Positions 1 through 27,631 are shown, counted from the first letter of the stretch. The stretch is 27,631 nucleotides of DNA from a virus (IMGVR_UViG_3300050020_000384:1-27631), one strand, 5' to 3'. Program-made: numbers and translations. The notes: generated by a model not told the origin, from the sequence alone.

Positions 1-2
1 GC

Positions 3-212
3 CTGACTGCCTGCCTGCGCGGGGTGGTGGATTATGACACCGGCGACTGGGATCAGAAAACCCTTGCCTTGTGGAAAACGCTGGGCGTGGACCTGGTGGC
101 GGAAGAGAAGCAGGCCGCGCCGGCGTTGCCGCTGGGGAAGGCGGCGCCGAAACAGAAGGTGTTGATTGAAGTACCGGCGACGAAGAAAAGAAAGGCACAC
201 GCTAAAGCGTGA
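3..212 (+). CDS. C-terminal end of an unidentified phage protein (5' partial)
   Basis: The reading frame is open from the left edge of the window and stops at TGA 210-212, so only the last 69 residues are visible; a GTG at 24 is an internal possibility, not a convincing start. The visible part has a WDQKTLALWKTLGVDL segment followed by a Lys/Ala/Pro-rich basic tail (KKRKAHAKA). I do not recognise the family. Its place just before the terminase would suit a small terminase subunit or another DNA-binding packaging protein, but that is only a positional guess. The last codons and the stop lie in a dispersed repeat (197-220), so the present C-terminus was probably created or altered by that repeat. 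Confidence 0.6.
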   Translation: MTACLRGVVDYDTGDWDQKTLALWKTLGVDLVAEEKQAAPALPLGKAAPKQKVLIEVPATKKRKAHAKA

Positions 213-220
213 ACTCCAAC
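197..220 (+). repeat. Dispersed repeat family F, variant copy (ACGCTAAAGCGT + GAACTCCAAC)
   Basis: A small perfect palindrome (ACGCT-AA-AGCGT) is followed by GAACTCCAAC. Two other copies (561-585, 9187-9211) have the same 3' part but the stem AAGCT-GA-AGCTT. The stem differs at matching positions, so pairing is kept. The TGA inside this copy ends the upstream gene. Confidence 0.6.
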
Positions 221-246
221 CCCGAACAAGAAAGGAAAGTAAAGCT

Positions 247-498
247 ATGAGCAACATTGAACGGACCTCGAAGTTAACGCCCGGCCGGAACTGGGTGACG
301 GTGCATCAACTGGTGGATCACGACGCCGGGATAACGGTGGCGACGGAGGTGCTGGAGCTGCCACATGGGTGTCTGGTGCGGTCCACGACGGTGCAAAACG
401 CGTGGCTGGGCAACCGGATTGCCCACGCGCTGGTGTTTGTGCCGAACATGAAGTTGGAACGGCACGCGGACATGGTGGAGTTTGCACACAAGATGTGA
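247..498 (+). CDS. Hypothetical small protein coupled to terminase
   Basis: This 83-residue protein starts at ATG 247, behind a purine-rich Shine-Dalgarno-like stretch (GAAAGGAAAG at 230-239). An upstream in-frame start at 166 is rejected because it overlaps the preceding gene and lacks a good ribosome site. No known domain was recognised; the sequence alternates hydrophobic and polar residues and looks mainly beta-structured. The stop overlaps the next start by one base (TGATG at 496-500), so it is probably translationally coupled to the large terminase gene. It could be a small terminase subunit by position, but no HTH is visible. Confidence 0.7.
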   Translation: MSNIERTSKLTPGRNWVTVHQLVDHDAGITVATEVLELPHGCLVRSTTVQNAWLGNRIAHALVFVPNMKLERHADMVEFAHKM

Positions 499-2567
499 TG
501 GAAACTGTTTTACAACCGCCCTCTCCCCGGCCCTCTCCCCCAGGAGAGGGAGGGGGGACGGACAAGCTGAAGCTTGAACTCCAACGCTTTGGCGCGGCAG
601 AGCTGGCGGGGTTGTTGGCGGCGCTGACGGTGGCGCCGCATCCGATGCTGAAGCTGCCGACGCTGGAATGGGTGCGGGCGTTGATGGCGACGAAACCGGA
701 GGACTGGAAAGCGGAACTGGTGGCGTTCCTCAAGAAACGGCAACAGCGGATCCGGCTGGCGGAGGAGGATCCGCTGTGGTGGGGCTGGGAGTTTGAACCG
801 TGGCGGGATTGTGATGCGTTGCTGGCGGGGACGTATGTAGCCCGGCGGCGCGGCAGCACCGCCCTACCCGATTACCGGCCGGCGGCGGCGGACATTGTGG
901 GCATCTTTGGCGGCAACCGGGCGAGCAAGACGGTGTATGCGGTGCGACGGGGCTTGCAAAGTGCGGTGACGTATCCGGGATCCATCCTGCCGATCATGGC
1001 GGAGAGCGAGCCGTCGAGCGTGGCGACGGTGCAGAAACTGGCGTGGCAATTTCTGCAACCGCATTTTGGCCCGCTCAATGGCAAACGGGATGCCGTTTAC
1101 AAGGTCAACTATTCGCTGGCGAATGGGTTCACGGATCGCAAGGTGGTGCTGCCCAACCGGTCGGAAATTTATTTTCTGACGTACAACCAGGAGGTGGGGG
1201 ATTACGAGGGGTGGGAGTTTGGCGCGCCGGCGCACGTCTATACGACCGTGGCGGCGGAACTGAAGGCGGCAGGAAAGTTTGTGCCGCCGAACATCGGGGC
1301 GGTGGCCGATGAATCGCTGCCGTTGAGCTGGCTGAAGCTGTATAGCCGCCGGCTCAAGTTTCGCCGGGCCAAACTGTTGTGGACGTTCACGCCGATCAAA
1401 GGGATCACGCCGGCGATCAAGGAGATGGTGGGGAACGCGGCGGTGACGATTGAGAGCCGGCCGGCGGAGTTGCTGCCGCGGCAGAATTTCCCGGACGTGC
1501 CCAAAGGGGAGATGCCCTACATTCGCGAGTGTGTGTTTCCGGGCGTGAAGGCGATGGCGATTTATTTCTTTACGCGGTTCAACAAGTTCGGGCCGAGTCC
1601 GGACCGGACGTATTACGAGGAGGTCAAGGCGCTGTGCGAAGGCAAGGCGAGCGATTACATCGAGCGCGTGGCGTACGGGATGGCGCGGGACACGGTGGCG
1701 CGGGCGTTCCCGAAGTTTGGGCCGTGGAACATCGTGAAGCGGCATCAACTGCCGGCGCGGGGGACGAATTACTTCTTTACGGACCCGGCCGGGGCGCGGA
1801 ACTGGGCGAGCTTTTGGGTGCGGGTGACGCCGGGGACGCAGCCGAGTTTCTACATTTACCGGGACTGGCCGGATGCGCAGACGTTCGGCGAATGGGCGGT
1901 GCCGACGGAACGCGAGGTGAATGACACGAATCGGAGCGGCTGGGACGGGGACGTGGGGCCGGCGCAGGCGGGGATGGGGATGGGAATTGTGAAGTATAAA
2001 CATACGTTCCTGAATGCCGAAACAATCCACAGTCTGAAAACAGTCCATTGGCCACAGTCCACTGGCCACAGTCAGGATCCCTACCACGTGCGGATCTTGG
2101 CGCTAACCCATAAGGGTGGAACTGAGATTGTGGAGGCGCACGAGGAGATTGCGGAGCGGTATGTGGACCCGCGGGCGGGAGCGAGCGAGCACATGGCGGA
2201 GAAGGGCGGGACGTGCATCATTGATGAGTTTGATGAGCCGCAATACGACAGCAAGGGGACGCTGATTGGGCCGCCGATGGAGTTGATTCCGGCGAGCGGG
2301 GTGAATGAGGATGAAGGGTTATCGGCGGTGAACGATCTGCTGGATTGGAACCAGGAACAGCCGCTGATGCCGGTGCTGAACGCGCCCCGACTGTTTGTGT
2401 GCGAGGACTGCCTGCAGGTGATCTGGACGCTGGAGAATTTTACGGGGCGCGGCGGGGCGAAGGGGGCGTGCAAGGATTTTGCGGACCTGTTGCGCTACAT
2501 GGCACTGGCCAAACTCGTCCACGTGGAGGCCGTCCAGATGGGTGGACGGGCGGGGAGGGGATTTTAA
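498..2567 (+). CDS. terL: Terminase large subunit (packaging ATPase/nuclease)
   Basis: This 689-residue protein is the DNA-packaging motor: an N-terminal ATPase drives DNA into the prohead and a C-terminal RNase H-like nuclease cuts it. A Walker A-type motif, GGNRASKT, lies at about residues 138-145. A Walker B-like ADES with acidic D271/E272 follows, then the coupling motif TFTPIKG (296-302). Nuclease acidic candidates are D429 (FTDPAGARNW) and D660/D663 near the end (KDFADLLRYM). Length is usual for the family. The ATG is chosen because it overlaps the previous stop. Two oddities stand out. Residues about 8-30 are encoded by two adjacent dispersed repeats (PSPRPSPPGEG then DKLKLELQ). A third repeat at 2027-2073 inserts a Ser/His/Gln-rich stretch in the nuclease half. 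The conserved protein may begin further downstream. Family assignment is firm; the nuclease residues are my reading. Confidence 0.92.
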   Translation: METVLQPPSPRPSPPGEGGGTDKLKLELQRFGAAELAGLLAALTVAPHPMLKLPTLEWVRALMATKPEDWKAELVAFLKKRQQRIRLAEEDPLWWGWEFEPWRDCDALLAGTYVARRRGSTALPDYRPAAADIVGIFGGNRASKTVYAVRRGLQSAVTYPGSILPIMAESEPSSVATVQKLAWQFLQPHFGPLNGKRDAVYKVNYSLANGFTDRKVVLPNRSEIYFLTYNQEVGDYEGWEFGAPAHVYTTVAAELKAAGKFVPPNIGAVADESLPLSWLKLYSRRLKFRRAKLLWTFTPIKGITPAIKEMVGNAAVTIESRPAELLPRQNFPDVPKGEMPYIRECVFPGVKAMAIYFFTRFNKFGPSPDRTYYEEVKALCEGKASDYIERVAYGMARDTVARAFPKFGPWNIVKRHQLPARGTNYFFTDPAGARNWASFWVRVTPGTQPSFYIYRDWPDAQTFGEWAVPTEREVNDTNRSGWDGDVGPAQAGMGMGIVKYKHTFLNAETIHSLKTVHWPQSTGHSQDPYHVRILALTHKGGTEIVEAHEEIAERYVDPRAGASEHMAEKGGTCIIDEFDEPQYDSKGTLIGPPMELIPASGVNEDEGLSAVNDLLDWNQEQPLMPVLNAPRLFVCEDCLQVIWTLENFTGRGGAKGACKDFADLLRYMALAKLVHVEAVQMGGRAGRGF
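519..557 (+). repeat. Palindromic repeat family A, copy 1 (inside terL)
   Basis: Pyrimidine-rich CCCTCTCCCC arms face a purine-rich GGAGAGGGAG arm, giving a hairpin-capable element. Related copies lie at 5515-5555, 11150-11194 and 18525-18574. Here it is translated as PSPRPSPPGEGG at the N-terminus of the terminase. Confidence 0.75.
561..585 (+). repeat. Dispersed repeat family F, copy in terL
   Basis: A 25-base sequence containing AAGCTGAAGCTTGAACTCC is identical to 9187-9211 in the scaffold-like gene. In both genes it is read in the same frame as DKLKLELQ. It directly follows palindrome A1. Confidence 0.8.
851..868 (+). repeat. Dispersed repeat family E, copy in terL
   Basis: CGGCAGCACCGCCCTACC is identical to 5675-5692. 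Here it is coding (RGSTALP), just before the terminase Walker A region; the second copy is intergenic. Confidence 0.65.
2027..2073 (+). repeat. Short-period tandem repeat inside terL (CACAGTCC/CTGGCCACAGTC)
   Basis: CAGTC-based units recur four times, with two near-copies of GGCCACAGTC. The repeat is coding and keeps the terminase frame. It belongs to a class of imperfect 7-10 base tandem arrays found at many places in the window. Confidence 0.65.
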
Positions 2568-2582
2568 TGAGAAAGGTTCAAT

Positions 2583-2861
2583 ATGTGTGAAATATGCCAG
2601 AACTGGGCAAGAGATGGACGCGACTCGCTGGCCATCGGCGGGAAACTTCTCATGCCGAATCATCACCCCAATTGCCCGCACTACAATGACAGCCTCATGG
2701 AGGTCTGGAAGGTCACAGATGGGGCAACAAACTGCTACGTCGAGCCTGAACCGGACGCCAAAGACACCGCGCAAAACGAAGGTGGGAAAACCAACACCAT
2801 CACGAAGATTCAAATGCACCGGGAAATTTTCGAGAACCTACCGGAGTTTGATGGCTTCTAA
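2583..2861 (+). CDS. Hypothetical Cys/His-rich small protein
   Basis: This 92-residue protein has ATG 2583 preceded by a GAGAAAGG ribosome site. The N-terminal third carries C2, C5, H27, H28, C31 and H33 (MCEICQNW ... NHHPNCPHY), an arrangement that could bind a metal ion. The rest is polar and charged. I do not recognise a named family. It is the first gene of the accessory island after the terminase. Its base composition is visibly less GC-rich than the structural genes, suggesting separate acquisition. Its stop is followed by CG, giving TAACG, as in two later genes of the island. Confidence 0.7.
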   Translation: MCEICQNWARDGRDSLAIGGKLLMPNHHPNCPHYNDSLMEVWKVTDGATNCYVEPEPDAKDTAQNEGGKTNTITKIQMHREIFENLPEFDGF

Positions 2862-2896
2862 CGAAAAGCTCAGCCACGGGCTGGGCACCCAAACCC

Positions 2897-3217
2897 ATGA
2901 ATGATACCACCAAACCCACCGCGCCCAGCCCGTTGGCTGGAGCGAATGGTTCTGTGCTCGATGAGGTCGCGCTGTCCATTAAGGCCGCGAACCTGATCGC
3001 GTCCGACCTGCATAGGCTCTACACGCAGGTCGGAGACAAGCTGGACTATTTGTGGGACGCGATCAACCGCGTACGACAGACAGACGAATCGGAATCCCTG
3101 GTCAAATTGCAGCAACGAATCGACCGACTGCAGGAGTTGCGCCGCATGGCCGAGACCGGAGCGTTCAAGCTCCAGGTGGCGCAAACGATGGATGCGGCAT
3201 GGAAACGACTGCCGTGA
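2897..3217 (+). CDS. Hypothetical helical (coiled-coil) small protein
   Basis: This 106-residue protein starts at ATG 2897; the ribosome site is weak. After a Pro/Ser/Ala-rich leader of about 18 residues, the chain is predicted by eye to be almost entirely alpha-helical, with heptad-like spacing in SLVKLQQRIDRLQELRRMAE (about residues 67-86). No catalytic or DNA-binding motif is visible. Position between small accessory genes gives no clear role. Confidence 0.6.
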   Translation: MNDTTKPTAPSPLAGANGSVLDEVALSIKAANLIASDLHRLYTQVGDKLDYLWDAINRVRQTDESESLVKLQQRIDRLQELRRMAETGAFKLQVAQTMDAAWKRLP

Positions 3218-3251
3218 AAGCACAGAACGTAAAGCCAAGCAACAGCCGCGA

Positions 3252-3533
3252 ATGAAAACGATGCATGACATTTTGACCAGCGACCAGCCTCCAGAAACTC
3301 CGGCTGTTTGCTTCGGCGATTTGTTAGCCAGCCGTCAAGCTCTAAAAATATCTTCAACTATTTTTGACCGCATAAACATTAGTCGGAACTGGTGTCATCT
3401 CTCAAAAACCGCAAGTCGCGCCTTGATTCTATTGGCTCAAACTTTGTCAAGTGTCGCTCGGAACATCAATCACGCTCAATGTTCACAAGGGCTGAATCTC
3501 CAAAATCTGAAATCGGAAAATCGCGCATGGTAA
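3252..3533 (+). CDS. Doubtful small ORF in an otherwise gene-free stretch
   Basis: A 93-residue frame runs from ATG 3252. It has no recognisable domain, no convincing ribosome site and a biased Ser/Leu/Asn composition. The interval 3218-3545 (328 bases) is more AT-rich than its surroundings and otherwise holds nothing I can identify. A weak A/T-rich repeat-like run (AATCTCCAAAATCTGAAATC) lies at about 3495-3514. Either this is a recently acquired gene or a decayed stretch; I lean to the latter. Confidence 0.25.
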   Translation: MKTMHDILTSDQPPETPAVCFGDLLASRQALKISSTIFDRINISRNWCHLSKTASRALILLAQTLSSVARNINHAQCSQGLNLQNLKSENRAW

Positions 3534-3545
3534 AATAGTAGTGTT

Positions 3546-4019
3546 ATGAAACACACATACAACGACGGCGGCAGAGCAACAGCAGGTTACCAGGGCAAGT
3601 GTGGTGACTGCGTGGTGCGTGCCATCGCTATCGCAACTGAACAACCTTACGAGCAAGTGTATCAGGCACTCGCTGACGTGAACGCCTCGACAGGAGGACG
3701 CTCAAAAACCGCAGGCATCAAAACCGCCCGCCGCGGAATCATCGTGCGAGGCGTCGCCTTCAAACGATACATGGCCGCACTCGGCTGGACGTTCACGGCG
3801 ACGATGGGCATCGGGACTGGCTGCACCGTACATCTCGCCGATGGCGAACTGCCAATGGGCAGGCTCGTCGTGAGTGTGAGCAAGCACTACACGACCGTCT
3901 TGGATGGCGTGATACATGACACGCACGACCCACAACGCGCCACGCTCATCAGCGAACCCGGAAAGCCCGACCGCATAGCGCAACGGTGCGTCTATGGCTA
4001 CTGGCGCAAGGCTGGCTAA
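3546..4019 (+). CDS. Conserved phage/bacterial protein, possible papain-like fold
   Basis: This 157-residue protein resembles a widespread family of phage and bacterial hypotheticals that begin YNDGGR...G(K/T)xGDCVxRAIAIAT and end with VIHDTHDPxR...RCVYGYW. All of these features are present here. The conserved C22 in GDC at the start of a helix and a later His in SVSKHYTTVLDG (H114), with nearby Asp, are spaced as in papain-like cysteine peptidases. A peptidase or transglutaminase-like fold is therefore possible, but activity is unproven. ATG 3546 matches the family start. The stop is followed by an imperfect inverted repeat. Confidence 0.8.
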   Translation: MKHTYNDGGRATAGYQGKCGDCVVRAIAIATEQPYEQVYQALADVNASTGGRSKTAGIKTARRGIIVRGVAFKRYMAALGWTFTATMGIGTGCTVHLADGELPMGRLVVSVSKHYTTVLDGVIHDTHDPQRATLISEPGKPDRIAQRCVYGYWRKAG

Positions 4020-4097
4020 CGATTGAGATGAGAGATCGCCGACCCAAACCGTTCGATTTTCGAGAGACGCCCAACGGCGATTCTCTCCATCGAATTG
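4020..4097 (+). repeat. Imperfect inverted repeat after the papain-like gene
   Basis: The left arm (4020-4041, ending GAGAGATCGCCG) pairs imperfectly, with a bulged base, with the right arm (4075-4097, CGGCGATTCTCTCCATCG...). The loop is about 33 bases and contains its own CCGTT...AACGG pair. There is no T-run, so it is not a standard terminator. A folded recombination site (attC-like) is one reading, but the expected GTTRRRY 3' core is absent. Confidence 0.4.
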
Positions 4098-4150
4098 CTC
4101 GGCGGCACAACGTGCGGAGCTGAGCCACCGCCGAAAAAATGAAAGGAACT

Positions 4151-4558
4151 ATGAGCAAAACCAAAATACCAGCCTGCCGATGGAAGTATGACGATTCCAC
4201 CTGTTCATGGGATACAGCGTGCGACAATAAGTATCAATTTACAAATGACGGCCCAAAGGAGAATGACTATAAATTTTGTCCGGGGTGTGGTGGTCGGGTG
4301 ACGTTGGCAGGCGACTTCCAATCCATTGCGCCCGAAACCCACGCACCCAAAGGCGGTTGTGCTCCAGTGACATTGTTAGACCTGCTGGATAGTGCAACGC
4401 GCTTAAATGTAATCGTGGAAGGTGTCCGCGAGAAACGGTGGGCCTTTGATGGATACAGGTTCAAAGATACCGCAGAGTGGTGTGACTTCTATGTAAAACT
4501 CCAACGGGCCACCTCCAGCGGGTCTAACTCTTATTCACCGCCTTCAAAGGATGTATAA
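4151..4558 (+). CDS. Phage zinc-ribbon-type protein (WxTxC...FCPGCG)
   Basis: This 135-residue protein has an N-terminal module of the kind common in phage accessory proteins: W20 and C24 in SWDTACDNKYQF, then the knuckle KFCPGCGGRV with C43 and C46. These residues probably bind zinc. ATG 4151 is preferred over 4139 because AAAGGA lies six bases before it. The C-terminal half (about residues 70-130) is an unknown domain with WAFDGYRFKDTAEWCDFYVKL. The family may be compared to Lar/Eaa-type accessory proteins, but no specific function can be given. Base composition is lower in GC than the virion genes. Confidence 0.7.
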   Translation: MSKTKIPACRWKYDDSTCSWDTACDNKYQFTNDGPKENDYKFCPGCGGRVTLAGDFQSIAPETHAPKGGCAPVTLLDLLDSATRLNVIVEGVREKRWAFDGYRFKDTAEWCDFYVKLQRATSSGSNSYSPPSKDV

Positions 4559-4561
4559 CGG

Positions 4562-4750
4562 ATGAGATTTGAAGAGAAAATTCAAGCGGGTGTGCCGGGC
4601 GGATCGGCTGGCGCTGGCGTCAGAACGCTCGTAGGGGTTCCCCATAGCGACATCCAGCGGTTACTCGGCCACAAGAATCTGACAACTACGCAACGTTACC
4701 TGCTCTCCGGCCGTTCCGGAGTGCCAAAGAATTTACCGACACCGATCTAA
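4562..4750 (+). pseudogene. C-terminal relic of a tyrosine recombinase (integrase)
   Basis: The 62-residue frame contains SDIQRLLGHKNLTTTQRYL, which closely matches the end of XerC/phage-integrase catalytic domains: the box His in LLGHKN and the nucleophile Tyr in QRYL. The other essential residues (the first Arg and the HxxR box) are missing, as are all upstream domains. Residues before the motif (GSAGAGVRTLVGVP) match only the stretch immediately preceding it. It therefore cannot be an active recombinase. It lies at the right end of the accessory island, consistent with a scar of an earlier integration or recombination event. Confidence 0.7.
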
Positions 4751-4755
4751 AACCG

Positions 4756-5139
4756 ATGATGACCCGCGAACAATTCCGGCAACTGCCGCACCTGCTGATG
4801 GAGCATCACGTGGTGGCGCTGGGTTATGGCCGGGCGACGGTGGCCAAATTTGTGGATTGCGGGGTGCTCAAGCGGATTTGTCCCAAGGGCTGCGGCCAGG
4901 CGCGCTATCAGAAACGGCAACTGGCGCAGTTGGTGAAGTGGGAGGATCTGCTGGAGCTGGCGGCTTTTGCCAGCGAACCACCGCTGATCCCCGCCAAGAC
5001 GGTGAAGCGGTGGACGGGCTGGAGCGAAACGACGCTGGCCAACATGGTCGTGGCCGGCGGCCTGGATTTTGTGAAGCCGCCCGGGTCGGGCAAAGGACGG
5101 TTTCGACGGGAGGAGATTGCAAAGCTGATTGGGATTTAA
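4756..5139 (+). CDS. Double helix-turn-helix DNA-binding protein
   Basis: This 127-residue protein appears to hold two similar excisionase/MerR-like HTH units. The first is GYGRATVAKFVDCGVLKRI followed by GQARYQKRQLAQLV (about residues 23-56). The second is GWSETTLANMVVAGGLDFV followed by GKGRFRREEIAKLIGI (about 92-127). Each has the recognition helix, a turn, and a basic strand with RY/RF that is typical of the winged type. Likely roles are small terminase-like recognition of phage DNA or transcription control; the sequence does not decide. Two adjacent ATGs (4756, 4759) exist; neither has a strong ribosome site. Confidence 0.65.
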   Translation: MMTREQFRQLPHLLMEHHVVALGYGRATVAKFVDCGVLKRICPKGCGQARYQKRQLAQLVKWEDLLELAAFASEPPLIPAKTVKRWTGWSETTLANMVVAGGLDFVKPPGSGKGRFRREEIAKLIGI

Positions 5140-5190
5140 AAGCCAAAACGAATATGGCCGCGCTCTGACGAGACACGGCTACAAAACATT

Positions 5191-5490
5191 ATGAGCACTA
5201 ACCGAATGAATGGAATTCAACTGGGACAGATCGCATTAAACGGATCGTCGTCGAAGGTGCTGAAGCGGCTGCATCGGGCGTTTGACCCGACGTGCGGGTT
5301 TTACCTGGCACGCACGCGGGTGGACCAGAAGCTGCATCACGTGGTGGCGATCAACTGGATGACGGAGGAAGTCGTGCTGTGCGATCCCGAGACGCAGGCG
5401 CCACCGACCAGCCTGGTGGCGTTTGACGCGGTGGAGATTGTGGCGCGCAAGGATAACCCGGAGCAGCCGGGCAAAATGGTTGAGGGTTGA
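5191..5490 (+). CDS. Hypothetical protein upstream of portal
   Basis: This 99-residue protein has no recognised domain. The middle (HHVVAINWMTEEVVLCDPET) reads as beta strands. The stop codon and last residues (MVEG) come from the start of a TTGAGGG tandem repeat at 5478-5508, so the original C-terminus may have been replaced. Ribosome site is weak. Confidence 0.6.
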   Translation: MSTNRMNGIQLGQIALNGSSSKVLKRLHRAFDPTCGFYLARTRVDQKLHHVVAINWMTEEVVLCDPETQAPPTSLVAFDAVEIVARKDNPEQPGKMVEG

Positions 5491-5508
5491 GAGTTGAGGG
5501 TTGAGAGA
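5478..5508 (+). repeat. TTGAGGG/TTGAGAG tandem array, copy 1
   Basis: Imperfect 7-base units (GGTTGAG, GGTTGAG, AGTTGAG, GGTTGAG) form the array. A very similar array lies at 11802-11828, and the complementary CCCTCAA array is at 22813-22841. It supplies the TGA stop of the upstream gene. Confidence 0.8.
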
Positions 5509-5514
5509 GAAAGC

Positions 5515-5555
5515 TCCTCTCCCCGGCCCTCTCCTCGTTGAGCGAGGAGAGGGAG
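5515..5555 (+). repeat. Palindromic repeat family A, copy 2
   Basis: CTCCTCTCCCCGG...CTCTCCTCG and CGAGGAGAGGGAG arms form a hairpin across GTTGAG. It lies in the non-coding gap before the portal gene. Confidence 0.8.
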
Positions 5556-5564
5556 TTGACACAC

Positions 5565-5617
5565 AACCCGCTCAGATTGGCCTAACTCCGCCTGGATTGG
5601 CCTAACTCTGCGGACAG
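5565..5617 (+). repeat. 53-base direct repeat family B, copy 1
   Basis: It is 52 of 53 bases identical to 8704-8756. Each copy contains two GATTGGCCTAACTC units spaced 20 bases apart. It is non-coding. The whole 5491-5737 gap consists largely of four different repeat elements, and no gene is seen there. Confidence 0.9.
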
Positions 5618-5674
5618 GGGGTTGCCTTGCGCCGGGGAAACGTTCCAAGTGGGCCAACTTAAAACAAGACGGCA

Positions 5675-5692
5675 CGGCAGCACCGCCCTACC
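5675..5692 (+). repeat. Dispersed repeat family E, intergenic copy
   Basis: CGGCAGCACCGCCCTACC is identical to 851-868 in terL. It lies about 45 bases before the portal start. Confidence 0.65.
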
Positions 5693-5737
5693 GAATCAAG
5701 GTGGCCCGGCCGCGCAGCCCATCCGATTTATGAAATT

Positions 5738-7993
5738 ATGACCGATGATGCTGAAATTCTGGTGAACTCGCCGGACGCACACGTGGACATTCTCCTGACG
5801 GAATACAAGCAGGCCGGCGTCATGCCCAACGGATTTTATGACATGGCCTATAACGAGGAGACGCGCCGCATGATCTGGGCGGGCCAATCGCCCGACGGCC
5901 GCCGGTGGGATGAGAACATGCCGGAAGGCGAGCCGGCCCAACCGTGGAACGGCAGCAGTGATACGCGGGTGCCGGTGGTGGACGGCGTGGTGAATTTTGG
6001 CGTGGTGCTGTTGACGGCGGCGTTCCGCAAGGCGGAATTGCGCGCGACCACGGTGAATTCCGATCTGGCGGACCTGTCCTCGGGTCTGAGTGATTATCTG
6101 CACTGGCTGATCCATACGCGGCATAAGAAGGCGTTGCGACTGGAGGCGGAGTTGAGCGCGCAATACGCGCAGGAATACGGCTTTGCCATCGCGTATATCG
6201 GCTGGGAACGGGAGATTGGCAAGCGCCGGGTTGATTTGAAGCTGGAAACGTTGCAACAACTGGCCGAGCAGTCGCCGGAAGGCTCGCCCATGCGCAGTCT
6301 GCCGGCGATGATTGCGGATCCCACCCAGGACGACGCCAGCGCCGAGGCGGTGCGGAGTCTGTACCGGCTTTACGTGATGCAGGCGATGAGCGGCACGGAC
6401 TTTTACGACGCGGAAAAGGGCGACGAGGCGTTTCTGGATTTGAAACTGGCCGCGGCGAAGAAATACGTGAAGGCGTTGCGCGAAACGGGCACGGCAGAGG
6501 TGCCCATCGCCTACATCGTGAAGAATGATCCGCTGGTGCGGGTGTGCAAGCCGTTCCAGGAGGTGCTGGCGGCGCGCGGCACGATGATGTTGCAGCAGGC
6601 GCGGGCGATCTTCTGGCGGCGCTGGATGACGGAGGCGGAATTGCTGTCCAAACAGGTGGACGGCTGGGACGCGGGCTGGATCCAGAAGGTCAAGGCGACC
6701 AAAGGCAACATTTCGAGCTGGGCCGGGGCGCTGGGGGCGACCAGTCTGACCGGGCCGAGCACCAAGACGGTGGGCAACACGACGTATCTCAAGATCACGG
6801 AGGAAAACAACCCGCTGATCGAGGTGGTGTATGCCTACGTTAAAAAAGTGGATGAAGACGGCGTGACGGGCGTGTATGAAACGATTTTCAGCCCGCACGT
6901 GACGCATGACACGCAGGGCGCGGCGGACTTTTGCGCGAAGCATGAATTGATCGGCTACGCGCATGGGCAATATCCGTTTGTGGAGTTGAAACGGGAAAAC
7001 ATCGGACGGGCGCTGACGGACACGCGGAGCGTGGCGGAGATTGCCGGCACGTGGCAGAACGAGGAGAAGAAACAGCGGGACATGCTGTTCAATCGGGCGG
7101 ACTGGGACACGCTGCCGCCGGTGAAGGTGCCGAAGCTGGGCGGGGTGGATTACAAGCTGGGGCCGGGGGCACAGGTGCCCATGTCGCGGGCGCAGGATAT
7201 TGCGGCGATCAACCTGGGCGCACCGCCGGCCACGCTGGCGCTGGCGCTGGTGAATTTGCTGAAGTTGCAGACGGCGGAATACTTTGGCCTGTTCAACAAG
7301 GACGTGCATCCGGCGTTGCAGGCGATCCAACAGGAAAAGCTGGGCGATGATTTCTACACGTTCTGGGGCGAGGTGCTGATGCACGTGTTCAGCCTCACGT
7401 TGCAATATAATCCGCAGCAGATCGCGGTGGTCACGGGCAATCAGCAACTCTCGCAACTGGACCCGGCGACGATCATGGACCAGGTGATGCTGGGGCTGGA
7501 GTTTGACCTGAAAGATTTAAACCCGGATTACCTCTTGCAAAAGCTGGATATCATCAACAACAAGATTTTGCCGGGGGACGTGACGGGGGCGATTGATCGG
7601 GCGGGCCTGACGGCGTATCAGGCGCGGGCGGTGGATCCGCGGCTGGCGCAACGGTTCGTGCAGGACCAGAAGGGCGCGAGCCAGAAGATTTTCGACGACG
7701 TGCAGAAAAACGTGGGCAACATGATGCTGGGCTTTGAGGCGAACTACGTGGAGAACGATCCGACCGCGCCGACGCGGCTGCAATATCTGCAACAGTTGAT
7801 GTCGAGCAATCCGAAATGCCAGCAGTGGATGCAGCAAGATGAGCGGTTCAAGGCGTTGATCCAAAACTACGTGAAGAATTTGCAGATGAGCGTGGATCAG
7901 CAGCAGAATAAACAGGTGGGCCGGATTGGGGTCAAGCCAATGAGCCAGTCACCGGGACAACCGGGACCGATGCCGGGACAACCGAGACAATAG
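5738..7993 (+). CDS. Portal protein (podovirus-type)
   Basis: This 751-residue protein would form the dodecameric channel at the capsid vertex, through which the terminase packages DNA. Support comes from size, position between terminase and scaffold/capsid, and family-like segments: WNGSSDTRVPVVDGVVN near residue 70; EYGFAIAYIGWERE near 146; then YPFVELKRENIGRALTDTR and VAEIAGTWQNEEKKQRDML around 415-450, corresponding to the wing/stem region of podoviral portals. The C-terminus is Gln/Pro-rich (PGQPGPMPGQPRQ), probably flexible. The long minus-strand frame across it (5696-7456) is a shadow. Start ATG 5738 follows a repeat-filled gap with no clear ribosome site. Confidence 0.85.
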   Translation: MTDDAEILVNSPDAHVDILLTEYKQAGVMPNGFYDMAYNEETRRMIWAGQSPDGRRWDENMPEGEPAQPWNGSSDTRVPVVDGVVNFGVVLLTAAFRKAELRATTVNSDLADLSSGLSDYLHWLIHTRHKKALRLEAELSAQYAQEYGFAIAYIGWEREIGKRRVDLKLETLQQLAEQSPEGSPMRSLPAMIADPTQDDASAEAVRSLYRLYVMQAMSGTDFYDAEKGDEAFLDLKLAAAKKYVKALRETGTAEVPIAYIVKNDPLVRVCKPFQEVLAARGTMMLQQARAIFWRRWMTEAELLSKQVDGWDAGWIQKVKATKGNISSWAGALGATSLTGPSTKTVGNTTYLKITEENNPLIEVVYAYVKKVDEDGVTGVYETIFSPHVTHDTQGAADFCAKHELIGYAHGQYPFVELKRENIGRALTDTRSVAEIAGTWQNEEKKQRDMLFNRADWDTLPPVKVPKLGGVDYKLGPGAQVPMSRAQDIAAINLGAPPATLALALVNLLKLQTAEYFGLFNKDVHPALQAIQQEKLGDDFYTFWGEVLMHVFSLTLQYNPQQIAVVTGNQQLSQLDPATIMDQVMLGLEFDLKDLNPDYLLQKLDIINNKILPGDVTGAIDRAGLTAYQARAVDPRLAQRFVQDQKGASQKIFDDVQKNVGNMMLGFEANYVENDPTAPTRLQYLQQLMSSNPKCQQWMQQDERFKALIQNYVKNLQMSVDQQQNKQVGRIGVKPMSQSPGQPGPMPGQPRQ

Positions 7994-8003
7994 GGGAACA
8001 GCG

Positions 8004-8231
8004 TTGGCGAATAAATCTAAACAAATGAAAATATCACAACTGATAAAAGAACTGCAAACCGCGTTGCGAAAATACGGCGATATTCCTGTGGACATGGATG
8101 CCGGCTGTTGCTTAAGCAAGATCGAAAAGCTCAAAGCACAAGAACAATGCTCGTCAGTGAAACTCCAACCGCCGGATCGCGGCGCAAAACTCCAGCCGAA
8201 TGGAAAATATCGGCTATATCTATCCAGCTAA
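8004..8231 (+). CDS. Hypothetical small protein after portal
   Basis: This protein is 75 residues if started at TTG 8004, or 68 if started at ATG 8025. The TTG has AGGGGA at a proper distance (7992-7997), while the ATG has no ribosome site, so TTG is preferred. The sequence MKISQLIKELQTALRKYGDIPVDMD resembles small phage proteins of the type 'LIxxLQxLxxDxxVxVD', whose function is unknown. Two adjacent Cys (GCC) sit in the middle. Its composition is more AT-rich than the portal gene, so it may be a late insertion. Confidence 0.6.
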   Translation: MANKSKQMKISQLIKELQTALRKYGDIPVDMDAGCCLSKIEKLKAQEQCSSVKLQPPDRGAKLQPNGKYRLYLSS

Positions 8232-8244
8232 CATTTAAAACTTT

Positions 8245-8598
8245 ATGAACTGGAAATTTTGGCAGAAGCAAGACGGCGTGCAGGGGACTGCGCGCCCTAC
8301 CTATTTTTCAACGCCGCGAATTTTGACGGAGGCACAGCAGCAGCGCGCGAACCTGGAACGGCTGCTGGCGCTGGCGGGGATCTCCGATAGTCAGCCGGTC
8401 TGGAAGACGCTGCTGTCCTATGCCGATGAGCACGCGCGTAATGAGCAGGAAGCGGCGCTGGCCGCGAACCTGACGAATGACGTGCGGCAATACAACGCGG
8501 GCCGGGCGGCGAGTGCGCTGGATTTTGCCACGGCGTTGCGGGATCTCCGGATGCAAGCGGACCTGGAAGCCCGGAAGCTGGAAAAGAAAACAGGTTAA
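8245..8598 (+). CDS. Hypothetical helical virion-region protein
   Basis: This 117-residue protein is mainly alpha-helical after residue 25 (TEAQQQRANLERLLALAG; ALRDLRMQADLEARKLEKK), with no recognised domain. It lies between portal and scaffold, a position often used for head assembly factors. Its TAA stop falls in the first bases of a long hairpin repeat, so its end may have been reshaped by that element. Confidence 0.65.
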   Translation: MNWKFWQKQDGVQGTARPTYFSTPRILTEAQQQRANLERLLALAGISDSQPVWKTLLSYADEHARNEQEAALAANLTNDVRQYNAGRAASALDFATALRDLRMQADLEARKLEKKTG

Positions 8599-8691
8599 TA
8601 AGGAATCCAGGAAACCCGGAGAACTAAAACGGTGAATGCCCTGGTAAATTTTCTGTTTAAATCCTGGTTTCCTGGTCTCCTTATAAAATTC
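8594..8691 (+). repeat. Long hairpin repeat family C, copy 1
   Basis: The left arm (GTTAATAAGGAATCCAGG) is complementary to the right arm (CCTGGTTTCCTGGTCTCCTTATAAAATT), with an interior spacer. Two other copies lie at 15866-15959 and 19053-19131. The interval 8599-8865 (267 bases) holds this element, a 53-base repeat and a small hairpin, and no gene. Confidence 0.8.
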
Positions 8692-8703
8692 TCCTCCTTA
8701 TTT

Positions 8704-8756
8704 AACCCGCTCAGATTGGCCTAACTCCGCCTGGATTGGCCTAACTCTGCGGGCAG
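8704..8756 (+). repeat. 53-base direct repeat family B, copy 2
   Basis: It differs from 5565-5617 at a single base. Both copies sit in gaps of the head gene block, the first upstream of the portal and the second upstream of the scaffold-like gene. Confidence 0.9.
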
Positions 8757-8865
8757 TCTCTTCCCTTCTACTCTCTTTTCGTGGTTAGTGACCGCATCAC
8801 GCCAGCAAGAGGCTGGTAGCCGCACGGTCCCGGTTAACCCATGGACTGCCAAACTTGCGAAGAGC

Positions 8866-10083
8866 ATGAAAACTAAAACTGACATCAAAGAGTCGGGCGC
8901 TGCGGGGAAGCCCGGAGAATCAACCGCTGCGACGGAGAAACTGACTTTAAACGCATCGGGCGTGGAAAATCTGCTGAAGGTGGATTTTGCGGCCGATGAC
9001 AAAACGGAATCGCCCCCCGCCAAAGAAATCCCGGCGGCCGGCGAAACCGTCGTGGAAGAGCCTGAAACGGAAAAGATTGTTGAACTGCCGAAAGGCGAAG
9101 AGGCGGAAGTAAAAGCCGAGGACGAGGCAAAAGTCGAGGGCGAAGCCGAACCGAAAGCCGAGGCCGCCGATGAAACCCCGTTGCCGGACAAGCTGAAGCT
9201 TGAACTCCAACAGTGGGAGGAGACGGGCGGGCCGCTGCCGCCGGCGTTGCAGACGCTGGTGGACAAACGGATCGGCAAACTGACGGGCGCCCGCGACGCG
9301 GAAAAGACGCGCGCGGATGCGGCGGAGGCGAAGTTGCAGGCGGTCGCGGCGGAAGCCGAGGCGCTGCGCAACGATCCGCACCGGCCGGCGCACGTGCCGA
9401 TCACGGTGGTGGACGACGCGGTGCTGACCAAACTGGGCGCGACGGCCAAGGTGTTCATGGCGGAAGCCGAGGCGTACCTCGACGACACGGCCACGGACGA
9501 CGAGCGCACGCGGGTGGAACGGTACATGGCGGCGCAAAAGCTGGACGCGAACGGCCTGAAACGGGCCGTGCGGGAAACCAGCCATTGGGTGGCGGAAGAC
9601 CTGCCCGAACAGCGCAAGGCGGTCCAGACGTTCCGACAAGTGGAAGCGGCGGTGGAACCGGTGGTGAGCGCGCAATTCCCCTGGCTGAATGACAAGGCCA
9701 GTCCGGAATTTGCGAAGTCACAGCAGGTGCTGGACCTCATGCCGGAACTGCGGCAGCGCACGCCGGCGCACCGGGTGGCGGCGGGCATTTACGTGCTGGG
9801 GCTGGAGGTCATGGATCACCTGGCGAAAGCCGGGGTGAAGACCGACACCGCGGCCGCCGTGCGCGAAGCGCTGACCAAAACGTTCCCGGTCCCCAGTCCA
9901 CAGGCCAAAGTCCAAAGTGCCAAAGCCAAGCTCCCTCCGCCCAAAACGCCCGCCGGCACCAGTGCGGCGGCCGCCAGCAAAGTCAAGGTGGGCAAGGATG
10001 AAGCGGCGCGGCAAGCGTTCAACAAAACTCCGACCCGGGCGACGGCCACGGAACTGGCCCGCGCCGCCTTACAGGAGGCGTAG
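8866..10083 (+). CDS. Probable capsid scaffolding protein
   Basis: This 405-residue protein lies directly before the capsid gene, where podoviruses keep the scaffold. It is strongly acidic and low-complexity in its first 110 residues (VEEPETEKIVELPKGEEAEV, many E/K/A), then helical and coiled-coil-like (DAEKTRADAAEAKLQAVAAEAEALR split over about 140-170). The C-terminus is basic and Ala/Pro-rich, as scaffold capsid-binding ends often are. ATG 8866 is chosen; an upstream GTG (8788) would read through a small CCAGC...GCTGG hairpin and is less likely. Two dispersed repeats are coding here: DKLKLELQ at 9187-9211 and a CCAAAGTCC array at 9891-9927. No enzymatic motif is seen. Confidence 0.65.
   Translation: MKTKTDIKESGAAGKPGESTAATEKLTLNASGVENLLKVDFAADDKTESPPAKEIPAAGETVVEEPETEKIVELPKGEEAEVKAEDEAKVEGEAEPKAEAADETPLPDKLKLELQQWEETGGPLPPALQTLVDKRIGKLTGARDAEKTRADAAEAKLQAVAAEAEALRNDPHRPAHVPITVVDDAVLTKLGATAKVFMAEAEAYLDDTATDDERTRVERYMAAQKLDANGLKRAVRETSHWVAEDLPEQRKAVQTFRQVEAAVEPVVSAQFPWLNDKASPEFAKSQQVLDLMPELRQRTPAHRVAAGIYVLGLEVMDHLAKAGVKTDTAAAVREALTKTFPVPSPQAKVQSAKAKLPPPKTPAGTSAAAASKVKVGKDEAARQAFNKTPTRATATELARAALQEA
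9187..9211 (+). repeat. Dispersed repeat family F, copy in scaffold-like gene
   Basis: It is identical over 25 bases to 561-585 in terL and is read in the same frame (DKLKLELQ). It marks the junction between the acidic leader and the helical part. Confidence 0.8.
9891..9927 (+). repeat. Short-period tandem repeat in scaffold-like gene
   Basis: CAGTCCACAGGCCAAAGTCC and following units resemble the CAGTCC array in terL (2027-2073) and the AGTCC array at 22533-22587. It is coding and near the C-terminus. Confidence 0.5.
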
Positions 10084-10124
10084 GCAAGCAAAGGGATTTC
10101 AAGAAACAATTGAATTAAAAAATT

Positions 10125-11147
10125 ATGTTACTTGAAAAAAATGTGGTGGGCAAGAAAACGGACTGGGCGAATTACATCACCCTGGCCGATGAGCATGAAA
10201 CCCCCATGCTCCGGGTGCTGACCAAAGGCCCGAAACCGGTGAACGTGGTGAAGCATTATCAGAGCGACACCTACAATGACCCGCAACCCAATGCCTGGCC
10301 GGAGGGCAAGGACTGGGACACGTTCAAGAGCGCAGGCGGCCAGCGCAAGGAACTGACGGCGCGCGTGCAATGGTTCGTGCAGACCGCGGCCGTGAGCAAA
10401 CTGGCGGAGGATGTCACGGACACTGCCGGCATCACGGACGAACTGGCGCACGAAATCCCCAAGAAGATGACCGAGATGGCGCGCGAAATGGAATGTTCCG
10501 CGGCCAGCGATCAGCTGTCGGTGGCGGACGCCGGCGACGGCAACACGGGCAACAAGTTCCGGGGCGCCGGAGCCTGGATCAATGCGGCTCCCACAGCGGA
10601 CGCGGACACCATGGTGGATGCGACGATCCGACCGGCGGCCGCGAACATCTACAGCGACACCAAGGCGAACCTGACGGAGGACGCCATCAAGACGTGCCTG
10701 GAAGCCGCCTGGAAGCTCACCGGCAGCACCGGCATGAAGGTGGGTTTTGTGGGCAGCAAGCTCAAGAAACAGTTCGGCACGTTCCAGTTCTACATCCCGA
10801 CCTCGCTCAACACGCAGGCGACGGCGCGCATCATCACGCGCGGCGAGGACGCGACGGTGCTGGGCAACACGGTGGATGTGTATGACAGCGACTGGGGCAA
10901 GGTGGAACTGCACATGACCCGTTGGAACGCGCACGCGAATTTCACCGCTGGCGGTTCGACCACGAAAGGCGACTGGCGCGGTTATTTCCTCAACACCGCA
11001 CGCTGGGCCTGGTTGTGGAAACAGAAGCCGACGGTGTACAAACCGGAGTTTAAAGGGGGATCATACAAAGCGGCTATCGATGCGCTTCTTATGTTTTTGT
11101 GCTGGAATTGCATCGGCGAAGTCAAAATTGACCCGTCGGATGCTTAA
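10125..11147 (+). CDS. Major capsid protein, SU10/DUF5309-like
   Basis: This 340-residue protein is the probable shell subunit. Segments match the SU10 (DUF5309) capsid family: an N-terminal ETPMLRVL, then ARVQWFVQTAAVSKLAEDV and TDTAGITDELAHEIPKKM with EMAREME (about residues 80-125), and a GAGAWIN stretch followed by the A-domain-like beta region. Size and position after the scaffold fit. Start ATG 10125 is preceded by an A-rich stretch and not a strong Shine-Dalgarno, which is odd for the most highly expressed virion gene. The last 25 residues (ALLMFLCWNCIGEVKIDPSDA) are unusually hydrophobic and Cys-containing. Confidence 0.8.
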   Translation: MLLEKNVVGKKTDWANYITLADEHETPMLRVLTKGPKPVNVVKHYQSDTYNDPQPNAWPEGKDWDTFKSAGGQRKELTARVQWFVQTAAVSKLAEDVTDTAGITDELAHEIPKKMTEMAREMECSAASDQLSVADAGDGNTGNKFRGAGAWINAAPTADADTMVDATIRPAAANIYSDTKANLTEDAIKTCLEAAWKLTGSTGMKVGFVGSKLKKQFGTFQFYIPTSLNTQATARIITRGEDATVLGNTVDVYDSDWGKVELHMTRWNAHANFTAGGSTTKGDWRGYFLNTARWAWLWKQKPTVYKPEFKGGSYKAAIDALLMFLCWNCIGEVKIDPSDA

Positions 11148-11149
11148 TA

Positions 11150-11194
11150 CCCCTCACCCTGACCCTCTCCCCTAACAGGGGAGAGGGAATGGGA
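11150..11194 (+). repeat. Palindromic repeat family A, copy 3
   Basis: CCCTCACCCTGACCCTCTCC pairs with the downstream CAGGGGAGAGGGAATGGG, giving a hairpin across CTAA. It starts three bases after the capsid stop. It could reduce read-through or stabilise the capsid mRNA end, but there is no T-run. Confidence 0.8.
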
Positions 11195-11232
11195 AAAGCA
11201 AAAACAAACGAAAATTTAACGAAAGACAAAAT

Positions 11233-11742
11233 ATGAAAGTTATTCCTCTTCCTCTCGAAACGCAGGCGCGCCTGGGTTTCAACACGAAAATCATCCTCGA
11301 CTATACCGACCTGAGCGGGACGGGCGTGGCCGGGGGCAATAATCCGTATCCGTTCACGAATCCGTGGACGACCGGCGTCGCGCAGGCGGTCCTGCCGCCT
11401 AATGCGCTGGGAGCGTCCACGGTGACGTTGCCGGCGGGCACGCGGATTCAGGGCAACATGTGCATCCGGGTGGTGACGGCGTTCCTCAGCAGCGGCGGGG
11501 TCATCACGACCCTGACGTTCAGCCTGGGCGACGGCGGCAGCGCCACGCGCTATGTGAACGCGCAGGACCTCAAAACGACCGGCTACAAGGTGGGCGCGGA
11601 AACGGGCCTGCTGAATCTGGTGGCGGACACGCTGGACGCGGTGGCCACGATTGTCGGGCAGACGATGGCCAGCCTGAATGCCGGCCAGGTGGAGATCCTC
11701 TGCAATGTGATTCCCGTCGCCGACCTGGCGGCGGTGGTTTAG
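11233..11742 (+). CDS. Putative virion-associated (decoration-type) protein
   Basis: This 169-residue protein has no signal peptide and no enzymatic motif. The sequence is beta-rich with Thr/Ala/Gly (GASTVTLPAGTRIQGN; LTFSLGDGGSATRYVN). Position directly after the capsid gene suggests a capsid decoration or head protein. I do not recognise a named family. ATG 11233 follows a GAAAG ribosome-like site. Confidence 0.6.
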   Translation: MKVIPLPLETQARLGFNTKIILDYTDLSGTGVAGGNNPYPFTNPWTTGVAQAVLPPNALGASTVTLPAGTRIQGNMCIRVVTAFLSSGGVITTLTFSLGDGGSATRYVNAQDLKTTGYKVGAETGLLNLVADTLDAVATIVGQTMASLNAGQVEILCNVIPVADLAAVV

Positions 11743-11762
11743 TGAGTTGTTGTTTGGGTTGG

Positions 11763-11791
11763 CTCTGCGTCCCGCGCCGCGGGACGCAGAG
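11763..11791 (+). repeat. Perfect GC-rich palindrome, family D copy 1
   Basis: A 13-base perfect stem (CTCTGCGTCCCGC / GCGGGACGCAGAG) with a 3-base loop (GCC) is followed by TTTCC, not a T-run. It might act as a transcription pause or weak terminator after the decoration-type gene. Truncated relatives (GCGTCCCGC...GCGGGAC) occur at 21080-21094 and 23144-23163. Confidence 0.85.
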
Positions 11792-11801
11792 TTTCCAAAA
11801 T

Positions 11802-11828
11802 AGTTGAGGGTTGAAAGTTGAGGGTTGA
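11802..11828 (+). repeat. TTGAGGG tandem array, copy 2
   Basis: Units AGTTGAG, GGTTGAA, AGTTGAG, GGTTGAA closely match 5478-5508. It lies in a 118-base gap that contains repeats only. Confidence 0.8.
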
Positions 11829-11860
11829 ATAAAAATTAACAAATTAAAATCTCAAAAAGT

Positions 11861-12307
11861 ATGAAAACAAACAGAAATCTTTTCGGGTTGCTCCTCTCCA
11901 GCAGTCTCCTGGCCCTGACAGCGGTGCTGCCGGCGCGGGCGCAGCAAATCAACATCCCCACGGACCTGGCCACCGTAGGCGCCAACGCCACGATTACCTC
12001 GACCAACGGCGTGGCGCTGACGTTGCCCAGGGACAAGGACATTGGCGTGCTGATCTCGCAGGCCGCGGCCAATACGGGCACCAGCAATACGGTCTATGGC
12101 TTCGATTACCAGGTGGGGACGACCTGGACGACCACGGCGCCGTTACGGCTGACCCTGGCCTGCACGGGCCTCACGAACACGACGGGTTATTTCTTCCTGT
12201 CCAAGACCAACTTTGCCGGCGTGAATGCGGCGCGGTTTGGTTATCTCTCGACGGTGGAGTTGACCAATGTGACGCCCGCCAGCATCACGTTTGATTGGAC
12301 GCACTGA
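11861..12307 (+). CDS. Exported small beta-rich protein with signal peptide
   Basis: The 148-residue protein begins with a classical Sec signal peptide: MKTNRN, a Leu/Ser-rich core (LFGLLLSSSLLALTAV) and LPARA before Q28, with a likely signal peptidase I cut after residue 27. The mature part (about 121 residues) is Thr/Asn/Gly-rich and looks like a beta-sandwich (TVYGFDYQVGTTWTTTAPL; SIT FDW at the end). It is unexpected inside a block of head genes. It may be a surface adhesin or fibre subunit, or an envelope protein made by lysogens. No family is recognised. Confidence 0.75.
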   Translation: MKTNRNLFGLLLSSSLLALTAVLPARAQQINIPTDLATVGANATITSTNGVALTLPRDKDIGVLISQAAANTGTSNTVYGFDYQVGTTWTTTAPLRLTLACTGLTNTTGYFFLSKTNFAGVNAARFGYLSTVELTNVTPASITFDWTH

Positions 12308-12347
12308 CGCGATTTGGGGACTCGTGTAACTCGTCCCTCCGAAAATC

Positions 12348-12770
12348 ATGGAAGTGGACTTTTCCAAGCTCGACCTGGCCACCGCCACACGGGTGGATGA
12401 GGTGATTCGTGGGGATTACAACGCCACGCTGTTGCAAGCGGCGGCCCGGCAGCGGCGCGTGGCGTTGCTCAATCGGCTGCACCGGCCCCTGGCCAAAGAC
12501 GGCTACGGCGAGCGGACATTGATGATTGATCCGGTGTTCGACGCTTACTGGCGCGAGTGTTACGGCAAACGTTATCTGGAAGACGCCGACCTGGTGAAGT
12601 TTCTGAAGCGGCGGAATGAGGAGATCATCGTGGAGAGCCGGGGGACGAAGGCGATTTTCGTGGGGTGGATGCCGTCAAGCCAGAGCAAGAGACCCGTTGG
12701 CTTGAAATCCGAATGCCGAATGCCGAATGTCGAAATCCGAAAGAAGTCCGAAAACCGAAATCCGAAATGA
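12348..12770 (+). CDS. Head-tail region hypothetical protein
   Basis: This 140-residue protein resembles phage hypotheticals with the pattern 'RTMRIDP...YW...F...VxSRGTK', seen here as RTLMIDPVFDAYWRECYG and IIVESRGTKAIFVGW. These are usually found near the head-tail genes; the function is not known. Its C-terminal 25 residues are encoded by a CCGAATG/CCGAAAT repeat (12704-12769), and the repeat supplies both its stop and the start of the next gene (ATGA overlap at 12767-12770). The natural C-terminus is therefore probably near residue 116. Confidence 0.7.
   Translation: MEVDFSKLDLATATRVDEVIRGDYNATLLQAAARQRRVALLNRLHRPLAKDGYGERTLMIDPVFDAYWRECYGKRYLEDADLVKFLKRRNEEIIVESRGTKAIFVGWMPSSQSKRPVGLKSECRMPNVEIRKKSENRNPK
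12704..12769 (+). repeat. CCGAATG/CCGAAATC tandem array
   Basis: About eight imperfect units of 7-10 bases (CCGAATG, CCGAATG, TCGAAAT, CCGAAAG, ...). It is entirely coding, creates the C-terminus of one gene and carries the ATG of the next. Confidence 0.8.
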
Positions 12771-13903
12771 GAACGGTTGATTATAGCGATGTTTTGTGCG
12801 GGAGCGCGGCGCTGGCGGGGTTGCAGGTGAGCGACCTCTCGCCGGCGGAATTCGCACTGTTCCGGGCGGCACACGATCGGCGGTTGCAGGTGGCGTGGGA
12901 ATGCCATCGCTGGCCGGAGATCTGCCGGTATGAACAACGCAGTTTTCGCGCGCCGTGGGATGCGGCCCATGCCTACGCGGCCGGGGATGAGGTGCTGGAT
13001 ATTCCCACGCTGACTTATTTGCAGGCGCTCCAGGCGAGCACCGGGCAGCCGCCGACGATTGCAAACGTGGTGAACCAGGCGTATTGGGCGCCGTGCCAGG
13101 CGCAGTATCAGGCGGACGATTACGTGGCGGGCACGAATTACGCGGTGGGGGCGATGGTGCGGAACCGGGCGGATAACGCGTTTTACCAGATGAACGCGCT
13201 GTCCCCCGACCGGCTTTTGACCGTCAATAACGCCCTGACCCTTCCGCCCAGCGTCGCCACGTTCGTTTTAGGGTACACCGGACTGGTGAATGGCCGGCCA
13301 GCGTATGCGGACGCCACCACATACCACACGTGCGATTGGGACGGCAACCAATGGCGGATTTATTATTTCGACTCTCTGCACACGCTGATTTTACACGCGC
13401 ACAGCCTGTCCGACGTGGCGACGCCGGACCGGGCCATGGACTGGGTGTTTGACGAGGGGACTTTCTTTGGCACCAGTCTGGCGCTGACCCTCCCTCCCCC
13501 CGCCCCGCCGCCTTCGGTCAATTGGGGCTTGCTGACGCCCTTCAACCGCTACGTGGGCTACGAACAGACCCTGGCGGACGGCACGCCGCTGATGCCGATC
13601 GGCGAGTTTCTCTGTGCGTGGGACCGGGACCCGCGGGTGACGACCAAGCTGACGCAGTTGCCCTACACGTTGAGCGCGGACGGCGCGCAGTTCATGACGC
13701 TGCGGCATACCCTGGCTTACGTGTGGCTGCTGCTGCGGGTGCGCCGGCCGCTGCTGACGGGCGACGCCTGGGGGACCACGACGGTCTATGCGTCTGGACA
13801 GCAGATGTATTTCGCGCCGGCGGCGGCGCCGGTGGTCCCGGCGAGCGGCAGCGGGGGCGGGATCGCCATTTCAGGCAGCGGTGGCGCAGTCGGAGTCGGC
13901 TAA
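12767..13903 (+). CDS. Virion protein with carbohydrate-binding-like modules (3' half split off)
   Basis: This 378-residue protein has an N-terminal helical region (LSPAEFALFRAAHDRRLQVAW, to residue 44) and then modules of the W...aYxxGdxV...yYxxl...gqxP...W type, like small carbohydrate-binding domains: residues 64-110 (PWDAAHAYAAGDEV ... YWAP) and 113-145 (QADDYVAGTNYAVGAMV). After a conserved body (NWGLLTPFNRYVGYEQT; CAWDRDPRVTTKL; about 250-330) a third module begins at 333 (DAWGTTTVYASGQQMYFA). It is cut short and replaced by a Gly/Ser/Ala tail. The missing half of this module matches the start of the gene at 15586. A structural head-tail or adhesion protein is likely; the exact role is unknown. 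Start ATG 12767 overlaps the preceding stop. Confidence 0.7.
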   Translation: MRTVDYSDVLCGSAALAGLQVSDLSPAEFALFRAAHDRRLQVAWECHRWPEICRYEQRSFRAPWDAAHAYAAGDEVLDIPTLTYLQALQASTGQPPTIANVVNQAYWAPCQAQYQADDYVAGTNYAVGAMVRNRADNAFYQMNALSPDRLLTVNNALTLPPSVATFVLGYTGLVNGRPAYADATTYHTCDWDGNQWRIYYFDSLHTLILHAHSLSDVATPDRAMDWVFDEGTFFGTSLALTLPPPAPPPSVNWGLLTPFNRYVGYEQTLADGTPLMPIGEFLCAWDRDPRVTTKLTQLPYTLSADGAQFMTLRHTLAYVWLLLRVRRPLLTGDAWGTTTVYASGQQMYFAPAAAPVVPASGSGGGIAISGSGGAVGVG

Positions 13904-13904
13904 T

Positions 13905-14582
13905 ATGAAAAAACTTATTACCGTTATCGCTTGGGGGCTGGTCACGGTGCTCGGCCGGGCCACGCCGATCACCATTACCGACGGCAACGGGCACGTCGTG
14001 ACCATCACCCCCATCAGCGAGTATCCCAATGATCCCGCGCCCTCCAACGGAGTGTTGTTTGTCATTGCCCATCCCGGCGGGACCAACTTCAACGTATCGA
14101 AGTTGCAACTGTTCCAACTCCTCAGCACGGATCCGCTGGTCCGCAGTAATTTACAGGCGTCGGGCGGCCTCAACGGAACCAATGGGATGAATGGCACGAA
14201 CGGGTTGCCGGGGGCGGCGGGGGCGCCCGGCACGAACGCTCCGATCGTCACCAGCGGCCAGGTCTTTCTGACCACGCAAACGAACCTGCTGTTTGACTTC
14301 GCGACGGCGCAAAACTACCAGGTGTTTTCGACCTACACCAATACGGCAGTTCCAGTCACACTGTCGCTGACCAACATCGTGATGCCGACGAATGGGTTTC
14401 AGAGCCTGACGATTGTGCTAAGGAACCTGGCTACGAATAACCTGCACTATGTGCTTCCGGATGGAATCAATTGGACAACGAACTATCCGGCCAACACGAA
14501 CCTTCCTTCGGCAGGTTTTCAACTAATCCAATTGCTTTGCGAACCGACGAGCGGAACCAACAACAGCATTATAGGATACTAA
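13905..14582 (+). CDS. Signal-peptide fibre protein with collagen-like segment
   Basis: This 225-residue protein starts at ATG 13905, one base after the previous stop. Residues 1-19 form a probable signal peptide (MKKLITVIAWGLVTVLGRA). A beta-rich part follows, then a short Gly-X-Y run (GLNGTNGMNGTNGLPGAAG and onward, about residues 87-111) typical of collagen-like trimeric stalks in phage fibres and bacterial adhesins, and a beta-rich C-terminal head (about 115-225) rich in Thr/Asn. The stop overlaps the next start (TAATG). It forms a cassette with the following LamG-like gene. Likely a trimeric fibre or exported adhesin. Confidence 0.75.
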   Translation: MKKLITVIAWGLVTVLGRATPITITDGNGHVVTITPISEYPNDPAPSNGVLFVIAHPGGTNFNVSKLQLFQLLSTDPLVRSNLQASGGLNGTNGMNGTNGLPGAAGAPGTNAPIVTSGQVFLTTQTNLLFDFATAQNYQVFSTYTNTAVPVTLSLTNIVMPTNGFQSLTIVLRNLATNNLHYVLPDGINWTTNYPANTNLPSAGFQLIQLLCEPTSGTNNSIIGY

Positions 14583-15589
14583 TGAGACGCTGGCTTTTAA
14601 TCTTGGGTTCCATGTTGGCACTGCCCCTGTCGGCGGCGACGACCAACTACCTGTCGGTGGTGGGAAAGACGATGCAGGGACATTTTCTGCTGATTGATTC
14701 CACCAACACCCCCTGTTCTCCAACCAATATAAGCGGTTATTCAAGGTTTATTACGGTGGGACAGACAGTAGAATCGTGGGGAACAGAGTATTTTGGAACC
14801 CTGACTGGATGCGGTTATGACGGTTGGTGGGTTTCGGCAAATGATATGAATGGGACTCAGATTCCCTGCCACTCTTGTGTATCCAACAATTACCTGCTAT
14901 GGCTGAAGGCTGATGCGGGTGTGTATTCCGATGCTGGCCCCTCTCCTACCGTTCCTGCTATCAATGGTCAGCCGGTTGGTCAATGGAATGACCAGAGCGG
15001 GCATGGATATAATGCGACCACCAATGTTGCTGGTGGCTATGCTCCTATTTATGTGACTAATGCTGCAAATGGATTACCAGCCGTAAAGTTCGAAGGTCTT
15101 GGAACAGAGGGACTGCTTAGTTCTAATGCAAGTTATTCTATGCCTTATGCAATCTTTGTAGTCTTCAAACCAATGGGTAATGCTTCAGGAACACTTTATG
15201 AAAGTGTAAATCGAAATGGAACTAATGGGCAAATAATACTAGAATTTGTCAATAACAACAACTTAGAGATGTATGGCGGTGATGGTATAAATGGAAATAT
15301 ACTTCAAAGTGACATATCAATACCCACCAATGCACTGACACTTGTTACATGTGTTTTCAATGGAGACAGTTCTGTTCTTAGAATAAATGGAGCAATAGCC
15401 TGTCCTGCCTGTACTAATGATTCTATGGCCTTTAGTCCGGCTTTTTCTGTTGCTACAGAACCAAGAACTTCACTTTTACTAGAGGCTAACATGGCTCAAG
15501 ATGTGTATTATTTTGAGGTCATCATTACGACAGACCTTTCACAAGTAGGTAGCACGGAAGCCTACTTGAAGACCAAATACGGACTATGA
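14582..15589 (+). CDS. Signal-peptide protein with LamG/concanavalin-like lectin domain
   Basis: This 335-residue protein begins with a signal peptide (MRRWLLILGSMLALPLSA, cut near 18-19). After a Cys-containing linker, residues about 105-335 form a LamG/ConA-like domain: LLWLKADAGVYSDAG, GQWNDQSGHGYNATT, GLPAVKFEG, then beta strands, and the typical ending YYFEVIITTDLS ... EAYLKTKYGL. Such domains bind sugars, which suits a receptor-binding or adhesin role. From about 14,830 to 15,590 the DNA is markedly more AT-rich than its neighbours, pointing to recent acquisition of this domain. Start ATG 14582 overlaps the previous stop. Confidence 0.8.
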   Translation: MRRWLLILGSMLALPLSAATTNYLSVVGKTMQGHFLLIDSTNTPCSPTNISGYSRFITVGQTVESWGTEYFGTLTGCGYDGWWVSANDMNGTQIPCHSCVSNNYLLWLKADAGVYSDAGPSPTVPAINGQPVGQWNDQSGHGYNATTNVAGGYAPIYVTNAANGLPAVKFEGLGTEGLLSSNASYSMPYAIFVVFKPMGNASGTLYESVNRNGTNGQIILEFVNNNNLEMYGGDGINGNILQSDISIPTNALTLVTCVFNGDSSVLRINGAIACPACTNDSMAFSPAFSVATEPRTSLLLEANMAQDVYYFEVIITTDLSQVGSTEAYLKTKYGL

Positions 15590-15852
15590 GCGGCAACTTT
15601 TACACGTGTGTCGCGGTCACGGCCGCGGGCGAAAGCCCGGAGAGCGCACCGGCCAAATGGGCGGTGGTGGAGCTGCCCTACACGTTCCGGCAATACCTGA
15701 TCCAGGGCGGCTATGCGGACTGGCTGACGGCGGATGGCCAGACGGACAAAGCCGGCGCGATGGAAGGCGTGGCGCAGCAACTCCTGGAGATGGAAGCAGA
15801 CAAGCTGCAACGGCAGCAGGGACAAGTGGGGCGACTCAACTGGAAAGGCTGA
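15586..15852 (+). CDS. Virion protein fragment completing the carbohydrate-binding-like module
   Basis: This 88-residue protein starts by ATGA overlap with the LamG gene. Its first 30 residues (GNFYTCVAVTAAGESPESAP, AKWAVVELP) are the second half of a W..Y..G..V...FYxC.A...GxxP...W module whose first half ends the gene at 12767-13903. The rest (FRQYLIQGGYADWLTADGQ; QQLLEMEADKLQRQQGQ) is a helical segment common at the C-terminus of phage virion proteins. It is probably the separated C-terminus of that protein, now with a new start. It may still assemble with its partner as a split protein. Confidence 0.65.
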   Translation: MSGNFYTCVAVTAAGESPESAPAKWAVVELPYTFRQYLIQGGYADWLTADGQTDKAGAMEGVAQQLLEMEADKLQRQQGQVGRLNWKG

Positions 15853-15855
15853 ACT

Positions 15856-17130
15856 ATGAATACCGAAAATTTTAATAAGGAAACCAGGAAACCAGGTCGG
15901 GATTTTGGAAACAGCCGGCGGGGAAAATTCTCATGGCTTCCTGGTCTCATTATAAATTGCTTGCTGTTGTCGGTTTTGCCCGCCCACGCCTATCCGCCCG
16001 GGCCGGCGAGCCAGGCGCAGGTGAATGCCGGCACGGAGCCGTATCTGTATGTGACGCCCAAGACGCTGGCAAACTCAACGATCACCGTCGCCAGCGCAAC
16101 CACGGCGGGGACGGCGAACTCACTGACCAATTTCGGCCTGTCTCACATGCTTTATGTGGACAAAAACGGAAATAACAGCAGCGCGGTTAGAGGTGACTTT
16201 ACCCATTCTTGGGTGACGAGTGCCGCACTCTTCGTTGCCACAAACGGCGACTGTGTTCGATTTGGCAAAGGGTCGTTTAGCCTGCCCAGCACTGTTTTAA
16301 GCAATGGGGTTAGCGTAAAGGGCTTGGGTGTGAATCTAAGTGTTTTAACCGGAGTCTTGGAAGTAAATTCATCCAATCAAATTGAGGGTTTGACATTTTC
16401 TGATTACATTCACTCGACGAACGCCTTCAACGGATTGACTCTTGAAGGAGTTCAAGTGGGTACCCTAAGTACAATAGATTGCATCCTTTCCAGTGTCAGT
16501 GGAGGTGGGACAAATGTGACGGTGAACAATTCAACTTTTTTTAGTTATTGGGATATAGGCGCGGGCATCGGCGGCGGAACGTGGAACAACGACCAAATAA
16601 TAATGTCCGATGCCGCTGCTCCAAACTACTCGGCTGGAATGCACGCTTATTACATCAGCGGCGACAACAGCACGTTGATTATAAATGGAGGAATTGTGAA
16701 CATGACGGCTACGGTCGCTTCCAACTATTTCATACTAGGAACAAATCACAATGATGGTTTCATCGTTTACAACTACACGCAAACCCCGCCGACCAATGCG
16801 TCTGTCCGGATTTATGGAACGGTGTTCAATCACAGTGCGGCGGCTGGTTCGCGGCCAATCAATGCAATTGTAAATCCTAATAGACAGACCAACATCTTCG
16901 GATGGTATTGGGACAACAGCGTGTTGACATTCGTGAACGGCACGAACATCTATCAGCCTTACAACCTCGGGACCTTCACCGGCAGCCTGATTTACCCCAT
17001 TTTAACAACCGGGCCAGCGGGCATCACCAACGGCTTGAGCGCCACTTGGAACAGCAACGGCGTCGCCACCTGGCTGCGTTACTCCGCCGTGGGCGCAACC
17101 ACCAACACAGACAAACAACTCGCCCCGTGA
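15856..17130 (+). CDS. Tail-fibre/spike-like beta protein with repeat-derived N-terminus
   Basis: In this 424-residue protein, residues 1-30 are translated from a hairpin repeat (NFNKETRKPG ... FSWLPG). A hydrophobic stretch ending LPAHA (31-45) then looks like a signal peptide with a long n-region. The segment QVNAGTEPYLYVTPKTLANS (about 55-74) is typical of phage fibre N-terminal regions. Residues about 95-370 have many short strands and Asn/Thr/Gly repeats (VNNSTFF, TLIINGGIVNM), consistent with a beta-helix spike or adhesin. The central DNA (about 16,150-16,900) is lower in GC than both ends, suggesting exchange of the receptor-binding part. No catalytic residues were recognised. Confidence 0.7.
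   Translation: MNTENFNKETRKPGRDFGNSRRGKFSWLPGLIINCLLLSVLPAHAYPPGPASQAQVNAGTEPYLYVTPKTLANSTITVASATTAGTANSLTNFGLSHMLYVDKNGNNSSAVRGDFTHSWVTSAALFVATNGDCVRFGKGSFSLPSTVLSNGVSVKGLGVNLSVLTGVLEVNSSNQIEGLTFSDYIHSTNAFNGLTLEGVQVGTLSTIDCILSSVSGGGTNVTVNNSTFFSYWDIGAGIGGGTWNNDQIIMSDAAAPNYSAGMHAYYISGDNSTLIINGGIVNMTATVASNYFILGTNHNDGFIVYNYTQTPPTNASVRIYGTVFNHSAAAGSRPINAIVNPNRQTNIFGWYWDNSVLTFVNGTNIYQPYNLGTFTGSLIYPILTTGPAGITNGLSATWNSNGVATWLRYSAVGATTNTDKQLAP
15866..15959 (+). repeat. Long hairpin repeat family C, copy 2 (coding)
   Basis: Left arm TTTAATAAGGAAACCAGG pairs with right arm CCTGGTCTCATTATAAATT. It encodes the first ~30 residues of the fibre-like protein and puts a basic n-region ahead of its signal sequence. 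Confidence 0.8.
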
Positions 17131-17135
17131 AATAA

Positions 17136-17414
17136 ATGTCCACCGCTGAACTTCCTGAAAAAGTGAAAATGAATGTGACGGCCATCGTCGCCATCGTCAT
17201 TGCGACGTTTGCGCTGGGCAAGGTCTATTTTGACAACAACCATCGGTGGGACAACCAGGACCGAATCAACGCTCAAACGTCCGCCGCGATTGAACGGTCG
17301 GTGGTAACGCTGGACCGGGTGACTCTGACGCAAAATATGCTGGCGCGGTCGGTCTCCGCCGTGGAAGCGAAGGTGTTCAACGTGGCGCCGGCTTTTCCAA
17401 CCGAACCAAAGTAA
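17136..17414 (+). CDS. Single-span membrane protein of the lysis cassette
   Basis: This 92-residue protein has one membrane segment at about residues 13-33 (MNVTAIVAIVIATFALGKVY) and a hydrophilic, helical C-terminal half (QTSAAIERSVVTLDRVT). This layout suits an inner spanin or a holin regulator, with the C-terminus outside the membrane. Three bases separate it from the holin-like gene. No specific family recognised. Confidence 0.65.
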   Translation: MSTAELPEKVKMNVTAIVAIVIATFALGKVYFDNNHRWDNQDRINAQTSAAIERSVVTLDRVTLTQNMLARSVSAVEAKVFNVAPAFPTEPK

Positions 17415-17417
17415 TCC

Positions 17418-17813
17418 ATGAGCGCGTTGTTGACCAAAGCAAAAGAACAAATCCTGATCTACTGGATGGTGGGATTTTACGTTTTTCTTTTTTCCGGCGT
17501 TGCGCTTGGAACGTCGTGGCAGACGGCTACGGCGGGCGTCAACTGGTCTGAGGCCGATCATGATTCAAAGGTTCGCATGATCGTCGGAATACTTGTGACT
17601 TGGGGCACGGTCATGATGGCCTTTCTGAACAAAGCCACATCCAAAGTATTGCAGGGAGAATTGCCAATCGGTGAGGAAAGGACCTTTGAACGGTCAACCA
17701 AGGCAACGGATGAGACCGGGAAAGTCACCGAAGAAAATGTCAAGCAGTCAATCACAGCCGCAACACCAACCACGCCGGAGGTTCCGGCACAACCAAAGGA
17801 AATAAAATTATGA
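17418..17813 (+). CDS. Holin-like two-span membrane protein
   Basis: This 131-residue protein has two membrane segments: about 12-34 (ILIYWMVGFYVFLFSGVAL) and about 54-73 (MIVGILVTWGTVMMAFLNKA). A charged C-terminal tail is rich in Thr/Glu/Lys. Two segments and a polar tail fit a class II holin that would form membrane lesions to release the endolysin. The last bases overlap the next start (ATGA). Position in the lysis block supports the call; sequence alone would not. Confidence 0.6.
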   Translation: MSALLTKAKEQILIYWMVGFYVFLFSGVALGTSWQTATAGVNWSEADHDSKVRMIVGILVTWGTVMMAFLNKATSKVLQGELPIGEERTFERSTKATDETGKVTEENVKQSITAATPTTPEVPAQPKEIKL

Positions 17814-17974
17814 GCATGGGTCTCTTATTCTGGATCATCATGGTAGTCGGACTCTTGTTCGGCTTCTACACCAACCGCACAACGCCCCTGCTCTGGGCCA
17901 GCAACAGTCTCGTGCTGTGGATCCTGCTCGCCCTGTTGGGCTGGGCGGTCTTTGGCCCGGCCCTCCATCGGTAA
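17810..17974 (+). CDS. Small two-span membrane protein (54 aa), lysis cassette
   Basis: This short gene starts by ATGA overlap with the holin-like gene and stops at TAA 17972-17974. The protein is MGLLFWIIMVVGLLFGFY, a short loop (TNRTTPLLW), and SLVLWILLALLGWAVFGPA, ending LHR: two membrane helices and almost no soluble part. Very similar small proteins with 'LLFWIIM...LLGWAVFGP' occur beside lysis genes of other phages, with unproven function; a holin or antiholin is likely. Confidence 0.7.
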   Translation: MSMGLLFWIIMVVGLLFGFYTNRTTPLLWASNSLVLWILLALLGWAVFGPALHR

Positions 17975-17987
17975 TTTCACGACGGCA

Positions 17988-18015
17988 AACATTCAACATT
18001 CAACATCCAACAACG
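17988..18015 (+). repeat. CATTCAA/CATCCAA tandem array
   Basis: Imperfect 7-base units (AACATTC, AACATTC, AACATCC, AACAACG). It is non-coding, between the small membrane gene and the lipoprotein, and ends just before the ribosome site (GAAAGGAAAA). Confidence 0.75.
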
Positions 18016-18030
18016 AAAGGAAAACAGAAA

Positions 18031-18519
18031 ATGAAAAACAAAATGTTAGCATTCATGACGACGGCAGCTTGTCTGGCCGTCGGTCTTACCCTCCTCACCG
18101 GCTGCAACTCTGCTCCCCGGCGGGACATCATTGCGGTTAAGTCCACCGTGCTCGGCTTTGACGTCTCCGCTGATGCGGTGTCGCAGATTCCCCACGTCCG
18201 GCTGGGACTGATTCGGAACTTTTACCAGATGATTCCGGTGGCGATCGGAAGCTCGTCCAACCAGCAAGCCTCAGTGCAGACTCCGAACTATGCCACCAGC
18301 ATGGCGGCGGACATGGGGCTGACGTCGCAGCAAGGCGCGGAGGAATTCGCCACGGGCAATGCGGCTGACTTGCAAACCAAGTCCAACACCACGGCTCAAA
18401 TCGGAGCCGCCAAGTTGCGCGGCACGGCTTTGGTGCTGACGGGACTCTCGCCGGCCGTAGGCACCGCGTCGGGGGTGATTACGAATATCGTTCCAGTCAC
18501 CGGCACGAACGCGCCGTAA
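18031..18519 (+). CDS. Phage lipoprotein in lysis cassette
   Basis: This 162-residue protein starts at ATG 18031 behind GAAAGG. It has a basic start (MKNK), a hydrophobic core and the lipobox LLTGC with C25 as the lipidated residue, so it is a lipoprotein exported by Sec and cut by signal peptidase II. The mature part contains VRLGLIRNFYQMIPVA, seen in other phage hypotheticals. Lying between holin-type genes and the hydrolase, it could act like an outer spanin, but it is longer than usual ones. Upstream start 17917 is rejected because it would bury the lipobox. Confidence 0.75.
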   Translation: MKNKMLAFMTTAACLAVGLTLLTGCNSAPRRDIIAVKSTVLGFDVSADAVSQIPHVRLGLIRNFYQMIPVAIGSSSNQQASVQTPNYATSMAADMGLTSQQGAEEFATGNAADLQTKSNTTAQIGAAKLRGTALVLTGLSPAVGTASGVITNIVPVTGTNAP

Positions 18520-18524
18520 ACAAA

Positions 18525-18574
18525 CCCCTCACCCCGCCCCTCTCCCCGCTGGGGCGGGGCGAGGGAGTGGGAAA
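18525..18574 (+). repeat. Palindromic repeat family A, copy 4
   Basis: CCCCTCACCCCGCCCCTCTC faces GGGGCGGGGCGAGGGAGTGGG in a long GC-rich hairpin, filling the gap before the hydrolase. Its purine-rich end may also serve as the ribosome site for ATG 18581. Confidence 0.8.
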
Positions 18575-18580
18575 AACGCC

Positions 18581-19039
18581 ATGCGCATCCTGCTTTGGAT
18601 CCATCAACCCGGCGCGCCGGTGAGCGAAGCCATTGCGTATCTGACGCATGGCGACGTGACGCACGCCGGGTTTGAGCGGGCCAATGGCCGGGTGCATGAG
18701 CTTTCTCCCCCGGGAGTGCATGACCGTGATTTGTCGGACGCGGAACGACCGTTCGTCCATGCGTTCCGACTGGACGGCATCACTCCCCAAATGGAGAGCC
18801 AACTGGAGCGGCTGTTTGATCTGAACCTTGCCGCCGGCATCAAGTACAGCTACTACGATTTGCTCCGGTACGAGTTCAACATCGCGCAGGACGGCGACCA
18901 GCAAAGCTACTGCTCACGCTATGTGATGCACGACCTGGCGTTGTGCCGCTGTCCGCTGCCACTGGCGCGGTGCACGCAGGACCAGGTGACGCCGTGGGAT
19001 CTGTGGCGGGCCACACGGCTTATTGAGGAACCCCTGTGA
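18581..19039 (+). CDS. Permuted NlpC/P60-like hydrolase (endolysin candidate)
   Basis: This 152-residue protein has the layout of circularly permuted NlpC/P60 (YiiX/YaeF-like) enzymes: an N-terminal His in GDVTHAGF (H28), a middle region (YYDLLRYEFN), and a C-terminal catalytic Cys in QQSYCSRYV (C111). Such enzymes cut peptide or amide bonds; here the cell-wall peptide is the likely target because it directly follows holin-like and lipoprotein genes. No signal peptide is seen, so it would depend on the holin to leave the cytoplasm. The rest of the active site is not certain. Confidence 0.7.
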   Translation: MRILLWIHQPGAPVSEAIAYLTHGDVTHAGFERANGRVHELSPPGVHDRDLSDAERPFVHAFRLDGITPQMESQLERLFDLNLAAGIKYSYYDLLRYEFNIAQDGDQQSYCSRYVMHDLALCRCPLPLARCTQDQVTPWDLWRATRLIEEPL

Positions 19040-19052
19040 AACACGGAGGAAG

Positions 19053-19131
19053 AAATTTAATAAGGAAACCAGGAAACCTGGAGGAATACCGGGAAAGAAA
19101 TCCTGGACTCCTGGTTTCCTTATAAAATTCC
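19053..19131 (+). repeat. Long hairpin repeat family C, copy 3
   Basis: AAATTTAATAAGGAAACCAGG and CCTGGTTTCCTTATAAAATT arms are nearly perfectly complementary. The element ends four bases before the start codon of the next gene, leaving no normal ribosome site. Confidence 0.85.
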
Positions 19132-19134
19132 GAC

Positions 19135-21069
19135 ATGAAACGTTACCGTCAATACGGTCCGCTGGATGATGTCCCGGAGGTGTTCGGGGACATGCAGTTT
19201 GCGCGGCTGGACATGAAGACGGACCCGGCCACGCTGCCGGCCGGCTCGCTCCAGGTGTGCGAGAACATGCGGTTTGATACCAACGGCCTGTCCGTGCGCG
19301 GCGGCACGGCCCGGCAATTCCCGGCGGGCACCAATATTGGCCCCATCCTGGGGTGCGGCATTTACAAGCCGATGGGGGAGAACGACCGGCTGGCGTTCGT
19401 CACGCGCACCACTCTGGTGCTGTTTGATCCGGAAACCCGGGAGATCACGCCGTATGCGTTTCCGGCGGGCGAGACGGTGGCGGTGGGCGAGGCGTTGGAT
19501 CTGATCCAGGCGGGCATTGGGGCCGGGGGCACGTTGCCGGAGTTGTTTATTTTGCGGGGGCTGGATCAGACCGTGCTGCGCTTTACCGGCAGCGCCGTGG
19601 TGGTGGATAACGATGTGCCGAAGAGCCGGTTTGGCCTGTTTTACCAGAACCGGCTGGCGGTGGCGAGCGGGTTGCAGGCGTTGAGCACGAGTGATTTCCT
19701 GGCGTGGGGCGCGGGCCATTGGGCGTTGCTGGCCCAGTTCCAGATCGAATGGGGCGGCGCGGATTATCTGGTGGGAGCGATGGCGTATCAGAGCGATTAC
19801 GTGCTGATTGGCAGCCGCAAGAAATGGTTTCTGGCCTATTTCGATCCCGGCCTGGCGACGGCGAATCCGTACGTTGGCCCCATTGCCAACACGTCTTTCT
19901 TGCGCCTGCAAACGGGCGAGGCGGGGCCGGTGGGCAAGGAAGCCATGCTGGAGAGCGCGGGCCTGGTCTGGTTTGTCACGGACAACGGCATTTATGCCTT
20001 TCAACCCAATTTGAACAATCAACTGGTGGTGCTGGGCCAGCCGATCAGCGCGGACATTCAGCCGGTGTTCAAGTATTTGAGCGCGGCCTATGCCACGGTG
20101 GCCAACATCAAACGGTTTGGGTATCGTCTCTATTTTGCGCTGCCCATTTCCGACCCGCCCATCGCCATCACCGGCATCTCGTCGGTGGTCAACCCCACCA
20201 GTATCAACCCCGACCTGCCACAGGACCTGCCGTTTAACCTGTCGGCCGGCAACATGGTCACCGTCACCACGGCGGCGCGGCACAATCTGGCGATTGGCGA
20301 CCGGGTGCAACTGACCAACATCGCCGGGGGCAAAATCAACGGGTCGTATGATGTGGCGAACATCGTGGATGATTTCAAGTTCTCCTTTTCCGCGGATATC
20401 ACCGGCGACGTGCTGCTGGGCACGCGGGCGACGTGCCAAAAACTGGCCATGCGCAACAACACGATCGCGGTGTTCAATTTGAACAATCGGGCGGCGGACC
20501 ATCCGCTGGGCGCGTGGGAGAGCATTGACAGCCTGCCGGACGGGTTTTACGCGGACTGGCTGCGGATTGCGGATTTTGGCACGCAACGGCGGTTATGGGT
20601 GGTGGATGCGAACAACGGGCCGGCGCTCTATGAGGAGGGGGACGTTGACGAGATAGGCGACGTGCTGGGCGGCGTGCAATTGCCTTTTGAACTGCCGGTG
20701 GATTTGAGTGCGGCCAACTTTGCGAGCGTGCCCATTCCGGGCCGGTTTGTGAGCCGGGCCTACCGCTGGGAACCGGACCTGGGCAGCGGCCACGGCACGA
20801 TTGCCTACGTGCGCAAGGTCCGCGCCAGTGAAGTGCGCTTGCGGTTAAACCCAGGCGACACGGGCACCGTGATCACGCGGCTGCGGACGCCCAACCGGCC
20901 GCTGGTGGAACAGACGGAACCCTTTGACGGCGCGACGCAGGCGGATGTCGCGGTGCTCAAACGGCCGGGGCAGCGGGCGCTGGAGGTGGAACTGGAAGTG
21001 ATTGCCACGGCGGGCCGCCCCACGGTGCGCGCGCTGGAAGTGCAGGTAATGAGATCTGGACAATACTGA
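19135..21069 (+). CDS. Phage stabilisation/propeller-like tail protein
   Basis: This 644-residue protein resembles podoviral stabilisation-type tail proteins: an early LPAGSLQVCENMRFDTNG and VRGGTARQF (about 34-64), then repeated beta blades with RFGLFYQNRLAVASG, YVLIGSRKKWFL and LVWFVTDNGIYAF. It would sit in the tail hub/knob. An inserted segment at about 340-445 (TTAARHNLAIGDRVQLTNIAG, INGSYDVANIVDD) looks like the common small domain 'HGLxxGDxVxIxgxxG...NGxxxVxxVdxxxF', which is placed within the blades. Start ATG 19135 follows hairpin C3 directly and has no clear ribosome site. Confidence 0.7.
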   Translation: MKRYRQYGPLDDVPEVFGDMQFARLDMKTDPATLPAGSLQVCENMRFDTNGLSVRGGTARQFPAGTNIGPILGCGIYKPMGENDRLAFVTRTTLVLFDPETREITPYAFPAGETVAVGEALDLIQAGIGAGGTLPELFILRGLDQTVLRFTGSAVVVDNDVPKSRFGLFYQNRLAVASGLQALSTSDFLAWGAGHWALLAQFQIEWGGADYLVGAMAYQSDYVLIGSRKKWFLAYFDPGLATANPYVGPIANTSFLRLQTGEAGPVGKEAMLESAGLVWFVTDNGIYAFQPNLNNQLVVLGQPISADIQPVFKYLSAAYATVANIKRFGYRLYFALPISDPPIAITGISSVVNPTSINPDLPQDLPFNLSAGNMVTVTTAARHNLAIGDRVQLTNIAGGKINGSYDVANIVDDFKFSFSADITGDVLLGTRATCQKLAMRNNTIAVFNLNNRAADHPLGAWESIDSLPDGFYADWLRIADFGTQRRLWVVDANNGPALYEEGDVDEIGDVLGGVQLPFELPVDLSAANFASVPIPGRFVSRAYRWEPDLGSGHGTIAYVRKVRASEVRLRLNPGDTGTVITRLRTPNRPLVEQTEPFDGATQADVAVLKRPGQRALEVELEVIATAGRPTVRALEVQVMRSGQY

Positions 21070-21079
21070 AAATTTATAA

Positions 21080-21094
21080 TCCCGCAGTGCGGGA
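21080..21094 (+). repeat. Palindrome family D, short copy
   Basis: TCCCGC-AGT-GCGGGA, a six-base stem, shares its loop and stem with the copy at 23144-23163. It is non-coding, in the gap before the next fibre gene. Confidence 0.6.
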
Positions 21095-21128
21095 CAGGAA
21101 ACCAAGAGGGAAGGATTAAAAATTAACT

Positions 21129-22148
21129 ATGAAAATAAAAATTAAAATTCTGATGGTGGGTTGGCTGGCCGCCACGCTGGCTTCCGCCAACCAACTCGAA
21201 AAGGGCCATACCTACACGGATGTGGGTCCGGGCAAAACGGTGACGAGCCAAAACCTCAATGATCACGTGGACCTGGCCGTGCTGTTGAATGGCGCGATCC
21301 TGGACCAGGAGGCCAAAACCACGACGGTGGAGACGGACAGCGTGCTGCTGGGCGATTCCGCCATCGCGTCCGATGGCGCGCCCAAGCGAGTGACGCTGGA
21401 TAATCTGCTGCCGGAACCGGAACGGCTGAATGTGCCGCAGTATGTGGCCACGGACACGGGCGTGGCCAACGCCTATGTGGTGAGTTATACGCCCGTCATT
21501 GCGGCGTATCACGCCGGCATGGTCATCCGCTTTCTGGCGGCCAATACCAACAGCGGCGCCAGCACCCTTAATTGCACGTCGCTGGGGACGACCAAGACGA
21601 TCAAAGCCCGGTCGGGCGCGGACCTGGCGGCCAATGATATTCTGGCCGGCCAGGTGGTGGAGCTGGTGTATGACGGCACCTATTTCCAGATCCTCACGAT
21701 TCCGCAACCGCTGGTGTTTCCGGATCCCTACGGCTATACCACCGCGAGCAATCTGGCGGTGGGAATGCTCGCGAGCAACGGCTTGACCAACGGCGTGGGC
21801 ACGGTGATGAAGTTCACCTCGGCGACCGCCGGCGTCACCAACGGCAGTAAAATCCTGGACACGGCGCATGGGTTGCCCGGCACGCCCAGCCTCGTGCGGG
21901 CGGTGATGGTGTGCCAAACGGCCACGCTGGGTTACACCGTGGGGGATGAAGTGGACGTGGCGGCCGTGGGCCTGGACGTGGCGCACTCCTCGGCGAGCGC
22001 GCAATATTTCACGTTCGGCGCCAACAGCACCAACGTGTATGTGACGACCTGTTTCGGCATCACCGCCGGCCTGGCGAACAAAACCAGCGGCGTGGTCACC
22101 GTCACGACCAACAGCCTCTGGCGCGTCAAAGTCTATGCGTGGTACTAG
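21129..22148 (+). CDS. Signal-peptide fibre-like protein
   Basis: This 339-residue protein has residues 1-20 as a signal peptide (MKIKIKILMVGWLAATLASA, cut before N21). The mature part carries a domain common in phage tail fibres: TDTGVANAYVVSYTPVIAAY, GMVIRFLAANTNSGAST, and ILAGQVVELVYDGTYFQIL (about residues 108-195). A second beta-rich domain (about 220-339) follows, also Thr/Val-rich and without Cys-based catalysis. A signal peptide on a recognisable fibre domain is the clearest example in this window of exported virion-type proteins. Confidence 0.8.
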   Translation: MKIKIKILMVGWLAATLASANQLEKGHTYTDVGPGKTVTSQNLNDHVDLAVLLNGAILDQEAKTTTVETDSVLLGDSAIASDGAPKRVTLDNLLPEPERLNVPQYVATDTGVANAYVVSYTPVIAAYHAGMVIRFLAANTNSGASTLNCTSLGTTKTIKARSGADLAANDILAGQVVELVYDGTYFQILTIPQPLVFPDPYGYTTASNLAVGMLASNGLTNGVGTVMKFTSATAGVTNGSKILDTAHGLPGTPSLVRAVMVCQTATLGYTVGDEVDVAAVGLDVAHSSASAQYFTFGANSTNVYVTTCFGITAGLANKTSGVVTVTTNSLWRVKVYAWY

Positions 22149-22151
22149 AAC

Positions 22152-22183
22152 CAAGGCTAAAGGCTGAAGGCTGAAGGCTAAAA
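22152..22183 (+). repeat. AAGGCTG/AAGGCTA tandem array
   Basis: Four 7-base units (AAGGCTA, AAGGCTG, AAGGCTG, AAGGCTA). It fills the gap between the fibre gene and the cupin-SET gene and ends three bases before that start codon. Confidence 0.85.
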
Positions 22184-22186
22184 CGA

Positions 22187-23167
22187 ATGGAAACGCTCTT
22201 GTCAAAACGTCTGGACGGGCCGTTGACCGCGGAACGCATCGAGCGCGTCGAGGCGGCGATGCTGCAACTACCGCAGCCGGAGTGCCCGCTGGTGCACCGG
22301 TTCGCGCCGGGCGTGTGCATTCGCGAGGTGCGCATGCCGGCGGGGGCGCTGGTGATTGGCCACGCGCACCGGATCGCGGACTTCAATATCCTGCTGCAGG
22401 GGCGGCTGACGCTGTTGATGGAGGATGGCTCGCTGAAGGAAGTGAGCGCGCCGTTGACGTTTGTGGGCACGCCGGGACGCAAGATTGCCTACGTCCACGA
22501 AGAGGTGACCTGGCAGAACGTCTGGGCCACCCGAGTCCAAGGTCCAAAGTCCAGAGTCCGGAGTCCAGAGTCCGGAGTCCAGAATCCGCCCTCAACCACT
22601 TGGATTGAGTTGGGGACGGACATCGAGGCCATTGAGGCGTATTACCTCGATAAGAGTCCGGGCTGGCAGGCGGACCGCGCGCAGCGGCTGGCGCTGGCCC
22701 GGCTGACGCGACAGGGAGACCGGGAGGATTTTGAGCGGTTTCTCAAAGAAGAGGGGTTGACGGCGGAATGGGTGCGGACGGTGAGCGAGAATGAGGGCGA
22801 TCAGGTGGCTTTCCCTCAACCCTCAACCCTCAACCCTCAACTTGATGTTAGCAAAGTAATGGTGGGACCGTCCGCCATTGAGGGCAAGGGATTGCTGGCC
22901 ACGGGACAATTTGCCGCGGACGAAGTGATTGCGCCGGCGCGGGTAGCGGGCCGGCGGACGCCGGCGGGGCGCTACACGAATCACAGCGCCGCGCCGAATG
23001 CGCAGATGGTGGCGCGGGAGAATGGGGACGTGGATTTGGTGGCGGTGCGGGCCATTGCCGGTTGCCGCGGGGGACAACCAGGTGAGGAAATTACGGTAGA
23101 TTACCGGCAGGCCCTGGCCGCCGGGAAACCGCGTAAAGACGCTGCGTCCCGCAGTGCGGGACGGTAA
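22187..23167 (+). CDS. Cupin-SET domain fusion protein
   Basis: The 326-residue protein has two recognisable domains. Residues about 34-115 form a cupin: IREVRMPAGALVIGHAHRIAD with H59 and H61, FNILLQGRL, and later H104 in YVHEE; a metal site is likely, though Asp (D65) replaces the usual Glu. Residues about 223-308 match a compact SET methyltransferase: SAIEGKGLLAT, then GRYTNHSAAPN (N265-H266-S267), and GEEITVDY (299-306, Y306). SET enzymes transfer methyl from SAM to lysine. The stretch between (about 135-208) is helical. Two tandem repeats lie at the domain borders (22533-22587, 22813-22841), and a palindrome at the end gives the tail KDAASRSAGR. The role is unknown; modification of virion or host proteins is possible. 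Confidence 0.8.
   Translation: METLLSKRLDGPLTAERIERVEAAMLQLPQPECPLVHRFAPGVCIREVRMPAGALVIGHAHRIADFNILLQGRLTLLMEDGSLKEVSAPLTFVGTPGRKIAYVHEEVTWQNVWATRVQGPKSRVRSPESGVQNPPSTTWIELGTDIEAIEAYYLDKSPGWQADRAQRLALARLTRQGDREDFERFLKEEGLTAEWVRTVSENEGDQVAFPQPSTLNPQLDVSKVMVGPSAIEGKGLLATGQFAADEVIAPARVAGRRTPAGRYTNHSAAPNAQMVARENGDVDLVAVRAIAGCRGGQPGEEITVDYRQALAAGKPRKDAASRSAGR
22533..22587 (+). repeat. AGTCC tandem array between cupin and middle region
   Basis: About seven AGTCC-containing units (GAGTCCAAGG, CCAAAGTCC, AGAGTCCGG...). It is coding (GPKSRVRSPESGVQNPP) and frame-preserving, exactly at the cupin border. Confidence 0.85.
22813..22841 (+). repeat. CCCTCAA tandem array between middle region and SET
   Basis: Four perfect 7-base CCCTCAA units; the reverse complement (TTGAGGG) occurs at 5478-5508 and 11802-11828. 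It encodes the linker PQPSTLNPQL before the SET domain. Confidence 0.9.
23144..23163 (+). repeat. Palindrome family D, coding copy
   Basis: GCGTCCCGC-AGT-GCGGGACG encodes the last residues (ASRSAGR) of the cupin-SET protein; the gene's TAA lies just downstream. Confidence 0.7.
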
Positions 23168-23191
23168 ACAAACTTTCGAGAAAGGAAAACT

Positions 23192-24409
23192 ATGTCAGCC
23201 TTAGCTGTGGTAGGAGTCGTCGCAGGAGTAGGCGCTCTGGCCAGCACCGGAATGGCCATTGCCAACGCGGTATCGGGACCGTCAGTGCCCAACGCGCCCG
23301 CCACCACCGGCGCGGGCGGGGCCAGCTCCTCCAGCGCCGCGCAAACACCGTATGACCAGATCGCCGCGCAGATCAAATCCACGCCGGCGAGTTATCGGAT
23401 GCAGGCGCAATATAATCCGCAGTTTGCGGCGCTCAATTCCACCATTGCCTGGCAGAATTTATTTGGTTCGCCGGACATGCCCACCACCATCTCCGCCACG
23501 CAGACGGGCTGGTATGATGCGGCGGGCAATTATCTGGGCGACAGCTCCATGTTTGACGCGGCCGGACACCCCGGCTCCACCACCCCGAAGCCGCCGGCCG
23601 GAGCGAAGCATGTGGTCCAGGGCAACCCTTTGCAGGTCGTGCGGTCCGCGCCAGGCTCGCTGGCCACGGCGGAAGCCGCCCAGCCGCGCCTGCTGGCCAT
23701 GCAGACGGCTTCGCGCACGCAAGACATCGCCGATGTGGCCAAACTGGGACCGGCCGCTTACGGCGCCATGCGGGCGTATGACCCCACGGTCACGGGCCTT
23801 TATGACACGATGGGCAAACAGACGCAGTCGTTGTTGGACACCAACGGCGCGCTGGATCCGTTTCTTACGCGGGCGTTGCAGCAAAATTACCGGGGCGCCG
23901 AGGCGTCGCGCGGCATGGCGGGCGGCACCGGCGATGCGGCGATGGAAGCGTATTATCTGGCCGCAACGCAGGAACAACGGAGGCTGGCCAATCTGAATGT
24001 GGCGGGCACGGTGGCGGGCGAGACGGCGGGTTACTACGGCGATCCCTTCGTGCAAGTGCTCGGGCGGACCAGCGGCGGCGTGCAAGTGCCGGGAATGACC
24101 TACACGGCCAACCAGCCCAGCGGCATACCCGGGCAAACGAACAGCACGCTCAGCTCGTCCACCTCGACGGGCGCGAACCAACTGTTGCTGGATCAATATC
24201 AAGCGCAGGTGAAATCACAGAATGCGAAATACAATCAACAACAGCAGGGCATAGCCGGTCTCATGGGCTTGCTTTCGCCTAGTGGCAGCGGTGGTTTAAC
24301 CGGCGCTATCTCTGGACTGGGAAATTATTTCAGCCCGCAGCCGTCCGCCCAGACGCAAGGCAATGTGGGGGCTTCGATTGCCGCCGGACTTGTGCCATCG
24401 TGGTATTAA
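23192..24409 (+). CDS. Internal virion / DNA-ejection-type protein
   Basis: This 405-residue protein starts behind AAAGGA. It begins with a hydrophobic stretch (VVGVVAGVGALASTGMAIAN, residues 6-25) that could insert in a membrane, then Ala/Ser/Gly-rich sequence. YNPQFAALN (about residue 75) and the segment around 205-260 (LDPFLTRALQQNYRGAEASR, GMAGGTGDAAMEAYY) resemble phage internal core or pilot proteins released into the cell during DNA entry. The C-terminus is Gln/Gly/Ser-rich. It precedes two further proteins of the same kind, as in podovirus ejection clusters. Function is by analogy. Confidence 0.65.
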   Translation: MSALAVVGVVAGVGALASTGMAIANAVSGPSVPNAPATTGAGGASSSSAAQTPYDQIAAQIKSTPASYRMQAQYNPQFAALNSTIAWQNLFGSPDMPTTISATQTGWYDAAGNYLGDSSMFDAAGHPGSTTPKPPAGAKHVVQGNPLQVVRSAPGSLATAEAAQPRLLAMQTASRTQDIADVAKLGPAAYGAMRAYDPTVTGLYDTMGKQTQSLLDTNGALDPFLTRALQQNYRGAEASRGMAGGTGDAAMEAYYLAATQEQRRLANLNVAGTVAGETAGYYGDPFVQVLGRTSGGVQVPGMTYTANQPSGIPGQTNSTLSSSTSTGANQLLLDQYQAQVKSQNAKYNQQQQGIAGLMGLLSPSGSGGLTGAISGLGNYFSPQPSAQTQGNVGASIAAGLVPSWY

Positions 24410-24422
24410 GGAAAGGATTATT

Positions 24423-25400
24423 ATGGACGACATGAATTTTGAAGCCTTGAACGCCGGCACGATGGCCGTGCCGAATGCGTTGCGGCAGAACATGGAGGAC
24501 TGGGGCAAGCTCTACGACAACGCCAAGGTGGCGGATGCGATGGTGAAGGCGAATCCCGACCTCGAACAGCGCATGGGAATGGGGGAGGGCCAGTTCTCGA
24601 CGTTAAGCGCGCGGGACAAGATCGCGGCCACCAGTGGGTATATGAAAAATCAGGGCGTGCAGGAAATGCAGGCCCGGATGAAAGACTGGCAGGCGCAGTC
24701 GGAGGAGCGGCAGGCGCAGGCGGGCCAGCGCACACAACAGACGCAGGATGCCGCGGCGGAGGCGGATTCACTCTCCAACTACGCCAGAACGCTGGATGCG
24801 CAGGTGAACAATCCCGACCCGAACGATCCCAAGGCGAAGGCTTTTGCGGATGGCATTCCGGATGGCGTGAAGTATCAGATTCACGCGGCGGCGGCGGCGG
24901 GCAAGACGAACCCGAAAGTGGCGGCGGCAATGATTAAGCCGCTGATGAATTATTTCGGGTCGAGCACGGCCAAGCCGGAACCCAAATTGACCGTGCTGCC
25001 CGTGGGCAAGCCCGGTGATGAAGGCTACCACGAAATCCCGGTGATCAACGATGGCCATGGAAATATCCAGGTGGACCCAGCCTACGTGGAAGAACAGAAG
25101 ACCAAGGCGGCGCTGGCCACCCAAGCCGGGAAGTCCGGAATCAAGTTCAAGGCCGTGCCCAGCCTCACGGCAGATGGCGGCTACGCCACCAGTGTGGAGG
25201 CGGACACACCGGAAGGCTTGCAACAGGGCATGGACCTGTTGAAGAAAGCCGGCGGCGCGGCAGGCAGTCCGGGGACGGGACCGCTGCCTTTGCCGGCGAC
25301 CAATGGCAAGATTGATCCAACCCAGTTAAAAGCGGGCGCGGTCTATCAAACCAAATACGGCCCGGCAAAATGGGACGGCAAACAGTTCCAACGCCAATGA
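24423..25400 (+). CDS. Internal virion-type protein with coiled coil
   Basis: This 325-residue protein has ATG 24423 preceded by GGAAAGGA. Residues about 75-115 are Gln/Glu/Ala-rich and coiled-coil-like (QARMKDWQAQSEERQAQAGQ). A middle globular part follows (LTVLPVGKPGDEGYHEIPV). The C-terminus, AGAVYQTKYGPAKWDGKQF, resembles a short motif often ending phage internal or tail proteins (GxxYxTxxGxxxWdGxxF). It lies between two other internal virion candidates. No enzymatic motif. Confidence 0.65.
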   Translation: MDDMNFEALNAGTMAVPNALRQNMEDWGKLYDNAKVADAMVKANPDLEQRMGMGEGQFSTLSARDKIAATSGYMKNQGVQEMQARMKDWQAQSEERQAQAGQRTQQTQDAAAEADSLSNYARTLDAQVNNPDPNDPKAKAFADGIPDGVKYQIHAAAAAGKTNPKVAAAMIKPLMNYFGSSTAKPEPKLTVLPVGKPGDEGYHEIPVINDGHGNIQVDPAYVEEQKTKAALATQAGKSGIKFKAVPSLTADGGYATSVEADTPEGLQQGMDLLKKAGGAAGSPGTGPLPLPATNGKIDPTQLKAGAVYQTKYGPAKWDGKQFQRQ

Positions 25401-25418
25401 ACGGGTCAAGCTAAGATT

Positions 25419-25574
25419 ATGAAAAAACTACAAAAACAGAAACACGACGCCCGAAAGGCCAATGCCCGACAGTTCTTCAATGACCTCATCGTCTCACTGA
25501 CCAAAGGCAAGCGCAAATGGACGCCAACCGAACGGATGCAGTTTAATCGAGTGGCGGCGTTTCTTGATGCCTAA
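25419..25574 (+). CDS. Small basic protein (51 aa)
   Basis: This short gene runs from ATG 25419 to TAA 25572-25574, two bases before the next start. The product is strongly basic at its N-terminus ([17 protein letters not shown]) and ends [17 protein letters not shown]. No family recognised. Tight spacing on both sides and a sensible codon pattern support a real gene. A DNA- or RNA-binding role is possible from charge only. Confidence 0.6.
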
Positions 25575-25576
25575 CC

Positions 25577-27631
25577 ATGCCGGACACGTTCACAGTAGAT
25601 GACGCGCTGCCTGAGGCGACCATACCGCCGCCCATCGTGCCAGGAAACATTGATCTGGAACATCGCCCAATCGTCAAAAACTCGGATGGAACCATCAGCA
25701 CGGTTCGGAGTATCAGTATTGGAACGGACGCTGGAGAAGTTTTGATCCCTACCGTTTCACCGGATGGACACATTCTTTCCGATCAGGAGGCGATTAAGAC
25801 CTTCCAGAAAACCGGCCAACATCTAGGGGTTTTCAAAAACGAATCAGATGCCACTGCCTACGCAAAAAATCTTCATGAACAACAAGCGGCTCAATATAGT
25901 TCTCCGAAAACCTTTGGACCCGAGGACGCGCTCCCCACACCCGACCGGCCTCAGTTAAGCCAGTGGAACCCCACGCTGGCCGACAAGGCCCGGATGCTGG
26001 CGCATGAGGTCCGCACTTCCCGGCCGGTAGAGGCGTTGCTGGGACGCACGGCGGAGGAGATCGCTGCAGCTCCCGCCCTGGATTCGGCCACCACCACACA
26101 TGACGCCGGCGCCATGGGGTTATTCTCCAATAAGAAGGACATCGTCACGCCCTACGACAATCCAAAGACGGCCTTGGAAGGCTTGCATAATTGGGCGGGG
26201 GGTGTGGTGAACAGCGTGGCATCGCCCGGCGGCTTTGCCACCGTGCCCTTGACCGGCGAGAGCGCCATCATGGGGCCCATCGTCAAGCGCGCGTTGCTCC
26301 TGACGTTTGGCGTGCAGGGCGGCAAGATGAGTTACGAGGGCGCAAAGGATTTGGTGCTGAACCATTTCAAGTCCGCGCCGGACACCTTTTCCGTCACGGA
26401 CGCCGTGCCCGCCAACAACACGCCCGCGCAGACGGTGATGGACGTGGGCAATATTCTGGCCGGTGGCCTGATGCTGCTGGGCGGCAAGGAAGGTTTGAAG
26501 AAAGGCAAGGCCGCCGTGGAACCGCCCCCCGTTCGACCGGCTGCCGGGGAGGATTGGCTGCCACCAGTTGAACCCGTGCCCCCGATCGGCGCGCCGCAAA
26601 CCTTTTCCGTCGAGGACGCCGGGCCCGCGCCCGTCGAAACACCCGCGCCGCAGATTGTGGGGCCGGATGGCAAGCCGGCGGCGATGACGACGGAGAAGGG
26701 AATGGACTTGCGTAGCGAGGCGGCGGCCGTGCCGGAGGCCGGCGCTCCAAAGGCGGAAACACCCCCACTAACTGACCAGCCCCCGGTCGGGAACGCGTCG
26801 CCTGGGGCAAATGGGAACGTTACCGAAACGGCAACCCAGGCCGAAATATCGAACATCGAACATCGAACACCGAACATCGAATCAAGACTGGTGCCCGTCA
26901 CTGTGTCCGATTCGGCCATCAAATCTTTTCGCGCGCCAGTGGAAGCGCCGCCGGATATTCTGGATACGATTGCGGATCATTATCCGAGCGGGGTGAAGTT
27001 TGAGAGCAAATCGGATTTTGGCGAGACGGTGGGGCAGGCGCGGGGCGCGGCGGCGGAACTGATGAGCCACACGACAGGCGAGCCGGCGGACGTGGTGCTG
27101 GATAGTCTGTACATGAACGGGCAGTTTCAACATCTGGAAAGTGTGGATGATCTGGCCAAGGCGATGGTGGAGGCGGGCAAGACGCGCATTGGCCAGCGGG
27201 ACGCGGTGAATGCACAGGCCCGGCAATTGGCGGAGGAGCAGGCGCGGACAGAGGATTTTCAGGAAGCGACCTCCAAACCGCGTATTCAAGGACGCGGCGC
27301 GTTCACTTCCAGTGAGGCCATCCCGGCGGAACAATTGTTCATTGGCGATACGTTTAAAGTGAATGGGCATCCGATGACGGTGGTGGATCATGCGGTGGAC
27401 GCAGACACGGGCAAACCCTTTGGCGTGGAACTGGAGGGCGCTTACGGCCGTCAGACGGTGCCCGTGGGCAAATCGTTGCACATTGATAAGGGGACGTTGC
27501 AGGAAGCTCCAAGCCAGGGACGGATTGCCGCGAGCGGGACGAGTGCGCCGAGACAAACAGCAACGGGCAAAACTCGCCGCGTCTTTCGCGCTTCCTCCAC
27601 CGCCGAACTCCGCACACTCAATCCTGAGATT
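25577..27631 (+). CDS. Giant internal virion protein, 3' partial
   Basis: The frame is open from ATG 25577 to the right edge (685 codons, no stop), so the protein is large. Residues about 30-107 match a module common in podoviral internal virion proteins: [49 protein letters not shown], ending LHEQQAAQY. Next is a helical region (about 130-260), a Pro/Ala-rich linker (about 315-440), a helical part (about 455-560) and an SH3-like beta part ([15 protein letters not shown]; about 590-635). A motif PxTFxxxDAxP occurs four times (residues 2, 110, 268, 340). No peptidase or transglycosylase active site was identified in the visible part. It probably forms part of the ejection apparatus or is a polyvalent protein delivered with DNA. 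Confidence 0.75.
26846..26883 (+). repeat. CGAACAT tandem array inside the giant virion gene
   Basis: Units ATCGAAC, ATCGAAC, ATCGAAC, ACCGAAC, ATCGAAT. It is coding ([14 protein letters not shown]) and frame-preserving, at the border between the Pro-rich linker and the next helical region. Confidence 0.85.

Follow-up and report, generated by a model that had tools for sequence, protein, structure and literature searches.

The window considered here, the whole of a 27.6 kb virus record (27,631 nucleotides), carries a phage structural operon of the short-tailed type (Table 1). Among its genes are five, SP1 to SP5, whose products had been credited in the first-pass annotation with Sec signal peptides, unexpectedly for proteins of a phage structural operon. 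Translations and upstream sequences confirm all five reported N-termini.

Table 1. Genes and features of the window; scores are those of our leader model.
Feature	Position	Strand	Remarks
Terminase	369		No leader
Portal	5738		No leader
Scaffold	8788		No leader
Major capsid protein, SU10-type	10125		Pfam SU10_MCP 127.6 bits; no leader
SP1, predicted exported protein	11861..12307	+	148 aa; between p11233 and p12348
SP1 Sec leader (predicted)	11861..11941	+	MKTNRNLFGLLLSSSLLALTAVLPARA, then QQ; score 19.1
p12665, N-terminal part of tail-adaptor-like protein	12767..13903	+	Truncated relative to all relatives (alignment)
SP2, collagen-like GXN/GXP run	13905..14582	+	225 aa; 1.5% Lys+Arg
SP2 leader (borderline)	13905..13961	+	MKKLITVIAWGLVTVLGRA; score 7.1
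SP3, LamG/ConA-like	14582..15589	+	335 aa
SP3 Sec leader (predicted)	14582..14635	+	MRRWLLILGSMLALPLSA; score 13.6
p15586, C-terminal helical part of adaptor-like protein	15586..15852	+	Separate gene in the window only
SP4, fibre-like protein	15856..17130	+	424 aa
SP4 leader (predicted)	15856..15990	+	Long n-region, LPGLIINCLLLSVLPAHA, then YPPG; score 0.2 alone; position kept in relatives
Palindromic repeat	15868..15960	+	In frame within SP4 leader, codons 5-35; one of three window copies
Fibre motif at SP4 mature N-terminus	15991..16095	+	PASQAQVNAGTEPYLYVTPKTLA; anchor-like; common to six phages
Two small membrane proteins, holin candidates	17136-17414, 17418-17813	+	Inferred from hydrophobic segments in translations
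Lipoprotein	18031..18519	+	162 aa; lipobox LTGC, MKNKMLAFMTTAACLAVGLTLLTGC; score 17.9; sixth predicted exported protein
NlpC/P60-like protein (by eye)	18581..19039	+	152 aa; conserved; adjoins lysis module
Tail hub / head closure Hc3-like protein	19135..21069	+	No leader; C75C1 homologue annotated head closure Hc3
SP5, fibre-family protein	21129..22148	+	339 aa
SP5 Sec leader (predicted)	21129..21188	+	MKIKIKILMVGWLAATLASA, then NQ; score 17.7; absent in orthologues
SET/cupin fibre protein	22187
Ejection-like proteins	23192 onward

Eleven viral relatives of the capsid protein were found: ten, fragments included, are 56-86% identical to it, and one is 41% identical. The closest relative of the window is V3, a 41.9 kb bacterial-genome contig whose capsid protein is 85% identical to the window's and which was placed by binning in the MAG of an uncultured member of Verrucomicrobia subdivision 3; the repeat element of the window weakly matches the same MAG. 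As the assignment is based on this binning and a weak repeat match, a verrucomicrobial host for the phage group is probable, not proven.

Leaders were scored with our own log-odds model of the n-, h- and c-regions, for which 29 known Sec leaders of E. coli served as the training set. Left-out positive leaders score 5.9 to 30.6 in this model, and random N-termini reach 2.7, 7.4 and 12.5 at the 95th, 99th and 99.9th percentiles. On this scale SP1, SP3 and SP5 are strong, SP2 is borderline at about the 99th percentile of random N-termini, and SP4, taken alone, is atypical; the highest score of any internal methionine in the window proteins is at most 4.9. The features expected of Sec/SPI leaders, a basic n-region, a hydrophobic core of 7-16 residues and small residues at -3/-1, are present. 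The same scorer finds no leader on the adaptor, portal, capsid, scaffold, terminase or tail hub of the window. The protein p23192 scores 13.3 though it lacks a basic n-region, and its N-terminus looks like the Gly/Ala-rich start of an ejection protein. The claim of five signal peptides thus stands firmly for three, is borderline for SP2 and, for SP4, is weak from the score but supported by relatives.

The lipoprotein at 18031 is an export candidate absent from the earlier annotation, and copies 69-83% identical to it occur in L034-L037. The neighbouring 152 aa protein is 80% identical in L035 and 45-50% identical in L012/L030, and has no Pfam or PHROG match. The window's leadered genes adjoin these lysis-type genes, an arrangement that could allow export to be coordinated with release.

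SP1 has no relatives among viral contigs and its gene is absent from related phages; a leadered copy of the adjoining p11233 was considered and rejected, the two proteins being unrelated. In the window the adaptor gene is interrupted by SP2 and SP3, with starts and stops that overlap or adjoin. The flanking parts, p12665 and p15586, are one fused protein in 8/8 relatives covering it, and in the window the adaptor may now function in the form of two chains. The predicted structure of the V3 adaptor orthologue (pLDDT 70) gave weak but consistent Foldseek matches to podovirus tail adaptors (SU10, N4, KHP30 and others), and some weak viral matches are named tail tubular protein A or head to tail adaptor; there was no PDB match at E<=0.001. 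GC3 is 0.38 in SP3 and 0.59 in SP4, compared with about 0.80 in the phage core genes, and both genes are therefore probably recent arrivals. A leadered homologue of SP3 (MKQIVTILFVVLSGIAFG, then QN) was found in L029/L030. No relatives of SP3, SP4 or the lipoprotein were found among GenBank phages, and none of SP3 by sequence in the PDB.

The fibre and adhesin labels that had been attached to four of these proteins fared unevenly. SP2 reaches 16.1 bits against Pfam Collagen (curated cut-off 27.2) and SP3 18.7 bits against Laminin_G_3 (curated cut-off 27.6), and the single-sequence structure model of SP4, at pLDDT 33, does not back the reported beta-helix body. SP5 matches PHROG 28171 (function unannotated) at E 2.1e-6 over residues 102-167 and belongs to a family placed like tail fibres.

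SP4 owes its low score to an unusually long n-region. Palindromic repeat copies lie at 8591-8693, 15868-15960 and 19053-19130 (six arms, none expected by chance), and the second of these supplies the long basic n-region of SP4 together with part of its hydrophobic core. The leader of the V3 orthologue is normal and short. In five relatives of SP4 (V3, G002, G004, G019 and G020) a leader directly precedes the same mature domain, which supports a Sec leader on SP4 as well; that the SP4 leader tolerates a repeat insertion is consistent with its being a discarded segment. Behind the leader, SP4 and its five relatives share a motif of about 30 residues, PATQAQVNAGTxxYxxVTPxTLA. Homology among the six proteins ends at roughly residues 50-80, reaching somewhat further only between SP4 and G019 and between G019 and G020, and for most pairs the bodies past about residue 80 are unrelated. 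Neither G019 nor G020 matches the capsid profile, yet both preserve the arrangement of leadered fibres, lipoprotein and hub-like protein. In the SP4 family alone, alignment reveals a conserved mature motif behind leaders that diverge in sequence and keep their position, the pattern to be expected for signal peptides. In L068 the same motif lies within a 96 aa protein that has no leader, so the motif by itself does not entail one. Leader, motif and swapped bodies together form the usual architecture of a putative virion-docked receptor-binding protein, and a conserved N-terminal anchor with a variable C-terminal body was found in the SP4 family only (six phages).

SP5 presents a different history. 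Thirteen viral relatives were found for its residues 102-167, and the family occurs without leaders behind the hub gene in V3, G002, G003, G004, G008 and G018. The V3 orthologue begins MQQLAGGTNYT, aligned to SA/NQLEKGHTYT of the window at the exact predicted cleavage point. Loss of an upstream leader by frameshift in V3 was rejected, as there is no hydrophobic leader in any frame. By this alignment, either the window SP5 gained a leader or V3 lost one, precisely at the predicted cleavage point; gain by SP5 would be simpler, because all six orthologues and the counterpart in phage C75C1 are without one.

Leaders of this kind are not peculiar to the window. Whole contigs of relatives were collected and every protein scored in ten phages, the window, V3, G002, G003, G004, G007, G008, G018, G019 and G020, the other nine being related to the window or similarly organised. 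The slot that follows the tail-adaptor gene and precedes the genes for holin/lipoprotein and tail hub contains, over the ten phages, 17 large proteins (200 aa or more), fibre-like or glycosidase in character. Of these 17, 14 passed the leader threshold (one start corrected), compared with 4 of the remaining 82 structural proteins, with in-frame starts chosen by eye in G002, G004, G007 and G020, which favours leaders somewhat. Fisher's test gives p of about 5e-11, a value that overstates independence because the phages are related. The three slot proteins under the threshold, SP4, a 696 aa protein of V3 and that of G007, each have a leader visible by eye, and three of the four passing proteins outside the slot are ejection proteins whose Gly/Ala-rich N-terminus lacks a basic n-region. 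The search of related phages thus returned leadered fibre-type proteins in the same slot, and their conservation across ten phages argues for the export of fibre-type proteins that had been proposed. Chance or mis-called starts were rejected as an explanation, given the same-slot leaders in ten phages and the lack of any alternative start near the mature boundary of SP5. The phage leaders resemble those of the putative host, Gln at +1 included; this residue, frequent in both and below a majority, occurs in 10 of 33 leaders of the host sample and about 8 of 18 phage leaders. Among the controls C75C1, P8625, LUZ24 and zth2-2, the same scorer finds no leadered fibres; the last, whose host we take to belong to the Lentisphaerae (the record does not say), has one borderline score of 7.4 without a real hydrophobic core.

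The leadered proteins are rich in N, T, S and G and low in Lys+Arg (1.5-5.3%), and many of them contain several cysteines. The slot protein of G007 matches a GH43/GH32-like domain. A leadered protein of G008, just after the tail hub and outside the slot (L049 2153-4072), resembles a GH27 alpha-galactosidase: it scores 34.8 bits against Melibiase_C (cut-off 22.9) and 20.4 against Melibiase_2 (cut-off 23) and has a PDB homologue, 1ktb, at E 8.6e-11, so that by domain and homology it is a predicted GH27 member. By eye, the 696 aa protein of V3 and a 685 aa protein of G018 look like SGNH esterases, and a 639 aa protein of V3 looks like a beta-helix tailspike; none of the three has a Pfam match, and the 696 aa protein has no sequence relative in the PDB. 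Pfam and PHROG gave no match to a peptidoglycan hydrolase domain behind a leader.

Textbooks place the assembly of tailed phages in the cytoplasm, and we found no report, in the open-access literature, of a conserved Sec leader on tailed-phage fibre-type proteins. The known tailspikes and fibres of the P22/T7 type, with a conserved N-terminal virion anchor and swapped bodies, are leaderless and made in the cytoplasm; the SP4 family is like them in having a short conserved N-terminal domain ahead of unrelated bodies. Among GenBank phages, C75C1 (OQ984151) alone has a portal homologous to the window's (26% identity); it has the same order of portal, scaffold, capsid, adaptor, fibre, small proteins, head closure Hc3 and tail fibre, but no leader on any fibre protein. 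The Verrucomicrobia phage P8625 also encodes a ConA-like protein and tail fibres; however, it is a siphovirus, our scorer finds no leader at threshold, and its authors, using SignalP, reported no signal peptides (PMC4642752). In Nixviridae of Porphyromonas gingivalis, phage genes of unknown function carry host-style Sec leaders with Gln at +1, following the Bacteroidetes Q-rule, but the host phylum is another and the products are not described as fibres in a fixed structural slot (PMC10367356).

The motif and SP5 are best explained if exported fibres attach to virions late. The host Sec pathway would export accessory fibres and depolymerases, and removal of the leader by signal peptidase would leave a short docking motif exposed at the N-terminus so created. 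The exported proteins, several with cysteines, would fold and wait in the periplasm until the holin/lipoprotein/hydrolase module opens the envelope, and virion assembly would end with the uptake of these fibres by departing particles. Such attachment is chemically plausible, as tailspikes of the P22 type are able to join particles in vitro, and the leader apparently gained by SP5, a fibre-family protein, speaks for it. Against it, the shared motif is found on only 6 of the 17 slot proteins, the leaderless SP5-family fibre of the relatives could be the sole receptor-binding protein of the virion, and the leadered GH43-like and GH27-like proteins of G007 and G008 resemble free enzymes; in addition, cytoplasmic virions would have to encounter the periplasmic fibres efficiently. 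Attachment after lysis or periplasmic assembly is the best supported of the options first put forward, and for virion proteins we infer the actual export, cleavage, periplasmic folding and docking that it entails. That fibres are exported and processed, fold in the periplasm and are added to virions on lysis is our tentative preference, held at a little under an even chance; we would propose with more reserve still a tailed-phage lineage that completes its virions outside the cytoplasm, its docking motif unmasked by signal peptidase and its fibres attached during or after lysis.

In the main rival reading, the leadered proteins could be soluble depolymerases or adhesins that never reach virions, a periplasmic stock that lysis frees to loosen the extracellular polysaccharide of neighbours and aid the spread of progeny. 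Spanins are familiar exported phage proteins. A known precedent is that of exported endolysins, both those with true signal peptides, such as Lys44 of Oenococcus phage fOg44, and SAR endolysins, which are likewise Sec-exported late proteins kept outside until holin action; these, however, are lysis enzymes and not fibre- or tailspike-like proteins (PMC6116005). The glycosidase-like proteins of G007 and G008, the lysis-type neighbours of the leadered genes in the window and the leaderless fibre that relatives retain for the virion all fit such a role. Nevertheless, a conserved N-terminal fibre motif with swapped bodies would have no obvious use there, the apparently gained leader of SP5, a fibre-family protein, also speaks against it, and we regard this reading as possible but on balance doubtful.

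Display on the surface or in the periplasm of infected cells, for instance in superinfection exclusion, receptor masking or aggregation of infected cells, seems improbable. Phage-encoded exported proteins acting on the infected-cell surface are generally known, such as Bor and Lom of lambda and Llp of T5, and the cluster also encodes a lipoprotein. But the decoration of cell surfaces suggested earlier is not supported: apart from that separate lipoprotein, the leadered proteins, read by eye, show no C-terminal signal recognisable for sorting or membrane anchoring, slot and motif match those of tail fibres, and many different large proteins are found in the slot. It is equally unlikely that the hydrophobic N-termini are retained membrane-affine or trimerising segments of cytoplasmic fibres, or mispredictions from a home-made scorer that is weak on SP2 and SP4 and also picks up Gly/Ala-rich ejection proteins, since basic n-regions, hydrophobic cores and small -3/-1 residues recur among slot proteins, resemble host leaders and are free to diverge, one having even taken in a repeat.

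If the conserved leaders are real across phage groups, determinants of host range would be made in a compartment other than the cytoplasm. Periplasmic folding and disulfide chemistry would be available to them there, and they could pass between the virions of co-infecting phages. The leader may also serve as a direct sequence mark for exported depolymerases and adhesins in uncultured phages.

A two-gene insertion divides the adaptor-like gene into two separate parts (table). Copies of the lipoprotein that are 69-83% identical occur in three viral contigs (L034, L035 and L037), one of which, L035, alone also encodes an 80% identical copy of the putative hydrolase at 18581. Because nothing beyond these two proteins matched when the three contigs were compared with the window proteins, the lipoprotein and putative hydrolase look, from sequence comparison, like a horizontally mobile pair. 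The SET-domain protein matches PHROG 34170 and Pfam SET (26.2 bits), and a Rhodoferax phage P26218 protein is its relative (45%).

Features of the window discussed here
Feature	Position	Description
Direct repeat	5565-5628; 8704-8767	64 bp, copies 91% identical
Palindromic dispersed repeat	8591-8693; 15868-15960; 19053-19130	arms ATAAGGAAACCAGGAAACC
Adaptor-like gene, divided	12665-13903; 15586-15852	
Translated intergenic-type repeat	12704-12767	within coding region
Lipoprotein	18031-18519	162 aa
SET-domain protein	22187-23167	short-tail-fibre/cupin-like N-terminus; C-terminal SET domain

Repeats are found both between and within genes. One copy of the direct repeat precedes the portal gene (5738) and the other precedes the scaffold gene (8788), each in the intergenic gap; the repeat is possibly a promoter or regulatory site. 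One palindromic repeat copy lies in-frame within the leader of SP4, the fibre-like protein encoded at 15856, and the Verrucomicrobia MAG holds two looser matches to this repeat. The genes at 22187 and 25577, too, contain translated repeats of intergenic type, a kind that we take to be associated with Verrucomicrobia genomes.

The Q-rule, Gln at +1 of most signal-peptidase I substrates, was described as specific to Bacteroidetes (PMC5837995), yet 10 of the 33 signal peptides predicted in sampled contigs of the putative host, a Verrucomicrobia subdivision 3 MAG (G017), are likewise followed by Gln at +1.
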